DNA from: Candidatus Tityobacter terrigena
GTDB lineage: Bacteria > Vulcanimicrobiota > Vulcanimicrobiia > Vulcanimicrobiales > Vulcanimicrobiaceae
DNA: 64,000 nt
Assembly: GCA_003156715.1 (NCBI GenBank)
Contig: PMHO01000006.1
Location: forward strand, 91,218 to 155,217
Direction of reading: 5' to 3'
Shown here: positions 1-64,000 of the stretch, in pieces
Numbering within the stretch: position 1 is the stretch's first letter
How the letters are laid out: every line of letters begins with the position of its first letter
Made by a program: the position numbers and the translations under genes
Notes under the pieces: generated by a model
What the model saw: only the letters and a program-made list of their open reading frames with translations
Database searches by the model: none
Told to the model about the DNA's origin: nothing

Positions 1-1893
1 CTCGATGTCGTGGAAGCCGCCGATAACGCCCGTTTCGTAACCCGGAGGTCCGGTGGGTAGGGGCGGCGGCGTCGGATACGGGAACTGCGTGAATTCGTAG
101 TACAACGCGGGGGCAGCGTAGCCGAAGCCTTTCTTCGAGCCATACGCGCTCGGATGCGAGCTGAGCAAGCGTGACCAAACGCCGAGCGAGAGCGGCGTGG
201 AGAGGCTCGTGCCGCCGACTCCCTCGGCTGCTCCGCTCACGATGACGATGGCCGGACTGAGTTCGTTGTCGGCATCCATCGAAATGTCGGGGACCGTGCG
301 GTCCTCGCCGTCAACGCTCAGTTCGGCTGGGACGACCGTATCCTGCCAGTAAGTCGGCGTCTCGAATTCGCTTTGCCCGCCGCCGGTGCCCTGCCAGCCG
401 ATCTCACCGCCGTAGACGGAGGTGTTCGCATTGGACATGAGCGATGTGCCGCCGACGCCGACGACATACGGCGAGGAGGCAGGATAACACACGCCGACCA
501 CGCCCGGAACGTACGGAACGCCGGTTGCGACGAGTATCGGACAAGCCGCCCCGTTGTCGCCGGCTGAGGAGAAGACCGTTTGACCCTGGCTCGCCGCCTC
601 GTTGAAGATCTCGTCGTCGATCGTCATGGCGCCGTCGGCGTACGCGAGCGCTTCGGGCTCGCCGAAGGAGGCGCTGCCGGCTTGCGCGACCACGTCGGTC
701 GCGAACCGGTTGAACTCGAGCGCGGTATCCGAGTCGCTGAGCGAGGTCGTGTCGTAGATGTAAAGGTGTTTGACCCCAGCCGCGATGCCGGTGGAAACCT
801 GCGTATCGAGATCGAACTCGTCCTGACCCGACGTATCGCCTGAGGGTGTGCCGACGGGGACGATGCTCACGCCGAATGGCCGCTCGAGGCCGTAGGCAAA
901 CACGTTGAACGTCTGCTGATAGGTAGCCAGATCCGTGACGACCTGCGTGACATCGCCTTCGGCAAAGATCGCGATCTTGGTGCGGAAACCGCTCGTCGAG
1001 TTCGATCCGGTGAACTGGCCGGCCTTGAGCTTGTCGTTGGGGCTGAGCCCATCATAGTTCGCTTGGAAGTCATACGGCCCGTATTCACGCGAACAGACGC
1101 CGTCGATCTGGGTCACCAAGCATGCTTGGGCAGTCGGGTACGAAAGCGGGGTGGGGCTGGGCGAGGGCGCCGGGGTAGGCGAGGCGGTCGTGGCCGGATG
1201 CTCGACGCCCGCACCGAGCGAACCGCCGCGCAAATGTGCCGCGAAGGTCGCAGCGATGCGCGCCTGGATCGCCCGCGGCGACTTGCGGATAGCGGTGCGC
1301 ATCGTGAAATTGTGCAGCCCGAGCACGCCCAGGACCGTTCCGCGCAGTGCCAGGGGGACCGATGCCGGGGTGACGTTTGCGTAGACGACGCGCGTGCCGT
1401 TGAGCGATTGCCGGAACCAATGAATCTGCGTGGCAAAGGCCGCTTCGACCGCTGAGGCGCGCGCATCGGCGCTGATCAGCAGGTTGTTGGGCGCTGCAAC
1501 GAGGTGCGCGAAGCCGTGCTGCGCGAGGTAACGCCCGACGGCGGCAACCTGGGCACCGGTCGGGTTGAAGCGCGCGGTGAACTCCTGCGGGGTTAGGTAC
1601 GACCCGAACATCGGGTCACCGTGCGTGTGCTGGCGGCGCACGATATCACGGGCTCCGGCCGGGTCACGCATCTGCAAGCCGACGACGACGCGCATCGGCA
1701 TGTTGGCCGGAACGGGCCCGAGGTCCGAAGCGCGAAGCGGCACGATTTGACGGGTGGCGGTGGCGCTCCAGCCCGCCGGAACTCCGGCCGCGGGAAGCGC
1801 GCTACGCACGAGCGTGGCTGCCGTCGCCGAGCCCGCGGTGATCGACAAGAAGCTCAAACTTGCGGCGAGCGTCGCCGAGAAAGCATTGTGCAC
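1..1893 (-). CDS. S53 family (sedolisin/kumamolisin-type) serine-carboxyl peptidase, C-terminus beyond window edge
   Basis: A secreted endopeptidase of the kind active at acid pH; 631 residues are visible and the frame is still open at base 1. A GTG start at 1893 follows a GGAGG with 7-nt spacing, then a hydrophobic signal-like segment. Residues about 35-215 look like a pro-kumamolisin activation domain, followed by a Ser/Thr/Pro linker (about 225-245). The catalytic domain shows the S53 pair Glu-x-x-x-Asp (DEFDLD, about residues 359-363), the oxyanion Asp in SAGDNGA (about 445) and the nucleophile Ser in GGTSLSTP (about 562). Known of the family: the prodomain is removed autocatalytically. 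Inference: extracellular or periplasmic protein degradation. The 3' end lies outside the window. Confidence 0.9.
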   Translation of the reverse strand, partial: MHNAFSATLAASLSFLSITAGSATAATLVRSALPAAGVPAGWSATATRQIVPLRASDLGPVPANMPMRVVVGLQMRDPAGARDIVRRQHTHGDPMFGSYLTPQEFTARFNPTGAQVAAVGRYLAQHGFAHLVAAPNNLLISADARASAVEAAFATQIHWFRQSLNGTRVVYANVTPASVPLALRGTVLGVLGLHNFTMRTAIRKSPRAIQARIAATFAAHLRGGSLGAGVEHPATTASPTPAPSPSPTPLSYPTAQACLVTQIDGVCSREYGPYDFQANYDGLSPNDKLKAGQFTGSNSTSGFRTKIAIFAEGDVTQVVTDLATYQQTFNVFAYGLERPFGVSIVPVGTPSGDTSGQDEFDLDTQVSTGIAAGVKHLYIYDTTSLSDSDTALEFNRFATDVVAQAGSASFGEPEALAYADGAMTIDDEIFNEAASQGQTVFSSAGDNGAACPILVATGVPYVPGVVGVCYPASSPYVVGVGGTSLMSNANTSVYGGEIGWQGTGGGQSEFETPTYWQDTVVPAELSVDGEDRTVPDISMDADNELSPAIVIVSGAAEGVGGTSLSTPLSLGVWSRLLSSHPSAYGSKKGFGYAAPALYYEFTQFPYPTPPPLPTGPPGYETGVIGGFHDIE

Positions 1894-1983
1894 GGGGTAT
1901 CCTCCGAGAACGAGCGGTGGGTGCTCTCAGCGTAGCCTCGTGCCCGTAACAGGCGGAGAACAGCTCCGTTACAAAGCCCGCAA

Positions 1984-2637
1984 TCAGGGTAGGGGCAAGA
2001 GCGATGCCGCCGGGGCCAAGGGCTCCGGGGCGGCTCGCTCGGGCGAGCCGGACTCGACCAGCTGGCGGTAGGTGACCAGCCGGTTCGTCAATTTACCAAC
2101 CTCGTCTCGCAGGGCGAACGACGCCTTGATCGCACTGACGAGCTGCTCTGAATCGTAAGTATAATCGAAGCGCTGCAGCGCCGCGACGATCGTCGCCGTC
2201 TCGGACTTGAGCTGCAAATACGCGCGGCGCAACGAGCGCCCGGTCTCGGCATAGGTCGGATAATTCGAGACGACGATCTCTCGCTTGATGCGCGCCTGGC
2301 CGATGTCCGATTTCAGCTCGGCGAGCCGCACGCTCTGCGGATCGTACTTGGCGGCGACGGCCAGCGCCGTAAGCGCCCCGTCGAAGTCGGACTTCTGAAA
2401 GAGCTCGGCGGCGATGTGGAGTTGCACCGCCGCCAAGCCCGCGCGCGCGTGTTCGTCTTGCGGGGCCAGGCGCAGCGCTAGCCGATAGGCCGTAGCGGCG
2501 TCGGCGAAGTTGTGCGCCTGGTACGCCAGGTCGCCTTGATGGTTACGCGTATCGACGATGTAGTGCGTGAGCGTGCCGGCGCAACCGGACAGCAGGAACG
2601 CCGCGCCGCAGACTGCGGCACGCAGGATTCGAGTCAT
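1984..2637 (-). CDS. TPR-like lipoprotein of unknown function
   Basis: 217 residues. The N-terminus has a lipoprotein signal with lipobox LSGC near residue 19, so the mature protein should be lipid-anchored in the envelope. Residues about 35-105 are alanine-rich and helical with a tetratricopeptide-like pattern (ADAATAYRLALRLAPQDEHA, then FDGALTALAVAAKYDP). The C-terminal half is predicted helical and ends in a Pro/Ala-rich tail. It lies 10 nt downstream of amj in the same direction and may be cotranscribed with the M16 peptidase and amj. I recognise no specific family; a scaffolding role in the envelope is inference. Confidence 0.65.
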   Translation of the reverse strand: MTRILRAAVCGAAFLLSGCAGTLTHYIVDTRNHQGDLAYQAHNFADAATAYRLALRLAPQDEHARAGLAAVQLHIAAELFQKSDFDGALTALAVAAKYDPQSVRLAELKSDIGQARIKREIVVSNYPTYAETGRSLRRAYLQLKSETATIVAALQRFDYTYDSEQLVSAIKASFALRDEVGKLTNRLVTYRQLVESGSPERAAPEPLAPAASLLPLP

Positions 2638-2647
2638 CGAAGACCAC

Positions 2648-3511
2648 CTATCGGAGTTGGTTCACGAAGTGAGCGACGAACGCGATTGCGTTTGCAGCCG
2701 GGTAAAGAATCAACTGCGAAAGCAGCGTGCCGATGATGGCGGTGGCCGCTAAATAGAATACCATCGACTTCACCTCCCCAAGCGTGCGCTCGCCTTTGAC
2801 CGCTTGATCGGTGATGTACGCCGAGGTGGGGTCGACGATCAGCGCAAACGAGACGGTTGCGACGCCGTTGACGATTCCGGAGAGCGAGATCGCGGTGCGC
2901 GCGTCGGCCGGATCGAGCACGCTGCCGAAGTTTGCCGCTACCACCCCAATCGCATAGATGCCGGTGACGATGACGTTTCCAAGCAGCAGCTTGCCCGGCA
3001 CGTCCTTCAAGCGAAAGTTACGAAGCGATGCCGGTGAGGGCAGACGCACCGAGTGAGCCAGCGCGAACCAGACGCGCGGGTCGCCCAAGCGCAGGAGCGC
3101 CCGCGGCACCGAGCCGAGGCGCTCGAACGCGCTGATGCCGCGCACGAATAAGAACAAGAAGGCGGGCAGCAACAGGGCGCCAAGGATGGTGCCCGCGGTG
3201 CCGGCCAAGACGATCAGGCGGATTTGCCACTCCAGTTGGTTCACGGCGCCCGCCGCAAGGTGCGGGTCGTGAACCGCGTGGCCGGCCCGGTCGGAAAGCG
3301 TGCCGAGCATCGGAGCATAGGCGAGGTTCGCCAAACGGCTGGCCGTTACGAACAGGTTGAAGAGCGAAATCGAGGTCGCGATGCGGCCGGTGACGACGCC
3401 GGCTAGGCGAGCCGCGTAGGCGCCGATTTGGATCGCTTGGACGACAGCGTTCAACACGAGCGCGACGACGAGCTGCACCGACCAAAATGCGGCCGGCTCA
3501 GCGCCCGCCAT
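2648..3511 (-). CDS. amj: Lipid II flippase Amj family protein
   Basis: A 287-residue polytopic membrane protein. Amj (alternate to MurJ, formerly DUF2837, Bacillus subtilis YdaH) moves the peptidoglycan precursor lipid II across the inner membrane. The recognised signature is the N-terminal segment AARLAGVVTGRIATSISLFN followed by a conserved SRLANLAYAPMLG, with several further hydrophobic helices and a C-terminal pair around residues 250-285. The ATG at 3511 overlaps the TGA of the M16 peptidase by one base, so translation is probably coupled. In-frame codons further upstream lie inside the peptidase gene and were not used. Whether the genome also has MurJ cannot be seen here. Confidence 0.8.
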   Translation of the reverse strand: MAGAEPAAFWSVQLVVALVLNAVVQAIQIGAYAARLAGVVTGRIATSISLFNLFVTASRLANLAYAPMLGTLSDRAGHAVHDPHLAAGAVNQLEWQIRLIVLAGTAGTILGALLLPAFLFLFVRGISAFERLGSVPRALLRLGDPRVWFALAHSVRLPSPASLRNFRLKDVPGKLLLGNVIVTGIYAIGVVAANFGSVLDPADARTAISLSGIVNGVATVSFALIVDPTSAYITDQAVKGERTLGEVKSMVFYLAATAIIGTLLSQLILYPAANAIAFVAHFVNQLR

Positions 3512-4773
3512 CACGCGACGGCAGTGCTCGGCAACCAGCGAACGTTCGACTCGTCGAGCGGTCCCAGCACGCACAAGCCGAGGCTCTCCGCGCGGAATAA
3601 CTCGCGGGCCAGCATCCAAACGCCCTCGCGCTCGACGGCATCGACCTGACGTTCGATTTCCTCGGTCGTTATTTGCCGCCCGAGATTGAACTCGCTGCGT
3701 CCCAGACGCATCATGCGGCTCGATGTGCTCTCCAGCGAGAGCGTGAGGCTTCCCTTGATGTGTTCCTTTGCGAGAGCGACTTCTTCGTTGCTCGGCCCTT
3801 CGGCGGCAAGACGTTGCATCTCGCCGGCGATGACGTCGACGCACACCTGCACGCTGCCAGGCGACGTTCCAGCCGAGATTCCGAAGAGCCCCGTCTCACG
3901 ATAGCTCTGTTGAAAGGAGTACACGCTGTACGCGAGGCCGCGCTTCTCACGCACCTCTTGAAACAGCCGGCTCGACATCCCGCCGCCCAAGATGGTATCG
4001 AGCACCGAAAGCGTGTAGCGGCGTTCGTCGCGCGACGAAACGCCTTGCGTCCCCATCAGAATGTAGGCTTGTTCCGTGTCCTTGCGCTTGATGCGGCTAG
4101 CAGGCGTTAGACGCGGGCGCTCGGGAACGGGCGAGAGGGCCTTGCCCTCGAACCGCGCAAAAGCGTCTGCGAAGAGCTCGACGATGCGGTCGTGGTCGAC
4201 GTTGCCGGCGGCGGTGACGACGACCGTCGTCGGGGCGTAACGCGCCCGCAGGTGCGCCCGCAGATCCTCGCGGGTCAGCGCGGACACCGTCTCGGCGTAA
4301 CCGATCGTCGGTGCGCCCAGGTTGGACCCGCTCCACATCGTGGCGATGAAGAGGTCGTGGATCACCTCGTCGGGCGAATCGTCGTACATCCGAATCTCTT
4401 CGAGCACGACCTTCTGCTCTTTGGCGAGCTCGGCCGGATCGAAGACGGAGTGCAGAAACATGTCGGCGAGAACGTCGACCGCAAGCGGGACGTGGCGGTC
4501 GATCACCTTGGCGTAGTAGCAGGTCGACTCTTTGTCGGTGAACGCGTTGAGATTGCCGCCGACGCCGTCCATCGCTTCGGCGATTTCGCGGGCCGAACGC
4601 CGCTGCGTCCCCTTGAAGAGCATGTGCTCGATCAGGTGCGAGACGCCGCGCTGTTCGGGAGGCTCCGCGGCGGAGCCGATGTCGGCCCAAATGCCGAGCG
4701 AGGCGGAGCGGACCGAAGGCATCGACTCGGTGACGACGCGTACGCCGTTTTGAAGGGTTGACTTGCGATACAA
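3511..4773 (-). CDS. M16 family zinc metallopeptidase (processing-peptidase type)
   Basis: 420 residues, the normal size for the small bacterial M16 enzymes (YmxG/PqqL-like, related to mitochondrial processing peptidase). The inverted zinc motif is H46-L-I-E49-H50, and E126 in VLEEIRMYDD is the expected third ligand 76 residues after E49. A second, inactive M16 domain follows, with the typical GLAYSVYSF segment around residue 285. The TTG start at 4773 is preceded by GGAG with 6-nt spacing. No signal peptide, so it is probably cytosolic. It overlaps amj by one base. Substrates are unknown. Confidence 0.88.
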   Translation of the reverse strand: MYRKSTLQNGVRVVTESMPSVRSASLGIWADIGSAAEPPEQRGVSHLIEHMLFKGTQRRSAREIAEAMDGVGGNLNAFTDKESTCYYAKVIDRHVPLAVDVLADMFLHSVFDPAELAKEQKVVLEEIRMYDDSPDEVIHDLFIATMWSGSNLGAPTIGYAETVSALTREDLRAHLRARYAPTTVVVTAAGNVDHDRIVELFADAFARFEGKALSPVPERPRLTPASRIKRKDTEQAYILMGTQGVSSRDERRYTLSVLDTILGGGMSSRLFQEVREKRGLAYSVYSFQQSYRETGLFGISAGTSPGSVQVCVDVIAGEMQRLAAEGPSNEEVALAKEHIKGSLTLSLESTSSRMMRLGRSEFNLGRQITTEEIERQVDAVEREGVWMLARELFRAESLGLCVLGPLDESNVRWLPSTAVA

Positions 4774-4807
4774 CGAGTTCTCCGCGGAAAAGGAAAAAGA
4801 ATGGGCT

Positions 4808-5410
4808 CTAGTGCCATTGGCGGGGGGAGGGTCGGGTCCTTCGCAAACGCGCGCGGAACGCGCCGTCCCAGTAGACGCCGTCGCCGCGAAACAGGCGCCG
4901 GCGCAGAAGCGGCGCTTCGCTTCGAGTCGTCGTGACGGCGAAGACGGTCTTTGAGGTGGGCTGTGCGTAGTCGCCGCTCACCGGCAAGCCTGGCGCCACA
5001 TGGAGCGGAACCGTCGCCCAAACGTCGACCTCCTCGAGCGGTTGCGCGGCGAAGCTCCGCCCAACGAGCGCGACGACCTCGTCGTCAAAGCCGCGTTCGT
5101 CAAGCCGGCCGTGAAACTTCACCGCTGAAAGAACCAGGGCGGCGACGAGGTGCGACCCGATTCCGTCGACCCGTACGCGCACGATCTGCGCCGGCCATAT
5201 CGTTGCGAGCAGCCTCTTGCCCAAGCCGATCGCCACGTCCTTACGGTTACCCGCGGCCCGCGCCGCAGCATCGACCTGGGCGATCGAAGGACGCCCCTCG
5301 GCGGCGCAAAGCGGGGCGGCTAGGAACGCGCACGAGCCGAGCAGCGCACAAAAGCCGGTCAGCGCGGCGAACCCGCGCCCGCTTGGCCCCGTGCGGCCGG
5401 CGTGCCTAAT
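4808..5410 (-). CDS. Exported protein of unknown function, start unresolved
   Basis: An open frame of about 200 codons directly behind proS. The N-terminus reads as a signal peptide (hydrophobic run ALTGFCALLGSCAFLAAPLC, then Ala-Ala), followed by a domain of about 150 residues that I do not recognise and an Arg-rich tail. No ATG, GTG or TTG lies between the proS stop and the signal peptide. Candidate initiators are ATT at 5410, which overlaps the proS TAG, or CTG at 5362. The longest conventional ORF begins inside proS at 5542 and would bury the signal peptide. It sits 34 nt upstream of the M16 peptidase gene. The coding assignment rests on the signal peptide and frame length only. Confidence 0.45.
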   Translation of the reverse strand: MRHAGRTGPSGRGFAALTGFCALLGSCAFLAAPLCAAEGRPSIAQVDAAARAAGNRKDVAIGLGKRLLATIWPAQIVRVRVDGIGSHLVAALVLSAVKFHGRLDERGFDDEVVALVGRSFAAQPLEEVDVWATVPLHVAPGLPVSGDYAQPTSKTVFAVTTTRSEAPLLRRRLFRGDGVYWDGAFRARLRRTRPSPRQWH

Positions 5411-6890
5411 AGCTTTGAGCGAAGTAGGCGCGCACCGTCGCCGGCTCCCCGCAGGCCAGACACGTTGCGGCGCCGTCGAGCGGGCGAAGGTTTCGTGTCG
5501 TCGCGCTCGTCTCGACTTTGACGAACGCCTCGCACTGCGCACGACCGCACCACGGGATGTCGATCATCCCGGCACGCTCGCGCAGCAAGTGGAAGAACTC
5601 GGCCGTGTCGCCGGCCGCAATCGTGTGGGTGCGCAAGAATTCGCTTGCCTGCGCGAACATATTCGTCTGGATCTCCTCGAGCAGCGCCGTCATTCGGCTG
5701 GCGACATCGGCGAGGGCGACCGTCACCTTGCCGCCCGCCTCACCCTTGGCCTTATCGCGGCGTACCAGCGTCGCGACGCCGGCGGCGATGTCGTTCGCTC
5801 CCAGCTCGACGCGGATCGGGACGCCGCGCATCTCCCAATCGGCAAACTTGTTGCCGGGGCGCAGGTCGCGCTCGTCGAGGCGCACCCGCAAGCCGCTGCC
5901 TTTGAGCTGCGCGAGCAGATCCCGCGCAGCGTGTATGACTCGGTCGTCGCCGGCCTTGACGATCGGCACGACGACCGCTTCGATCGGGGCCATCTTCGGC
6001 GGCATGCGCAAACCGCGGTCGTCGCCATGGACCATGATCAAGGCGCCGAGCATCCGCCACGACATGCCCCACGAGGTCGTCCAGACGTACTGCAGTGACT
6101 GGTCTTCGGCGGCAAACTTGATATCGTAGGCGCGCGCGAAGTTTTGCCCGAGCTCGTGGGACGTCCCGGACTGAAGGGCGCGCCCGTCGGGCATCAGCGC
6201 TTCGATCGAAAACGTATGCGTGGCCCCGGCGAAGCGTTCGCTCGAGCTCTTCTCGCCCGTGTAGACGGGCACCGCTGCGATGTCTTGCGCCACCTCGCGG
6301 TAGATGTCGAGCATGCGCACAACCTCCTCGCGGGCTTCTGGCTCGCTCGCATGTGCCGTGTGACCTTCCTGCCAGAGAAATTCAGTCGTGCGCAAGAAAG
6401 GACGCGTGCGCTTCTCCCAACGCACGACGTTGACCCACTGATTGATCAGGATCGGCAGATCGCGGTAGGAGCGTATCCAGTCCGCGTACATCGGGCCGAT
6501 GATGACTTCCGATGTCGGCCGTATGGCGAGACGCTCGCTGAGCCGTTCGTTGCCGCCGTGGGTAACCCACGCCACCTCCGGCGAGAACCCTTCAACGTGC
6601 TCTTGCTCTTTGAGCAGGAGATGCTCCGGGATCAACAGCGGAAAGTATGCGTTCTCGTGACCGGTGGCTTTGAAGCGCTCGTCCAGCGCTGCGACGAGCC
6701 GCTCCCACAGGGCAAAGCCGTATGGGCGCAGCACGACACAGCCGCGAACCGGAGCGAGCGAAACAAGCTCAGCCTTGTAGCAAACAGCCTGATACCACTC
6801 CGAAAGATCCGCGCCCTTGGGCGGGATCTCTTTGACGAGCGGCGTTTTCGGCTGGGCCACGCCCTCGTCCACTGTGTTCGGCTCTGACAT
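5406..6890 (-). CDS. proS: Prolyl-tRNA synthetase, short (ProS type 3, archaeal/eukaryotic-like) form
   Basis: Charges tRNA-Pro with proline. 494 residues from the ATG at 6890, which has AGGG at suitable distance; an alternative start at 6926 would overlap the start codon of the divergent gene. Class II motif 2 is visible as TRPFLRTTEFLWQEGHTAH, and motif 3 surrounds GMSWRMLGALIMVHGDDRG. There is no editing insertion between motifs 2 and 3, and the C-terminus carries a Cys-rich zinc-binding domain (CGRAQC, then CLAC). That architecture is the ProS type 3 form rather than the long bacterial type. It shares a very short divergent region with the cobalamin adenosyltransferase gene. Confidence 0.95.
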   Translation of the reverse strand: MSEPNTVDEGVAQPKTPLVKEIPPKGADLSEWYQAVCYKAELVSLAPVRGCVVLRPYGFALWERLVAALDERFKATGHENAYFPLLIPEHLLLKEQEHVEGFSPEVAWVTHGGNERLSERLAIRPTSEVIIGPMYADWIRSYRDLPILINQWVNVVRWEKRTRPFLRTTEFLWQEGHTAHASEPEAREEVVRMLDIYREVAQDIAAVPVYTGEKSSSERFAGATHTFSIEALMPDGRALQSGTSHELGQNFARAYDIKFAAEDQSLQYVWTTSWGMSWRMLGALIMVHGDDRGLRMPPKMAPIEAVVVPIVKAGDDRVIHAARDLLAQLKGSGLRVRLDERDLRPGNKFADWEMRGVPIRVELGANDIAAGVATLVRRDKAKGEAGGKVTVALADVASRMTALLEEIQTNMFAQASEFLRTHTIAAGDTAEFFHLLRERAGMIDIPWCGRAQCEAFVKVETSATTRNLRPLDGAATCLACGEPATVRAYFAQSY

Positions 6891-6924
6891 GAGCGCCCTA
6901 GGTTCGCACCGAAGGCAGCGTTTC

Positions 6925-7569
6925 ATGCCGAAGCTGACGCGAATCTACACACGTACCGGCGATGACGGCACGACCGGCCTGGTCGGCGGCCAGCGCATCA
7001 AGAAAGACTCGCTCCGCCTCGAAACGTACGGCACGATCGACGAGCTTTCGAGTTCGATCGGCGTGGCGCGCACCGCGCTCGCCGATATTTCTCGCAATGC
7101 TTGCGACCCCGCGGCGAACAAACGCATCGACGAGCTCGACCGGTGGCTAGCGTGGACGCAGGACATGCTCTTCAACCTCGGCAGCGAGCTCGCGACGCTG
7201 CCCGAGGACCGGCGCACGCAAGGTGCGTTCGACGGTGCGAGCGCGGCCCGCGCGCTCGAGCGCGCGATCGATCGCGCGCAAGCCGACTTGCCGCCGCTAG
7301 CCAACTTCATCCATCCGGGCGGATCGTACCCGGGTGCATTCCTGCACGTAGCGCGGACCGTCTGCCGTCGCGCCGAGCGGCTGTTGGTCAAGCTTGGTTC
7401 GGAAGAACGAAACCCGAGCGAGCCGGAGCGTTACGTGAACCGCCTTTCCGACGCACTGTTCGTTTGGTCGCGTTGGATCAATCACACGCTTCATCGTCCC
7501 GAGCACCTTTGGAATCCGAGCGCCGCGCCGCCGCCGGAAGGCAGCGAAGAAATACGCGGACCGGCGTAG
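6925..7569 (+). CDS. Cob(I)yrinic acid a,c-diamide adenosyltransferase, PduO type
   Basis: Transfers adenosyl from ATP to cob(I)alamin to make the B12 coenzyme. 214 residues. The N-terminal ATP-binding motif TRTGDDGTTGLVGG and the later RTVCRRAERLLVKL helix are hallmarks of the PduO/EutT-like family (PF01923). The ATG at 6925 has GAAGG upstream. No other B12 synthesis gene lies nearby, so the partner enzyme cannot be read from context. Confidence 0.92.
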   Translation: MPKLTRIYTRTGDDGTTGLVGGQRIKKDSLRLETYGTIDELSSSIGVARTALADISRNACDPAANKRIDELDRWLAWTQDMLFNLGSELATLPEDRRTQGAFDGASAARALERAIDRAQADLPPLANFIHPGGSYPGAFLHVARTVCRRAERLLVKLGSEERNPSEPERYVNRLSDALFVWSRWINHTLHRPEHLWNPSAAPPPEGSEEIRGPA

Positions 7570-7604
7570 GGCCGGCCCCGGGCTTGCGCTAAGACGCATC
7601 GCCG

Positions 7605-9125
7605 ATGGCAAACGCTAGCGCACCGCCGCCTTTCGGTGGTGATTCCAGTTTCGTCGGGCGCCTCTTTGCAAAGACCTCGATCGACGCCATGCGCGACGAT
7701 AAGAGGCCTTCCCAGTTGCGCCGGGCGCTACGCGCGCGGGACCTGATCGCGGTCGGACTCGGTACGATGATCGGCGGCGGCATCTTCACGACGATCGGAC
7801 CGGGCGTCAAGCTCGCAGGGCCGGCGATCATCTTGGCCTTCGTCGTTGCCGGCCTGGCGTCGTTCTTCGCGGCCCTCTGCTATGCCGAACTCGGGGCGAT
7901 GGTGCCCATCGCCGGGAGCGCCTACACCTACGCGTACGCAACGCTGGGACAGCTGGTCGCCTGGATCATCGGCTTCGCGTTGCTCTTCGAATACGGCATC
8001 AGCGCTGCGCCGGTCGCACAGCAGTTCTCGTCGACGTTCCAAAGTGCGCTCAACGCCTTCGGCGTCACGGTGCCGTTCGCGATTCGAACGTCGCACTTCA
8101 TCTTCGATCAAAACGCGTGGTGGGACATCACCAAGTGGGACATCGTGCATTCGCAGTACGACCTGATCGGCGCGGCCTTCGTGCTGCTGCTTTCCGTCCT
8201 TCTGGTGCTCGGCATCCGCGAGACCGCGACCGCCAACAACATCTTCGTCGTCTTGAAGATATCGGCGCTGGTCGTTTTCGTCTTCTTCGGCCTCTCGCTC
8301 TTCCACGCCGGCAACCTCGTCCCGTTCGCGCCGCTAGGGTGGGGATCGCTTCGGCCATTCAGCGGCGGAGAGGGGGCCGGCATCATCCCCGCCGCCGCGC
8401 TCGTCTTCTTCGCCTACATCGGCTTCGATACCGCGACGACGACCGCGGAGGAGTGCCGCAACCCGCAGCGCGACATTCCGCTAGGCGTCATAGGGGCGCT
8501 GGCCATCGGGACCGTAATCTACTGCACGGTCGCGGTCGTGCTGGTCGGCGTCGTGCCGTGGCGCCAGGTCGATGAGAATACCGCGCTCGCAAGCGCCCTT
8601 CGCCCGCTGCACAGCCCCTTCATCGACTGGACGATCACGATGGGCGTGCTGGCGGGCACGACGAGCGTCGCGCTCAGTTCGCTGCTCGGGCAGACGCGCA
8701 TCTTTTACGTGATGTCGCGCGACCGCATGCTGCCGCCGTTCGTCTCTCGGATCAATCCGCGCTTCAAGACGCCGGCCCTCATGACGATGATCACCGGCGT
8801 CGGCGTAGCGCTCCTAACCCTCATCGTGCCGCTCGACAACCTGCTGCGGCTGGTCAACATCGGGACGCTGGCGGCATTCATCGTGGTATGCGCGGGCGTG
8901 ATCTGGCTGCGCCACAAGCGGCCCGACATTCCGCGCCCATTCCGCTCGCCGTTCGTACCATGGTTCCCGCTGACCGGCATCCTCCTGTCGCTGATCCTGG
9001 TCGTCTTCGGACTGAGCACGGCGACGCTCGAGTGGTTCCTCGGCTCGCTCTCCGTCGGCCTCGTCATCTACTTCGCCTACGGCTTCCGCAAGTCGGATCC
9101 GTCAGCGCTCGCGCGCGGCGAGTAG
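7605..9125 (+). CDS. APC-family amino acid permease
   Basis: A 506-residue inner-membrane transporter with about 12 hydrophobic helices. The APC signature GLGTMIGGGIFTTIGP starts near residue 48, followed by the conserved CYAELGAMVPIAGSAYTYAY and, mid-protein, FFAYIGFDTATTTAEE. This matches the YfnA/CAT-like branch of amino acid:cation symporters. About 45 hydrophilic residues precede the first helix; an internal ATG at 7689 would give a more usual N-terminus. Substrate not predictable. Confidence 0.92.
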   Translation: MANASAPPPFGGDSSFVGRLFAKTSIDAMRDDKRPSQLRRALRARDLIAVGLGTMIGGGIFTTIGPGVKLAGPAIILAFVVAGLASFFAALCYAELGAMVPIAGSAYTYAYATLGQLVAWIIGFALLFEYGISAAPVAQQFSSTFQSALNAFGVTVPFAIRTSHFIFDQNAWWDITKWDIVHSQYDLIGAAFVLLLSVLLVLGIRETATANNIFVVLKISALVVFVFFGLSLFHAGNLVPFAPLGWGSLRPFSGGEGAGIIPAAALVFFAYIGFDTATTTAEECRNPQRDIPLGVIGALAIGTVIYCTVAVVLVGVVPWRQVDENTALASALRPLHSPFIDWTITMGVLAGTTSVALSSLLGQTRIFYVMSRDRMLPPFVSRINPRFKTPALMTMITGVGVALLTLIVPLDNLLRLVNIGTLAAFIVVCAGVIWLRHKRPDIPRPFRSPFVPWFPLTGILLSLILVVFGLSTATLEWFLGSLSVGLVIYFAYGFRKSDPSALARGE

Positions 9126-9161
9126 GCGGCACGACCTGCTTGCAAGAAGACCGGCAGCACG

Positions 9162-9458
9162 ATGACGTTCGAAGAGTTTCTCCCGGATTACCTCGCCGCG
9201 CACTCCAATCCCAACACGCGCATCGCGCACGCGGCGGGCACGCTGACGGGGCTCGGCATCGCAGCCTACGGGCTCCTCAAGCGCAAGCCGAAGCTGCTGC
9301 TGGTCGCGCTAGCCGCAGGCTACGTCCCCGCTTGGCTCTCGCACTGGGTGATCGAGGGCAATCAACCCAAGACGTTCGGCTACCCGCTCTACTCCTTGCG
9401 CGGCGACTTCGTCATGCTCGGCCGAACGTTGCGCGGCCAGCTCTCGAACACCGGGTAG
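9162..9458 (+). CDS. Mpo1-like (DUF962) membrane protein
   Basis: 98 residues with two hydrophobic segments. The pattern of the DUF962/Mpo1 family is clear: Tyr and His near the start (YLAAHSNPNTRIAHAAGT), a central PAWLSHWVIEGNQPKTFGYP and a final SLRGDFVMLGR. Yeast Mpo1 is an Fe-dependent dioxygenase acting on 2-hydroxy fatty acids, with those histidines as metal ligands. Function in bacteria is not established. The gene follows the permease closely and converges on the TonB receptor. Confidence 0.82.
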   Translation: MTFEEFLPDYLAAHSNPNTRIAHAAGTLTGLGIAAYGLLKRKPKLLLVALAAGYVPAWLSHWVIEGNQPKTFGYPLYSLRGDFVMLGRTLRGQLSNTG

Positions 9459-9466
9459 AGGCCCCA

Positions 9467-11632
9467 TTAGCTGCGGAACGTTAGGATCGAGCGGAATCCG
9501 GCCGGCTCGACGTGCAGGGCATCGGTCGGGAGCGGTCCGAAAATCGGGCTTCCCGAAGCGTTCTGCCCGACGATTCCGCGGTACGGTTCGCCCGCCCCGA
9601 AAACCGTGAAGCGCCCGGCGCCGGCGTTAAAGAGGTTGGTCGCAGCGAGCGACAAGTCGAGGCGCCGGCCGAAGCGGTAGCCGGCGAGCGCGCTCAACAC
9701 GGTGAACGGCCCCAGGTTCAACTCGTTGTTCTTCCCGCGAAAAACGGCACTGGCGTCGGCGTGCCAGGCCCCCTCGGCCCAGTCGACTTGGAGCGAGCCC
9801 TGCTGCTGCGGAATGCCGAGAAACTGCTCGTCGTCGACCAGATTGCCGCCCGACGTCGGGTTGGAAAACTGCGCGTCGAGATCCTTGGGATAGGCGACGT
9901 TGAGGCCATACCGGGCGGTCAGAAAAACGTGCTGCGCGGGGAAGCGGTGAACGAAGCGCGCTTCGAGACCTTGGTACACGGCATTACCGACGTTGCTGTT
10001 ATACGAAACGCAGGCTGGGATCGGGTTCGCATACGAATTGTTCGTACACGTTCCGTTCGCTACGGCCGCTAGCGGATAGAAGATTTCGATCGGGTTACGA
10101 AGGTTCGTCTGATAGAACGAAAGATCGAGCGTCGATTGCGACGAGAATTGATGCGAGGCGCCAAGCTCGTACTCAGTCGCGTGCTCGGGGTGTTCGTTCG
10201 GATTGCCCTGGGTCACGAAAACGTTGCTCCCGTCGAGCGTCAGTTCGTCGTAGGGGTATAGGTAGCGTTCGGCGAGCAGCGGAGCGCGGAAACCCGTACC
10301 GATCGAAAAACGAACCGACGTGGCCGGATCGGTCTGATAAATCGCCCCGAAACGGCCGTCGAGATTTGCGCCGAAGCTCGTGTAATACGATTGAAAGAGG
10401 CCGGCGTCGAGTCGCAGCTTGGGAACCGGCTGGAACCCGCCTCGCAGGTACAACACGTCGATCGTTTGACCCAGCTGCGCCTGGGCTTGCGTCGGTGTAA
10501 GCGACGCATCGCTTTGAGAGGGCGGTCCGGCGAACTCGAGCGACTCGTAGCGGGTGTATCCCCCGACCGCGAACTGTGAGGTATCGAAGGTGCGCTGCCA
10601 GGTCAGGCCGCCGTTGTAGCGTTTGTCCTCGTGGTCGATGTCATAGGGCGATGCCGTTCCGCCGTTGACGGCGACGTCGTTGTCGCTGAGCGACAGATCG
10701 CTTGTCAGTTCGCCCGCACCCAGCGGCGTGCGGGCCCGAAGTTGATAGGCGCGAATGGTTTGGTCGAAAATCTGCGCGCCCGGCCCCGTCAGCTGCCCGT
10801 ATTGCGGCGTTCCGAGGTCGGCTGAGTTTTCGTCGATGCCGTTGATCGAACTGCTCTGATCGCGCTCGTCACCCAGGAGAAACACGCGCGCGGTGAGATC
10901 GGCGTTCTGAGAGAACGACCAGGTCAGCGTTCCGAGGCCCAGATGCGAGGCAATCCACGAACCAAGGGCGGTCGCACACGGCGCGCACGCCGGCTTGGTC
11001 GTCGAATACAGCGGAAGCGTCGAATTGACGTAGCCGGCTTCATTTTGATCGTCGAAAGCGCCCGCGTATCCGAGGCGCCCAACCGTCCCCGTTGCGTTCA
11101 ACCACGACTCGCTCCCTCCCAAGGAACCCTCCGAGAACGAAAGGCCGTAGTGCGGCTCCACGGTGGGTCGCAACGAAACGAAATCGATCGCGCCGCCGAA
11201 CGTATTGCTGCCGTTGGAATCCTCGGGCCCCAGACCCTCGGTCACGTCGATCGCCGAGAACGCCGCCGATGGGAGCCGGGAAAGATCGAGGTCGCCCGTA
11301 TTGCCATCGTTGAGCAGCTGCCCGTCAAGCGCTACGAGCGATTCCGACGGATCGGGCCCGCGAAGCGACACAACCGCGACCGCGCTCGCCGCGCCGCCGT
11401 CCGGACGCGTAAAGGTCGCGCTCGGAATCGTCTGGAGCCCCTGGATCGCTAGGTCCGCACCTAGCAGATCTAAATCCGGCCGCGTCAGGGTCACGCTCGG
11501 GATCGTGCCCTCGATAGGCACGAGGCGGCCGTCGACCGTTACCTCGCCGATCTGCCGCAGCTTGGGCGAATCGAGCGGTTCCAGCGCGACCTCCACCTTC
11601 GAATCGTGCTCCACGTCGGCTCCGATCGTCAC
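9467..11632 (-). CDS. TonB-dependent outer-membrane receptor with N-terminal carboxypeptidase-regulatory-like domain
   Basis: Gated outer-membrane import channel. The plug domain (about residues 35-160) includes SLRGPDPSESLVALDGQLLN; the rest is a beta-barrel with alternating strands. The given start is a GTG at 11632, the only conventional initiator in frame. However, the same frame runs on upstream to 11863 and encodes a hydrophobic signal-like segment (HPLVLVFCCIVSG) and a CarboxypepD_reg-like domain (GAPIAGAQAELRGG, DAYGNFALTVAPGKYRLVAS) that belong to the protein. So the true N-terminus is upstream and uses an unrecognised start, or the 5' end is frameshifted. Substrate unknown; no siderophore or B12 gene adjoins. 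Confidence 0.88.
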   Translation of the reverse strand: MTIGADVEHDSKVEVALEPLDSPKLRQIGEVTVDGRLVPIEGTIPSVTLTRPDLDLLGADLAIQGLQTIPSATFTRPDGGAASAVAVVSLRGPDPSESLVALDGQLLNDGNTGDLDLSRLPSAAFSAIDVTEGLGPEDSNGSNTFGGAIDFVSLRPTVEPHYGLSFSEGSLGGSESWLNATGTVGRLGYAGAFDDQNEAGYVNSTLPLYSTTKPACAPCATALGSWIASHLGLGTLTWSFSQNADLTARVFLLGDERDQSSSINGIDENSADLGTPQYGQLTGPGAQIFDQTIRAYQLRARTPLGAGELTSDLSLSDNDVAVNGGTASPYDIDHEDKRYNGGLTWQRTFDTSQFAVGGYTRYESLEFAGPPSQSDASLTPTQAQAQLGQTIDVLYLRGGFQPVPKLRLDAGLFQSYYTSFGANLDGRFGAIYQTDPATSVRFSIGTGFRAPLLAERYLYPYDELTLDGSNVFVTQGNPNEHPEHATEYELGASHQFSSQSTLDLSFYQTNLRNPIEIFYPLAAVANGTCTNNSYANPIPACVSYNSNVGNAVYQGLEARFVHRFPAQHVFLTARYGLNVAYPKDLDAQFSNPTSGGNLVDDEQFLGIPQQQGSLQVDWAEGAWHADASAVFRGKNNELNLGPFTVLSALAGYRFGRRLDLSLAATNLFNAGAGRFTVFGAGEPYRGIVGQNASGSPIFGPLPTDALHVEPAGFRSILTFRS

Positions 11633-11832
11633 CGGCGCGAACCCTTTGGCTGACGCGACCAGCCGGTACTTCCCGGGCGCGACGGTGAGCGCAAAGTTGC
11701 CGTACGCATCGGTCGACGCGGAGGCGGTCGCGCCGCCCCGGAGTTCGGCCTGGGCACCCGCAATCGGCGCACCTGAAATCGCGTGGACGTTTCCGCTGAC
11801 GATGCAGCAGAAGACGAGGACGAGCGGATGCG

Positions 11833-12402
11833 CTACTGGCTGTCGTCTGCCTGGGCGCCGGCTTCAACGAGGCCGGGGCTGGTGACATCGATCTTGGCGC
11901 GCGCCTTGTCGTAACGCACTTTCGTACCGAACGCTTCGGCCACGAGCGATAACCCCACCATCGTGCGCCCGCGAACGGCGAAGGGTACTTGTTTGAGAAG
12001 CATTCGCTGGCCGTTGAGCGTCGCGATCCGGTCGCCGGCCCGCATGCGCAGCGTGTCGTTGCCGCGGATCAGTTCGATCGTACCGGTCTTCGCATCGTAC
12101 GACGTATCGGCGCCGAGCGTATCGGCGATCGCGCGCAACGGAACGAACGCTTCCCCTTTGGCGGGGATGACGGGCGGGACGTCGGTGATAACGCGCTGCC
12201 CGTCGATGCGCAGCGCGGCGGGATGCGACAGCGCGCCGATGGCCGCGGCGACCGTTGCGATGCAGACGGTCGTCGTCAGCATCCGCAGGCTCGGCGCAAC
12301 GAAGCGGAGGCGCCCAGGTGCGCCATCGCGTGCTTTCGCCACGGGCGCGGGCGCCGTGCGGTGCGCGCCGGTAGCGGCGCTAGGCGACCGGCTGACGCTC
12401 AT
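11833..12402 (-). CDS. Membrane-anchored Cu-amine-oxidase-N-terminal-like (stalk domain) protein
   Basis: 189 residues. A single hydrophobic segment near residues 40-62 suggests export or anchoring. The rest is one copper amine oxidase N-terminal-like domain (PF07833): VPLRAIADTLGADTSYDAKT, then a repeated MVGLSLVAEAFGTKVRYDK half. This fold is an extracellular adhesion or 'stalk' module and binds no copper itself. The ATG at 12402 overlaps the 3' end of ispG by 23 nt; internal ATG codons could shorten it. It lies directly upstream of the TonB receptor gene. Confidence 0.7.
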   Translation of the reverse strand: MSVSRSPSAATGAHRTAPAPVAKARDGAPGRLRFVAPSLRMLTTTVCIATVAAAIGALSHPAALRIDGQRVITDVPPVIPAKGEAFVPLRAIADTLGADTSYDAKTGTIELIRGNDTLRMRAGDRIATLNGQRMLLKQVPFAVRGRTMVGLSLVAEAFGTKVRYDKARAKIDVTSPGLVEAGAQADDSQ

Positions 12403-13540
12403 ACGACGTCTCGTGGATGAAATCGGGGTATTGATCGGCGATCACTTTCTCGATCTCGACGCGCAGTGCGCCGAGGAGCTGGGCCTCCGGAAACGTGCCA
12501 ACCAGCTCGCCCTTGCGATAGATCGCACCTTTCCCCTTGCCCCCGGCGACGCCGACGTCGGCCATCTTACTCTCACCCGGGCCATTGACGACGCAACCCA
12601 TGACTGCGACCTTCACCGGAGCGGTGTACTCTTTGGCGATCGCTTCGACTGCCCGAGCGAGTTCGACGACTTCGATTTCCGCACGGCCGCACGAGGGGCA
12701 GGCGGTGATGTCGAAGCCCTTTTCGCGAATCCCAAGCGCCTTGAGGATGCCCCAGCAAACGGGAACCTCCTCGACCGGATCGGCCGCGAGCGAAACGCGC
12801 AGCGTATCACCGATGCCTTCCCATAGCAGGATGCCCATACCGATCGAGCTCTTGATCGTGCCCTCGCGGGGTAGGCCCGCCTCGGTGATCCCGAGATGCA
12901 AGGCATACGGCGTGTCGCGTTCGGCGAGCTTCTTGTCAGCCAAACGGTAGGCGTGAACGGTCGTCGGCACGTCGTGCGCTTTGAGCGAAATGACGATGTC
13001 GGTATGACCGAGGTCCTCGAGGATATCGACGTGCCGCAGCGCCGAGAAGACCATAGCTTCCGGCGTGTGGCCGTAGCGCTCTTCCAGATCGCGCGCGAGC
13101 GAGCCCATGTTCACGCCGATCCGAATCGGAGTGCCCATCGATTTGGCTAGCGTGACGACCTCGCGCGTCTTCTTCGGATCGGTGATGTTACCGGGATTGA
13201 GCCGTAGCTTCGCCACGCCCGCTTCGAGCGCGGCCAGCGCCATGCGGTGATCGAAATGAATGTCGGCGACGATCGGTACCGGCGAGCGCGCGACGATGTG
13301 CGGCATGCCGGCCGCGTCGGGTGCATCCTTGACGGTGACGCGCACGACTTCGCAGCCGGCCATCGCCAGGCCGTAGATCTGCTCCAACGTCTTTTCGTAG
13401 TCGGCGGTATCGGTCGTCGTCATCGATTGCACCGCGACCGGATGGTCCCCGCCGATCCAGACCTTCTTCGCGTCCTTCGACCACGAGGACTTGTTCTCGA
13501 GCAAAACGGGTTTCGAGCGGCGCCGCAGACGAATTGCCAC
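12380..13540 (-). CDS. ispG: 4-hydroxy-3-methylbut-2-enyl diphosphate synthase (flavodoxin type)
   Basis: Penultimate step of the MEP isoprenoid pathway, converting MEcPP to HMBPP on a [4Fe-4S] cluster. 386 residues, the compact bacterial form without the plant insertion. Recognised segments: VAVQSMTTTDTADYEKTL at the start, VADIHFDHRMAL, and the cluster cysteines in CPSCGRAE and MGCVVNGPGE. The GTG start at 13540 overlaps the TAG of rseP, implying coupling. With dxr two genes upstream, the operon holds two MEP enzymes. Confidence 0.96.
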   Translation of the reverse strand: MAIRLRRRSKPVLLENKSSWSKDAKKVWIGGDHPVAVQSMTTTDTADYEKTLEQIYGLAMAGCEVVRVTVKDAPDAAGMPHIVARSPVPIVADIHFDHRMALAALEAGVAKLRLNPGNITDPKKTREVVTLAKSMGTPIRIGVNMGSLARDLEERYGHTPEAMVFSALRHVDILEDLGHTDIVISLKAHDVPTTVHAYRLADKKLAERDTPYALHLGITEAGLPREGTIKSSIGMGILLWEGIGDTLRVSLAADPVEEVPVCWGILKALGIREKGFDITACPSCGRAEIEVVELARAVEAIAKEYTAPVKVAVMGCVVNGPGESKMADVGVAGGKGKGAIYRKGELVGTFPEAQLLGALRVEIEKVIADQYPDFIHETSYERQPVA

Positions 13541-14679
13541 TAGAAAACTCCCTTGCCGCTGACGATGTTGGCGATGTCGCGGTACGCGGTGAAGACCATC
13601 AGCGCCATCAAGACGGCGAACCCCGTGAAGTGGACCAGCGCCTCGCGCTCGGCGTCGATCGGCCGGCCGCGCAGCATCTCGGCGACGATGAAGCTCGCGC
13701 GCCCGCCGTCGAGCGCCGGGATGGGGAGCAAGTTGAAGATGCCGAGTGCGATCGAGATCATGGCGGCAAAGTAGAAGTACGGAGCCCAGCCGAGCTCTTG
13801 CGTCACCGACGCGACCCGGCCCATCCCGATGACGCCGGTGAGATTCCCGGCGCGCTGCGCGGGATGGACGACGATCTGGACGAGCCCGCCAAGCTGCTGA
13901 TCGATGCCCTCGCGCAACTCGAGACCCGAAAGCGCGAACGCCTCGAGAACGCCTACGCGTTTGAAAACCGGGATGCGCTCGAAACCGATTTGGCCGACGG
14001 TACGGCCCTTGCCGTCACTCTTGGCGGCCGGTGTGATGCTCACGGTTCGTTCCACGCCGTGCCGCGCGTAGGTAATCCGCAGCGGCACGCCGGCCGACGT
14101 TTGAATCTTCTTCACCAGGGCGTCGGCGTCGCCGTAACGCACGCCGTCGATCGCAACCAGATCGTCGCCCACCGCAAGCCCCGCTTTGGCGGCGGGGCTG
14201 CCGTCCATAACGGGCCCAACCTTGGTCGAGAACGAGGCCGAGGCTGAGCCGAAGAGCACGACCCCCGTTAACAAGATCAGATAAGCCAGCACGAAGTTCG
14301 CAAAAGGGCCGGCAACGATGATTGCGAGCCGAGCGAGCGGCGTCTTCGCTTGAAAGTTGTCCGAGACGTCCGCCGGGGCGTGGGCTCGGAAGGTGCGCTG
14401 CTGCTCGGCCTCATTATTCTTGCCGTCCTCGCCCTGCATGGCGCAGTAGCCGCCGAGCAGCACCAGATTGATCCGGTAGTTCGTGCCGCTGCGGGGTGAG
14501 GTCCACTTCAAGAGCGTCGGCCCGAAGCCGATCGCGAAGTCGTTTACCCGAACGCCGTTGTAACGCGCTACCCAGAAGTGACCGGCTTCATGGAGCACGA
14601 TCAGGACCGACAAGGTCAGCAGAAAGACGAGGATCTTTTCGAAGCTGTCGAGGCCGGGATGGGCGAGCAGGCTAGTCAT
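13540..14679 (-). CDS. rseP: RseP-type site-2 intramembrane metalloprotease
   Basis: Cleaves membrane-embedded anti-sigma factors and remnant signal peptides inside the inner membrane. 379 residues. The zinc motif H30-E31-A-G-H34 lies in the first membrane helix, a PDZ domain occupies about residues 130-230 (GSPAAKAGLAVGDDLVAIDG), and the second catalytic motif NLLPIPALDGG is near residue 315. Placed between dxr and ispG, as in many bacteria. The zinc-finger anti-sigma protein at 25.3-25.9 kb is a conceivable but unproven target. Confidence 0.95.
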   Translation of the reverse strand: MTSLLAHPGLDSFEKILVFLLTLSVLIVLHEAGHFWVARYNGVRVNDFAIGFGPTLLKWTSPRSGTNYRINLVLLGGYCAMQGEDGKNNEAEQQRTFRAHAPADVSDNFQAKTPLARLAIIVAGPFANFVLAYLILLTGVVLFGSASASFSTKVGPVMDGSPAAKAGLAVGDDLVAIDGVRYGDADALVKKIQTSAGVPLRITYARHGVERTVSITPAAKSDGKGRTVGQIGFERIPVFKRVGVLEAFALSGLELREGIDQQLGGLVQIVVHPAQRAGNLTGVIGMGRVASVTQELGWAPYFYFAAMISIALGIFNLLPIPALDGGRASFIVAEMLRGRPIDAEREALVHFTGFAVLMALMVFTAYRDIANIVSGKGVF

Positions 14680-14691
14680 AATCGTTCCGTT

Positions 14692-15882
14692 TTACTTCGC
14701 CGCGGCCGCCGAGCGCGCCTCGACTGAGTTGCGCGCAAGGTCACGTGCCCGGCTATCGCTGCGCCGCACGTTCTCCAAATCAGCGAGCTCGTCGGGGGTT
14801 TGCGCCAGCACGTCGGAGACGACCTCGGCGATCTCGCCAAACAGAATGCGGCCTGCGACGAATGCCTGGACGGCAACCTCGTTGGCGGCCGAGAGCGCCG
14901 CCGGCACGGTGCCGCCGCGGCGAGCCGCCTGGTAGGCAAGGGCGAGGCAGGGAAAGCGCGTGACGTCCGGCCGTTCGAATTCGAGTCTGGCCGAGGGCGC
15001 CCCCAGGGCTCCAAGGGCCGCTAGCGGATCGCCGCCCGCGCCGCTGGGAAGGCGGTCGGGATAGGCCAGGGCATAGCCGATCGGCAGTCGCATGTCGGGG
15101 GGCGCAAGCTGCGCTTTCACATTGCCGTCGGTGAAAACGACCAGACCGTGGGCGACGCTCGTCCGGTGTACCAGCACCTCGATCCGCTCGGCAGGGATGC
15201 CGAACAGGCGACTGGCTTCGATGACTTCCAGGCCTTTGTTCATCATCGAGGCGGAGTCGACGGTGTTCTTGGGCCCCATCTGCCATGTCGGGTGGCGCAG
15301 GGCGTCGGCCAAGGAGGCGTGCCGGATATGCTCGGCGTCGAGCGTCCAAAAGGGTCCGCCCGAGGCGGTGAGGATCAACGTCGCGATCCGCTCGGGCGGC
15401 TCGCCAACCAGGCATTGGAAGAGCGCGCTGTGCTCGGAGTCGATCGGAAGAATCTCTGCACCGGTACGTTTCGCGGCGGCGACCAAGAGCTCGCCGGCGG
15501 CGACGATCAGCTCTTTGTTGGCAACGGCTATTCGAATGCCGCGCTCGACGCTCGCAAAGACGGCGTCGAAGGCGACCGCCCCGTCGGTGGCCGCGACCAC
15601 GACGTCCGCGCCGCTCTCGGCGGCGGCCATGGAAAGGCCGACAGCACCGTGCACGACGCGCGTCGCCGGGGCGAGTTCGGCGCGCAGACGCTGTGCATCG
15701 TCGGCGCGAGCGCAGGAGACGATCTTGGGTTGAAAGCGCCGCACTTGGTCGAGCAGTTCCCGGACGCGCCCGCCGGCTGCAAGGGCGACGACGCTGAAGC
15801 GATCGGGGTGGCGCGCGATGACGTCGAGGGTCTGCGTTCCAATCGACCCGGTCGAGCCGAGAATCGCAATCTTCTTCGTCAC
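14692..15882 (-). CDS. dxr: 1-deoxy-D-xylulose 5-phosphate reductoisomerase
   Basis: First committed MEP-pathway step (DXP to MEP, NADPH-dependent). 396 residues. The dinucleotide motif GSTGSIGTQTLDV is at residues 9-21, and the catalytic region includes NKELIVAAGE, DSEHSALFQCL and ASGGPFW. GTG start at 15882. It is followed 12 nt later by rseP. Confidence 0.96.
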   Translation of the reverse strand: MTKKIAILGSTGSIGTQTLDVIARHPDRFSVVALAAGGRVRELLDQVRRFQPKIVSCARADDAQRLRAELAPATRVVHGAVGLSMAAAESGADVVVAATDGAVAFDAVFASVERGIRIAVANKELIVAAGELLVAAAKRTGAEILPIDSEHSALFQCLVGEPPERIATLILTASGGPFWTLDAEHIRHASLADALRHPTWQMGPKNTVDSASMMNKGLEVIEASRLFGIPAERIEVLVHRTSVAHGLVVFTDGNVKAQLAPPDMRLPIGYALAYPDRLPSGAGGDPLAALGALGAPSARLEFERPDVTRFPCLALAYQAARRGGTVPAALSAANEVAVQAFVAGRILFGEIAEVVSDVLAQTPDELADLENVRRSDSRARDLARNSVEARSAAAAK

Positions 15883-15931
15883 GGGCCTAGGCCTTTCGCA
15901 GCGCGAGACCGTTCTACTGCGCGCTTCCGTG

Positions 15932-15952
15932 CCGTTAATTGGGATTTAACGG
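15932..15952. promoter_or_regulatory. Perfect 7-bp inverted repeat between cdsA and dxr
   Basis: CCGTTAA and TTAACGG are separated by 7 nt in the 88-nt gap between cdsA and dxr. There is no T-tract after it in either direction, so it is a poor intrinsic terminator; an operator or an RNA processing hairpin is equally possible. Confidence 0.35.
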
Positions 15953-15970
15953 TCGATCCACGAGATTCGG

Positions 15971-16813
15971 CTAGTGCGGCGGAATATGTCCCGTCAAAAA
16001 GAGCGCGCCGTAGCAGGCCACGCCGCCGAAAGTATACGAGTCGAAGCGGTCCAGGACGCCGCCATGACCGCCCAGGAGACTGCCGGCATCTTTGACGCGT
16101 GCATCGCGCTTGAGGGCCGATTCGACGAGATCTCCGGCTTGCGCCGCGAAGCTCGTGACCGCTCCGATCAGCAGTCCATGCCACCACGGGATGTGGAGTC
16201 CCGGAACGACCGCGAGCGACGTACCGGCAGCGCTCGCAACGAGGAAGGCGCCGATCGCGCCTTCCCACGTTTTGCGGGGTGAAATGCTGGAAAGGGGCGT
16301 GCGCCCGATGGTCGTGCCGACTAGCATGGCACTGATGTCCGTCAGCGCGATCAAGACGATCGAGGCGACCACGTAGACCGTCCCAACGCCCGGCAAGGTG
16401 CGCAGCGCGACGAAGTACGAAGCCAGCTTCCCGATGTAGAGCACGCCCAATAAGGTGTAGGCACTGCGCGCAAAGTAGCCTTGACGCGAGCCGTACAGCG
16501 AAAGGGCGAGCGACGCGATCAGCGTTCCGGCCACGAGCGGAGCCTCGTAGCGGCGCAAAAGCCCGAACCCCGCCAGCACGACGTAGGCCGCCACCGCGAC
16601 GGCCGCGATCGGAAAAACCAGCTCCTGCCCTTTGCGCGCCGACAGCCCGGCAAGTTCCCACAGCGAGAGCAAGGCAACGACCAGCACGACGAACGTGAAG
16701 GTCGGTACGGTGTAGATCGAAGCGAATACGATGAACGCGAGGATAAGGCCGCTCACGACGCGCCGGGCGAGCTCGGGACTGGGCGGGACGCGCTCCGAAG
16801 CGGTCGCCGTCAC
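15971..16813 (-). CDS. cdsA: Phosphatidate cytidylyltransferase (CDP-diglyceride synthase)
   Basis: Makes CDP-diacylglycerol from phosphatidate and CTP, feeding phospholipid synthesis. 280 residues with multiple membrane helices. The C-terminal signature is intact: SALKRDARVKDAG, then LLGGHGGVLDRFDS, preceded by SPRKTWEGAIG. The GTG start at 16813 overlaps the uppS TGA by 4 nt and has GGAGG just upstream; the longer in-frame ORF to 16900 runs inside uppS and is not needed. Confidence 0.95.
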   Translation of the reverse strand: MTATASERVPPSPELARRVVSGLILAFIVFASIYTVPTFTFVVLVVALLSLWELAGLSARKGQELVFPIAAVAVAAYVVLAGFGLLRRYEAPLVAGTLIASLALSLYGSRQGYFARSAYTLLGVLYIGKLASYFVALRTLPGVGTVYVVASIVLIALTDISAMLVGTTIGRTPLSSISPRKTWEGAIGAFLVASAAGTSLAVVPGLHIPWWHGLLIGAVTSFAAQAGDLVESALKRDARVKDAGSLLGGHGGVLDRFDSYTFGGVACYGALFLTGHIPPH

Positions 16814-17556
16814 AAACCTCCGCTCGTGGCGCGCGCAGCGACGCGCCGCTGGTAGTGTTCGATCGCCTCCGCTAGCTCGCGGCGGCCGAAGTCGGGCCAC
16901 AGCACCTCGCTGACGACTAGCTCAGCGTAGGCAGCTTGATACAAAAGGAAATTTGAGAGCCGCGACTCACCGCCGGGGCGGATGAGCAGTTCCGGATCCG
17001 GCATGCTCGAGGTGAACAGATACGAGCCCATCGTCGATTCGTCGATCGCATCGGGCGAAAGCCGCCCCGCGGCAACGTCGGCGGCGAGGTTTCCCAGCGC
17101 CACGCGCAACTCCGTTCGGGCGCTATAGTTGACCGCGAGGTTTAACTGCAGCCCGTCGTTAGCGGCGGTTCGCTCCATCAACCGGTCGAGGGCTTCGCGC
17201 GAAGCGCGGGGCAGCAACTCGTACTGGCCGATCACCCGGACGCGTACGTTATTACGGCACAGCTCGGCGAGCTCGCTGCGCGCGAAATAGACGCATAGGT
17301 CGAGCAGGAGCGAGATTTCCGTCTTGTCGCGCTTCCAGTTCTCGGTCGAGAAGCCGAAGACGGTGACCATTTCGATGCCGAAGTCGCGCGCCGCGTGGGT
17401 GACCTCGCGCAGCGCGACGATGCCGCGGCGGTGACCCTCGATGCTCGGCAGCTTGTGCGCTTTCGCCCAACGGCGATTGCCGTCCATGATGATCGCTACG
17501 TGCTTCGGAACGGTCGCCGGATCCGGCATCGCGCCGAGCCGGGCCGGGTTACGCAT
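16810..17556 (-). CDS. uppS: Isoprenyl transferase (undecaprenyl diphosphate synthase)
   Basis: Condenses isopentenyl diphosphate units into the C55 carrier lipid for peptidoglycan. 248 residues. The cis-prenyltransferase signature HVAIIMDGNRRWAKAH includes the catalytic Asp; further motifs are FGFSTENWKR and RPGGESRLSNFLLYQ. ATG at 17556 overlaps the end of the small upstream ORF by 8 nt; a second ATG at 17529 (MPDPAT) is also plausible. A much longer in-frame extension to 17928 crosses two other reading frames and is rejected. Confidence 0.95.
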   Translation of the reverse strand: MRNPARLGAMPDPATVPKHVAIIMDGNRRWAKAHKLPSIEGHRRGIVALREVTHAARDFGIEMVTVFGFSTENWKRDKTEISLLLDLCVYFARSELAELCRNNVRVRVIGQYELLPRASREALDRLMERTAANDGLQLNLAVNYSARTELRVALGNLAADVAAGRLSPDAIDESTMGSYLFTSSMPDPELLIRPGGESRLSNFLLYQAAYAELVVSEVLWPDFGRRELAEAIEHYQRRVAARATSGGL

Positions 17557-17803
17557 CCGGCGACGCGAGCCGTTCGTAGCGTTCGTAGCCGGCGACGAGC
17601 TCCGTAAGGGTGCCGCGCACTGCAACCGACAGCACGCGCAACACGCCCACGCCGAGCGCCCGATAGGGCGGCGTAAGCAAACGCAGCGAAAGCGGCCGGT
17701 CGGCAAGGAGGCGCCGCACGGTGACTTCAGGCAGCAGTTTGAGTGAATCCCCCGTTTCCAACGTTTCTCCGCATTCCACTTGGAAGGGGGTACCCCCCGC
17801 CAA
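17549..17803 (-). CDS. Small conserved-looking protein between frr and uppS, function unknown
   Basis: 84 codons from a TTG at 17803; a GTG at 17779 would give 76. The sequence is a compact, mostly beta-rich-looking domain (VTVRRLLADRPLSLRLLTPP, then LVAGYERYERLA) without signal or membrane segment. Its stop overlaps the uppS start by 8 nt, which argues that it is translated. I do not recognise the family. Confidence 0.5.
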   Translation of the reverse strand: MAGGTPFQVECGETLETGDSLKLLPEVTVRRLLADRPLSLRLLTPPYRALGVGVLRVLSVAVRGTLTELVAGYERYERLASPDA

Positions 17804-17818
17804 GCCGCCTGCCCGGCG

Positions 17819-17944
17819 TCAGCGCCCGAAACGTATGCCGAGAGCGACCTCCCTCGGCGGCGCGTAGTGATTGCCCTGCGCGTTGAGCAACGTGACGTAG
17901 CAACGATCGTCGAGCAGGTTCTCGACACGAAGAACGAGCGCCGG
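17819..17944 (-). pseudogene. Relic of a TonB-dependent receptor C-terminus
   Basis: Immediately after the frr TAG, and in the same frame, 41 sense codons end in TGA and read like the last beta-strands of a TonB-dependent receptor: LRVENLLDDRCYVTLLN, then HYAPPREVALGIRFGR. The N-L-[FL]-D-x-x-Y motif, the PxRE/GR-type turn and the final aromatic strand are the usual ending of such barrels. No start codon or upstream receptor sequence remains. A chance frame cannot be excluded. Confidence 0.45.
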
Positions 17945-18517
17945 CTAGACCTCCATGATCTCTTTTTCTTTGTGGACGACCAGGGCGTCGATGTCTTTGA
18001 TGTATTTGTCGGTCAGCTTTTGGATGTGGTCGGCCGCCCGCTTGTGCTCGTCCTCGGTAATCTTCGAGTCTTTGTGCAGCATCTTGATCTCATCGACGCT
18101 CTTGTGGCGGATGCTGCGGACGGCAACGCGGCCGTCTTCCGCTTTCTTGCGGACGACCTTGACGAGATCTTTACGGCGCTCCTCGGTCAGCGGCGGAACC
18201 GTTAGGCGGATATTCGAGCCGTCGATGTTCGGCGTCAAGCCGAGGTCGCTCGTCTCGATCGCGCGCCTGATCGCCCCGACCGTCGAGCGGTCGAAGGCTG
18301 TAATCTGCAGCGTCCGTGCATCGGGCGTGCTGACCGAGGCGAGCTGTTTGAGCGGCGCCTCGGCCCCGTAGGCCTCGACGTGCAGGCGGTCCAGCAGCGC
18401 GATCGACGCGCGGCCCGTGCGTACCGACGCGAAGTCGCCGCGGGTCGATTCGATCGCCTTTTGCATCTTGTCTTCGGTATGCTTGTACACATCGTTGATA
18501 GAAGTCGTCGTGCTCAT
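17945..18517 (-). CDS. frr: Ribosome recycling factor
   Basis: Splits post-termination ribosomes together with EF-G. 190 residues, close to the family's usual 185. Recognised segments: VRTGRASIALLDRLHVEAYG near residues 33-52, PLKQLASVSTPDART, and the C-terminal helix with VRSIRHKSVDEIK. It follows pyrH by 2 nt, the standard pyrH-frr pair. Confidence 0.97.
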   Translation of the reverse strand: MSTTTSINDVYKHTEDKMQKAIESTRGDFASVRTGRASIALLDRLHVEAYGAEAPLKQLASVSTPDARTLQITAFDRSTVGAIRRAIETSDLGLTPNIDGSNIRLTVPPLTEERRKDLVKVVRKKAEDGRVAVRSIRHKSVDEIKMLHKDSKITEDEHKRAADHIQKLTDKYIKDIDALVVHKEKEIMEV

Positions 18518-18519
18518 CG

Positions 18520-19296
18520 TTATGGTACCTCGCTGATGGCGGCGGCCGCCTCGAGCGCCGAGGCGCTGGTGACGAGAGTACCGATCCCTTCGCCGAACAC
18601 CACGCGCCCGATATTGCCCGGAACGTTCATGTCGAAGACGATGATCGGCAACCCGTTGTCCATGCAGAGCGTCAGCGCCGTGTTGTCCATTACTTGGAGC
18701 CCGCGCTGGAGAACGTCGAGATAAGCCAGCTGCGTGTAGCGCGTTGCCGTCCGGTCCGTAAACGGGTCGGCACTGTACACTCCGTCGACCTTGGTTGCTT
18801 TGAGAATCGCCTGGGCGCCGATCTCGACGGCGCGTAGCGCCGCCGTCGTGTCGGTCGTGAAGTACGGATTGCCCGTGCCGGCGCCGAAGATGACGACGCG
18901 GCCCTTCTCGAGATGGCGAATCGCCCGGCGGCGGATGTAGGGCTCGGCAACCTGCTGCATTTGAATGGCCGTCTGGACGCGCGACGGGATGCCGATGCGC
19001 TCGAGAGCGTCCTGCAGCGCAAGCGCGTTGATGACGGTGGCGAGCATGCCCATGTAGTCGGCGGTCGCCCGATCCATCTCGCCCGCCTCGTGCGCCTTGC
19101 CGCGCCAGATGTTGCCGCCGCCGACGACGACCGCCACCGAGACGCCCAAGCGCGCAACTTCCGCGATCTGCCCGGCCATCCAGGCGGTCGTGCCGGCATC
19201 GATCGAGCTTTCCGTTCCGGAAAAGGCTTCACCGGAGAGCTTGAGCAGGATGCGGCGATAAAGCGGAGACCGCGCCGGAATCTCTCTACTGCTCAC
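18520..19296 (-). CDS. pyrH: UMP kinase
   Basis: Phosphorylates UMP to UDP; hexameric amino-acid-kinase-fold enzyme of the cytosol. 258 residues. N-terminal [12 protein letters not shown], the glycine loop [13 protein letters not shown] and the [16 protein letters not shown] nucleotide segment identify it. Its ATG at 19296 overlaps the tsf 3' end by 11 nt. Confidence 0.96.
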
Positions 19297-19894
19297 CGAG
19301 CGCGAACTTTGCGTAGCGCCGCACCTGGATGTTCTCGCCTAAGACGCCCACGACCGACGCAATGAGCTCGCCGACGGTCTGTTCGTCGTTCTTGATGAAC
19401 GGCTGGTCGAGTAGGATGTTTTCCTCGTACCACTTGTTGAGCTTGCCCTCGACGATCTTCTGCGCGATGTTCGCCGGCTTTCCCTCGGCGGACTTCGCTA
19501 GCTCCGCCTTGACCTCGGCTAGGAGCTCGGCCGGGACTGCCTCGCGGTTCAGATACAGCACGGGGCTGGCCGCCACGTGCATGGCGATGTCGCGAACCAG
19601 TTCCTTGAAGCGCTCGTTGCGAGCGACGAAGTCCGTTTCGCAGTTGACCTCGACCAGCACTCCGATCTTGCCCCCGAAGTGGATGTACGACCCGACCAGG
19701 CCCTCCTTGGCGACGCGCTCGGATTTCTTGGCGAGCGTCGAGCGGCCCTGATCGGCCAGCTTCTTCTTAGCGGCGTCGTGGTCGCCGCCCGCTTCCAGCA
19801 GAGCGTTACGACAGTCGATCATGCCGGCGCCGGTATCCTCGCGCAGGCGTCTCACCTCGTCGGCCGACGGCTTATAACCAGTTGCGGAACTCAC
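19286..19894 (-). CDS. tsf: Elongation factor Ts
   Basis: Guanine-nucleotide exchange factor of EF-Tu. 202 residues from GTG 19894, the short single-core form known from Thermus and cyanobacteria rather than the roughly 280-residue E. coli form. UBA-like N-terminus ([19 protein letters not shown]) and the exchange motif CETDFVARN are present. The RBS AAAGG lies 10 nt upstream. A longer in-frame ORF to 20101 runs into rpsB and the intergenic hairpin and is not used. Confidence 0.95.
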
Positions 19895-19924
19895 GGGAAA
19901 CGATGCCTTTCTGTGGGGGACGTG

Positions 19925-19950
19925 AAAAGCGCCGCGGTTGCAGCGGCGCT
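19925..19950 (-). terminator. Hairpin plus T-tract between rpsB and tsf (candidate attenuator)
   Basis: Read on the minus strand, AGCGCCGC and GCGGCGCT form a perfect 8-bp stem around a 7-nt loop and run straight into TTTT. The form is that of an intrinsic terminator with a short T-tract, placed in the 67-nt gap between rpsB and tsf. It probably lowers, rather than abolishes, tsf expression relative to rpsB. Confidence 0.6.
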
Positions 19951-19961
19951 CGATTTGCCTG

Positions 19962-20759
19962 CTAGACCGGGGCTTGTTCGGGGGCGTCGGGGACGGGTTC
20001 GGCGGGAAGCTCGCGCGGCATCGGCTCGGGCGCGTACGCCTCGTCGTAGTCGGCCTCGTCGTAAGCGCTTTCCGTTTCGGTGCGCCCTTCGACGATCGCA
20101 TCGGCGATGCGCGAAACCATCAGCTTGACCGCCCGAATCGCATCGTCGTTGCCGGGAATCGGGTAGTCGATCTCTTCCGGATCGCAGTTGGTGTCGATCA
20201 CCGCGATGATCGGAATTTTGAGCTTACGCGCCTCGAGCACCGCGATCCGTTCCTTTTTCGGATCGACGATGAACACGGCATCGGGAAGGCGATGCATGTC
20301 CTTGATCCCGCCCAGAAAGCGCTCGAGCTTGTCGAGCTCGTCGGTCAGTTTCGAGACTTCCTTCTTGGGGAGCATATCGAAGGTGCCCTGAGCTCGCATC
20401 CCTTCGAGCTCGCGCAAGCGAGAAATGCGTTTCTGAATCGTGGCGAAATTGGTCAGCGTGCCGCCCAGCCAGCGCTCGTTCACGTAAAACGTACCGGCCC
20501 GCTCGGCCTCTTCCCGGACGACTTCCTGGGCCTGCTTCTTGGTGCCGACGAAGAGAATCACTTTACCGTCGCGCGCCATCTGTTTGACGGCAGCGTAGAC
20601 GTCGCGTAGCATCAACACCGTCTTCTGCAGATCGATGATGTAGATGCCGTTGCGCTCCTGGAAGATGTACGGTTTCATCTTCGGATTCCAGCGGCGGGTC
20701 TGGTGCCCGAAGTGAACGCCCGCCTCGAGGAGCGCTTTCATGGAGATAACTGATGCCAT
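19962..20759 (-). CDS. rpsB: Small ribosomal subunit protein uS2
   Basis: 265 residues. Opens with [20 protein letters not shown] and carries WLGGTLTNF and the [18 protein letters not shown] motif, all diagnostic of S2. The C-terminal about 35 residues form a Pro/Glu/Asp-rich acidic tail longer than in E. coli. RBS GAAAGG lies just before the ATG. It heads the rpsB-tsf-pyrH-frr run. Confidence 0.97.
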
Positions 20760-20868
20760 GACCGAACCTTTCTGAGCCCCGGCCGCTGCCTTCCCGGCAG
20801 CCCAACCTTAGCGGGCCCATCGCACCCGGCGTCCCTGCCGGGTGAATTTTTACAACCCAGGTACTATA
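20760..20868 (-). promoter_or_regulatory. rpsB promoter -10 element and structured 5' leader
   Basis: A -10-like TATAGT occupies 20863-20868; no good -35 is visible. The roughly 97-nt leader contains a perfect 8-bp hairpin CACCCGGC/GCCGGGTG (20823-20844) and a second stem GCTGCC/GGCAGC nearer the start codon. Leaders of rpsB are known autoregulation sites for S2 in several phyla; that this one is such a site is inference. Confidence 0.45.
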
Positions 20869-20971
20869 ACACAGGTCGGTTTCGAGCGGGCATTCGCCCG
20901 TTCACGCTCGCGCCCATGGGCTGGCGGCCGCGCCCGAGGGGCCGGCTAGCAGGGGCGGGCTCGGCCCGGTC

Positions 20972-21157
20972 CTAGCTGACGGCCGCCTTGCCGCGCCCGC
21001 GGACGATCTCTTCGTACACCTCGGCTCGATGGACGGTCACCTGACGCGGCGCTTCAATGCCCAGCCGAACCTGGTCCCGGTCGACGGAAACGATCACGAC
21101 GCGAACGTCGTCGCCAATCACAATAGCCTGATTCGGCTTGCGGGTGAGAACCAACAT
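20972..21157 (-). CDS. csrA: Carbon storage regulator CsrA
   Basis: A 61-residue RNA-binding dimer that controls translation and stability of mRNAs with GGA motifs. The sequence [17 protein letters not shown], then [22 protein letters not shown] is textbook CsrA, including the RNA-contacting Arg in the PRQVxVHR segment. The ATG at 21157 has GGAG with 5-nt spacing; the in-frame extension to 21232 is not needed. No flagellar gene or fliW lies nearby. Confidence 0.95.
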
Positions 21158-21292
21158 ATTGACTCCGACGCTTTGAGGCACCGCGCTCGTGCGCCCGTAT
21201 GCGACCTCTCCGTCCTTCGTGGCTCGCCGCAACCGCCATGCTCCTTAGGATGGGTCCTTGTACCCAAGTCAACCTGACATGCGGCCCACTCA

Positions 21293-23032
21293 TCACAGGG
21301 CAAATTGGGCCGCGTGAAGTTGCGCGTAGTGGCCACCTGCAGCCACCAGATCGTCGTGCGTGCCGACTTCGACGACGCGACCCGCTTCAATGTACAGAAT
21401 TTTATGGGCGCGGCGGATCGTCGAAAGGCGATGCGCGATAATGAGCGTCGTTCGGCCTTTCAAGAGCCGGTCGAGCGCCGCTTCGATCAACCGTTCGGAG
21501 TGACTGTCGAGGGCGCTGGTCGCCTCGTCGAGGATGAGGATGCGCGGATCCCGGAGCACGGCGCGCGCGATCGAGATGCGCTGGCGCTCTCCCCCGGAGA
21601 GGCGCATGCCACGCTCGCCGACCGGCGTCCGGTAGCCGAGCGGCAGATCGAGAATGAACTCCTCGGCATTGGCTTCGCGAGCCGCTTCCTCGATTTCGGC
21701 CGCGGTCGCATCGAGCCGCCCGTAACGAATGTTCTCGGCGATCGTCCCGCTGAAAAGCAACGCCTCCTGCGGTACGATCGCGATCGCGCCGCGCAGGGCG
21801 CTCAGCCGAAAGCGTTCGAGCGCGAGGCCGTCGAGCGTGATGCGGCCGGACTGCGGTTCGTAAAAACGCGGCACGAGGTTGACGATCGTCGTTTTCCCGG
21901 CGCCCGAAGGACCGACCAGCGCAACGATTTCTCCGGCCGCGATCTGAGCGCAAAGATCGTGCAGGACGGGCAGCGCGCCGCGCCCGTAGCTGAAGGTCAC
22001 GTCTTGGAAGCTCAATGCGCCTTCGATCGAAGCGGGCGTCACGGCACTCGTGTCGTCGTCGCGCTCGATCGGCAAGTCGAGCACTTCGAAGACGCGTGCC
22101 GCGCCGACCAAGCCCTTCGAGAGATCTCCGACATAGGTGGCAAAACGGTTCATCGGGTTGATGGCAATGACGACTAGCGTCCAAAACTGGATGACCGACC
22201 CGCGGTCCATCCGGCCGACGACGATCTCGCGCGCCGAGAAGATCACGATCGCCAGCAGCGCTATCGTGATGATCATGGCGACGACCGGCGTCTGCGTCTG
22301 GCCGAGCTGCGTCACCTTCATGTACGCGCCGAAATAGTTCTCGTTGCTTTCGGTAAAGCGCCGCGCTTCGTAATCCTCCCGGCCGAAAGCTTTGACGATG
22401 CGCTCGCTTCCAAGAACCTCGGAAAGATTGGCGGAGAGGTCGGCGATGCGCTCCTGCGCGCGTTTCGTCCCGCTCGAAATCAGCCGGGTGAACGTGCCGA
22501 CCGCATAGTTCACGACCGGCGCAACGACGAAGAGGAACAGCGTCAGCAGCCAATCGGTGTAGAACAGGCCGGCCAGCGAGCCGAGGAACGTGATGATCGT
22601 CTGGAACATCTGCGGCAACGAGATGCTTGCGGCGTCCGTCATCAGCGCGAGATCGTTGGTAAACCGCGCCAAGAACTCGCCCGGGCGCCAGCGGTCGAAT
22701 TCGCCGAGCGGAAGCCGCAGCACGCGCTCGAAAAGCCGCACGCGCAGCGTCGCTATCAGGCGCTGGCCACTCCAGGCCGTCAAGTAACTCTGACCGTACG
22801 ATGCGGCGTTGGAGATCAAATTGACGATGAAGAGCGCGCCTGCGATCAGGTAGAGCAAATGCAGATCGTGGTGGGGCGAGTCGATCACCCGTCCGATCAG
22901 CAGGTTGAAGGCGGGAGCGTAGGCGAGCGGCCCCAAGCCTGCCAGAACGCCCAAGAATAAAGAAACGAGCAGGCGTGGATAATACGGCCGGGCTTCGCGC
23001 AGGAGCCGGCGCATGATTTCGCCCCGATTCAC
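21293..23032 (-). CDS. ABC transporter, fused permease/ATPase, MsbA-like exporter
   Basis: 579 residues: a six-helix transmembrane domain (about 1-310) followed by a nucleotide-binding domain. Walker A is GPSGAGKTT, the signature LSGGERQRISIARA, and Walker B ILILDEATSALDSHSE, followed by the H-loop IAHRLST. This architecture exports lipids, lipid A precursors, peptides or drugs as a homodimer in the inner membrane. Substrate cannot be assigned. It is divergent from the zinc-finger membrane protein gene. Confidence 0.93.
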   Translation of the reverse strand: MNRGEIMRRLLREARPYYPRLLVSLFLGVLAGLGPLAYAPAFNLLIGRVIDSPHHDLHLLYLIAGALFIVNLISNAASYGQSYLTAWSGQRLIATLRVRLFERVLRLPLGEFDRWRPGEFLARFTNDLALMTDAASISLPQMFQTIITFLGSLAGLFYTDWLLTLFLFVVAPVVNYAVGTFTRLISSGTKRAQERIADLSANLSEVLGSERIVKAFGREDYEARRFTESNENYFGAYMKVTQLGQTQTPVVAMIITIALLAIVIFSAREIVVGRMDRGSVIQFWTLVVIAINPMNRFATYVGDLSKGLVGAARVFEVLDLPIERDDDTSAVTPASIEGALSFQDVTFSYGRGALPVLHDLCAQIAAGEIVALVGPSGAGKTTIVNLVPRFYEPQSGRITLDGLALERFRLSALRGAIAIVPQEALLFSGTIAENIRYGRLDATAAEIEEAAREANAEEFILDLPLGYRTPVGERGMRLSGGERQRISIARAVLRDPRILILDEATSALDSHSERLIEAALDRLLKGRTTLIIAHRLSTIRRAHKILYIEAGRVVEVGTHDDLVAAGGHYAQLHAAQFAL

Positions 23033-23138
23033 GATCTCGCCGTGGCTTCCAGCGGCGCCGGAGGTCGTCAGTGCTCGAAACCTTTCCTTGGGAGGACGGT
23101 AGATGCGCTAGAGTTTGACGTTCGCCGGAGATGTGGCT

Positions 23139-23744
23139 GTGGACTGTTACTATCACAACGCTGTACCATCCGTGGCCGTTTGCCACGACTGCATGCGCAC
23201 GATCTGCGCGACCTGCCGCGATGCCGAGGGTATTTGCCCGAGCTGCCGGCTCGACCGTCGCATCAAAGCCGCGCAGGCAGCGCGTCCGGAGCTCGGTGGA
23301 CGGGTCGGCCCGTCCAATCCGCCCCCGCGCGAAACGGCGCCACCCCCTTACGTCGACCCGCAGCCTCAAGCCGCCGCCAGCACGTCGCTCGCGACCGTAC
23401 CGCTCGAGACCCGCGGCCTGCTGGCCCTCGGCTATCCGCTCTGGCCGCTAGCCGCGATCGCCCTTCTATCGCCCTCGAAGTCGCCCGAGTCACGCCGCCA
23501 AGCCATCCAAGCCATCGCCTTCAACTTCGCGACGTTCGGGCTGTACTTCGCGCTCGGTGCGATCGTACACATCCCGCTGTTGGGTTTGTCGGCATGGCCG
23601 CTCTTGATCGGGCTGCTTCCGGTTTGGCTCGTGGCCAGCGTGGTATTCGGCCTCAAGGTTTGGAACGGCGAGGACGTCCGGGTACCGGTCATTGCGGACT
23701 GGCTCGACCAAAAATTCGACCTGCCCCACATGCGAACGCTGTAA
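23139..23744 (+). CDS. B-box-type zinc-finger membrane protein
   Basis: 201 residues from GTG 23139, which has GGAG with 8-nt spacing; GTG 23133 and TTG 23115 are in-frame alternatives. The N-terminal 40 residues hold a B-box-like zinc finger (CYYHNAVPSVAVCHDCMRTIC, with a further CxxC pair). A Pro-rich linker of about 55 residues follows, then two or three membrane helices and the C-terminal GLKVWNGEDVRVPVIADW, which resembles DUF4870-type proteins. Likely an inner-membrane protein with a cytosolic zinc domain; function unknown. Confidence 0.75.
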   Translation: MDCYYHNAVPSVAVCHDCMRTICATCRDAEGICPSCRLDRRIKAAQAARPELGGRVGPSNPPPRETAPPPYVDPQPQAAASTSLATVPLETRGLLALGYPLWPLAAIALLSPSKSPESRRQAIQAIAFNFATFGLYFALGAIVHIPLLGLSAWPLLIGLLPVWLVASVVFGLKVWNGEDVRVPVIADWLDQKFDLPHMRTL

Positions 23745-23754
23745 GCGTCACTCG

Positions 23755-25212
23755 CTAACGCCGCACGCCGGCGTTCTTGATGAAACCGGCGTAGCGCGCA
23801 AGGAAGGCGCGCGCTGCCTGGTCGTGATCGACGATCGGTTTGGGATACGTGCTGCCGTCGAATAGCGGGAGCGACAGCTGCATGCGGCGAGTTGCGCCCG
23901 TCGGATCGAGAATATCGACGTCGGGTACCGCCGCGAGCTCGGGCAACCACGTGCGCGCGTATGCGGCTCTCGGGTCGAACGATCGGAGCTGCTTGACGGG
24001 ATTGTAAATGCGCGGAAACTGGGCCAGATCCGCGCCGACCCCGGCGCTCCACTGCCAATTTCCGTTCGCTAGCGCCGGCTCGTCCTCGACGAGATAGCGT
24101 TCCCATTCGTCGCGGCCGACGCGCCAGTCGACGCCGAGGTCGAAGCACAGGAACGACGCCGCGACCAATCGCACCCGCGGATGCATCCAGCCGGTCGCGT
24201 GCAGTTGGCGAATTCCGGCGTCGATCAAGGCGAAGCCGGTTCGTCCGTCGCGCCATGCCCCCAGGCCCGCGTGCGACCGTGCGCTGGGGAAGCGGCGCAT
24301 GCGCTCCTGCAGCAGTGCGTCCGGCGAACCTTCGAAGAACCAGGCGAGCTGTAAGAAAAAATCGCGCTGGGCGAGGGCGCGCACGAGCTCGCGCAACGAG
24401 CGCCGTTCTTCGGCGAGCAAGAACGGATCGCGCATCCGTTCGTCGATGCGGGCCAGAACCGTGCGCGCCGAAATCGTTCCAAACGATAGATCGCCCGAGA
24501 GGCGCGACGTCGCTTCGCTCGATGGCACGTTGCGCGCGGTCAGATACTGCAATGCAGGGCCCGCAAGGTACGCGTCGAGCGCGTTCATAGCGCGCGCTTC
24601 CGAGGGTCCTTCGCAATGCGCCGCGTCGAACTCGCTTGGCGCGGGAAGCTCTTCCGAAGAGACCTCCGGCGCGGCGAAGCGCACTTTGACTCCGAGCGGC
24701 GTACGCGCTTGCTGCACCCAGGCGGCGAAATACGGCGCAAAAGCGCGGTAGCCGGTGCCGCCTTCCGCGCTGCGCACCGAGGCGGTTGCATCCGGCGGAA
24801 CGGCCGGCGCGTCATGCACGAGCGCGACCCGCAGGCCGGATTCCTCGAGCGACGACTGCAGCCGGCGTTGGCGCCCGGCCGAAGTGGCATCGTACTGCGC
24901 CGACATGGCAACGGTGCGCGCGCCGACTTCGCGTGCGAGCCGCTTGGTGGCCGAAATCAGCGGGCCGCGGCGCACGATGAGGCGCGCTCCCCGCTCTTGC
25001 AAGGAGCGCGCGAGCGAAAGAGCCGCGCCGTAAAAGAAGGCCGCGCGCCGAGGGGAGCGTTCGGCGCGTTCGCGGAGCGTGGGATCGAGAACGAGCGCCG
25101 GGACGACCGCTCCGTGGCGCGTCGCCTCCGTTAGACCGGCATGATCGTCGAGTCGCAGGTCGTGCGAAAAGAGAAAGAGCGCGGGCGCGCCTGCCTCGGG
25201 AGCGCTATCCAC
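23755..25212 (-). CDS. phr: Deoxyribodipyrimidine photolyase (cryptochrome/photolyase family)
   Basis: Light-driven repair of cyclobutane pyrimidine dimers using reduced FAD. 485 residues. The N-terminal alpha/beta antenna-binding domain begins with LFLFSHDLRLDDHAGL. The C-terminal FAD domain includes TGWMHPRVRLVAASFL, then DEPALANGNWQWSAG and FPRIYNPVKQ, covering the usual flavin contacts and tryptophans. It converges on the zinc-finger gene. Confidence 0.93.
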   Translation of the reverse strand: MDSAPEAGAPALFLFSHDLRLDDHAGLTEATRHGAVVPALVLDPTLRERAERSPRRAAFFYGAALSLARSLQERGARLIVRRGPLISATKRLAREVGARTVAMSAQYDATSAGRQRRLQSSLEESGLRVALVHDAPAVPPDATASVRSAEGGTGYRAFAPYFAAWVQQARTPLGVKVRFAAPEVSSEELPAPSEFDAAHCEGPSEARAMNALDAYLAGPALQYLTARNVPSSEATSRLSGDLSFGTISARTVLARIDERMRDPFLLAEERRSLRELVRALAQRDFFLQLAWFFEGSPDALLQERMRRFPSARSHAGLGAWRDGRTGFALIDAGIRQLHATGWMHPRVRLVAASFLCFDLGVDWRVGRDEWERYLVEDEPALANGNWQWSAGVGADLAQFPRIYNPVKQLRSFDPRAAYARTWLPELAAVPDVDILDPTGATRRMQLSLPLFDGSTYPKPIVDHDQAARAFLARYAGFIKNAGVRR

Positions 25213-25276
25213 GGTGGCCTCCCGGCATGGGCATGAGCGCGCTGACTTCGCGCGGCCGCCGGGCCCGTCCCTGGGG

Positions 25277-25912
25277 TCAGCGGCGGAGGTTGCCGGCTTT
25301 CTCGACGACGAGGCTGCGGGTGCCGTCGTCGCCGCCGAACGTCAGGCCGCTAAAGACCGCGGGCGGCTGCGATGCTTGGCTGCGCGCGCCCCGAGCGGCC
25401 CGGTGCTTGGGGATGGGGCGCATCAGTACCGGTGCGGACTTGCGGGTGCTGGCAAAGAGCAGCGCATTTGCATCAAAGGCCGGCGTCAGCTTGGCATCCG
25501 AGCCGAGCGCCGCGCCGCCCGCCGGGGTAAGAACCGCCGAAGCCGGGGCGAGCGCCGCGAACGGGCGATGCAGCGCTTCCCCGAGCCGGTCGGCAAAGCC
25601 GGTCACGACGACCACGTTGAGCACGACCGCCAGCGCCCCGCCGTACGACACCGCTCCGAACGCGAAGCGCCAACGCTTGGCGCGGCGCTCGCGGATGCGC
25701 GTCAGCACCGCCTCCGTCAGCGCGGGACGCCACGTTTCCTCGTCGCGGAGCAAGGCGAGGCGGCGCAAAGCGCTCCCGTCGCTTGCCGTCCGCTCGTCGC
25801 AAAGCGGGCAGGTCGCGGCGTGCGCGATGAACTCATCGCGCTCGCTCTCGCTTGCCTCGCCCAGCAGCATTGCCCCGGCTAATACTTCGTAGCGCGTGTG
25901 CCGCCACCTCAT
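25277..25912 (-). CDS. Zinc-finger anti-sigma factor (membrane-anchored)
   Basis: 211 residues. The ATG at 25912 overlaps the TGA of the ECF sigma gene (ATGA), the classic coupled sigma/anti-sigma layout. The ZAS-type zinc motif H-A-A-T-C-P-L-C is at residues about 31-38, one membrane helix follows near residues 90-110 (GALAVVLNVVVVTGF), and the rest is an extracytoplasmic Ala-rich domain. It should bind the ECF sigma factor and release it on an envelope signal; RseP at 13.5-14.7 kb could take part, by analogy only. Confidence 0.85.
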   Translation of the reverse strand: MRWRHTRYEVLAGAMLLGEASESERDEFIAHAATCPLCDERTASDGSALRRLALLRDEETWRPALTEAVLTRIRERRAKRWRFAFGAVSYGGALAVVLNVVVVTGFADRLGEALHRPFAALAPASAVLTPAGGAALGSDAKLTPAFDANALLFASTRKSAPVLMRPIPKHRAARGARSQASQPPAVFSGLTFGGDDGTRSLVVEKAGNLRR

Positions 25913-26430
25913 GCCTTCACCTCGAGGGTACGGCGCATCGTGCGCATCGCGCGGCAAACGCGCTGACGCACCGCCTCGGCGGTGATTCCCAGCATCAGCG
26001 AGGCCTCGGCCGACGAGTAGCCGGCATACGCCGTAAGCAAGACGCAAGCAAGCTGCTCCGGCGCCAGGGCGGCGAGTGCGCTCTGCAGATCGACGTTCGA
26101 TGCGGATTGCTCGTCGAGTCGAAACGCAGAGCCGGTGTCGTCGAACGGTAGCGACTCGCCGCGCCGCTTCCGTTTACGAAGAAGCGAGATCGCGTGGTTC
26201 GTCGCGGTCTTGTAGAGCCAGCCGGCGGTCAGCGGCCGGTTCGGGTCGGCGCGCAGCATGCGGTAGGCAGCAAGAAAAACGTCCTGTACGAGGTCGAGAG
26301 CCGTCTCTTGCTCGTTGACGAACCGCCGCAAATAGCGGGCCAGCTTCGTCTGATGTTCGAGCATCAGACGTTCGATGCGGGCCTCCGCCTCGATCGTGCG
26401 GTCGACCCCCAGGACGTAGACGTTGTCCAA
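25909..26430 (-). CDS. ECF-family RNA polymerase sigma factor
   Basis: 173 residues. Region 2 includes LVQDVFLAAYRMLRAD and the -10-binding helix WLYKTATNHAISLLRKRKR; region 4 includes APEQLACVLLTAYAGYSSAEASLMLGITAEAVRQRVCRA as a helix-turn-helix. Directs transcription of a stress or envelope regulon and is presumably held inactive by the overlapping anti-sigma gene. No clear ECF-type promoter was spotted upstream. Confidence 0.92.
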   Translation of the reverse strand: MDNVYVLGVDRTIEAEARIERLMLEHQTKLARYLRRFVNEQETALDLVQDVFLAAYRMLRADPNRPLTAGWLYKTATNHAISLLRKRKRRGESLPFDDTGSAFRLDEQSASNVDLQSALAALAPEQLACVLLTAYAGYSSAEASLMLGITAEAVRQRVCRAMRTMRRTLEVKA

Positions 26431-26542
26431 AGCGCTTTCTCCGGATGGTCCGCATTCTCGGAGCCGTCCTCAGGCTACCTGCGAGAACAAACGTCGGCTT
26501 GGCCGCCCGCGTGACCAAAGCAGCGCCGGGGCGGGGGGTGGG

Positions 26543-27577
26543 TTAGCCGCCGATTTCTGAAAAGGCGCGCATGCGGCTGGCTGCTTCGCCGAGGCGCAAG
26601 TGGTGTCGCTCGGGCTTGATCAGCATCCCGCCCCGCAGCAGCTCGGCGATGTCGTGACGGGTCGCGCCCGCGCGTAAGGGCGTGCGCAAATCGATTTCGT
26701 AGTCGCCGAAAAGGCACAGGCGCAGCCGTCCGTCGGCCGAGAGCCGCACGCGGTTGCAGCGCTCGCAATAGTCGTGCGAAAGGGGGCTAATGACGGCTAC
26801 GGCGCCACGCGCGCCGGCGAACGCGAAATAGCGCGCCGGACCGTTCCCGCCCGGGCCGAAAACCGGCTCGAGCTCGCCGACGGTCCGCACGCGCTCGAGG
26901 ATCTCGTCGGACGAAACGTACTCGTCGCGCTGCATCCCGAGGTTTTCACCCACCGGCATCAGCTCGATAAAGCGCACGTACAGTTCCCGGTCGCGGGTTA
27001 GGGCCGCGAAGTCGCCAAGCTCGTCGTCGTTGCGCCCGCGCATCACCACGCAGTTCAGCTTCACCGGGGAAAGCCCGGCGGCGATTGCGGCGTCGATGCC
27101 CTCGAGCACGCGCTCGAGCCCGGGCCGGCGCGCGATCTCGACGAAACGATCGGGCCGCAAGGTGTCGAGCGAAACGTTCACCCGGCGCAGCCCAGCCGCG
27201 CGCAGTTCGGCCACCTGCTCGGCCAGCAGAAGTCCGTTGGTCGAGAGTGAGATGTCGTCGATGCCCTCGATCGCCGCGAGCATGCGCACGAGCGCGGCGA
27301 GATCGCGACGGATCAGCGGTTCGCCGCCCGTGAGACGCACGCTGCGGAGCCCGGCCGAAGCGCCGGCTTCGACGATCCGCACCACCTCTTCGAAGCTGAG
27401 GATCGCCCCTTTTGGAATCCAGGGCAGGCCTTGCTCCGGCATGCAATACACGCAACGCAGGTTACAGCGGTCCGTCACCGAGATGCGCAAGTAGGTGATG
27501 GGACGGTTAAACTGATCGGCGAGCGGAGCCATCGAGCCCGGCAACTCACCAGTCAGGTCGATCAACGCGAGGGCCAT
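26543..27577 (-). CDS. moaA: GTP 3',8-cyclase MoaA
   Basis: Radical-SAM enzyme starting molybdopterin synthesis. 344 residues. The N-terminal cluster motif C-N-L-R-C-V-Y-C is preceded by YLRISVTDR; the SAM-binding RLTGGEPLIRRDL follows. The C-terminal second cluster is YCERCNRVRLSADGRLRLC. The usual C-terminal GG is also present at the very end (EIGG). It closes the minus-strand run that also holds moaD and moaE. Confidence 0.97.
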   Translation of the reverse strand: MALALIDLTGELPGSMAPLADQFNRPITYLRISVTDRCNLRCVYCMPEQGLPWIPKGAILSFEEVVRIVEAGASAGLRSVRLTGGEPLIRRDLAALVRMLAAIEGIDDISLSTNGLLLAEQVAELRAAGLRRVNVSLDTLRPDRFVEIARRPGLERVLEGIDAAIAAGLSPVKLNCVVMRGRNDDELGDFAALTRDRELYVRFIELMPVGENLGMQRDEYVSSDEILERVRTVGELEPVFGPGGNGPARYFAFAGARGAVAVISPLSHDYCERCNRVRLSADGRLRLCLFGDYEIDLRTPLRAGATRHDIAELLRGGMLIKPERHHLRLGEAASRMRAFSEIGG

Positions 27578-27600
27578 TTCCCTCGAGTTAGGAGCACGGT

Positions 27601-28257
27601 CTAGTTCTCCTGGAAAACCGAGTCTTGGATGGCGACGTTGAGCTTGTAGTCCGAAAATGCGGAGGTGACGTCGGCTTTGTAGGCGGGCAGATCGACGTGG
27701 CCGGTCTGCCGTTGCACGAGGAAGTTGCCGCCGATCGTCTGATAGCTCTGATCGAACGCGACGGAACCGCCATCCTTGTAGGTCCAGGTGTAGGTCTTGA
27801 CCGTGGCCGTCGCGTCATCGGCCTTGACGTCGAGGTGCTCGACGCGACCATTCTTCTTTGGAATCAAGCGGAACGTGGTGACCGTCCCGTCGTCGCTCAT
27901 TACGGTAACGTCGTAGATGGCGAGCCACGTGCTGGGCGGGTCGAGCCGCGGATAGACTTTCTTGAACTGGCCGGCCAGGGCCGGAACCGTATCGAACACG
28001 ACGGCCGTCTTGTCGGGCTGTTTGTAGTAGACGGCGCCGTCGAGCGATGGGCTCAGGAACGGAAAGGACTTCATCGCGACTTCGAGGTGAACGGTCGCCT
28101 TGTATGTATGCAGGTTCGCGTTGAGCTGCGTCATGCGCTTATAGAGGGCGTCGTTAGCGGCACCGAGCGGGGCCGGCAGTCCCGGGGCGTCGGCCACGGC
28201 TGGTCCCGTGGAAAAGAGGGCGGCGGCGAGCAACGGGACGAGTACGACTGGCTTCAT
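27601..28257 (-). CDS. LolA-like exported protein
   Basis: 218 residues from ATG 28257, which overlaps the queG TGA (ATGA). A signal peptide (VLVPLLAAALFSTGPAVA, cleavage near residue 22) is followed by an all-beta domain resembling the LolA/LolB/LppX half-barrel: an opening helix LYKRMTQLNANLHTYKATVHLEV, then strands. Members carry lipoproteins or other lipids across the periplasm. The resemblance is by pattern, so lipid binding is inference. The long in-frame extension to 28554 lies in queG and is discarded. Confidence 0.68.
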   Translation of the reverse strand: MKPVVLVPLLAAALFSTGPAVADAPGLPAPLGAANDALYKRMTQLNANLHTYKATVHLEVAMKSFPFLSPSLDGAVYYKQPDKTAVVFDTVPALAGQFKKVYPRLDPPSTWLAIYDVTVMSDDGTVTTFRLIPKKNGRVEHLDVKADDATATVKTYTWTYKDGGSVAFDQSYQTIGGNFLVQRQTGHVDLPAYKADVTSAFSDYKLNVAIQDSVFQEN

Positions 28258-29423
28258 TTGGGCAGGTTCCTCCGCGGGGTCAACGGCGCTTCCATACCAA
28301 AGGTTTCCCAGGAAGCCAGTGCTCGATCGATCTCCCCGCGTACCCGGGCGTCGGCTTCCGCCCCGCGCCGCAGGCGCAGGGAGGCGAGCGCCCGGGGCGA
28401 GCCGAGGCGACCCAACGCCCATGCGGCGTGGCCACGCACCATCGCATGCGGGTCGGTCGCGAGCGACACCTCGAGAGCCTCGACCGCCGAGCGGTCGAGG
28501 CTGTTCCCGAGCGCAACGGCCGCGTTGCGGCGCAGGACGGCTGCCCCCCGCCAACCGAGCGCCCGCCGGCGATACCTTCGCTTAAACTCGCTCGAGCGCA
28601 GCCGTAGAAGGCGCTGCAGGTCGGGAAAGGCCTCCTCGGGCGCGGACGGGCCGCGGGCGGAGGCCGGCTGCGAACCTGCAAGGCGAGTGGGCGGACAGAC
28701 CTCCTGGCATAGATCGCATCCCCAGACCCAATCGCCGACGAACGGCCGCCACGCAACGGGGATATCGTCCGTCCGCTGCGTGAGATCGGCGATGCAGCGC
28801 GTCGCGTCGATCGTGTAGTCGCCGCGGAGCGCGCGGGTTGGGCATGCGTCGACGCAGCGCGTGCAGGCGCCGCAGGTTTTCTTCAGCGGCGCGTCCGGTT
28901 CGAGGCGTAGCGTTGTGACGATCTCGGCCAGAAAGACGTACGACCCGAGGCCGGCTGCGATCAGGTTGGTGTGCTTCCCCACCCAACCCAGTCCCGCCAT
29001 CGCGGCAAAAGCGCGCTCGGCAAGCGGCGCCGTGTCGCAAACGACGTGCGTCGAAGGAGCGCCTGCGATGCGATCGATCTCTTCCGCGACCGCGTGCGCA
29101 ACGCGGCGTAGCCGCCCGTGGTAGTCCTCGCCCCACGCATACACCGAAACGCGCCCGGAAAGGGGCGCGCGCCCGGGCGGCGCGGGCGCCGCGTACGCGA
29201 CCGCGAGGCAGACGACGCTCTGGGCGTCCGCGAGCAATGCTCCCGGCGACGCCGCGCGTTGCGCGTATGGTTCCCCGTAAGCCCACGTGGCGAGATCGCC
29301 TCGCTCGAAGGAGCTCTGCATCCGTTCGAAGGTGGCTCGATCGAAGGCGGCCGGCGCGAACCGGACCGCTCCGGCCCCGGCCGCCAACGCCGCCTCGACG
29401 ATCGCCGCCTTGATCCCGTGCAT
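28254..29423 (-). CDS. queG: Epoxyqueuosine reductase with C-terminal HEAT-like repeats
   Basis: Last step of queuosine synthesis in tRNA (epoxyqueuosine to queuosine), cobalamin- and iron-sulfur-dependent. 389 residues. Two ferredoxin-type clusters are visible: CGACTRCVDACP and CDLCQEVCPP. The C-terminal roughly 100 residues form PBS-lyase HEAT-like repeats (AVALGNSLDRSAVEALE, HAMVRGHAAWALGRL), usual for full-length QueG. It needs cobalamin, and a cobalamin adenosyltransferase sits at 6.9 kb. No other queuosine gene lies here. Confidence 0.93.
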   Translation of the reverse strand: MHGIKAAIVEAALAAGAGAVRFAPAAFDRATFERMQSSFERGDLATWAYGEPYAQRAASPGALLADAQSVVCLAVAYAAPAPPGRAPLSGRVSVYAWGEDYHGRLRRVAHAVAEEIDRIAGAPSTHVVCDTAPLAERAFAAMAGLGWVGKHTNLIAAGLGSYVFLAEIVTTLRLEPDAPLKKTCGACTRCVDACPTRALRGDYTIDATRCIADLTQRTDDIPVAWRPFVGDWVWGCDLCQEVCPPTRLAGSQPASARGPSAPEEAFPDLQRLLRLRSSEFKRRYRRRALGWRGAAVLRRNAAVALGNSLDRSAVEALEVSLATDPHAMVRGHAAWALGRLGSPRALASLRLRRGAEADARVRGEIDRALASWETFGMEAPLTPRRNLPK

Positions 29424-29440
29424 CGGCTCAACGCTCGCGT

Positions 29441-30304
29441 TCAGAGCATGGCCAGCGGTTCGTCGCGGCCGGGCTTTGGAAAGGCGGCTTCAATTGCAGC
29501 CAGATCGCCGGCCCCAAGCTCGAGCGACGCAGCCGCCGCATTTTCGCGCGCATGCGCGACGTGCGCGGCCTTGGGAATCGTGAACGTTCCTTCAAGACGC
29601 ACGAGAAAGGCCAGAGCGACTTGGCGCGGCGTGGCGCCATGCCGGGCCGCGATCTCGTTGAGGACCTTCCCGCCAGGCGTGCCTTCGCTCGGGAAATCGC
29701 CGGACCCGAAGGGGCTGTAACCGACGAACGCGATCCCGTGCAACGCGCAGAACGGTTGCACGCCCCACTCCGCCCCGCGTTCCTCGAGATGGTACAGAAC
29801 TTGATTGCAAGCGAGCGGGTGCGTGCGCAACGCCGAACGCGCCTCCTCGAGATCGGCGACATCGAAGTTGCTCACGCCGAGCATGCGCGTCTTGCCGTCG
29901 TCGACCAAACGCTCGAGCGCCGCCATCGTTCCCTCCAGCGGATACGCGCCGCGCCAGTGCAGCAGGTAACAGTCGAGATATTCGGTGCGCAGCCGTCGCA
30001 GCGAGGCCTCGCACGAGCGAATCGTTTGCTCGTACGACGCGTTCGACGGCAGCACTTTGCTCACCAGGAACAGGCGCTCGCGCGGAATGCCAGCGATGGC
30101 CTCCCCGATGGCGCGCTCGGATGCACCGTCGCCGTACATCTCGGCGGAATCGATGTGTACCATGCCGAGCTCAATGCCCGCGCGCAGAGCGCGCTTCGCT
30201 TCCTCGAGCGGCGCACCGCTGCGCGGTAGATTCCACGTGCCTTGCCCGATCACCGGAACGTCGTACCGGCTCGCGCCGAAGGGCCGCGTCCTGACGAGCG
30301 CCAT
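29441..30304 (-). CDS. Aldo/keto reductase
   Basis: 287-residue NADPH-dependent oxidoreductase with a TIM-barrel fold. The catalytic tetrad is recognisable: Asp and Tyr in HIDSAEMYGDG, Lys in LVSKVLPSN and His in CYLLHWRG. The C-terminal IPKAAHVAHARENA segment is the cofactor phosphate-binding loop. Closest in style to the YajO/YvgN-type bacterial reductases; substrate unknown. Separated by 1 nt from the MoeB-like gene. Confidence 0.93.
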   Translation of the reverse strand: MALVRTRPFGASRYDVPVIGQGTWNLPRSGAPLEEAKRALRAGIELGMVHIDSAEMYGDGASERAIGEAIAGIPRERLFLVSKVLPSNASYEQTIRSCEASLRRLRTEYLDCYLLHWRGAYPLEGTMAALERLVDDGKTRMLGVSNFDVADLEEARSALRTHPLACNQVLYHLEERGAEWGVQPFCALHGIAFVGYSPFGSGDFPSEGTPGGKVLNEIAARHGATPRQVALAFLVRLEGTFTIPKAAHVAHARENAAAASLELGAGDLAAIEAAFPKPGRDEPLAML

Positions 30305-30305
30305 C

Positions 30306-31448
30306 TCAGAAGGCTTCGAAGCGTTCGGTGTGCGCAGCGTAGGCGAGCAGGCCGCCGTGCAGATGCCGCAAGCGCCGGAAACCGGCGTCGTAGAGCCGCT
30401 GCGCAGCCCAACGCGACTTCACGCCGATCCGGCACGCGACCACGTAGGTGGCGGCCGAGTCGAGCTCGTGCATGCGCGATTCGAAACGGCTGGCGGGCAC
30501 GTGCAAGGCGCGCGGCGGCGCGCCGAGCGCCGTTTCATGCGGTTCGCGAACGTCGAGCACGCGGGCCTGCGGATGCTCCGCCAGATAGAGGTCGAGATCG
30601 CGGGCCTCGATCTCGGCGACATCGAGCGGTGCGCTCGGCGGTGACGCGATCTCCGCAACGTCGAAGATCTGCGGGTGTTCGCCGTGCAAGGGGCACGCCG
30701 CATCCGGCTCGATCGCGAACTCGCGCACGCGCCCGTCGAGGGCGTCGATGACGACCAGGCGCCCGATCAGCGGGCGGCCGATCTTTAAGATCAATTTCAA
30801 GGCTTCGTTCGCCTGCCACGTGCCGACCAAGCCGGCGAGCACCCCGAGGACGCCGCCCTCGGCGCAGGTCGGCACCGAACCCTCGGGCGGCGGCTCGCTG
30901 AAGATGCACCGGTAGCACGGGCCGCCCGGCGCGAACACGCTCACCTGGCCGTCGAAGCGGAAGATCGCGCCGTACACGTCCGGCTTGCCTTCGAGGCGGC
31001 AGGCATCGTTGATGAGGTAGCGCGACGTAAACGTGTCGGTCGCGTCGACCACCACGTCGTACAGTCGCACGAGTTCGCGCGCATTGGTCGCATCGAAGCG
31101 GGCGACGATCGGATCGACCGCAATCTGCGGATTCAGCGCGAGCAAACGTTCTGCCGCAACGGCCGCTTTATGACGCCCGATGTCGGCAGTCGCAAAGATC
31201 ACCTGACGCTGCAGGTTCGTTTCGTCGACGACGTCGTCATCGACGACGCCAAGCCTCCCCACACCTGCGGCAGCTAAATACTGCAAGACCGGCGCGCCGA
31301 GCCCGCCCGCGCCGACGATCAGCACGCGCGCACGCATCAGGCGCTCTTGCCCGGCTAGACCCACGTCGGGAATCAAGAGATGGCGGCTGTAGCGCCGCAG
31401 TTCGCGCGAGCCGGCGAGCCTCACCTCGGGTGCCGTTCGTTCAGCCAC
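30306..31448 (-). CDS. moeB: MoeB/ThiF-type adenylyltransferase with C-terminal rhodanese domain
   Basis: Activates the C-terminal glycine of a ubiquitin-like sulfur carrier (here probably MoaD, encoded two genes upstream) as acyl-adenylate; the rhodanese domain can supply sulfur. 380 residues. The E1-like domain has ILIVGAGGLGAP-type ATP loop (LIVGAGGLGAPVLQYLAAAG), catalytic DETNLQRQVIF and the zinc site CYRCIF. Rhodanese domain about 270-380 with active-site Cys in ACRIGVKS. GTG start at 31448 as annotated; GTG 31424, which overlaps the hydrolase stop, is an alternative. ThiS could also be a partner. Confidence 0.9.
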   Translation of the reverse strand: MAERTAPEVRLAGSRELRRYSRHLLIPDVGLAGQERLMRARVLIVGAGGLGAPVLQYLAAAGVGRLGVVDDDVVDETNLQRQVIFATADIGRHKAAVAAERLLALNPQIAVDPIVARFDATNARELVRLYDVVVDATDTFTSRYLINDACRLEGKPDVYGAIFRFDGQVSVFAPGGPCYRCIFSEPPPEGSVPTCAEGGVLGVLAGLVGTWQANEALKLILKIGRPLIGRLVVIDALDGRVREFAIEPDAACPLHGEHPQIFDVAEIASPPSAPLDVAEIEARDLDLYLAEHPQARVLDVREPHETALGAPPRALHVPASRFESRMHELDSAATYVVACRIGVKSRWAAQRLYDAGFRRLRHLHGGLLAYAAHTERFEAF

Positions 31449-32140
31449 GAGAGGATCGTTGCGCGCGAATTTTCACCGGCGGAGGTGTGGTCGCTCGCGA
31501 TCACGGCGAGCGTCTTCGGTTCCGGGGCGCGTTCGAAGAGCGCCTCGACGCTGGCCCGCGAGACCATTGCGTCGCAATCTCCGGCGATATACAGCACGGG
31601 TCTTCCCGCGAGTTTTGGGAGCGCCGCCTCCAATAACGGCGCGCTGAGCTCGACCAGCTCCGGTAAGGTCAGGCCATCGACGTACGCTGCGCGCAGGTCG
31701 ACCACTCCCTTGATCCCGAGCGCCTGCAACGCTGAAAGACGCCCGTATCCGCCGGCAATCGAAATCGCCCCGGCGATCGCGCGATCGTCGGCGCACGCGC
31801 GCAAGGCCGTCGTCGCGCCCATGCTATGCCCGACCGCGTAGGTCGTCGCCGAGTAACGTTCGCGCCCGTAAGCAACGGCAGAAGCCACGGCGGCCGTCAA
31901 GTCGGCAGGATCGTCCAGCCGCCCGCCGCTCGCGCCGAGTTTGTGGCCGGGAAAGTCGAGCGAAAGCACGCGGAATCCGTGGCCGGCTAGGAACGCGCAC
32001 ATCGAATCGAGGTTGTGTTTCGAGCTCGAGTATCCGTGTCCGACAACGAGCACCACATCGCGCGAGCGGCGCGGTTCGTAGTCGAGTACCGCCACAGGAG
32101 TTCCGCGAACGGTCTCGAGATGGACTAATGCGAGGTTCAC
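31421..32140 (-). CDS. Alpha/beta hydrolase
   Basis: 239 residues. Nucleophile elbow GHSMGA, catalytic acid in AGDCDAMV and His in SDHTSAG make a complete Ser-Asp-His triad; the oxyanion segment is VVGHGYSSSKHN. GTG start at 32140 overlaps the moaE TGA by 4 nt. The frame upstream to 32254 runs through moaE and is not used. Serine-hydrolase role unknown; its place inside the molybdopterin run may be only positional. Confidence 0.88.
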   Translation of the reverse strand: MNLALVHLETVRGTPVAVLDYEPRRSRDVVLVVGHGYSSSKHNLDSMCAFLAGHGFRVLSLDFPGHKLGASGGRLDDPADLTAAVASAVAYGRERYSATTYAVGHSMGATTALRACADDRAIAGAISIAGGYGRLSALQALGIKGVVDLRAAYVDGLTLPELVELSAPLLEAALPKLAGRPVLYIAGDCDAMVSRASVEALFERAPEPKTLAVIASDHTSAGENSRATILSWLNERHPR

Positions 32141-32604
32141 GCGCGCGCCGGCGACCCGCCGGCGTTCGCTCGCCAGGACGCCTCGCCGTCGCGATAGTGC
32201 TCTTTCTTCCAGATCGGCACGCGCCGCTTGAGTTCGTCGATGACGTACTCGCACGCGTCGAACGCGACGGCGCGGTGCTTGGAGGCAACCGCGACGGCCA
32301 CGCTCGCGTCCCCGAGTGCAAGCGCGCCGGTGCGATGAACGACGGCCACCCGCGCTTCCCCAAAACGCTGCGACGCCTCCGCCGCGATGGCTTGCAACTC
32401 CGGCAACGCCATCTCGGGATACGCCTCGTACGAAAGGCCGTCGACCGCACGATCGTCATCGGCGAACTCGCGCACGACGCCCAGAAATGCGACGACGGCT
32501 CCGCAGGCATCCGTCCGCACGGCAGCGATCAGGCGCTCGAGCTCGATCGGACTCGCCACGATGTCGCACGGCAACCCCACTGCGCTCGCCCCTTCCATCG
32601 CCAT
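32137..32604 (-). CDS. moaE: Molybdopterin synthase catalytic subunit MoaE
   Basis: With MoaD converts precursor Z to molybdopterin. 155 residues from ATG 32604, preceded by an excellent GGAGGAGGGTG; a GTG one codon upstream is the only alternative. Family marks: GAVVAFLGVVREFA, LSYEAYPEMA, VVHRTGALALGDASVAV and the active-site lysines in PIWKKEHY. It overlaps moaD by 3 nt. Confidence 0.95.
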   Translation of the reverse strand: MAMEGASAVGLPCDIVASPIELERLIAAVRTDACGAVVAFLGVVREFADDDRAVDGLSYEAYPEMALPELQAIAAEASQRFGEARVAVVHRTGALALGDASVAVAVASKHRAVAFDACEYVIDELKRRVPIWKKEHYRDGEASWRANAGGSPARA

Positions 32605-32849
32605 CACCCTCCTCCGAACGGCGGCATCACGCCGATTTCATCGCCGTCGCTGAGCACGGCGCCGCGCTCGACCAGTGCACCGTTTCGCGCCAGCCGCGTC
32701 GAAGACTCTAGCGGAACGAGTTCGGGGTGGCGCTCGGCGAGCTCGCGCCAGAGGGAGGCGGCGGTCGCGCCTTCCGGCAGCTCGAGCGTGGCGCTCGAAG
32801 CCCCGATGACCTCGCGGATCCTCGCAAAGGCGAGGACCGTCACCCTCAC
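32604..32849 (-). CDS. moaD: Molybdopterin synthase sulfur carrier subunit MoaD
   Basis: An 81-residue ubiquitin-fold protein that carries a C-terminal thiocarboxylate. It ends in MPPFGGG, keeping the essential terminal Gly-Gly. GTG start at 32849; GTG 32843 is an alternative. It overlaps moaE by 3 nt, and the HAD-hydrolase gene upstream ends 13 nt before it. Confidence 0.92.
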   Translation of the reverse strand: MRVTVLAFARIREVIGASSATLELPEGATAASLWRELAERHPELVPLESSTRLARNGALVERGAVLSDGDEIGVMPPFGGG

Positions 32850-32862
32850 GCCGAGCCGTCGG

Positions 32863-33669
32863 TCATGCGGGCTTCTTTTGCGTGTCGGGAACGAAGCGGC
32901 CGATGGCAAGCGCGACGCCGTCGTCGCGATTCGACGCCGTTACGAAACGAACGCTCTCCTTCACCTCGGGCGCCGCATTGCCCATCGCGACGCCGACGCC
33001 GGCCCAGCGCAACATTGGGACGTCGTTGCGAGAGTCGCCGATTGCGAGCACGCGCTCCGGCAAGATTTGAAAGTCGGCGCATAGGCGAACGAGCGCGTTC
33101 TTTTTGCTCGCTTCGCGGTTGAGGACCGCGCACTCAATGAAGTCGCCCCAGGTCTCGTAGCGGAACGCGAGCGGCCAGTCACCGAACTCGCGCTGCATCG
33201 CGTCGACCGAGCGCTGGCCGAGAAAGCGAATGAACGTAGGCGCTTCGTGCATCACGTCGCCGAACGTCTTTGCTTCCTTCCAGTTCGGGCCGGTCATGTC
33301 TTCCATAAAGACCTGCGAGCCTTCGAGCCGCCAGAACGTCTCTTCGTGGTAGAGCGCGAGCGACAACCCCTCGCGCTCGGCGAACTCGACCATCGGTTTG
33401 GCATACTGCAGTGCGACGGGAAGGTGCACGAGGGTGCGGTTCGCGCCAAAATCCTTCGTTAGGGCGCCGTGGCAACAGATCACCGGCAAATTGAGATCGA
33501 GCTCGCGCGAGATGCGAATGGGCAGATCGACGCCGCGGCCCGTAACGAGAACGATCCGCACGCCGCATTCCAATGCCCTCCGGATCGCATCACGGTTACG
33601 TTTGGAGATCTGCTCCTCGGGGTCGAGCAGCGTGCCGTCGAGATCCAGGGCGATGAGGTCGATGCGCAT
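32863..33669 (-). CDS. HAD-superfamily hydrolase, Cof/YidA type
   Basis: 268 residues. Motif I DLDGTLL at residues 8-14 carries the nucleophile Asp; VTGRG is motif II, a Lys in the RFVTASNRDDG-flanking region follows, and the metal motif is AIGDSRNDVPML. The large C2-type cap between motifs II and III marks the Cof subfamily of sugar-phosphate/nucleotide phosphatases. First gene of the minus-strand run leading to moaD. Confidence 0.92.
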   Translation of the reverse strand: MRIDLIALDLDGTLLDPEEQISKRNRDAIRRALECGVRIVLVTGRGVDLPIRISRELDLNLPVICCHGALTKDFGANRTLVHLPVALQYAKPMVEFAEREGLSLALYHEETFWRLEGSQVFMEDMTGPNWKEAKTFGDVMHEAPTFIRFLGQRSVDAMQREFGDWPLAFRYETWGDFIECAVLNREASKKNALVRLCADFQILPERVLAIGDSRNDVPMLRWAGVGVAMGNAAPEVKESVRFVTASNRDDGVALAIGRFVPDTQKKPA

Positions 33670-33753
33670 TGGCGACGCCCAGGCTTATCGGCGGCGGGGC
33701 TTCCTTCCTCCGGTGCGAAACGAGGTTTCGCTTTCACGCGTTATGGAGGTGAC

Positions 33754-34137
33754 GTGCTCGCTTTACCGGCGCTCTGCCTTGCATTGCTTTTGGCGACGGC
33801 GTCCCCGCCCGCGCAGGCAGGAGGCGACGGCTGCTCGCACGATTCCTTCGTGGTCGACCGCCAGCCCGTCACCGTGCAGATCTGCGGGCCGAGCGAAGCG
33901 GCCATACGTGGTAGCGGCGTGGCGTTGATCGAATCGGTCGAGTCGCGCGGCACGTCGTTCAGCCGTACCGTGACGCTCGACGTGTTGGCCGGAAGCGAGT
34001 ATTCGCGAACGATCGACGATCTGCCGCTGGGGCGCATCGGGATCGAGAAGTCGCTTCACTTGACGATCCGGTACAAAGCGGGAAGCGTGCGCTTGGAACA
34101 CGCGCTTCTCGTGCCTGGGGCGATCGCGCTCAAGTAG
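33754..34137 (+). CDS. Exported protein of unknown function
   Basis: 127 residues. GTG at 33754 stands 4 nt after a strong GGAGG. Signal peptide ALPALCLALLLATASPPAQA, cleavage about residue 22. The mature part of about 105 residues is Ser/Thr/Arg-rich and beta-like with two Cys (one near the new N-terminus and one in VQICGPSE) that could form a disulfide. It stands alone, divergent from the HAD gene. No family recognised. Confidence 0.65.
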   Translation: MLALPALCLALLLATASPPAQAGGDGCSHDSFVVDRQPVTVQICGPSEAAIRGSGVALIESVESRGTSFSRTVTLDVLAGSEYSRTIDDLPLGRIGIEKSLHLTIRYKAGSVRLEHALLVPGAIALK

Positions 34138-34306
34138 GCGCGCCCGAGGGACCGTCCCTCTGGAGGGAACGGCCGCAACCCCAGGCCCGGCCCGCGTTGT
34201 TGACCAGCCATATGAGGCGCCGCTACATCGCGTTCTCGAGCGCGAAAATCCCGGAAGGCTGTTGTCGCCGGACCTACCTCGCTGCCGGGGAGAGCGGTTA
34301 AGATCG

Positions 34307-35743
34307 ATGGGCTGCACCGCGCTCTACCCCGACATGACCCAGCGCGAACAAGCGCTCTTCCTCAACGACCACATGCCGGCAGGCCTGTTCGGCGGGGTCG
34401 GGGTCGATCAGGACAGGGTCGCCTGGCGCCTCTCGCCCGAACCCTTCTGGCTCTCGCCGGCGACGCTGTCGGCGATCGAGCAGCTCGGCGGGGACCTCCT
34501 CCGTTTCTATCGCGCTCTGGCCGCCCTTTACCAGCGCAGCGCACGCGGCACCGCACCGGCCTTCATCGCGGATTACCTCGACCGGGGGAAGCCCGATTCG
34601 ATCGTCAAGCTCGGGCGGCAAAACCGCTTCAAAAGCGACATTCCCGGCGTCATCCGCCCCGATTTCATCCTGACTGAGGCGGGGCTCGCGGCCGCCGAGC
34701 TCGACAGCGTACCGGGCGGCATGGGCTTCGTCGGCGCCATGGCGAGCGCGTATTGCCAGCTCGGCTACGATACCGTCGGGGGCGAGGAAGGCATGCCGGC
34801 GGGGTTTGCAGCGATGCTCGAGTGGGCGTCCCGGGGCGCAAAGCCGACGGCGGCGCTCGTCGTCTCGCAAGAATCGGACGCCTACCGGCCCGAGCTGACT
34901 TGGCTCGCCGATGCGATCAACAAGCGGGGCCTCGGCGAGGACTACACCTGCCGCCCTGAGGACATCGTCTTCACCGAAGAAGCCCTCTTCCTGCGGTTGC
35001 CGGACGGTGCGGAGAAAAAGCTCGACGTCCTGTACCGCAACTTCGAACTGTTCGACTTACCGAACATCCCAAAACAAGATTTGATGCTGTACGCCGCGCG
35101 CCACAATCGCGTGGTCTTTACGCCGCCTCCCAAAGCACATCTCGAGGAGAAGCTGACATTCGCGCTGCTGCACCATCCGCGGCTCGCCAAGCTGTGGAAG
35201 GCAGAACTCGGCGACGCGCTGCCGCGCCTGCGCACGATCTTTCCGCAAACGTGGGTGCTCGACCCGCGCCCGCTTCCGCCGCAGGCGTCGATCGACAACT
35301 TGTTCGCCGCGGGCGAGCCGGTCAACGACTGGACGCAGCTCGTCCCGCTCGGCAAAAGCGAGCGTGACTTCGTGGTCAAGCCCTCAGGTTTCTCCGAGTT
35401 CGCGTGGGGCTCGCGCGGCGTTAAGGTCGGTAACGACCTCACCCACGATGGCTGGCAGCAAGCGCTGCAAGCAGGCTTAGAAGCCTTCGATCGCACGCCG
35501 CACATTTTGCAGCGTTTCCACAAAGGCAAACGGGTGCGCGTTCCCTATTACGACCGAAAGAGCGATTCCATCGCGATGCTCGACGGCCGCGTGCGGCTTT
35601 GCCCGTATTACTTCGTGGTTGCACCCGACGCCGTGCGGCTCGGCGGTGTTCTGGCCACGATCGCGCCGGCCGATAAGCGTTTGATTCACGGCATGTCGGA
35701 CGCGATCATGTCGCCTTGCGCCGTCAAAGAAGACGGATACTAA
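34307..35743 (+). CDS. Uncharacterised protein, candidate ATP-grasp-like enzyme
   Basis: 478 residues from ATG 34307 (an ATG at 34334 is possible). No signal peptide, so cytosolic. The middle and C-terminal parts resemble ATP-grasp enzymes of the circularly permuted or glutathionylspermidine-synthase-like groups: GVIRPDFILTEAGLAAAELDS (acceptor/ATP region), DFVVKPSG with a candidate ATP-binding Lys, then LQRFHKGKRVRVPYYD and VRLCPYYFVV. If correct it would form an amide or ester bond using ATP. I cannot name a family with certainty, and the catalytic metal ligands were not all located. It is monocistronic by spacing. Confidence 0.7.
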   Translation: MGCTALYPDMTQREQALFLNDHMPAGLFGGVGVDQDRVAWRLSPEPFWLSPATLSAIEQLGGDLLRFYRALAALYQRSARGTAPAFIADYLDRGKPDSIVKLGRQNRFKSDIPGVIRPDFILTEAGLAAAELDSVPGGMGFVGAMASAYCQLGYDTVGGEEGMPAGFAAMLEWASRGAKPTAALVVSQESDAYRPELTWLADAINKRGLGEDYTCRPEDIVFTEEALFLRLPDGAEKKLDVLYRNFELFDLPNIPKQDLMLYAARHNRVVFTPPPKAHLEEKLTFALLHHPRLAKLWKAELGDALPRLRTIFPQTWVLDPRPLPPQASIDNLFAAGEPVNDWTQLVPLGKSERDFVVKPSGFSEFAWGSRGVKVGNDLTHDGWQQALQAGLEAFDRTPHILQRFHKGKRVRVPYYDRKSDSIAMLDGRVRLCPYYFVVAPDAVRLGGVLATIAPADKRLIHGMSDAIMSPCAVKEDGY

Positions 35744-35797
35744 GGCGAGTCAGCCCAGGGCCGTGAAGTTTTGGCGGCTCTTGGGCATACTGCCGGC

Positions 35798-36379
35798 ATG
35801 GTCGATGAGAGGGAGCTTCTGCACTCGCGCGACGCCGAGCCGGCCCGCTCGCTCGTTCAAGATATTGTCCGCGACGTAACCTCGCTCGCTGCGCTCGAGG
35901 TGCAATTGACGCGGCTCGAGCTCGCGCGCAAGGCGGACGCCGCTCTCAAAAGTGCCGGGAAGTTGGGGGCGGCGGCGGTGTTCGGCTTCGTCGCGCTGAT
36001 TTGCTTGAGCCTTGCAATGGTCGCGGCACTGGATAACTATCTGCCGCAGTGGGGAGCGGCGCTTATCGTGGCCGCGCTCTTCGGCATCGTCGCACTCATC
36101 CTCGCGGGCTCGGCAAGAGCCGGGCTTTCAAATGTGAAAGGGTTCTCTCGCGCTCACACGGCACGCCGTCTAATGCGGCCTGGGAAGGCGAGCCAGTCGC
36201 TCGAAGACGTTGAAGCTCGTGTCGAAGTCACGCGCGCGCGGATCGAAGAGTCCCTGGTCGCACTCGACCTGAAAACGGATCTCCTTACGCCGCTGCGCGA
36301 CACCGCCGTCGGCTTGGGCTCGCTCGGTGCGGCGGTAGCGGCCATTCTGCGAGCGAACAAGGAGCCGCGCTCGTCCTAA
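35798..36379 (+). CDS. Phage-holin-like (DUF1469) membrane protein fused to a DUF3618-like tail
   Basis: 193 residues. Residues about 15-125 match the 'phage holin family' (putative actinobacterial holin-X, DUF1469) pattern: an amphipathic LVQDIVRDVTSLAALEVQLT helix and two close membrane helices (AAAVFGFVALICLSLAMVAA and AALIVAALFGIVALILAG). Residues about 145-185 look like DUF3618 (LEDVEARVEVTRARIEESL). In other genomes these are usually neighbouring separate genes. Despite the name these are ordinary chromosomal envelope proteins. Confidence 0.72.
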   Translation: MVDERELLHSRDAEPARSLVQDIVRDVTSLAALEVQLTRLELARKADAALKSAGKLGAAAVFGFVALICLSLAMVAALDNYLPQWGAALIVAALFGIVALILAGSARAGLSNVKGFSRAHTARRLMRPGKASQSLEDVEARVEVTRARIEESLVALDLKTDLLTPLRDTAVGLGSLGAAVAAILRANKEPRSS

Positions 36380-36383
36380 GGCG

Positions 36384-37640
36384 CTAGCGCAGGCGAGCCA
36401 AAAATGCGTCGATGTCGGCTTCGGTGTTGTGGCCGTGGGGCGAGACGCGTATACCGCTCTCCCGGTACGTCGTAATGAAGCCCTCGCTGCTTAGCCGCCG
36501 GCCGAGCGCAACCGGATCGTTTTCGGGAAGACGAAAGGTAACGATGCCGCTCGAGATGCCGGGGCCCCGTTCGCTCGCCACCTCCGCGCCAAGTTCGCGC
36601 AGTCCGGCGACGAGACGGTCCGTCAGCGCGACGACGTGAGCCTCGATGCGTGGGACGCCGCTCTCCTCGATGAGGTCCATTGAGGCTGCCATTGCCGCCA
36701 CACCCAAAAAGTTGGGCGTGCCGCCTTCGAAGCGAGCGGCGCCCGGTGCCAGCGGTTGATCGTAGTCGAGAAAGTTCCAAATATCGGCAACGTCGCGCCA
36801 GCCGCGCCAACGCACCGTCAAACGCTCTTGCAACGCCGCGTCGAGATAGAGGAAGCTCACGCCCGCTAAAGCCAGAAGCCATTTAGCGCCGCCCGCGTAG
36901 AGCGCGTCGATGTGCCACGCCTTGACGTCGATCGGGAACGCGCCGAGCGCTTGAATGCCGTCGACGCAAAAGAAGGCACCCGCATCGTGCGCAACCCCGG
37001 CTAATGCCGCCAAATCGTGACGGTAGCCGTCCGTGAAGCTGACCCACGAGAGGGCAACGATGCGCGTGCGCGGGCCGACATAGCGGCTCAGCACCTCGGG
37101 GCTCATTCGCTCCCGAGGAGCATGGATGAAGCGCACCACGACCCCGCGCTCGCGCAGGGCGACCCACGGCAGTGCGTTGGCGCCAAACTCGTTGTCGCAC
37201 AACACGACCTCGTCGCCGCTCCGCCAATCCAGGCCGAGCGCGATCACGTTGGCGCCGTCGCCCGTGTTGCGCAGGAATGCGATCTCCTCGCCGCGCGCGC
37301 CTCCAATGAAGCGCCCGACGCGATCGCGAAAACCGGGCAAGTTTTTCTCGATCGGAGCGGTCCCTAAAACGCCGGCTCGAACTTGACCGTTGACGACGTC
37401 CTCGATCGCGCGACGCGTGCGCAACGGCAAAAGGCCGGCGGCCGCATGGTTGAGATAGACAACGCCTTCGCCGGGAGCAAACTCGGCGCGCCGCAGGGGC
37501 GCTTGCGAGGCCGTTACGATGGTGATGGTTGCGGCGTGAACACGCCTAGCGAAATGATGGATGTGTCGATCGACGTGGCCGTCAGCAGCCGGGCCCGCAG
37601 CGTATAACGGCCCGGGCCGGCACGCGAGAAGCCGGGCCAC
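36384..37640 (-). CDS. Class V aminotransferase (cysteine-desulfurase/kynureninase-like)
   Basis: PLP-dependent enzyme; the core reads from YLNHAAAG, shortly after the upstream gene ends, to 36384. The PLP lysine is in YAGGAKWLLAL, with the upstream Asp in FCVDGIQALGA; the substrate arm includes SGIRVSPHGHN. The most upstream conventional start is GTG 37640, but its first roughly 40 codons overlap the stalk-BsuPI gene by 127 nt and look untranslated. No ATG, GTG or TTG lies between the stop at 37514 and the essential N-terminal motif, so ATC or CTG initiation near 37490-37535 is suspected. Substrate unknown; class V members include desulfurases, lyases and isopenicillin-N-epimerase-like enzymes. 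Confidence 0.85.
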   Translation of the reverse strand: MARLLACRPGPLYAAGPAADGHVDRHIHHFARRVHAATITIVTASQAPLRRAEFAPGEGVVYLNHAAAGLLPLRTRRAIEDVVNGQVRAGVLGTAPIEKNLPGFRDRVGRFIGGARGEEIAFLRNTGDGANVIALGLDWRSGDEVVLCDNEFGANALPWVALRERGVVVRFIHAPRERMSPEVLSRYVGPRTRIVALSWVSFTDGYRHDLAALAGVAHDAGAFFCVDGIQALGAFPIDVKAWHIDALYAGGAKWLLALAGVSFLYLDAALQERLTVRWRGWRDVADIWNFLDYDQPLAPGAARFEGGTPNFLGVAAMAASMDLIEESGVPRIEAHVVALTDRLVAGLRELGAEVASERGPGISSGIVTFRLPENDPVALGRRLSSEGFITTYRESGIRVSPHGHNTEADIDAFLARLR

Positions 37641-38395
37641 TCCGCGCTAAAAACACGGCTCTCGTGCGATGCGAGCGTCAGGTGGACGAGCGACTGCGTG
37701 AAGCGTTTGCCGGTCAGCGAAGACCACACTTGGGTGCCGTCCTTGAAGACGATGAACGCGACCTGCGCACCGCTCGTGAAGGTGAGCGGATAGGGCTGTT
37801 CGGTCACGTTGAAGACTTCGAGGTGCGCGTGCAGCCCGGTTGCGTCGACCGTCGCCGTCGGGGTCAGCGCCAGCGCCCGCGCAGGCGAGGGCACCAGCGT
37901 CTCGTCGACGCGCGCGTCGCTCGTCTGTTCCGCGGCCGGCGGAAGCGGCGCGCTATTGAGATCGATCTCGACGGCGCGGTGCTTCGAATCGACCTTCAAC
38001 GTCGCTCCGGCGATGTATGCGATGGCGTTGAGCGGAACGAACAGATCGCCGTCCCGCATGAACGGCGCCGCCGACAGGTGCCATGGCGCGCCGTTGAGGC
38101 GAGCATTCGCCGACCCGACCGTAAAGCTGCCCGTTTGCTGCCCGATCGTGAGGGTCGCAACGCCGCCGCCCTTGGAATAGGTGAGCAAACCACTGAAGGT
38201 GCGCGTGGCGCGCACCACGTCCATGAAGATCGTACCGTTGCGGTTGTATGCCACCACCGTCCGGCCGCCGGCGATGGGCCGATCGATCGCACCGAGCACG
38301 ATCGCATAGGGGATGTCCGAGCCGGCACCGGCAGCGCCGATCGAACCCGGAACGACGGCGCAAGCGACGATCGCGGCGGCCAGCAGACGTCTCAT
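37514..38395 (-). CDS. Exported stalk-domain protein with BsuPI-like C-terminal domain
   Basis: 293 residues. Signal peptide LLAAAIVACAVVPGSIGAAGA, then a Cu-amine-oxidase-N-like domain (about 25-150, with FVPLNAIAYIAGATLKVDSK), a Pro/Ala linker, and residues about 185-290 matching the BsuPI intracellular-proteinase-inhibitor fold: LEVFNVTEQPYPLTFTSG, VWSSLTGKRFTQSL and GRYTLRARLL. Both modules are non-enzymatic and act in binding. A second stalk protein is at 11.8-12.4 kb. It ends just before the aminotransferase core. Confidence 0.78.
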   Translation of the reverse strand: MRRLLAAAIVACAVVPGSIGAAGAGSDIPYAIVLGAIDRPIAGGRTVVAYNRNGTIFMDVVRATRTFSGLLTYSKGGGVATLTIGQQTGSFTVGSANARLNGAPWHLSAAPFMRDGDLFVPLNAIAYIAGATLKVDSKHRAVEIDLNSAPLPPAAEQTSDARVDETLVPSPARALALTPTATVDATGLHAHLEVFNVTEQPYPLTFTSGAQVAFIVFKDGTQVWSSLTGKRFTQSLVHLTLASHESRVFSAEWPGFSRAGPGRYTLRARLLTATSIDTSIISLGVFTPQPSPS

Positions 38396-38406
38396 CCAAA
38401 GAAGGT

Positions 38407-39042
38407 TTAAATCTTGCCGAGCATCTCCTTCGTGTGCCAGGCGATATTCTGCGCCCGGTCGCCCACGCGTTCAACGTTGGCCAGCACGAAAAGCATGATC
38501 GTGCCGGCCCGAACGAGGCCCGAATCGGCTTGCATCTCGTCCTGAAGCGCTTCGATACCGCGCGCGTACAGGTGATCCACCTCGTCGTCCCGCGCGATGA
38601 CCGTTTCGGCGACTCGGGCGTCCGCTTCGGTGTACGCGCGCATCGCTTCCCGCAGCATCTCGGTTGCGATCGCCGAGATGCGGCCGATCTCGACGCGCGC
38701 CGGACGCAGCGCCACATCGGCCAGCTTGATCGAATTCTTGCTGATGCCTACCGCGTAATCGCCGACGCGTTCGAGGTCGACGATGATTTCCAGCATCGCA
38801 GCGACCGCACGCAGTTCGCCTGCAACCGGCTGCTGACGCCAGATCAACTCGATGCACGCCGCCTCGATCTTGCGGCGCAACTGGTCGACGTCGTCGTCGC
38901 CGGCAATCACGCGCGCCGCCAATGTCGTGTCACGCCGCTCCAGCGATATCACCGAGGCATGCACGGCGTCCGCGGCCAGCGCGCCCAATCGCACGACGTC
39001 GAGCCGCGTTTGCTCGAGCGCCTCGTGATAGGCGGTCCTCAC
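38407..39042 (-). CDS. phoU: PhoU-family phosphate signalling protein
   Basis: 211 residues from GTG 39042, whose VRTAYHEALEQ matches the normal PhoU N-terminus; a TTG at 39084 is longer but not family-like. Two homologous three-helix bundles each contain a metal-cluster E-R-[VI]-G-D motif: LERVGDYAVGI and VERVGDRAQNI. PhoU links the Pst transporter to the PhoR kinase. No pst or phoBR genes are nearby. Confidence 0.92.
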   Translation of the reverse strand: MRTAYHEALEQTRLDVVRLGALAADAVHASVISLERRDTTLAARVIAGDDDVDQLRRKIEAACIELIWRQQPVAGELRAVAAMLEIIVDLERVGDYAVGISKNSIKLADVALRPARVEIGRISAIATEMLREAMRAYTEADARVAETVIARDDEVDHLYARGIEALQDEMQADSGLVRAGTIMLFVLANVERVGDRAQNIAWHTKEMLGKI

Positions 39043-39165
39043 CTTAGTCAGCCGGACCACACAACGGAGGGCCCGCGACGGCAATGCTCAACACCTTCGG
39101 TGAAGTATGGCATGCCCTGCGCAGCTCCTGCTCGGGCGAGAACATGCATCGGAGGCAACATCGCC

Positions 39166-39954
39166 GTGGAAGTCTACCATACCCTAACGATCGAGCGCGA
39201 CGGCGCGCTCGCACTCGTGACGCTGAACCGTCCGAATGTTCTCAATGCGCTCAATGCGCAGATGATCGGCGAACTATACCGAGCCTTCAGCGAGCTCGAT
39301 GACGACGATGAAGCGCGCGTCGTGATCTTGACCGGCGCCGGCGAGCGAGCGTTCGCAGCCGGAGCGGACATCGGCGAGCTCAACGGGCTGCCGGATGCGG
39401 TCGCGGCAACGGGTCTGATGCGCAGGGGCCAAGGTTTGACCCTGGCAATCGAGCGCATGCGCACGCCCGTCATCGCCGCGGTCAACGGGTTTGCGCTCGG
39501 GGGCGGATGCGAGCTCGCGATGGCCTGCGACATTCGCATCGCGAGCGAGCGTGCCAAGTTTGGGCAACCGGAGGTCGGTTTAGGACTGATGCCGGGCTAT
39601 GGCGGGACGCAGCGGACGGCTCGGCTCACCGGGCGTGGAATGGCGATGTACCTGTGCCTGTCAGGCGAGATGATCGACGCGCAGGAGGCCTACCGGGCCG
39701 GACTGGTCCAGAAGGTCGTTCCGGCGGACGTGCTGCTCGACGAGACCAAACGCATCGCCGGTCAAATCGCGGCCAAAGCGCCCCTCGCCGTCGAGGCGAC
39801 CAAACGGGCAATCGCAAGCGGCATCTCCCTATCGATCGAAGCAGGCCTCGAACTCGAAGCGCTGGCTTTCGGCTCGCTGATCGGGACGGCCGACTTCGCC
39901 GAAGGCACGACGGCGTTTCTCGAAAAACGCCAGGCGCGCTTTACGGGCAGTTAA
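39166..39954 (+). CDS. Enoyl-CoA hydratase/isomerase family (crotonase) protein
   Basis: 262 residues. GTG at 39166 with GGAGG 10 nt upstream. Oxyanion-hole and catalytic segments are complete: AAGADIGEL, FALGGGCELAMACDIRIAS, and the two glutamates in GQPEVGLGLMPGYGGTQR, as in true hydratases. Hydrates trans-2-enoyl-CoA in fatty acid beta-oxidation or 3-hydroxybutyryl-CoA metabolism. It stands alone; divergent from phoU. Confidence 0.93.
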   Translation: MEVYHTLTIERDGALALVTLNRPNVLNALNAQMIGELYRAFSELDDDDEARVVILTGAGERAFAAGADIGELNGLPDAVAATGLMRRGQGLTLAIERMRTPVIAAVNGFALGGGCELAMACDIRIASERAKFGQPEVGLGLMPGYGGTQRTARLTGRGMAMYLCLSGEMIDAQEAYRAGLVQKVVPADVLLDETKRIAGQIAAKAPLAVEATKRAIASGISLSIEAGLELEALAFGSLIGTADFAEGTTAFLEKRQARFTGS

Positions 39955-40019
39955 GGCCAGGCACGAGTTCGCGTCCGCCGGGAGGCGGCGGCTGCCCGGC
40001 TTGCAAAGACAAAAGGCGC

Positions 40020-40967
40020 ATGACGAACTCTCGTGTCCCAGCCGTCACGCTGGACAGCCGGATGCTGCCGTCGCACAATCGCAACGGAATCATCTTCGAG
40101 GCGTTCGATAAGCTTCAGCTGGGCGGAATCCTAGAGCTCCCGGAAGAGAGCGACCCGCGCGCCCTTCGCAATGAGTTCCAGCAGCAGCGTCCCGGCCGCT
40201 TTTCGTGGGATGCGCGCAACCTCGGATCGGGGCGCTGGACGATCCGCATCGAGCGCATCGACGAGCAGGCCGACGTCGCAACCTTTCTTTCGCATGCCAC
40301 GCCCTTCGCGAACGCCAAGGCGGCGACGGTACGCGAGCTCGCCGGGGCCGCAACCGAGCGCAGTTACAAGCAAGGCGAGACGATCTTCGATGAAGGTGAG
40401 ATCTGGCCGTATTTGGCCTTTGTGCGGACCGGCAAGGTCGTCTTGACCCTGCTCTCCGCCGACGGCAAGACGCACGCGCTCGGCGAGCGGCTGCCGCAGG
40501 ATCCGCTTAACGAAACGAGTACGTTTGACGGCGGCGGCGCAACGACGCGCGCCGAGGCCCTCATCGACTGTAGTCTGGTGCTACTCGCCCAGGAAGCTGT
40601 GCTTCACGCCGCCCGCAACGACGCAGAGCTCGCGATTGGGTTTCTCGCCGAGGCATCGCAGGCCCGCCGGCGCTCGATCGATTCGATCGGCGACCTTGCA
40701 TTCGCGCACGTCCTGCAGCGCGTGGCCAAGTTCTTGTTGTCCTACGCACCGACGACGACCGGCATGGCCAAGGGTATCTCCGGCATCGAAAACCAGTCGC
40801 AAGCGCAGATCGCCGCGGCCGCCGGAACGGTGCGCGACATGGCGGCGCGGGCACTGCTGCGCCTCAAGAATGCAGGCGCGGTCGAACTCGACCGGGGGCG
40901 CGTGCGCGCGCTCGACCGCGAGCAGCTTGAAGCCTTCGCCCACAACATCCAAGCCCCACCTGTCTAG
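40020..40967 (+). CDS. DUF2249-Crp/Fnr fusion transcriptional regulator
   Basis: 315 residues. Residues about 8-82 match DUF2249 (TLDSRMLPSHNRNGIIFEAF, then SWDARNLGSGRWTIRIER), but the His-Asp usually found before Asp-Pro in that family is replaced by Glu-Ser (LPEESDP). Residues about 95-215 are a cyclic-nucleotide-binding-like beta-roll (SYKQGETIFDEGEIWPYLAFVRTGKVVL), and about 230-310 a Crp-type winged helix (SQAQIAAAAGTVRDMAARALLRLKNAGAVELDRG). The effector pocket lacks a clear cAMP-binding Arg-Thr. ATG at 40020 with AAAGG upstream. Probably senses a redox or gaseous signal; that is inference from DUF2249's common company in nitrogen-oxide metabolism. Confidence 0.85.
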   Translation: MTNSRVPAVTLDSRMLPSHNRNGIIFEAFDKLQLGGILELPEESDPRALRNEFQQQRPGRFSWDARNLGSGRWTIRIERIDEQADVATFLSHATPFANAKAATVRELAGAATERSYKQGETIFDEGEIWPYLAFVRTGKVVLTLLSADGKTHALGERLPQDPLNETSTFDGGGATTRAEALIDCSLVLLAQEAVLHAARNDAELAIGFLAEASQARRRSIDSIGDLAFAHVLQRVAKFLLSYAPTTTGMAKGISGIENQSQAQIAAAAGTVRDMAARALLRLKNAGAVELDRGRVRALDREQLEAFAHNIQAPPV

Positions 40968-41108
40968 GGAAGCGCACATTTAGCCCAGCCCGTCGTTGGT
41001 CTGAGCTAAATCTGCGCTTCCATCGGAGTGGGAAGTTTCGGAGGAACCTTTAGCCCAGACCGTCGTTGCCGGCGGTCTGAGCTAAATCTGCGCTTCCATC
41101 GGAGTGGG
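40968..41108. repeat. Two near-identical palindromic elements between convergent genes
   Basis: Copies at 40979-41032 and 41049-41108 share an almost identical sequence, differing by one substitution and a 6-nt insertion in the loop of copy 2. Each has arms TTTAGCCCAG and CTGAGCTAAA and the shared tail TCTGCGCTTCCATCGGAGT. In copy 1 the hairpin extends outward: GGAAGCGCACATTTAGC pairs with GCTAAATCTGCGCTTCC, 19 of 21 bases over the whole arm. In copy 2 the inner stem is lengthened instead (CAGACCG/CGGTCTG). They lie between the stop of the Crp gene and the stop of a minus-strand gene, so they may end transcription from both sides, or be REP-like mobile palindromes. Confidence 0.75.
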
Positions 41109-41144
41109 TGGCGCTCTTGGGGCGGGACTTTGGGGCGGGTACTC

Positions 41145-42104
41145 TTAGTGGACTAGCTTGTTGAAGTCGATGTGGAAGTCGGCGGACAGCGTCCACGAGG
41201 CCTCGTGGATGACTTCGGATGCCGATGTCGGGAACGGGGTGCCTTGCGGTGCTTGCCAGAGATTTGACTCGGTGGCTTTCAGGCTGAAATACGGGTTGAA
41301 GTGCTTTTCGGCCGCGAAGACCCAAATCTTGTAGAACCACGGGTACGGTGCGTCTTCGAAGTAGTCGAGGTCGCCGAAAACGTAGGTGGCGGTCGTTACG
41401 AAGCCGTGCGCCCCATCAACCGGGACCACGAGCGTTGCGGCCTGAGATGTGCCGAACTCGCGCTTCGCCGAGTAGTTGGCGCACGTTGCCGGGGTAGTTG
41501 AGGTGTTAATGACCGGACAGCTGATGTCGAGCCCGCCTTGCGATGCCGCCTCGACAGAGCCGGGATCATGGTTGGCGGTGTGGCCGGTCACGTTGAGGAC
41601 CAAGAACGAGTTACCGAGGCCCTTGCCCAAACTTGGCGTCGCGTAGGTGATGCCGAAGTTGCCGGTGTGCCACTCGGTTGACGGCGCCCCGAACGGGTCG
41701 GCGCTTCCCGGGCAGCAGACGCGATGACGATTGGCCAGGCTCACCTCGAACGTAAACGGATGGTCCGAGTAATCGAGCCGGTAGTCGTCGATGATGTCGT
41801 TGAACGTGCCGCCGGGAACCAGGGTGTTTCCGATGAGATCGCCCTGGAGCCGGTCGAACGAGAACGTCAGATGCTTGACAAGCGGGAGTGTGGCGGTTCC
41901 GGTTAGCCACGTGGTTCCGCTAACGAGCGGATTGGTTGGGGTGCCCTGAGCGTTTGCTGCGCCGGCCCACGTTGCGATCGGAACGATGTCGATGATCGGC
42001 AGGTGATCGTCGGCCAGCACGGCTTGGGCGCTCGATACGACCCCAAATGCAATTGCCGATAGGATCCCTGCTGAGCGCAACCAGGTGAACCTCATTCGAA
42101 ACAT
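41145..42104 (-). CDS. Exported protein of unknown function, strong promoter and long leader
   Basis: 319 residues from ATG 42104 with GAGGAGG 4 nt upstream; an upstream in-frame start at 42161 is rejected. Signal peptide SAGILSAIAFGVVSSAQA, cleavage near residue 28. The mature protein is rich in Thr, aromatic residues and Asp with alternating strands (LVKHLTFSFDRLQGDLIG, FFxFEVSLANRH-like, SWTLSADFHIDFNKLV at the end), compatible with an outer-membrane barrel or a secreted beta-protein. Cys pairs occur (VCCPGS and two single Cys). No family recognised. Confidence 0.7.
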   Translation of the reverse strand: MFRMRFTWLRSAGILSAIAFGVVSSAQAVLADDHLPIIDIVPIATWAGAANAQGTPTNPLVSGTTWLTGTATLPLVKHLTFSFDRLQGDLIGNTLVPGGTFNDIIDDYRLDYSDHPFTFEVSLANRHRVCCPGSADPFGAPSTEWHTGNFGITYATPSLGKGLGNSFLVLNVTGHTANHDPGSVEAASQGGLDISCPVINTSTTPATCANYSAKREFGTSQAATLVVPVDGAHGFVTTATYVFGDLDYFEDAPYPWFYKIWVFAAEKHFNPYFSLKATESNLWQAPQGTPFPTSASEVIHEASWTLSADFHIDFNKLVH

Positions 42105-42342
42105 TTTGCCTCCTCTAGATTGAGCGGAGTTTGAACCGCGGTCAAGCGGAGTCGTCGACAACCATGATGGTTTGCCGTGAGCCGCCTAGGACGTCGAGGG
42201 AAACCAGGCACGCCTTTCACAAGGCAGCGATCGGCACGATTCGACGAGCCATCGATCCCTTCTCTTGACTTGAAACCGAGAGTTGCCCTGCAGCTCAGCC
42301 ACAACTGTTAAGCAGGGACGGCCGGCGAACCGGCCCGCGATT
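42105..42342 (-). promoter_or_regulatory. Long, structured 5' untranslated leader
   Basis: Predicted transcript leader of about 237 nt before the exported protein gene. It opens with a very stable hairpin GGCCGG-TTCG-CCGGCC, then CCCTGC pairing with GCAGGG, later a small AACCAT/ATGGTT hairpin, and ends in GAGGAGG. It occupies the whole gap to the coiled-coil gene apart from the promoter. I could not match it to a known riboswitch class. Confidence 0.4.
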
Positions 42343-42348
42343 GGGACG

Positions 42349-42377
42349 ACTTTAACACCACGACGCCCACCTGTCAA
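42349..42377 (-). promoter_or_regulatory. Near-consensus sigma-70-type promoter
   Basis: On the minus strand TTGACA (42372-42377) is followed after exactly 17 nt by TAAAGT (42349-42354). The -35 is a perfect consensus and the -10 differs at one informative position. It faces the exported-protein gene; the predicted start site is near 42342. Confidence 0.7.
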
Positions 42378-42415
42378 AAGGTCGTGTGCGAAAGGGCGGG
42401 AGCGAAACCCTGCCT

Positions 42416-42964
42416 TTAGACCGATTCCAACTCCACCGCCTCATGCGAGGCGTCGAACGCCATCCGTTTCGACTTGGCGGCGGCATCGGCGAGGCTACCG
42501 CCTGCCTCCCCCCTTGCGGGCGGCGGCTTGGGCGCGAGCGCCTCCTGGCCTTTCTTGACCGACCCGAGCGCGGCCGCGAGGCGCGCTTCGAGCTCGGCCA
42601 GGACGTGCGCCGCGTACCCGTCCGCGCCCGCTCGGACCTTGCGCGCCTTTTCCTCGGCCTCGCGCAGGATGATCTCAGCCGTGGTTCTCGCCTGGCGCAC
42701 GATGTCGGATTGATCGACCAGCTGCTGTTGCGCGGAGGCCGCCTCGCTGACGATCTGCTGAGCCTTCTCCTGGGCATCCCGGATGACGCGGTCTTTATTG
42801 GTCGCGATCACCTTCGCGCGACCGACCTCCTCGGGCAGCGTCGCGCGCATCTTCTCGATGAACTCGATCAACCGTTCCTCGCTGACGATGCGGTAGCCCA
42901 ACGGCATCCAGGTGCCTTCGCGCACGTAGGCCTCGAGTTTATCGATGACTCGATAGATCGACAA
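42416..42964 (-). CDS. Coiled-coil protein linked to coaD (DivIVA/ATPase-subunit-like)
   Basis: 182 residues from TTG 42964 with GGGAGG 7 nt upstream; the start overlaps the coaD stop region. The N-terminal RVIDKLEAYVREG and MRATLPEEVGRAKVIATNKDRV match a conserved family found downstream of coaD in clostridia and thermophiles. A long coiled coil follows (about 70-140, DAQEKAQQIVSEAASAQQ), then a Pro/Ala tail. Cytosolic; function unknown, sometimes annotated as ATPase or cell-division initiation protein by similarity. Confidence 0.8.
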   Translation of the reverse strand: MSIYRVIDKLEAYVREGTWMPLGYRIVSEERLIEFIEKMRATLPEEVGRAKVIATNKDRVIRDAQEKAQQIVSEAASAQQQLVDQSDIVRQARTTAEIILREAEEKARKVRAGADGYAAHVLAELEARLAAALGSVKKGQEALAPKPPPARGEAGGSLADAAAKSKRMAFDASHEAVELESV

Positions 42965-42965
42965 A

Positions 42966-43478
42966 TCATTTCCTCCCTTGAGCGGGACGCTTTGTTTCCA
43001 TTTGGTGCAGAACGACCGGAGGGACGTACTTTGAGATGTCACCGCCTTGCAGAAACACCTCTTTAATGAGGCTCGAACTGACGAATGAGTAGCTCGAATC
43101 GGACATGAGGAACATCGTGTCGACGCCCGAGAGCGAGCGGTTCATGTGCGCGAAAGCCATCTCGCTCTCGAAATCCGAGACGACGCGCAAACCCTTGACG
43201 ATGACGTCGGCTTTGAGCTTGCGGACGAAATCCGCGAGTAACCCGCGAAAATGGGAGACCTTGACGTTGGGATACTCCGCCGTGCAGCGCCGCAGCATCT
43301 CTTCGCGCTCGTCGAGCGTAAAGAACGGGCTGCGCTTCTGCGGGTTGACGACGACCGCCACCGTTACGAGCGGGAAGACTGCTGCCGCCCGAGCGATCAC
43401 GTCGAGATGCCCGCTGGTCGGCGGATCGAACGAACCCGGGTAGACGGCGTGAGCGTGGGCGGCCAAACCGTTTAGCAT
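42966..43478 (-). CDS. coaD: Phosphopantetheine adenylyltransferase
   Basis: Penultimate step of coenzyme A synthesis. 170 residues. Nucleotidyltransferase motif YPGSFDPPTSGHLDVI (with the HxGH-type His) and the C-terminal SYSFVSSSLIKEV are diagnostic. It overlaps rsmD by 7 nt, a common rsmD-coaD arrangement. Confidence 0.97.
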   Translation of the reverse strand: MLNGLAAHAHAVYPGSFDPPTSGHLDVIARAAAVFPLVTVAVVVNPQKRSPFFTLDEREEMLRRCTAEYPNVKVSHFRGLLADFVRKLKADVIVKGLRVVSDFESEMAFAHMNRSLSGVDTMFLMSDSSYSFVSSSLIKEVFLQGGDISKYVPPVVLHQMETKRPAQGRK

Positions 43479-44014
43479 AGAACCTTCAAGAACTGAAGCG
43501 TCACGTCGCCGTAGCGAGCTTCGCGAACCGTTTCGAAGCCGGGGCTCGCGAACGGCGCTCGATCGCTGTGGCGCTCGTACACGACGAGCGACGCCGCGTC
43601 AATCGCACCCCGGGCGCGCAGCGTGCTGAACGTTAGGTGCGGGGGAGGGAGACCGTACGGCGGATCCGCGTAAACGAAGTCGAAGCGGCCGCTCACTCGC
43701 TGCACTGCCCGTTCCGCCGGAGCGCACGTGATGCCGGCGCGCTGGCGCACACCGAGGCGTTCGGCCGTCTCTTCGATGAGCGCGGCGGTGGGCTTATGCA
43801 GCTCGACGAAGGTCACGTATTCGGCGCCGCGCGAGAGCGCTTCGAAGCCGATCGCGCCGCTCCCCGCATAGAGATCGAGCACCCGCGCGCCGGCGATGCG
43901 TTCGCCGATGATCGAGAACAGCGCCTCCTTGACGCGTCCCGGCGTCGGGCGGACGGACGTCCCGCTCGGCGCCGGGATGACGCGCGAGCGCAGTTCGCCC
44001 CCGCTAACTCGCAC
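43472..44014 (-). CDS. rsmD: 16S rRNA (guanine(966)-N2)-methyltransferase RsmD
   Basis: 180 residues from GTG 44014, which overlaps the DUF885 gene by 11 nt. SAM motif LDLYAGSGAIGFEALSRGA, catalytic DPPYGLP and N-terminal RPTPGRVKEALFSII identify RsmD. The in-frame ORF to 44260 lies inside DUF885 and is rejected. Confidence 0.95.
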   Translation of the reverse strand: MRVSGGELRSRVIPAPSGTSVRPTPGRVKEALFSIIGERIAGARVLDLYAGSGAIGFEALSRGAEYVTFVELHKPTAALIEETAERLGVRQRAGITCAPAERAVQRVSGRFDFVYADPPYGLPPPHLTFSTLRARGAIDAASLVVYERHSDRAPFASPGFETVREARYGDVTLQFLKVLC

Positions 44015-45743
44015 CGAAGCTCGCCGGCTCGATGGGATTTCGCACGCGCTGAATCCATTGTGCGTCGCCGAACCACTCCCAGGCGATCGTCGCGTACGGC
44101 ACGGTTCCATACGAAAGCAGCCGGTCGTGAAAGGCGCCGAGCCGGGCCGAGGAGCCGTAGTGGTCGAGGTAGTCGGCCAGTAACGTTTCGACCTGCGTCT
44201 TGCCGGCCAGGTAGTCGATGGCTTGGCCCGGACCCATCGCAAAGCGCGTTCCTTCGCCATACGCGGTGCCGCGATCGATGCCGGCGTTCGCTTGGAAGTA
44301 GGCGATGGCTTGCGGCAAGGTCATCGTACCTGAAGCCAGGCCGACGTCGACCCCCACACGCGTCGCCCGATGGCGCATGAGATGAATCACCTCGCGCCTT
44401 CCGGCCGGATCGTCTTCGTAGAGACCGCTGCGCATCAGCATCTCTTCGCCGTAAAAAGCCCATCCCTCCGCGAATACGCCGTCGTCGTGCATCCGGCGAA
44501 CGAAGTCCGGATTGTGGTTCGCGATGGAAAACTGCAGGAAATGACCGGGAACTCCTTCGTGTGCGAGGACCGGGAGCACGGCCTGACGGGCTTGCGTCGC
44601 GAAGAACCCAGTATTCTTGGGATCGTAGTCGGGAACGAAGTAGAAGCCGGTGTGGTCGGAATCAAACGGACCGGGCGGATTCATGAAGCCGCCGGGGTAG
44701 ATCGGAGCCAGCGCCGCCGGAACCTCGACGATCTTGAACGGCCCAAGGTACGAGGGCAACGTGACGAGGTGACGCGAGGTTACGAATGCGCGCAACCGAG
44801 CGGTTTGGGCTTCGTAGTACGCTAAGAACTGGGCCTTGTTCGCAAAAGACGGCTGTTTGGAGACCGCTCCTTCATACCGTTCGCGTTGAGCTTCCCAGGC
44901 TTCGAGGGCACGGTCGCGGGCGAGCTCGACCCGCGCGATCCGGCCCAGGTCTTGCGCGGTATACGGCAGCAGCAGCACGCGCCGCAGGTAGAAATCGTAC
45001 TGCGCTTCCCCGACCGCGAAACCGCCGGCATGCCACGACGGGGTCATCCGGTCGACCCAATGCTTGAACTCGTGCAGCGCGGAAAGCGCATCATCGCGCG
45101 CGGCGAAGAGCGCGCGCTTGTCCCGTGCAGGAATGCCGATCGCTAGCGCAGCGAGGCTCTCGGTGTAGAGGGCGTCGCCGCCTGCGACGTCTTGAGATGC
45201 GACGACCGCGAACTCGCGCACCACGTCGGTGAGGTTGGCTTTGGCCGCGCGCAGCACGCCGCGGCAGGCGCGCAGGCGCAGCGTCACGTCGCGCGCGCGC
45301 ACCACGTTCGGCGCGAAGCTCTTCTTCAATAACGAGAAGACGCCGTTCGAGCACTCGCTCTCATAGATCGACGGGTTGCGTTCCCTCGCGCGCAGGTAGG
45401 TGCGCTGCCACCAATCGCCTTCGATGTCCGCGCGCAACAGCAGGTAGTCGACTTGGTCGTGGACGCTCGTCCCGCCTGGGGCGAGGGCCGCAAGCTCGTC
45501 GCGAAAGGCCTTGAGCTGCACGCCGTACGCCGCATACCCCGATCGCGAAAAGTCGGCTAGGCGTCCATCGGCGGTGTGGAGGCCGGCGTCGGTCGCCGAG
45601 GTCGGGCTGGCGGCGTACACCGCTCGATAGTAGCGTTGGGCGAGCCCTTGAACCGCCTGCGCATCGGTGGGCGCCGCCGAGGCCGGCGCCGCGATCGCCG
45701 CAAGGGCGAACGAGACGGCCGTTACGGCAGCCCAGCCGGTCAT
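44004..45743 (-). CDS. DUF885-family exported protein (putative metallopeptidase)
   Basis: 579 residues with a signal peptide (VSFALAAIAAPASA). The conserved DUF885 motif is AHEGVPGHFLQFSIANHN, a variant of the zincin HExxH helix; FAEGWAFYGEEML follows with the likely third ligand. Such proteins are thought to be secreted peptidases related to zincins, not characterised in detail. ATG overlaps the stop of the HAD gene (ATGA). Confidence 0.88.
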   Translation of the reverse strand: MTGWAAVTAVSFALAAIAAPASAAPTDAQAVQGLAQRYYRAVYAASPTSATDAGLHTADGRLADFSRSGYAAYGVQLKAFRDELAALAPGGTSVHDQVDYLLLRADIEGDWWQRTYLRARERNPSIYESECSNGVFSLLKKSFAPNVVRARDVTLRLRACRGVLRAAKANLTDVVREFAVVASQDVAGGDALYTESLAALAIGIPARDKRALFAARDDALSALHEFKHWVDRMTPSWHAGGFAVGEAQYDFYLRRVLLLPYTAQDLGRIARVELARDRALEAWEAQRERYEGAVSKQPSFANKAQFLAYYEAQTARLRAFVTSRHLVTLPSYLGPFKIVEVPAALAPIYPGGFMNPPGPFDSDHTGFYFVPDYDPKNTGFFATQARQAVLPVLAHEGVPGHFLQFSIANHNPDFVRRMHDDGVFAEGWAFYGEEMLMRSGLYEDDPAGRREVIHLMRHRATRVGVDVGLASGTMTLPQAIAYFQANAGIDRGTAYGEGTRFAMGPGQAIDYLAGKTQVETLLADYLDHYGSSARLGAFHDRLLSYGTVPYATIAWEWFGDAQWIQRVRNPIEPASFGAS

Positions 45744-46450
45744 TTGGCGGCCTTCGCTGCTCCCGCTAGCTGCCCTTGAACGAGCGCCGCAAGCTCCTCG
45801 AGCGAGCCGATGCGGCGGCTGGGCGGCGCTACGTCATCGGGGTAGGGGCGGCCCTCCCAATCGAGCCACAGCGCCGTCATCCCGCACGCCAGCGCCCCGC
45901 CGCAGTCGACGATCGGGTCGTCGCCGACGTACCAAACCTGGTCCGCGGGATACTCGAGGTGGCTCGCCAGGAATTCGAACGCCTCGCGCGCGGGCTTGCG
46001 CAGTCCGATGCGTTCGCTTACGTAAACGGGCGCTGCAAAGCCGATCAAACGCGCCTTCTCCTCCTGCAGCGGGCTCCAACCGTTGCTGAGCGCAGCATAG
46101 CGCACGCCGGCCGCATCGAGCGCGGCCAACAGCTCGCTGCAGCCGGGCAGCGCGCGCACGAACTCTCCGGCCCGTTCGCAAACGACGTCGCGGAAGCGCG
46201 CCGCCTCGAGCTCGTTGCTCTCATCGGGCCCAAGCAGCCCCTGAAAGAATCCCTCGAGGACCGTCTCGAGTACGATCTTGCCGTTACGAAACGTCACGAG
46301 GGCTTGGTCGACTGCGGCCTCCGCCGCGGCGGCATCGTAAGCGACGTTACGGGAGCGTGCCAACTGCGCAAGCATCTCGAGGGCGATCGTGCGCTCGACT
46401 GCGTTATCCAGCAGAAGCGTGTGGTCGAGGTCGAAGCCGATCGCGATCAT
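45740..46450 (-). CDS. HAD-superfamily hydrolase
   Basis: 236 residues. Motif I GFDLDHTLL holds the nucleophile; motif II is ALSNGW, motif III Lys in GLRKPAREAFEF and motif IV VGDDPIVDCGGA. A small helical C1 cap sits between motifs I and II. Similar to YjjG/phosphoglycolate-type phosphatases; substrate unknown. Coupled to DUF885. Confidence 0.9.
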   Translation of the reverse strand: MIAIGFDLDHTLLLDNAVERTIALEMLAQLARSRNVAYDAAAAEAAVDQALVTFRNGKIVLETVLEGFFQGLLGPDESNELEAARFRDVVCERAGEFVRALPGCSELLAALDAAGVRYAALSNGWSPLQEEKARLIGFAAPVYVSERIGLRKPAREAFEFLASHLEYPADQVWYVGDDPIVDCGGALACGMTALWLDWEGRPYPDDVAPPSRRIGSLEELAALVQGQLAGAAKAAK

Positions 46451-46539
46451 CGCACTTCCGCTTTCATAAAGTCGTTCGCCGGCGCGAGCGCAACCGATGC
46501 TTCGCCTTTCGCGGTCGCGCTCCCGTCGCGCTGTTCACT

Positions 46540-48615
46540 TCAGCTGCTGAGGAAGACGGCACGGGCGTCGGCGGCGCCCTCGAGCAGCGCACGCGCGGCG
46601 CGGTGCTCCGCTAGCGAGAGGTCCGGGTCGGCGTCGAGAAGCGCATCGGCATCCGCTTTGGCCTGCATGTACAGTGCGAAGTCCTGCACGACGTCGCCGA
46701 GCAGATCGATCTCACCGGCCTGCGCGGTTCCGGCGAACTCGCCGGTTCCCCGCAGGCGCATGTCCTCTTCGGCGATCTTGAAGCCGTCCGTCGTGTCGGC
46801 CAGAATCTGCAGGCGTTCGACGTGGCTGCGATCGTCCGGTGCGATCAGAATGCAATAGCTCCGCGCGACTCCGCGCCCGACGCGGCCGCGCAGTTGGTGG
46901 AGTTGCGCCAGCCCGTAGCGGTGCGCGTCGAGGATGACCATGACGCTGGCGTTCGGCACGTCGACTCCGACTTCGACCACGGTCGTGGCGAGTAAGACTT
47001 CAATTTCGCCCCGCTGAAAGCGGCCCATCACGGCTTCCTTTTCGCGCGACGGCAGACGGCCGTGCAGCAGCGCGACGTTGAGGTCCGGAAAGATCTCGTT
47101 GCGCAGCATCTCGAGCTCGGCGAGCGCGCTCGTGAGTTCGGCCTCGGACTCGTCGATGGCCGGCGCGACGACGTAGGCTTGACGTTTGCGGGCTACGTTC
47201 TTGCGAACGAACTCGTACGCCATCGCCTTGCGGCTTCCGCGCAAAACGAAGGTTTCGATCGGCGTACGGCCCGGCGGAAGCTCATCGATGATCGACAGAT
47301 CGAGGTCGGCATACTTGGTCTGGGCGAGCGTCCGCGGGATCGGCGTTGCGGTCATATGCAAGGTGTGCGGCGCGCGGCTCTTCGAGCGCAACTTGGCCCG
47401 CTGCGCGACCCCAAAACGGTGCTGCTCGTCGATGATCGTTAGTCCCAGCTCGCGGAACGCCACATCTTCGACGATCAGCGCGTGCGTTCCAATAGCCAGA
47501 TCGCACTCGCCGCTTTCGAAGCGGCCGCGCACGCGTTCGCGCTCGCGCGTTCCCATGCTGCCGTAAAGCGCGTCGACGCGAATGCCGAGCGGCAAGAGAA
47601 GCGGCGCAAGCCGCGCGGCGTGCTGGGCGGCAAGGATCTCGGTAGGCGCCATCAACGCGCTCTGCACGCCGCAACGTGCGGCGAGCAGAACGGCGGCGGC
47701 CGCTACCAGCGTCTTGCCGCTCCCGACGTCGCCTTGCAGCAGGCGGTTCATCGGCGAACTGCGTCCCATGTCGGCCCAGATTTGCGCGACGACGCGCTGC
47801 TGCGCTCCGGTCAGCCGGAAGGGAAGCGCCGCTTCGAAAGCTTCGAGTGAACCCGGCGCAGCCCGCAGCTGCGGCGCGCCGCCCCCCGCCAGGCGTTGCG
47901 CGCGCCGCGCCGCCGCCGCCAGGGCGAGCCCGAAGAATTCCTCGAAGACGAGCCGCTCGCGGGCCGCCGCAGCGGACTCGGGGCTGTGCGGTTTGTGCAC
48001 CTCGCGCCAGGCCTCGAGCAACGAGCCGTAGCCGTGTTTGGCCGCGACTGCGGGCGGAAGCGAATCGTGCAGGAACGAGCCGAGAACGTCGAGGTTGCGC
48101 TCGATGATGCCTGCGATCGCGCGCGAGCTCAGCTCCTTTCCGGCGGGGTAGACCGGCATGACGGCACCCACGTACGCCTCGTCCTCGCGCAAAATGCGAT
48201 GGTGCAGTACGTTGAGTTCGACGCCGGTTGACTTGCCGGTGCGCTTAAGCTGCGCCCGTCCGTGAACGAAGACGCGATCGCCGGGGGCGAGTTTTCCGGC
48301 GAAACCGCGGCGCCCGAACCAGGTGGCCTTGATGGTGCCGCTCTCGTCTTCGAGTTCGGCCGATACGATCGGAATGCGGCCGCGAAACTCACTCGTGCGC
48401 ACGACGCGTCCGATCAGAATTTCCTCGGCCGATTCGGGAGCTTGCGGATCCTGCGCGCGTCCCAGCGCGCGGCGCACGACGTCACCGACGCTTGCCGGAC
48501 GGCGCCAGTCCTTGTAGTCGCGCGGGTACGTCGCGGCGAGATCTCGCGGCGTTCGGATGTTGATCTCGGCAAGCTTACGGGCCGACTCAGGACCCACCCC
48601 GCGCAGGCCAAGCAA
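46540..48615 (-). CDS. recG: ATP-dependent DNA helicase RecG
   Basis: Branch-migrating helicase that remodels stalled forks. 691 residues from TTG 48615. N-terminal wedge domain includes the helix-hairpin-helix-like GLRGVGPESARKLAEI and the OB fold IKATWFGRRGF. Helicase motifs: LLQGDVGSGKTLVAAAA (I), DEQHRFGVAQR (II), HMTATPIPRTLA (III), and VATTVVEVGVDVPNASVMVI (V). Seven more codons of apparent coding precede the TTG back to the hisIE stop, so the true N-terminus may be slightly longer; the 851-codon ORF through hisIE is spurious. Confidence 0.95.
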   Translation of the reverse strand: MLGLRGVGPESARKLAEINIRTPRDLAATYPRDYKDWRRPASVGDVVRRALGRAQDPQAPESAEEILIGRVVRTSEFRGRIPIVSAELEDESGTIKATWFGRRGFAGKLAPGDRVFVHGRAQLKRTGKSTGVELNVLHHRILREDEAYVGAVMPVYPAGKELSSRAIAGIIERNLDVLGSFLHDSLPPAVAAKHGYGSLLEAWREVHKPHSPESAAAARERLVFEEFFGLALAAAARRAQRLAGGGAPQLRAAPGSLEAFEAALPFRLTGAQQRVVAQIWADMGRSSPMNRLLQGDVGSGKTLVAAAAVLLAARCGVQSALMAPTEILAAQHAARLAPLLLPLGIRVDALYGSMGTRERERVRGRFESGECDLAIGTHALIVEDVAFRELGLTIIDEQHRFGVAQRAKLRSKSRAPHTLHMTATPIPRTLAQTKYADLDLSIIDELPPGRTPIETFVLRGSRKAMAYEFVRKNVARKRQAYVVAPAIDESEAELTSALAELEMLRNEIFPDLNVALLHGRLPSREKEAVMGRFQRGEIEVLLATTVVEVGVDVPNASVMVILDAHRYGLAQLHQLRGRVGRGVARSYCILIAPDDRSHVERLQILADTTDGFKIAEEDMRLRGTGEFAGTAQAGEIDLLGDVVQDFALYMQAKADADALLDADPDLSLAEHRAARALLEGAADARAVFLSS

Positions 48616-48635
48616 ACCGCTTGGCGCGTTGAGCG

Positions 48636-49262
48636 CTACTTCGCGCGTTTGAGCAGCTCCTCGCCGACCGCGTCGAGCGCCACGCCCCGCTCTTCCAAGA
48701 GCACCAGCGTATGGTAGAACAAGTCGGCAACCTCCCAAGCGATCTCGCCGGGCACGCCGTTCTTCGCGGCGATGACGACCTCGGTCGCCTCCTCCCCAAT
48801 CTTCTTGCCGATTCGATCGATGCCGTCCGAGAGCAAACGCGCCGTATAGCTCGTTTCGGGCGAGGCGTTGCGCCGCGCGGCGATCGCCGTCTGCAAATGC
48901 GCGACGGCCTGCGCGAACGGCCCGCTTTCGACGCGCGGTTCTCCGCCGAGGAGCCGCTCGTCGAAGCAGCCGCGCGTTCCGGTGTGGCAGGCGGGGCCAT
49001 CGGGAACGACGCGGTAGAGCAACGCATCCGCGTCGCAGTCGTAGTCGATGCCCACGACGGACTGGGCGTTGCCGGAGGTTTCGCCTTTGCGCCACAGCTT
49101 TTTACGCGAGCGGCTGTACAGGTACGTTCGGCGCTCCGCCAGGGTCCTCTCGAGCGCCTCGCGGTCAGCGTAGGCAAGGGTCAGCACCGCGCCCGTGCGA
49201 GCGTCTTGAATGACGACAGGCAAGAGCCCGTCGAGGCCCCATGACAACTCGCTCGGTGACAT
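48636..49262 (-). CDS. hisI: Bifunctional phosphoribosyl-AMP cyclohydrolase / phosphoribosyl-ATP pyrophosphatase
   Basis: HisIE fusion catalysing steps 2 and 3 of histidine synthesis. 208 residues. HisI part: [31 protein letters not shown] and the zinc cysteine in [13 protein letters not shown]. HisE part (about 112-205): [20 protein letters not shown] with its metal-binding glutamates. Only 5 nt separate it from hisF. Confidence 0.96.
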
Positions 49263-49267
49263 GACGC

Positions 49268-50068
49268 TCAGTGTACGCGCAATCCTTGCGAAAAACCGTC
49301 CACGTCGGGTGGGCGGATCGGGATGCCGCGCGAACGCAGCGCCGCCTTCAGGTCGGCGACGTCCAACTCTCCGAAGTGGAACAGCGAGGCCGCGAGCGCG
49401 GCGTCGGCCTCAGCTTCCAGGAAGACCGATGCGAAATCCTCGATGCTGCCGGCGCCGCCGCTAGCGATGACCGGGAGCGAAACGGCGGCGCGGACGGCGC
49501 GCGTCAACGCCAGATCGAAGCCGGCTTTCGTTCCGTCGCGATCGATGCTCGTCAGCAAGATCTCGCCGGCACCGCGCCGTTCGGCCTCTTGGGCCCAGGC
49601 AACCGCGTCGCGGCCGGTCGGCGTGCGGCCGCCATCGATGACGACTTCGAACCCGCCTTCGATCGGTTGGCGGCGCGCATCGATGGCGAGGACGACACAC
49701 TGGCTGCCGACGCGATCGGCCGCGCGCGAGAGGACTTCGGGATCGCGCACGGCGGCGCTGTTGAGGGCGACCTTGTCGCAGCCGGCGCGCAGCAAGTCGC
49801 GCACGTCGTCCGGGCTCGTGACGCCGCCGCCCACCGCAAACGGAATCGTCAGCTCCTGAGCGACCGCGCGGACGGCCGCGTGCATCGCGCGGCGCCCCTC
49901 GATCGTCGCCGTGATGTCCAGAAAAACCAGTTCGTCGGCGCCGCGCCGCTCGTACGTGCGGGCGAGCTCGACCGGGTCGCCCGCATCCGCAAGCTGGACG
50001 AAACGAACGCCTTTGACGACGCGCCCGGCCTTCACATCCAGGCACGGGATGATGCGGCGCGCTAGCAC
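49268..50068 (-). CDS. hisF: Imidazole glycerol phosphate synthase subunit HisF
   Basis: Cyclase subunit of the fifth step of histidine synthesis. 266 residues from GTG 50068, giving [19 protein letters not shown] as in the family; a GTG at 50083 adds 5 residues. Catalytic Asp residues lie in CLDV and in [23 protein letters not shown] and VIASGGAGS bind phosphate. hisH and the other his genes are not in the window. Confidence 0.96.
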
Positions 50069-50108
50069 GCTACCGCGCCGCACGCCCCATTGCGCGGAGG
50101 AAAATTTG

Positions 50109-50180
50109 AGGCGACGCCCAGATTCGAACTGGGGAATAGAGCTTTTGCAGAGCTCCGCCTTACCACTTGGCTACGTCGCC
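50109..50180 (-). tRNA. tRNA-Cys (GCA)
   Basis: 72 nt cloverleaf on the minus strand: acceptor GGCGACG/CGTCGCC, anticodon loop CTGCAAA in a GAGCT/AGCTC stem, and T-loop GTTCGAATC. The 3' CCA is not encoded. Confidence 0.95.
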
Positions 50181-50184
50181 GTGC

Positions 50185-50258
50185 TGGAGCGGGTGGCGGG
50201 AATCGAACCCGCGCGTCGACCTTGGGAAGGTCACAGGCTACCATTACATCACACCCGC
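50185..50258 (-). tRNA. tRNA-Gly (CCC)
   Basis: 74 nt including an encoded CCA. Acceptor GCGGGTG/CACCCGC, D-loop with TAATGGTA, anticodon loop TTCCCAA (CCC, reading GGG), T-loop GTTCGATTC. It is 4 nt upstream of tRNA-Cys in the same direction, so the pair is probably one transcript. Confidence 0.94.
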
Positions 50259-50372
50259 GCGCCGCGCGAACGCCGGGCTTCTCCCCGCGACCCGGGGAGA
50301 CCCGCGCGAGCTCGCAGCGAGCGGGCTTCGCCCTCCCTCAGCTAGCAAGCCAAGCGAGCAGATCGCGCCGAT

Positions 50373-50897
50373 CTACGGTTGCAGCGCCGCGTAGCCGCGC
50401 GACACTTTGCCCAGGAGCTCCGTCAGCATCTTCTTTTCGCTCGCGTTGAGCGCACGCAGCGCGTTCTTGTTGCGCAAGAAGTACTCGGGCAAGACCGATT
50501 CCACGATGCGTTTGCCGCTGCGCGCCAAGCTTATAAAGGAAACCCGCCGATCCTCTTGGCTGCCGCGGCGCTCTATGAAACGGTCGCGCTCGAGGCCCGC
50601 GACAAGGCCGGTGACGTTGGCCTGAGTCGTGCCCAGATAACGCCGCAGGTTTGAGAGCGAGACCGGGCGGCCCTCGGCCTGGAGAATGACGAGCACGCCG
50701 AATTTTTGCGGCGTCAGCCCGGCCGGTAGGAACCACGATCCCAACGAGTTCTCGACGCGCTGCGCCGTGATTCGCAACGCCAAAATCACCCGCAAGCTCG
50801 CCGGATCGAATTCCGTGAAACGTTGACGGTGAGCCGCAAAGTGATGTTCGGGCCAGCCTACGAGGTCGCCCGCACCGTCAGTTTCCGCGCCTTTCAT
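50373..50897 (-). CDS. MarR-family transcriptional regulator
   Basis: 174 residues. Winged-helix core about 60-135: LTPQKFGVLVILQAEGRPVSLSNL, recognition helix TTQANVTGLVAGLERDRFIERR and the wing with the DRR motif (SQEDRRVSFISL). Usually a dimeric repressor responding to phenolic or oxidative ligands. Divergent from the secreted phosphoesterase gene across an intergenic region with perfect palindromes, so that gene is a candidate target. Confidence 0.92.
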   Translation of the reverse strand: MKGAETDGAGDLVGWPEHHFAAHRQRFTEFDPASLRVILALRITAQRVENSLGSWFLPAGLTPQKFGVLVILQAEGRPVSLSNLRRYLGTTQANVTGLVAGLERDRFIERRGSQEDRRVSFISLARSGKRIVESVLPEYFLRNKNALRALNASEKKMLTELLGKVSRGYAALQP

Positions 50898-51029
50898 GCC
50901 TCTATGCTATCAAAGCCCGCCGCATGGACATCGCCTAGCCTTATCTTTACGTTAACGCGCGTCCAAGAAGATCATCCGCGGTGGAGTCGGCTTGGCGCAT
51001 CGCCGTGTCATGCCGCACTTGGCGGCTTA

Positions 51030-51085
51030 TTCCTTTAGCCAAAAGGAAAGCGAAGGCGACCGCTTGGACTAGCTATACGGTCGCC
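51030..51085. promoter_or_regulatory. Two perfect inverted repeats upstream of the phosphoesterase gene
   Basis: TTCCTTT/AAAGGAA with 5-nt loop at 51030-51048, then GGCGACCG/CGGTCGCC at 51055-51085 with 15 nt between arms. They sit in the divergent region between marR and the phosphoesterase gene and could be operators or RNA hairpins in the leader. A TATACG inside the second lies about 50 nt before the gene, and no matching -35 is clear. Confidence 0.4.
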
Positions 51086-51125
51086 ACAACCCCTTTGGCC
51101 CAGAGAACTCCGTTGCGAGGTGCAC

Positions 51126-53060
51126 GTGCGTCACTGGTTTGCGTCCAGTCTCGTTGTTTCAAGCGCCCTCTTCACGTGCTCGTGTGGCGGCTCTAGCGGC
51201 GGCCTCGCACCGGCTCGAGGAGCCGTCGCCGGCGGCGCGCATGCGGCGGCGCATTGGGCCCAAGACGTCGACCGGCCGTTGTCCGCCAACGTCATCGAGA
51301 ACGGCGGCTTCGAGACCGGCAGTTTGGCGCCGTGGACTCAGGTAGGAACCGGCAGAGGCGCAGCGGTCGTCACCTCGGCGAAGGCGCATAGCGGCACCTA
51401 TTCCGCCTTCATGGGCACGAAAAAGGCTCCGGAAGTCGACGGGTTGATCGGCATCCAACAGCAAGTGACGATTCCGAGTGGAACGAGCAGCCTGTCGGCC
51501 TACATCCAAGGGACCACCACCGACGAGATCAAGTATGCCGACCAAGAGGCTGATCTCGTCGACGGTTCGGGGAGTCTCGTCTTTCAATGCTTCAAGGTCT
51601 TGCTCAAGACGACGACTTGGACGCAAGAGTCGTGTGACGTGAGCGCATACGCAGGACAGACCCTCGACGTGCTATACGGGGTTCGGGGCAACGGGTATTC
51701 GAGCGCATACGTCGACATGTACGTCGACGACGTAACGCTCGGCGCCGGTTCGGCCACTCCAACCCCAGTGCCGAGCGCAACCCCGCATCCGACGCCGACC
51801 CCGGTCTCCACGCCGGCACCGACCCCGACGCCCGCCGGCGCGAGCCCGATACAGCACGTCGTGATCGTCCTTCAGGAAAATCGCACGTTGGAGAACGTCT
51901 TTCACGGCTACCCCGGCGCCCACACCGTTAACGCGGGCCTCGACCACAACGGCAACTCGGTGCCGCTCGTCCAGCGGAACTTCATGCAGTCATGGGATCC
52001 GTCGCATCACTACGCCGACTGGAACACGGAATACAATGGCGGCGGCATGAACGGATTCGATCTCGACGGGCTCGACTACGGGTCCGGCGCCCCGGCGGAT
52101 TTTGCCTACACCTACGCGGTGCAATCGCAGGTGCAGCCCTATTGGGACATGGCCTCGCAGGGCGTGCTCGCCGATAACTTCTTCGTCGATCACCGCTCCG
52201 AGAGTTTCCCGGGCCACCTCTATCCCATCGCCGGCGCTTCCGGTCCGATCACGCCGGCCCAGCCGGATTACTACGCCTCGGAAGACCCCTCCGATGGAAC
52301 CTGCGATCACCCCGGTACGGCGGCCGCCATCAACATCATCACCGGTGTCGAGGACGGCACGTTCACTTCGTGCTTCGACTTCCAGACGATGGCCGATCTC
52401 CTCGTCGCGCAAGGGAAGACGTGGCGCTACTATGTCGACGCCGCATCCAAAGACACGAGCTACGTTTCCGCGTATGCCACGATCAAGCACATCCGCAACT
52501 CGAAGTCGCAGTGGGCCAACGTCGTGACGCCGGCGACGCAGGTCTATGCTGACGCCGAAAACGGTACCCTGGCAAACGTCTCGTGGGTGATCGGAACCTT
52601 CGCCGACTCCGATCACTCCGGCCAGAACGTTCCGAGCACGAACGGTCCGGACTGGGTCGCCTCCGTCATGAATGCGATCGGCGAAAGCAAGTCGTGGGGC
52701 TCGACCGTCATTATCCTAACCTACGACGATTGGGGAGGCTGGTACGACGAGGTCGCGCCGCCGGCGCAGTTCAATGCGTTCGACCCGGGCTTCCGCGTCC
52801 CGTTCGTGGCGGTGTCGCCGTACGCGGTTCGCGGCTACGTTTCGCATAACGTGCACTATCTCGGCAGCATCCTCCACTACATCGAGTCGAATTTCGGGCT
52901 CGGCTCGCTCGGGACGGCCGACTCGACCTCGGATGCGCTCGACGATATCTTCAACTACTCGCAGACGCCGCTCCAGTACATCCCGATCAAGACCGCCGAG
53001 CAGCCGGCGTCGTTCTTCAACCGCCCGAGCGGCATTCCGAAGGGCATCGAGCGCGACTGA
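51126..53060 (+). CDS. Secreted phosphoesterase (phospholipase C/acid phosphatase AcpA family) with N-terminal carbohydrate-binding-like domain
   Basis: 644 residues from GTG 51126 (GAGG 5 nt upstream; GTG 51120 possible). Signal-like N-terminus with Cys residues (ALFTCSC) that does not fit the lipobox well. Residues about 55-205 resemble a beta-sandwich binding module (ENGGFETGSLAPWTQVG). A Thr-Pro-rich linker (about 210-240) leads to the catalytic domain: HVVIVLQENRTLENVFHGYP, DHRSESFPGHLYPIAG and ILTYDDWGGWYDEVAPP, the metal and nucleophile regions of the alkaline-phosphatase-like phosphoesterase family. Probably hydrolyses phosphate esters or phospholipids outside the cell. Confidence 0.9.
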   Translation: MRHWFASSLVVSSALFTCSCGGSSGGLAPARGAVAGGAHAAAHWAQDVDRPLSANVIENGGFETGSLAPWTQVGTGRGAAVVTSAKAHSGTYSAFMGTKKAPEVDGLIGIQQQVTIPSGTSSLSAYIQGTTTDEIKYADQEADLVDGSGSLVFQCFKVLLKTTTWTQESCDVSAYAGQTLDVLYGVRGNGYSSAYVDMYVDDVTLGAGSATPTPVPSATPHPTPTPVSTPAPTPTPAGASPIQHVVIVLQENRTLENVFHGYPGAHTVNAGLDHNGNSVPLVQRNFMQSWDPSHHYADWNTEYNGGGMNGFDLDGLDYGSGAPADFAYTYAVQSQVQPYWDMASQGVLADNFFVDHRSESFPGHLYPIAGASGPITPAQPDYYASEDPSDGTCDHPGTAAAINIITGVEDGTFTSCFDFQTMADLLVAQGKTWRYYVDAASKDTSYVSAYATIKHIRNSKSQWANVVTPATQVYADAENGTLANVSWVIGTFADSDHSGQNVPSTNGPDWVASVMNAIGESKSWGSTVIILTYDDWGGWYDEVAPPAQFNAFDPGFRVPFVAVSPYAVRGYVSHNVHYLGSILHYIESNFGLGSLGTADSTSDALDDIFNYSQTPLQYIPIKTAEQPASFFNRPSGIPKGIERD

Positions 53061-53206
53061 ATTCGCGATAACGGTCGCGATTGAGCCTCCGCTCGGCACG
53101 CCAGGCCGGGGGCAGGTTCTGCGGTCAGTATGCGATAACCGGGCTACGGGCGAGCGGGCTTTTCAGGCCGCGTATGAGAGACCCATCATCCAGGAGGTCC
53201 AGATCG

Positions 53207-53359
53207 ATGGCGTATCAAGTCACATGTCCGCTGTGCGGGCAAACCATCAGCGGTGACGACGAGGACGCGCTCGTCAACGCGGCCGACGCCCACGGCGACG
53301 AGAACCACGGGATGCGCGCGCCGCGCGAGATGATTCTAGCGAACGCGCAAGAGACGTAG
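53207..53359 (+). CDS. Small zinc-finger-like protein (DUF1059-type)
   Basis: 50 residues. ATG 53207 with AGGAGG 9 nt upstream; the longer ORF from 53081 has no RBS. Metal ligands are laid out as CPLCGQ near the start and His residues in AADAHGDENHGM, as in DUF1059 proteins. Cytosolic; function unknown. Six bases before marC. Confidence 0.72.
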   Translation: MAYQVTCPLCGQTISGDDEDALVNAADAHGDENHGMRAPREMILANAQET

Positions 53360-53365
53360 CGCGCG

Positions 53366-54013
53366 GTGACGGCCGCCGATTTGCGCTTCGCGGCGACGGC
53401 CTTCGCGACCGCCTTCACGATTATCGACCCCGTCGGCATGATCCCGTTGACGTTAGCGGCAACCACCGGCGATTCACCCGCGGCACGCCGCAGCATCGTC
53501 AACCGGGCCGTGGTCGTTGCCGCGGCGGTCATTCTTTTTATGGGTTTGGTCGGACGCAGGCTGCTGGAATATCTCGGGATCACGTTGCCGGCCTTTACGA
53601 TCGCAGGCGGAATCCTGTTGTTCCTGATTGCGATCGACATGCTCTTCGCGCGCAAGACGGGAGTCAAACGAACCGACGAAGAGGAGCGCGAAGCGGCCGC
53701 GACCGAGAACCCAGCGGTCTTTCCGCTGGCCGTACCGATGATCGCAGGCCCTGGCACCATCGCGACCGTTCTGCTGCTCGAAAGCCTCACCCACGGTTAC
53801 CCGGCTCGAATTGCGGTGTTGGCCCTTGCGTTCGCGGCCGCGCTCGTTGCGACGTGGCTCTGCATGACGGCCGCCACCACGCTGTTGCGCATCATCGGCA
53901 AAACCGGCATCCACGTGATCACCCGTCTGCTTGGAATCATCCTCGCGGCGCTAGCCGTGCAGTTCGTCATCAACGGCCTAGCCGATACGCCGCTTCTCCA
54001 CGGAGCTGCGTAG
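53366..54013 (+). CDS. MarC-family integral membrane protein
   Basis: 215 residues with six hydrophobic helices. Family segments: FTIIDPVGMIPLTLA near residue 18, ITLPAFTIAGGILLFLIAIDML, and FPLAVPMIAGPGTIATVLL. Once linked to multiple antibiotic resistance, a claim not upheld for E. coli MarC; function unclear. GTG start at 53366. Confidence 0.93.
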   Translation: MTAADLRFAATAFATAFTIIDPVGMIPLTLAATTGDSPAARRSIVNRAVVVAAAVILFMGLVGRRLLEYLGITLPAFTIAGGILLFLIAIDMLFARKTGVKRTDEEEREAAATENPAVFPLAVPMIAGPGTIATVLLLESLTHGYPARIAVLALAFAAALVATWLCMTAATTLLRIIGKTGIHVITRLLGIILAALAVQFVINGLADTPLLHGAA

Positions 54014-54033
54014 CGATCCAATCGGCGCTTTCG

Positions 54034-55203
54034 TTACTTGACGGCGCAGGTCCCGAGTTTCGCGTTCGTCGGCTTGGCGCCGGAAATCGGACCGAGTTTT
54101 ACGGCGGCGAGCGTGCTGCTGTCGGTCTGCGGGAACGGCCTGGTTCCCGCGGGATAGCAGCTCGATGCCAGCAAGAATGCGCTGACGTCGGCGTACTGTT
54201 TGGGCGTCAGCGATCCGGGATTCGAGAACGGCATGTTCTGGAATACGGTCACGCGCAGATCTTCGAGCGACCACTTGTTGCGTTTGGCCGTCGTGAGAAA
54301 CTCCGTACCTGCTACGGCCGGCCCGGCAGTTCCCTGCAGGTCGGCACCGTGGCACTGGAGGCAGGACTTCCTGTAGACGGCGCTGCCGGCGTGCGCCTGC
54401 GCCGCGGTGAACGGGGGCTCGGGCGCTGCGAGCGCGACCTCGCGCGTCCGCTGCATTCGCGAAGCGTGACCGCACGCTGTCGTCGCTGCGACCGCGCCGT
54501 GCGTATAGAGGACGACGTCGTCGGCGCGGACGACCACGCGACTGATACTGAGTTCATCGGGGATCGCGGCGGAGGCCGAGCGTCGCGGCAGCGCGACGTA
54601 GACCAAGCGCTGCGCCACGATTCCGTATGCGGGCGCCCGTGAAGGCAGCGCGCAGCCGGATACGCTCGTAGCCCCCCAGGGAACGCCGAGCGTCGTGTTA
54701 CCGAGCGCGCCGCTGATTCCACCGAGCACGCCGTCTTGCGCGGGCCGCCCGACGACGAGCGCGAGGTTCGCGAGCGCACGCGTCAGGTCGGCCTCGTACT
54801 CCTCCATCTCTTTTTGCCCGAGCGCGCTCTGGAGATTGTCGGCCGCAGCGAGTACGTTGGCTTTCGCTCCCTCGATGGCAGGCGTCCAGAGCGAAGAGCC
54901 CACTTTGTCGAGCATGATATCCAGATGACCGAGCGTCCCGACGCCGTCGCCGGGATCGCCGTAGGAGGCCGCATAGCCGTCGTCGCGTCGGCCGACGAGG
55001 GCGTTCATCGCCCGGTGAGCCGCACGCACGTAAGCTCCGTGCCCAACCGCGTAGCCGTCTTCGATGCGCACGATCTCTGCGACCGCCGCGCGCACGTCGG
55101 CGAGCGCGCCGATCGCGCCTGCGTGATCGTCGGGAGCTGCCTGTGCCCAAGGCGGCGACGCCAAGGCCAGGACGCATGCGAGCCACAGGACGATCGTGCG
55201 CAT
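54034..55203 (-). CDS. Periplasmic cytochrome c-domain protein
   Basis: 389 residues with signal peptide (IVLWLACVLALASPPWAQA). Residues about 25-265 form an Ala-rich domain that I do not recognise. A class I cytochrome c domain follows: heme-binding CLQCH near residue 285 and the axial Met in VFQNMPFSNPGSL. A C-terminal tail holds two more Cys. It starts 11 nt after the PQQ dehydrogenase gene, so it is probably the electron acceptor. Confidence 0.85.
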   Translation of the reverse strand: MRTIVLWLACVLALASPPWAQAAPDDHAGAIGALADVRAAVAEIVRIEDGYAVGHGAYVRAAHRAMNALVGRRDDGYAASYGDPGDGVGTLGHLDIMLDKVGSSLWTPAIEGAKANVLAAADNLQSALGQKEMEEYEADLTRALANLALVVGRPAQDGVLGGISGALGNTTLGVPWGATSVSGCALPSRAPAYGIVAQRLVYVALPRRSASAAIPDELSISRVVVRADDVVLYTHGAVAATTACGHASRMQRTREVALAAPEPPFTAAQAHAGSAVYRKSCLQCHGADLQGTAGPAVAGTEFLTTAKRNKWSLEDLRVTVFQNMPFSNPGSLTPKQYADVSAFLLASSCYPAGTRPFPQTDSSTLAAVKLGPISGAKPTNAKLGTCAVK

Positions 55204-55214
55204 CGAGCGTTCTC

Positions 55215-56861
55215 CTACGGTAGGGTGAAGGCCGTAATGGTCGCTTTGGTCGGGTGCGAGTACGTCCCCTCGAGGGTCGGTGCGCCAGCGGCGAAACGCG
55301 GATCGGCAAAGTTGATGCCGGCCGGTCCCGACGCTACGACGACGTACTGCTTCCCACCCAAACTATACGATCCCGGCGGTGCTTGAATCGTTTGGTTCGT
55401 CGGGTAATGCCAGAGCACGCTTCCGGTCTTCGCATCGTAGGCGGTAAAGTCGCCGTTGACGCCTCCCGTGAAAACGATGCCGGACGAAAGCGATAGGGCG
55501 CCGCCGATTTGCGGAAACGCGAGGTGCTTGCGCCACAGGAACTTACCGGTCCCGATGTCGACCGCGCTCATGTAGCCGGTGCTCGGACCCACAAGCTTCG
55601 GGAAGGCGCCGCCGAGATAGAACTGCCCGGAAACGTACGTGGCGGTTCCCGGCGAAGTCCACTGCCCGCACTGGTCGACGCTGGGAACGTAAAACGCATT
55701 GGTTTCCGGCATATAACTGCCGCCGTTGAACTCGACGCCGCCATTGGTGTTCGGGCATGCGATGTTCCCCGTTCGGCTCGGCTCGGTGTTCTGGCCCTTC
55801 TGCGTGCTGACCGGGAGGTGATAGACGAGTGCGCCCGTCCCCGCGTCGAGCACCCAGAAATTCCCGCCTTTGTCGCCGGCGGCAACAAGTTTGCGCGCCG
55901 TCCCGCCGACGGTGCCCGAGAAGAGAACCGGCGGCATCGCCGGATCCCAGTCGTGGGTATCGTGCGGGATGAATTGGTGATACCACTTCAGCTTCGGCGT
56001 CGCCCCGCTGATGTCGAGCGCCACCATCGAGTTGGTGTAGAGGTTCGTGCCTTTACGGATCGTTCCGAGGAAGTCGGGCTGCGGATTGCCCGCGTCCGCG
56101 TACAGCGTGTTCGTTGCCGGGTCGATGGCAACGCCGCTCCAGATCGCGCCGCCGCCGCGTTTCCAGGAGTCGCCGCTCCAGGAACCGTGCCCAGGCTGGC
56201 CGGGTCCGGGAATCGTTTCCCAATCCCAGATGCGCTTGCCGGTCGCGGCGCTGAAAGCGCTCAGGTAGCCGATGCCGCCCCAGTCGCCGTTCGAAGCACC
56301 GAGCAGGAGCATGTCCTTGTACGGCACCGGCTGCATCGTGTAAAACGTGTTGGTCGTATCGTGCGCTGCAACGACGCTCCAAAGGGTCTTGCCGGTGGCG
56401 GCGTCGAGCGCGATCAGATTGCCGTCGAGCGTGGCTTCGTATACCTTTCCGTCGCCGATCGCGACGCCGCGATTCGCGGAAAACGCAATGACATGCGGTT
56501 TGTAGGCGTGATGCCACTTCACTGCACCGGTCTTGGCGTCGAGCGCATAGACGTCGTTGTGCGACGACGTCACGTACATCGTGTCGTGCCAAACGATCGG
56601 AGAGGTTTCGAGCGGGCCGCGGGCGTCGACGTTGGTCGCCCACGCCTTCTTGAGCGTCGAGACGTTGGCCGTGGTGATATCGCTATGAGCAAGATAGCGG
56701 TTTCCGGTGTAACTTCTTGCCGGTAGTATCCAGTCGGCGGTGTCCGTATCCGCATTCAGGTACGAGTCGGTCGTCGGCCACGAGCTCTGCGCTCCCAGTC
56801 GCGAAACCGCGACCACAGACACGACAGCGATGACGGCGAAACCGATCACCTTTCGCAACAT
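55215..56861 (-). CDS. PQQ-dependent alcohol/methanol-type dehydrogenase
   Basis: 548 residues, periplasmic (signal VIGFAVIAVVSVVAVS). Eight-bladed propeller with tryptophan-docking repeats (DAKTGAVKWHH, DAATGKTLWSV, DIGTGKFLWRKH). Metal and catalytic region aligned by eye with MxaF/XoxF: Asn in AGNPQP, catalytic Asp in PHDTHDWD and a second Asp two residues later, the position that marks lanthanide-dependent enzymes. The metal-binding Glu seems replaced by Asp (SNGDWGGIG), and the vicinal Cys-Cys before NRGVAIGDG is absent. Partner cytochrome gene follows. Substrate not predictable. Confidence 0.88.
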   Translation of the reverse strand: MLRKVIGFAVIAVVSVVAVSRLGAQSSWPTTDSYLNADTDTADWILPARSYTGNRYLAHSDITTANVSTLKKAWATNVDARGPLETSPIVWHDTMYVTSSHNDVYALDAKTGAVKWHHAYKPHVIAFSANRGVAIGDGKVYEATLDGNLIALDAATGKTLWSVVAAHDTTNTFYTMQPVPYKDMLLLGASNGDWGGIGYLSAFSAATGKRIWDWETIPGPGQPGHGSWSGDSWKRGGGAIWSGVAIDPATNTLYADAGNPQPDFLGTIRKGTNLYTNSMVALDISGATPKLKWYHQFIPHDTHDWDPAMPPVLFSGTVGGTARKLVAAGDKGGNFWVLDAGTGALVYHLPVSTQKGQNTEPSRTGNIACPNTNGGVEFNGGSYMPETNAFYVPSVDQCGQWTSPGTATYVSGQFYLGGAFPKLVGPSTGYMSAVDIGTGKFLWRKHLAFPQIGGALSLSSGIVFTGGVNGDFTAYDAKTGSVLWHYPTNQTIQAPPGSYSLGGKQYVVVASGPAGINFADPRFAAGAPTLEGTYSHPTKATITAFTLP

Positions 56862-56966
56862 GAGTCCTCCTCTGCCACCGCGCGGCGGCCCTCCGGGCTT
56901 GCTCGCTTAAATTGCCCGCTCCTCTCACGACCTTCACCTCCATTGCCGCAGCCCCTCAGGGGGCTG

Positions 56967-57995
56967 TCATTCGAAGAGCGCGAGCGTTTGGTCGGTGGTG
57001 GCGATCTGATCGAGCGTGCAGGAGCGGGGCGCTTTCTCGGGGCGCCAGCGAAGCGGCCGCGTTCCGTGCCGAAAGCGCTCGCCCGTCACCTGGTCGAAGG
57101 CGACTTCCAAGACGAGGTCGGGGCGCAGCGGTTGCCACTCCGTCGGCTTGCCGCGGTTCCAGCGGCTCGGTCCGCCGGGGGCGCGCCCGGTGAACGACGA
57201 GAGCGCGTGCAGCGGTCGCAAACGCTCGAGCAAGGCGCGTTTCTCGACCGCGGTGAAGCCCGAGGTGAAGCCCACGTAGTCGAGCTCGCCGTCGGCGTCG
57301 TAGAGCCCGAGCAGGAGCGAACCGATCGCGTCGCCGCTTTCGGCGGTGCGATAGCCGCCGACGACGCAATCGGCGCTGCGAATCGCTTTGACCTTGACGA
57401 CCGCGTCGCGCGCTCCCGCACGATAGGGCGCGTCGACCCGTTTGGCGACGATGCCGTCGAGCGCCCCGCCAACGCGCGCATACCAAGCGTCAACCACCGC
57501 ACGCTCGCGCGTCGCAGGCGACAAGCGTAGACGCCGATCGTCGCGCGGAACGTATCGCTGCGCAAAGGCTGCGAGAGCGTCACGCCGTGCTTCGAGCGGT
57601 TCGTCCACGTACGAGCCGCCTTCGTCGGCTAGCAGATCGAACAGCAAATAGGTCGCGGGATGTTCGCGTGCCAAGCGCGCGACGCGCGATGCGGCCGGAT
57701 GGATGCGCTGGAGCAGATCGTCGAACGAAAGCGCGCATCCTTCGGGCACGACGAGCTCGCCATCGAGCACGAAGTGGCTCGCCTCGAGCGCCTGCAGGCG
57801 CGCGACGATCTCGGGAAAATACCGTTCGAACGGTTGGCCCGATTTCGAACGCAGAGCGATCTCCTCGCCGTCGCGAAACGCCAGGCAACGGAAACCGTCC
57901 CATTTCGGCTCGAACTGCCAGCCCGGGTCGCGCGGGATCGCATCGACCAGGCGCGCTTCCATCGGCTCGAGGTCGAGCGGCACCGGCAGCCTCAC
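56967..57995 (-). CDS. ATP-dependent DNA ligase, LigD ligase-domain type
   Basis: 342 residues. Adenylation lysine in EPKWDGFRC (motif I K-x-D-G), motif III HFVLDGELVV, motif IV DGIVAKR and motif V VVKVKAIRSAD; C-terminal OB fold includes PDLVLEVAFDQVT. This corresponds to the ligase domain of the NHEJ enzyme LigD as a stand-alone protein. GTG 57995 overlaps the polymerase-domain gene by 4 nt, so the two work together. The phosphoesterase domain is absent. Confidence 0.92.
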   Translation of the reverse strand: MRLPVPLDLEPMEARLVDAIPRDPGWQFEPKWDGFRCLAFRDGEEIALRSKSGQPFERYFPEIVARLQALEASHFVLDGELVVPEGCALSFDDLLQRIHPAASRVARLAREHPATYLLFDLLADEGGSYVDEPLEARRDALAAFAQRYVPRDDRRLRLSPATRERAVVDAWYARVGGALDGIVAKRVDAPYRAGARDAVVKVKAIRSADCVVGGYRTAESGDAIGSLLLGLYDADGELDYVGFTSGFTAVEKRALLERLRPLHALSSFTGRAPGGPSRWNRGKPTEWQPLRPDLVLEVAFDQVTGERFRHGTRPLRWRPEKAPRSCTLDQIATTDQTLALFE

Positions 57996-58951
57996 AGGAA
58001 ACGTTCGAGTTTGACGCGTTTTGTTTTTGCGAGCAACGGCGCCCACAGGTCGCCGGTGCGCGCCAAGCGTTCGCGCACGTTGTCGACCCGAAAATCGTCA
58101 ATGGTGATGCCGCGCTCGATCTCTTCCCAGCTGACCGGCGTTGAGACCGTCGCCCGCGGCGTCGGGCGCACCGAGTACACCGAAGCCAACGTCCGGCCCC
58201 AGGCGTTCTGATTGTAGTCCACCAGGACGCGTCCGAGCGGGCGTTTTGCAATCTTGTATTCGGCTGTCAGGATGTCGGGTCGCTGCCCTGCCAGCGTCAG
58301 CGAGAGCGCTTTCGCGAAGCGCCAAACGTCGTGCTGTTCGGGGCCGCGCGCGATCGGAATGTAGACGTGGATGCCGTTCGAGCCGGAGGTTTTCGCAAAG
58401 CTGGGCATCTTCAGATCGTCCAGTGCGCTTTTCAAGGCAAGCGCCGCTGCGCGCACGACGTCAAAGGGTGTCGGCCCGTGCACGCTATCTTTGACCGGAT
58501 CGAGGTCGAAATGGAGGTAATCGGGACGGTCGACGTCATCGCAGGTCGCATACCACTGGTTGAGGTCGATGCAGCCGAGGTTGACGATCCAGAGCAGCGC
58601 CGCCAGGTCGTCGACGATCGGGAAGTCGATGACGTTGCCTGAATCGTGCGTGATCGTACAACGCTTCAGCCACGCGGGCGCGCCGGCCGGAGTTCGCTTC
58701 ATAAAGAAAAACTCGCCCTCGGCGCCATGTGGGTAGCGCTTCATCACCATGGCGCGGTCGCGCAGGTGCGGCAGCAGCAGCGGGGAGACGTCGGCGTAGT
58801 ATTGCAGCAGATCGCGCTTCGTCAGGCCCGCCTTTGGAAAGAACGTCTTGCCGAGGTTGGTGAGCCCAACGCTACGCGAGCCGACCGTCACCGTCGTATC
58901 GACGGCATCCTTCGGGATCGAGATGCTGGGTGCGCTCGCTCGGGCGGCCAT
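57992..58951 (-). CDS. LigD polymerase/primase domain protein
   Basis: 319 residues. The archaeo-eukaryotic-primase-like polymerase of bacterial end joining: LTNLGKTFFPKAGLTKRDLL, metal motif HFDLDP, KTSGSNGIHVYIP and DYNQNAWGRTLAS. It fills gaps with rNTP/dNTP at double-strand breaks. Encoded separately from the ligase. No Ku gene is present in the window. Confidence 0.93.
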   Translation of the reverse strand: MAARASAPSISIPKDAVDTTVTVGSRSVGLTNLGKTFFPKAGLTKRDLLQYYADVSPLLLPHLRDRAMVMKRYPHGAEGEFFFMKRTPAGAPAWLKRCTITHDSGNVIDFPIVDDLAALLWIVNLGCIDLNQWYATCDDVDRPDYLHFDLDPVKDSVHGPTPFDVVRAAALALKSALDDLKMPSFAKTSGSNGIHVYIPIARGPEQHDVWRFAKALSLTLAGQRPDILTAEYKIAKRPLGRVLVDYNQNAWGRTLASVYSVRPTPRATVSTPVSWEEIERGITIDDFRVDNVRERLARTGDLWAPLLAKTKRVKLERFL

Positions 58952-59012
58952 GTGCCCTCTCTACCCGCCCGGCGGGCGAAGCTCCCGGGAGGGTGACGAC
59001 GAAGGCACGCCC

Positions 59013-59807
59013 ATGCTGCGGGTGACGACGTTCAACGCCAACGGGATTCGCGCCGCCGCGCGCAAGGGCTTCTTCGCGTGGCTACGCCGGACGTCGCCCG
59101 ACGTGCTGTGCCTCCAAGAGACGAAGGCGCAGGAGCACCAGTTGCCGCCCGAAGCGCTCGATCTCGACGAGTACCACTACGCCTTCGTCGACGCCCAGAA
59201 AAAGGGCTACAGCGGCGTGGCCATCTACGCCAAGCGCGCGCCCGAGAACGTCGTACGCGGCACCGGCTTACCCGACATGGACGCCGAGGGGCGCTACGTG
59301 CAGTTCGATTGGGGCGATTTCAGCATCGGCTCGATGTACGCGCCCTCGGGTACCTCGGGAGAGATCCGGCAGGCGGTCAAGGACAGCTTCCTCGAGCGCT
59401 TTGTCGGGATTCTTGCTGAAAAGCGCAACGATGGCCGCCGCTATATCCTGTGCGGCGATTACAACATCGCGCACCGCGAGATCGATACCTTCGACCCCAT
59501 CCGCAATGCCCGGATCACCGGACACCTGCCTCACGAGCGGGCCTGGATGGATACGGTGATCGAACAGATCGGCTGGGTCGATGCCTTTCGCGAAGTCGAT
59601 TCCGAACGCAAGCGATACACGTGGTGGTCGAACTGGCCGGGTGCCTTCGAACGCAACCTCGGCTGGCGCATCGACTACGAACTGGTCACGCCGAATCTGG
59701 CGGCCTTCGTTCGTTCGGCTTCGATCTACGTCGACGAACGCTTCTCCGACCACGCACCGCTAACGATCGGCTACGATCTCGATTGGAACGACATAATCTC
59801 GCGTTGA
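59013..59807 (+). CDS. xth: Exodeoxyribonuclease III
   Basis: 264 residues from ATG 59013. AP endonuclease of the EEP fold: metal Glu in LCLQETKA, catalytic CGDYNIAH, NLGWRIDYEL and FSDHAPLTI with the final Asp-His. Repairs abasic sites in base excision repair. Divergent from the LigD pair, forming a small repair group. Confidence 0.95.
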   Translation: MLRVTTFNANGIRAAARKGFFAWLRRTSPDVLCLQETKAQEHQLPPEALDLDEYHYAFVDAQKKGYSGVAIYAKRAPENVVRGTGLPDMDAEGRYVQFDWGDFSIGSMYAPSGTSGEIRQAVKDSFLERFVGILAEKRNDGRRYILCGDYNIAHREIDTFDPIRNARITGHLPHERAWMDTVIEQIGWVDAFREVDSERKRYTWWSNWPGAFERNLGWRIDYELVTPNLAAFVRSASIYVDERFSDHAPLTIGYDLDWNDIISR

Positions 59808-59919
59808 GAGCCGTCGCTGGGGGGCTCGGATCAGCCAGGGATGCCGCTCCCCCATCCGAAGACCTTGCGCTCGTTCCGAAAGCGTCTCCCTGAGCTCGCT
59901 CCGATGTTGAGGGGAAACC

Positions 59920-62091
59920 ATGCAACGCACGTTCGTGACCGTCCAAAACCCGTATGCCGTGTGTTCGGCCCTGGTCGTCCTTGCCGGAATCCTATTGATC
60001 ACGCTGCTTCCGTCGTTTGCCAGGTCACGGCAAGCCGGAGCCACGTACTACGTCGCGACCACCGGCAGTGACAGCAACCCGGGTACGATCGGCGCCCCTT
60101 GGCTCACGATCCAGCATGCGGCAAATACGGTCACGGCAGGGGCGACGGTATACGTCTTCGGCGGCGTTTACTACGAATCGGTGAACTTTCCGACGTCGGG
60201 CACGGCCTCAGCCCCCATCACATTCGAGAGTTACCCCGGACAGACGGCGGTCCTCGACGGGACGGGCGTGAGCTGCTGCGGCTCGACCGGCACCCAGGGC
60301 CTGATAAATATTACCGGAAGCCGAAGTTACATTACCATCAGCGGATTTGAGTTGCGCAATTACACGACTAGCAAGAAAAGCGACACTCCGGCCGGCGTTT
60401 GGATCACGGGCTCGGGCACCGGCGTCCAGATTCTGAACAATCTGGTACACAACATCACGACCACCACGGAAAAGAGCGGCAACGCTTTCGGCATCTCCGT
60501 GTACGGCACGTCAAAGACTCCCATCACTGCGCTCGTCATCAATGGGAACGAGGTCTACGACCTGAAAACCGGGGAAAGCGAATCGGTGAACACGGACGGG
60601 AACGTGACCCATTTTCGGATCACCAACAATCTCGTTCACGATAATGACAATATCGGCATCGTCGCGATCGGGTATGAAAAGGTCGGCCCGGTCGGTTATG
60701 ACGAGTCGATGTACGGTGAAATCAGCGGCAACACCGTCTATAACATCAGCGGAATCACGAACAAAGGTGAGGGCACGAGCTACGACGCCGACGGCCTCTA
60801 TTGCGACGGATGCGCCTACGTCACGTTCGAGAACAATTGGGTCTATAACGCTGATCTCGGGATAGAAGTCACCAGCGAAAATCAAATCTGCCTGGCCAAC
60901 GGCACCGAGTGGTCCGGCCCGAACGGCACCGGGAGCGCGGGAGAAGGCAAGTACCCGTGTTACGGCAGGTATGCTACGGTGCGCAACAACCTTTTCTCGA
61001 ACTCGGCGAACGCCGGTCTTTCCATCGGCGGTGCTAGGGCTGCGACCGCCAAGGGCGGCGAGGAAACGACCGGAGGCAGCACCTACGACGCCGTCTTCGT
61101 CAATAACACTCTGTACAATAACGTCAAGGTGACCGCCGATAACAACCCGAGCGCGCCCGGCGGCGAGTTCCAGATTCAGCACCAGATCGGTAGCGCGCAA
61201 GAAAACTACTTCGAGAACAACCTCGTCTATGCCGGCTCGTACAATCACTGGATCTATAGTTACGTCAAGAGCTCGACCTCGTATCCTGCGCCGCCGGCGA
61301 CCACCAATTGGAATCTGTACTATTCGAACGCGGGTTACGTCGAGGGCAAGTCGATCCGCTGGGACGGCGTTGACACCTATCCGAGTTTCGCGGCCTTTGA
61401 GAGCGCAACCGGGGAAGATGCAAACTCCCTGAGCGGCTCGAATCCCGAGTTTGAAGGCCTGCCGTCGACCCCTCCAGACTTTGACGTTGCCGGCAGCTCG
61501 CCGGCCGTCAATGCGGGCGGGACCGCCCTTTCCTGCAGCGTCGGCTGGTGCGATCCCAATGGAAGTTCGCCCGGTTCCATCTACGGCGCCACCGACTATG
61601 TCGGCCAACCTCGAATGAACGGCTCCACGATTAACATCGGCGCCTATGAAGTCACCGGGATCGCCAATACGTTGATCGCCGATCTCAGCTCGGGAATGAA
61701 CAGGCTTGGGGCGGGTCAGGCGACCACGCTGACGGTTACCGTCTCCGCCAGCACCGGCGGCGGCGGCGTCCCCAGCGGCACGGCGAACATCGTGCTCAAT
61801 TCAAGCTTGCTGTCGACGCAAACGCTGCTACCAACCAGCGCCACGGAGTCCGCCGCCAGCCTACCGCTCAGCGCTTCGGAGCTGGCGCCTGGCACCAACA
61901 CGCTAACGGCTGTGTACTCGGGCAATACGATTGCGACTGGGTGTTGTACTGCATCGTCGCCGCCCGGGGGCGGAACCCAATTTGCGAACTATCCGAGCGC
62001 AACCTCGGCGTCAATCACGGTGAGCTGCATTTCGGGCTGTGCGAGCAGCTCGGAATTGCGCAAATCAAGGCCGTCGATCAGGCGCCGCTAA
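59920..62091 (+). CDS. Exported right-handed parallel beta-helix protein with Ig-like C-terminus
   Basis: 723 residues; ATG with GAGGGG upstream. One N-terminal hydrophobic segment (ALVVLAGILLITLLP) serves as signal or anchor. YYVATTGSDSNPGTIGAPW is the DUF1565/pectate-lyase-like opening. Then come Asn-rich beta-helix coils (ILNNLVHNIT, ISGNTVYNIS, VRNNLFSNSANAG), and a C-terminal Ser/Thr-rich Ig-like domain (about 590-700). Such folds bind or cleave polysaccharides. Codon use looks less GC-rich than in neighbours. Specific substrate unknown. Confidence 0.85.
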   Translation: MQRTFVTVQNPYAVCSALVVLAGILLITLLPSFARSRQAGATYYVATTGSDSNPGTIGAPWLTIQHAANTVTAGATVYVFGGVYYESVNFPTSGTASAPITFESYPGQTAVLDGTGVSCCGSTGTQGLINITGSRSYITISGFELRNYTTSKKSDTPAGVWITGSGTGVQILNNLVHNITTTTEKSGNAFGISVYGTSKTPITALVINGNEVYDLKTGESESVNTDGNVTHFRITNNLVHDNDNIGIVAIGYEKVGPVGYDESMYGEISGNTVYNISGITNKGEGTSYDADGLYCDGCAYVTFENNWVYNADLGIEVTSENQICLANGTEWSGPNGTGSAGEGKYPCYGRYATVRNNLFSNSANAGLSIGGARAATAKGGEETTGGSTYDAVFVNNTLYNNVKVTADNNPSAPGGEFQIQHQIGSAQENYFENNLVYAGSYNHWIYSYVKSSTSYPAPPATTNWNLYYSNAGYVEGKSIRWDGVDTYPSFAAFESATGEDANSLSGSNPEFEGLPSTPPDFDVAGSSPAVNAGGTALSCSVGWCDPNGSSPGSIYGATDYVGQPRMNGSTINIGAYEVTGIANTLIADLSSGMNRLGAGQATTLTVTVSASTGGGGVPSGTANIVLNSSLLSTQTLLPTSATESAASLPLSASELAPGTNTLTAVYSGNTIATGCCTASSPPGGGTQFANYPSATSASITVSCISGCASSSELRKSRPSIRRR

Positions 62092-62098
62092 CGACCGT

Positions 62099-63445
62099 TT
62101 GAGCACCTCCGAGATACCTGCGTCGACAAGCATCGGCGACCGCGCGACGCCGGCGTCTCGGGCGGCTCAGGCCCAGGGCCGAGGCGGCCCCACCAAGCAC
62201 GCGGCGCTTCATTTCGGATATGCCGATGGCCTTCGCGCGCTCGCGGTCATTTACGTCTTCATCTACCACGAGATGATTGCGGCGCCGGAGCTGGGCCACG
62301 GGGTCCGCCTGGCGGACCTGTTGATGGCATTCAATCCCGTCGACATGTTTTTCGTGCTGAGCGGCTTTCTTCTCTCCGGCCCCTTCCTTAAATCGTATTT
62401 CCACGACGGCCGCGACTTCCCACTCGTGGGCGGTTACGCCCTAGCGAGAGCGTTGCGCGCACTTCCCGTTTACTACGTCGGCCTCGCGATCATTTCGGCG
62501 TACCTCTGGTTCACGCACGTTCCACCGAGCCTTTGGGACGTTGTCTCTCACGTGCTCTTCCTGCACGATTTTTTCTCGGGAACGACACAATCGATTTCCG
62601 GGCCGCTCTGGACGCTGGCCGTGGACATCCAGTTTTATATCGTGCTACCGATCGTTGCCTGGTACTTTTTCAAATACACGCGCACCTCGACGCGAGGGAA
62701 GCGCATCGTTCTCTTGTTCACGGCTCTCGGCGCGATTACCGTCGCCTGCATCGTCTATCGATACCTCGTCATGCTGCTCGTGAACCCCAGTTCCTACGAG
62801 CAGCAGATCGTCTACCTTCACCAGCTCCCCGGGGCAGCTTGCATATTTGCTGCCGGGATCGCCGTGCGTGCGCTTCTCGAAGCCGCGACGCCGGGAGTAA
62901 GGCTACGGCTCGCCGACTCATCGTGGCTACTCCTCCTTGGCGTGATCGCTTTCCATCCGCTGGACTGGGCGCTCGACGCCCACTACGACCAAATGCTGCA
63001 GCTCAAGCTGGGCACCTTCGGCCTCGGTCCCGCCCTCGTTGCGGTCGGCGACCCTCTCGGCGCGCTGGCGTGCGCGATGGTCATCTTAGCGCTCGCCGGA
63101 ACCGCGAATCCGATCGCTCGATTGCTTTCGGGGCGGCTTTTTGTCTTCGCCTCTTCGATCTCGTTTACGTTTTACGTTTACCACATGACGGTGATTTTCG
63201 CATTCGCGGGCCGGCAGCCCCATCCGAGCTGGTCGCTCTTCATCAAGAGCGCGGCACTTTCACTAGCGGTGCTCGTTCCGCTCAGCTACGTGCTGTATCT
63301 GCTTGTAGAAAAGCCATTCCTCGAGCTTAAGTCGACGGTAAGACGTTCAAAGCGCACCCACCTTACCGATTGGTCGGACGTTCAGAAGGCCGGGGCCACG
63401 ATCGTCGACGCTCGTCTTTTCCCCGGCACTTCGGAGCAGGCATAA
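62099..63445 (+). CDS. Acyltransferase family 3 (OafA-like) membrane protein
   Basis: 448 residues from TTG 62099 (GTG 62039, overlapping the beta-helix gene, is possible). Family start FGYADGLRALAVIYVFIYH and VDMFFVLSGFLLSGPFL are followed by about ten membrane helices and SFTFYVYHMTVIFAF. OafA-type enzymes O-acylate cell-surface sugars using acyl-CoA. Placed directly behind the beta-helix gene, consistent with a surface-polysaccharide role (inference). Confidence 0.87.
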   Translation: MSTSEIPASTSIGDRATPASRAAQAQGRGGPTKHAALHFGYADGLRALAVIYVFIYHEMIAAPELGHGVRLADLLMAFNPVDMFFVLSGFLLSGPFLKSYFHDGRDFPLVGGYALARALRALPVYYVGLAIISAYLWFTHVPPSLWDVVSHVLFLHDFFSGTTQSISGPLWTLAVDIQFYIVLPIVAWYFFKYTRTSTRGKRIVLLFTALGAITVACIVYRYLVMLLVNPSSYEQQIVYLHQLPGAACIFAAGIAVRALLEAATPGVRLRLADSSWLLLLGVIAFHPLDWALDAHYDQMLQLKLGTFGLGPALVAVGDPLGALACAMVILALAGTANPIARLLSGRLFVFASSISFTFYVYHMTVIFAFAGRQPHPSWSLFIKSAALSLAVLVPLSYVLYLLVEKPFLELKSTVRRSKRTHLTDWSDVQKAGATIVDARLFPGTSEQA

Positions 63446-63618
63446 AGGTTCGTTTGCGGCCGGGCGCGGCCGCGTCGGGCGCGCCTCGTGCCGCGCCCGA
63501 TAACCGGCGGGCGAAAGGCGAGCGTTGCGTGTCCGGCCAACGTGTCAGACCGGCGCCGCAGTGAACTGCCCTTGCAGCATCACCGCCGAGCCCGAGGATG
63601 CTGTGAGATGGTGAGCCC

Positions 63619-64000
63619 ATGACAATACGCGATTTCATGCTTTTAGCGGGCCTCAAGAACAGCGGCCCCACGATGGGAAGGTCGCCGGCCTGGACCACAG
63701 CGGGCGTCGTGGCGGCCGTGCTGCTCGCCCTATCCGGCGGCGGTTCGCAGGTGGCGTACGCCCACCTCAATGCAGCCGATCTGTCCCGGCCCTTTACGAA
63801 ACCCCTTGGCGCCGGCGCGCAACTCGTGTACGTTTCGGACGGACGAAATAATCTCATCGACATCTTCGATCGAAACGGGCGGCAGGTTGGCGAAATCACG
63901 ACCGGTTTGAACGCGCCGGCCGGGTTGTTCGTCGACGCCAGTCACAACCTCTGGGTCGCGAACGGCGGAGCAAACAATGTGCTCGTGTTCCCGCGCGGCT
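63619..64000 (+). CDS. Exported NHL/SMP-30-like beta-propeller protein, C-terminus beyond window
   Basis: 127 residues visible. ATG 63619, then a hydrophobic segment (AGVVAAVLLALSGGGSQVA) near residues 28-46 as signal or anchor, and the first repeats of an NHL-type propeller: LVYVSDGRNNLIDIFDRNG, then GLNAPAGLFVDASHNLWVA. Open at the window end. These repeats bind proteins or ligands; no catalytic residues are visible yet. Confidence 0.8.
   Translation, partial: MTIRDFMLLAGLKNSGPTMGRSPAWTTAGVVAAVLLALSGGGSQVAYAHLNAADLSRPFTKPLGAGAQLVYVSDGRNNLIDIFDRNGRQVGEITTGLNAPAGLFVDASHNLWVANGGANNVLVFPRG

Follow-up and report, generated by a model that had tools for sequence, protein, structure and literature searches.

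A clade of PQQ-dependent dehydrogenases with an Asp-x-Asp motif, no vicinal cysteines and an adjacent or fused cytochrome c in Eremiobacterota and Acetobacterales

The window, the whole 64,000-nucleotide stretch of DNA analysed here, carries on its minus strand a gene (55215..56861) for a PQQ-dependent dehydrogenase of 548 amino acids, with an ATG start, an N-terminal segment that by eye resembles a signal peptide, and a propeller fold. Eleven nucleotides after its stop codon, on the same minus strand, begins the gene for a partner c-type cytochrome of 389 amino acids (54034..55203). The host, a soil-type bacterium, has an assembly of 3.95 Mb in 66 contigs, and the nearest relatives carrying named records are MAGs of the Eremiobacterota (WPS-2). 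With 242.5 bits against PF01011 (gathering cut-off 26.7), the protein belongs to the PQQ propeller superfamily. It falls below the cut-offs of narrower families: 349.7 bits against TIGR03075, the methanol/ethanol family (curated cut-off 480.05); 329 bits against its second NCBIfam match, TIGR04528, named acido-empty-quinoprotein group A (cut-off 650); and 159.6 bits against TIGR03074, the membrane glucose/quinate dehydrogenases (cut-off 832.65). Nei-Gojobori dN/dS values of 0.10–0.16 against four orthologues (dS 0.76–1.11) indicate purifying selection, so the gene is not decaying; pseudogene status or drift was thereby ruled out for the window dehydrogenase.

An AlphaFold2 model built on a 56-row alignment (pLDDT 89.3, pTM 0.90) adopts the propeller fold, with Z-scores of 41.7–48.3 to the 27 top-ranked PQQ-dehydrogenase rows. 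Its top structural match was the lanthanide enzyme PedH (6zcw: Z 48.3, rmsd 2.0, 505 residues), and the next solved structures were ADH-IIG (1yiq, Z 47.4), 1kv9 (46.9), XoxF (6dam, 46.8) and ExaA (1flg, 46.0). Matches within 1 Z count as tied; PedH is thus tied with the quinohemoprotein ADH-IIG 1yiq, and the top fold match therefore gives lanthanide enzymes no preference. In the ten-residue block 121–130, the loop that has lost the disulfide, mean pLDDT is only 73.

Active-site residues were identified by alignment with PDB-derived references (MxaF, two XoxF, PedH, ExaA and a quinohemoprotein ADH), with alignment positions given in MxaF numbering and all codons on the minus strand. No vicinal cysteines are present: I125-A126-F127 (within 'HVIAFSANRG'; 56481..56489) occupy the places of MxaF C103-C104-D105, with Phe beside the lost pair. 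From I125 to R131 the window protein and MxaF align without gaps in two alignments; a MAFFT alignment with Acidobacteriota rows added has a gap at window residue 125 and a small loop shift, and still no Cys. The metal ligand E177 of MxaF (E172 of XoxF) is replaced by D193 ('SNGDWGG'; 56283..56285), and the ligand N261 (XoxF N256) is retained as N259 (56085..56087). Within H303-D304-W305-D306 ('THDWD'; 55944..55955), D304 corresponds to the catalytic Asp (MxaF D303, XoxF D299), D306 to the lanthanide-type Asp (XoxF D301, MxaF A305), and H303 replaces W302 before the catalytic Asp. Also retained are the PQQ residue R109, as R131 (56469..56471), W243, as W241 (56139..56141), which we take to be the PQQ floor residue, and E55, T159 and S174, as E85, T175 and S190. 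K331 (55869..55871) stands at MxaF R331, and G175, N394 and W476 of MxaF have become N191, E377 and I452.

These assignments agree with an earlier note on this DNA, which had pointed to an Asp at +2 from the catalytic Asp (HDWD), to the absence of a Cys-Cys pair near the PQQ site and to an apparent Glu-to-Asp change in a metal ligand. By alignment, both the second Asp and the Glu-to-Asp change fall at the metal/PQQ site, not outside it, and the combination, which the note had thought untypical of XoxF or ExaF, is absent from the XoxF, PedH, ExaA, MxaF and quinohemoprotein ADH references. D193 and D306 are placed on metal positions because the relevant passages of a review give Glu, Asn, Asp and Asp as the metal residues in the XoxF and PedH structures (PMC11845868). 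The same passages name Gly171 and Thr259 of XoxF as further lanthanide-type residues; the window protein has the counterpart of Gly171 (G192) and a Pro at the Thr259 position, where Pro also occurs in MxaF, ExaA and the lanthanide enzyme PedH.

Relatives were gathered from GTDB contigs, 149 genomes of the phylum, seven genomes behind the loci, and plasmids, with further scans of 299 genomes of Rhodopila's order, 289 of its class and 297 from the phylum to which a Solibacteraceae MAG belongs. The large scans scored at most four candidates per genome, and absences there are weak. Orthologues of the window dehydrogenase (subgroup A below) came from 12 of the 149 phylum genomes, from nine of the 299 in Rhodopila's order (Rhodopila included) and from five further Acetobacteraceae among the GTDB contigs. 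At the thresholds used and with at most four candidates per genome, the 289 genomes of Rhodopila's class yielded only Rhodopila itself, and the best matches in the 297 genomes around the Solibacteraceae MAG reached 37–41% identity. Among plasmids, 369 records matched, none with its best place at 60% identity or above (best-ranked, 38.7%).

The alignment had earlier excluded identical or contained copies, alignments shorter than 300 residues and matches not reaching 1e-30; this took out partial or distant copies from the host's own genome (L007, L009, L010, L011, L012) and a fragment (L070). L001 (the window again) and the partial rows L020, L023 and L024 were dropped before residues were counted; the careful tree left out these four and near-copies, 20 of 90 rows in all. 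Eleven Acidobacteriota rows came later and stand outside both counts and trees. In the careful tree, with 70 rows and the trait columns left out, 37 rows without the vicinal cysteines formed one group (bootstrap 100, SH-aLRT 99), apart from XoxF/MxaF, PedH/ExaA, the quinohemoprotein ADH and a cysteine-bearing, mainly Eremiobacterota group. The same group, with 45 rows (SH-aLRT 99), had emerged from a quick tree built earlier on 86 rows. The separate clade that the earlier note had suspected is thus recovered, and it is wider than the window protein, taking in a mostly cytochrome-fused subgroup and one with Gln55 that extends to Deinococcus. Subgroup A, the window orthologues, holds ten Eremiobacterota rows including the window and 13 Acetobacterales rows; subgroup B holds 12 rows from Eremiobacterota, of which 11 are about 670–750 amino acids long with CxxCH after the dehydrogenase; and subgroup C holds ten rows with Gln55, two Deinococcus plasmid proteins among them.

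Some copies were incomplete or interrupted. In L024 (7482-9576, Rhodopila globiformis DSM 161) and in L061 the orthologue lies in two different frames and contains an internal stop, and the R. globiformis cytochrome gene beside the interrupted copy gives a match spanning residue 18 to the end. Within the host genome, the relatives L002 (contig C32) and partial L007 (start of C66) have no vicinal cysteines and carry Asp177, and a copy at the end of contig C25 (L009, L011) is truncated by the contig end and by a run of N, which leaves its cysteine region uncovered.

None of the clade's 45 rows has the vicinal cysteines; D303, D305, N261, W243 and K331 occur in all of them, R109 and His302 (before the catalytic Asp) in 44 each, Asp177 in 43 (Glu in L046 and L074), and Phe or Tyr at 105, after the lost cysteines, in 40. 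The 37 cysteine-bearing rows have Glu177 throughout, Trp302 in 34 and Phe or Tyr at 105 in none, and D305 is found in 34, the exceptions being only MxaF, ExaA and the quinohemoprotein ADH. Positions 55, 103, 105, 109, 159, 177, 243, 261, 302, 303, 305, 331 and 394 are each invariant across the 23 subgroup-A rows, and positions 104, 174 and 476 vary. Chance or misalignment was ruled out, the key columns holding a single residue in 23/23 subgroup-A rows. The Gly directly before ligand 177, which passages in the literature tie to Ln coordination (PMC11845868), is kept in subgroups A and B.

Cysteine loss and the Glu177-to-Asp change are not strictly linked, since L046, L074 and six of the 11 Acidobacteriota rows (L114-L117, L120, L124) keep Glu177 without the cysteines; among the other Acidobacteriota rows, L121 and L122 combine cysteine absence with Asp177, and L118, L119 and L123 have both the cysteines and Glu177. 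His302 also occurs in three cysteine-bearing rows among these 11. Position 55 in L114-L117 is His or Gln, and these rows also show a CxxCH before the propeller match, possibly another cytochrome fusion. On the careful tree, the presence or absence of the cysteines needs three changes. Outside the clade the pair is also missing from E. coli Gcd, two Ketogulonicigenium proteins and one Rhodococcus protein, and a single clade for all 41 cysteine-less rows gave p-AU 0.105. A trait-correlation test had one informative pair on supported branches, with the second trait the same in both members. Cysteine loss and Asp177 coincide essentially once on the tree, and their link therefore does not amount to independent support.

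In all 26 genomes where subgroup A was found (12 Eremiobacterota, 14 Acetobacterales), a cytochrome c gene homologous to the window's 54034..55203 follows the dehydrogenase on the same strand, the matched ends lying 6 to 317 nt apart; contig ends cut the cytochrome in G149 and the dehydrogenase in G034 and G120. The window cytochrome has a C-terminal haem domain (CLQCH at 281), and 23 aligned copies have CxxCH, Met324 and cysteines 184, 349 and 386 in common. Its N-terminal domain was modelled as helices with a small beta part, at middling confidence (pLDDT 75.8, pTM 0.57), and Foldseek returned no match for this middling-confidence model at E <= 0.001. In the sister subgroup B (L038-L045, L066-L069), 11 of 12 rows carry CxxCH after the propeller in the same ORF, an arrangement analogous to that of quinohemoproteins; a search for a separate cytochrome gave no match for L043, the twelfth row, nor for L069.

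The host genome encodes PqqB (293.2 bits), PqqE (472.6) and PqqC (290.1), all over curated cut-offs and close together (L104, G000:C27:8000-25926, at 5079-8009). It also encodes a XoxF (L105, G000:C64:14000-30244, at 7993-10746) with the vicinal cysteines, the Glu and DYD, which scores 672.4 bits against TIGR03075, groups with XoxF 4mae in both trees, and adjoins a XoxJ-like protein (207.0 bits, just under the cut-off of 212.15); a small cytochrome c is encoded close by. Given PqqB, PqqC, PqqE, XoxF and the XoxJ-like protein in its own genome, PQQ is available to the host, and lanthanides probably are as well. PqqC was matched in four of the 12 Eremiobacterota genomes with an orthologue, three times over the cut-off, and over the cut-off in 13 of the 14 Acetobacterales genomes with subgroup A. 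The other eight orthologue-bearing Eremiobacterota (G126, G127, G128, G124, G033, G125, G034, G120) gave no PqqC match, and may be PQQ importers, incomplete assemblies or carriers of empty quinoproteins. PQQ uptake is the simplest reading and a likely one, because PqqC-less G128 (97% complete, 7 contigs) also has a PQQ dehydrogenase of the cysteine-bearing type (L080). Many Gram-negatives with PQQ enzymes take PQQ from outside, according to passages that do not mention Eremiobacterota (PMC12124388).

The window protein shares with XoxF (4mae, 6dam) the fold, the N261 and D-x-D metal residues, W243 and R109; unlike XoxF, it lacks the vicinal cysteines, carries Asp for Glu at 177, His for Trp at 302 and Lys for Arg at 331, falls in another tree group, and has as its neighbour, conserved in 26/26 genomes, a different kind of cytochrome gene. 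With PedH/ExaF (6zcw) it shares D-x-D and the highest, though tied, structural Z, whereas PedH has the cysteines and the metal-site Glu and sits in a separate tree group. Set against the features of XoxF and ExaF/PedH, then, the window protein has D-x-D and differs in the vicinal cysteines, the metal-ligand Glu and the tree placement. Gcd (TIGR03074) resembles it in lacking the cysteines and in having Lys331 and D-x-D, but the Gcd metal loop has no aligned Glu or Asp at 177 or Asn at 261, and Gcd lies on a very long branch where its place in the tree is unsure. Older literature has His262 taking the place of the disulfide in E. coli m-GDH, and a His of Gcd aligns with F127 of the window protein. 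The Solibacteraceae relative L026, which scores 515.9 bits against TIGR04528 (below the cut-off of 650), has the cysteines and Glu177, unlike the window protein. Marine thaumarchaeal quinoproteins, archaeal proteins that we liken to the window protein by their published description only, are described in part of one report as having DYD or D-x-D (nine variants) without the Cys-Cys motif (PMC7300363). D-x-D without vicinal cysteines is thus not unprecedented, being known from these proteins and from E. coli Gcd.

We favour, with some confidence, the view that the window gene encodes a PQQ-dependent dehydrogenase of the periplasm, acting on an alcohol or sugar, which belongs to a separate cysteine-less clade and passes its electrons to the adjacent cytochrome c. 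The residues, the clade, purifying selection and the conserved gene pair are what this view builds on. Once exported, the enzyme would hold PQQ between W241 as floor and the F127 ring as roof, the ring standing in the disulfide's place in the alignment, and E85, R131, T175, K331 and E377 would contribute further contacts; the proposed Phe roof comes from the alignment and lies in the lower-confidence loop of the model. D193, N259, D304 and D306 would hold the metal, probably a lanthanide, or else form a promiscuous site for Ln(III) or Ca/Mg. D304 would be the base that takes the substrate proton, and electrons from PQQH2 would pass to the dedicated cytochrome c, whose gene begins 11 nt downstream, and on to the respiratory chain, bypassing a disulfide that a dedicated or fused cytochrome would make dispensable. 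The active site would seem to suit a rare-earth metal, and lanthanide use by the window enzyme is plausible. The nearest folds (PedH, ADH-IIG, XoxF) support the favoured view, as do the PQQ and XoxF genes of the host and the Phe or Tyr at 105 that marks 40 of 45 clade rows and no cysteine-bearing row; we count against it that W476 and N394 of MxaF are not retained, that the TIGR03075 cut-off is missed, that D-x-D also occurs in Gcd, that PqqC is found in only four of the 12 Eremiobacterota and was not matched in G128, and that Pro stands at the XoxF Thr259 position. The shorter Asp at 177 could also weaken metal binding. A bolder version, which we hold to be doubtful, is that the clade represents a third lanthanide-quinoprotein design, with an Asp-Asn-Asp-x-Asp Ln site in place of Glu-Asn-Asp-x-Asp, an aromatic PQQ cap, and electrons passing straight to a cytochrome c that is co-inherited in subgroup A and fused in most of subgroup B. 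If this were true, the disulfide would not be needed for Ln-PQQ electron transfer, and the shorter Asp ligand might shift the range of lanthanides accepted.

The main alternative concerns the metal. We give somewhat less than an even chance to a metal-promiscuous or Ca/Mg enzyme, akin to the membrane glucose dehydrogenases, in which D-x-D is kept and the physiological metal is not a lanthanide; this overlaps with the promiscuous branch of the favoured view, and the likelihoods given here do not add up to one. The same combination of missing cysteines, Lys331 and D-x-D is seen in E. coli Gcd, and m-GDH can complex Ca, Mg, Zn and Sr, with facultative Ln use predicted in the passages concerned (PMC11996626). 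In the relevant part of PMC11845868, every Ln-enzyme structure with its ligands given carries Glu rather than Asp at 177. The Pro at the XoxF Thr259 position points the same way, but the lanthanide enzyme PedH has it too. Also weighing against a Ca/Mg enzyme are D305 in 45/45 clade rows, where among the 37 cysteine-bearing rows only MxaF, ExaA and the quinohemoprotein ADH do without it, the XoxF in the host's own genome, and the retention in subgroups A and B of the Gly tied to Ln coordination (PMC11845868).

That the propeller no longer uses PQQ, as NCBI's name for TIGR04528 suggests for a related group, seems improbable to us. TIGR04528 is the second NCBIfam match, eight of the 12 orthologue-bearing Eremiobacterota have no PqqC match, and W476 and N394 of MxaF are replaced; however, the score is only 329 of the 650 bits of the cut-off, E55, R109, T159, W243 and K331 are kept in 23/23 subgroup-A rows under purifying selection, PqqC exceeds its cut-off in nearly all of the Acetobacterales genomes, and L080 in PqqC-less G128 makes PQQ uptake likely. 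We think it very unlikely that the protein is an ordinary divergent XoxF or ExaF/PedH paralogue whose changes reflect neutral drift: it shares their fold and superfamily, with PedH giving the highest structural Z, but it lies outside the XoxF/MxaF and PedH/ExaA groups in the trees, its distinctive residues are fixed across two phyla, and it belongs to a gene pair of its own.

The clade bears on what the vicinal disulfide contributes to electron transfer in quinoproteins and on whether D-x-D alone predicts lanthanide use. It offers a natural comparison set that combines D-x-D with a missing disulfide and a changed metal ligand, subgroup A lying beside its own cytochrome gene in all 26 genomes. 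The earlier note had taken the Asp at +2 as the mark of lanthanide-dependent members; the residue is indeed present, but E. coli Gcd carries D-x-D without the cysteines too, so D-x-D alone is no marker of lanthanide dependence, which counsels caution in metagenome counts of lanthanide enzymes. PQQ-ADH clades were reportedly classified by Keltjens et al. in 2014 and by Huang et al. in 2019, and the cysteine-less Asp177 clade may be present in their trees. Among the literature matches listed, seen as titles and abstract beginnings and mostly from outside subscription journals, there was no description of the Glu-to-Asp change, of an Asp177 clade with the Phe/His signature or of the two-gene cytochrome unit. 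In the passages relevant here, the electron route of quinoproteins is called unclear, with considerable evidence for the disulfide (PMC8546591), and D-x-D, found in the m-GDH and sorbose-type groups, is assumed to indicate lanthanide binding (PMC11996626).

The dehydrogenase and cytochrome genes stay together while their wider flanks differ between genomes, which suggests a transferable two-gene unit. In the flanks inspected by eye, the cytochrome was the only neighbour conspicuously common to different phyla. L014 has an aldehyde dehydrogenase nearby and L023 a luciferase-like monooxygenase; an S15-type hydrolase adjoins L015, and a hydantoinase-like protein adjoins the G033 copy. A sugar-type ABC transporter and an SMP-30/gluconolactonase lie near the Rhodopila copy. 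A MarC-type gene lies beyond the pair in both L025 and the window, and positions 51120-53060 of the window encode a phosphoesterase-family protein (PF04185) with a carbohydrate-binding-module match barely over the cut-off.
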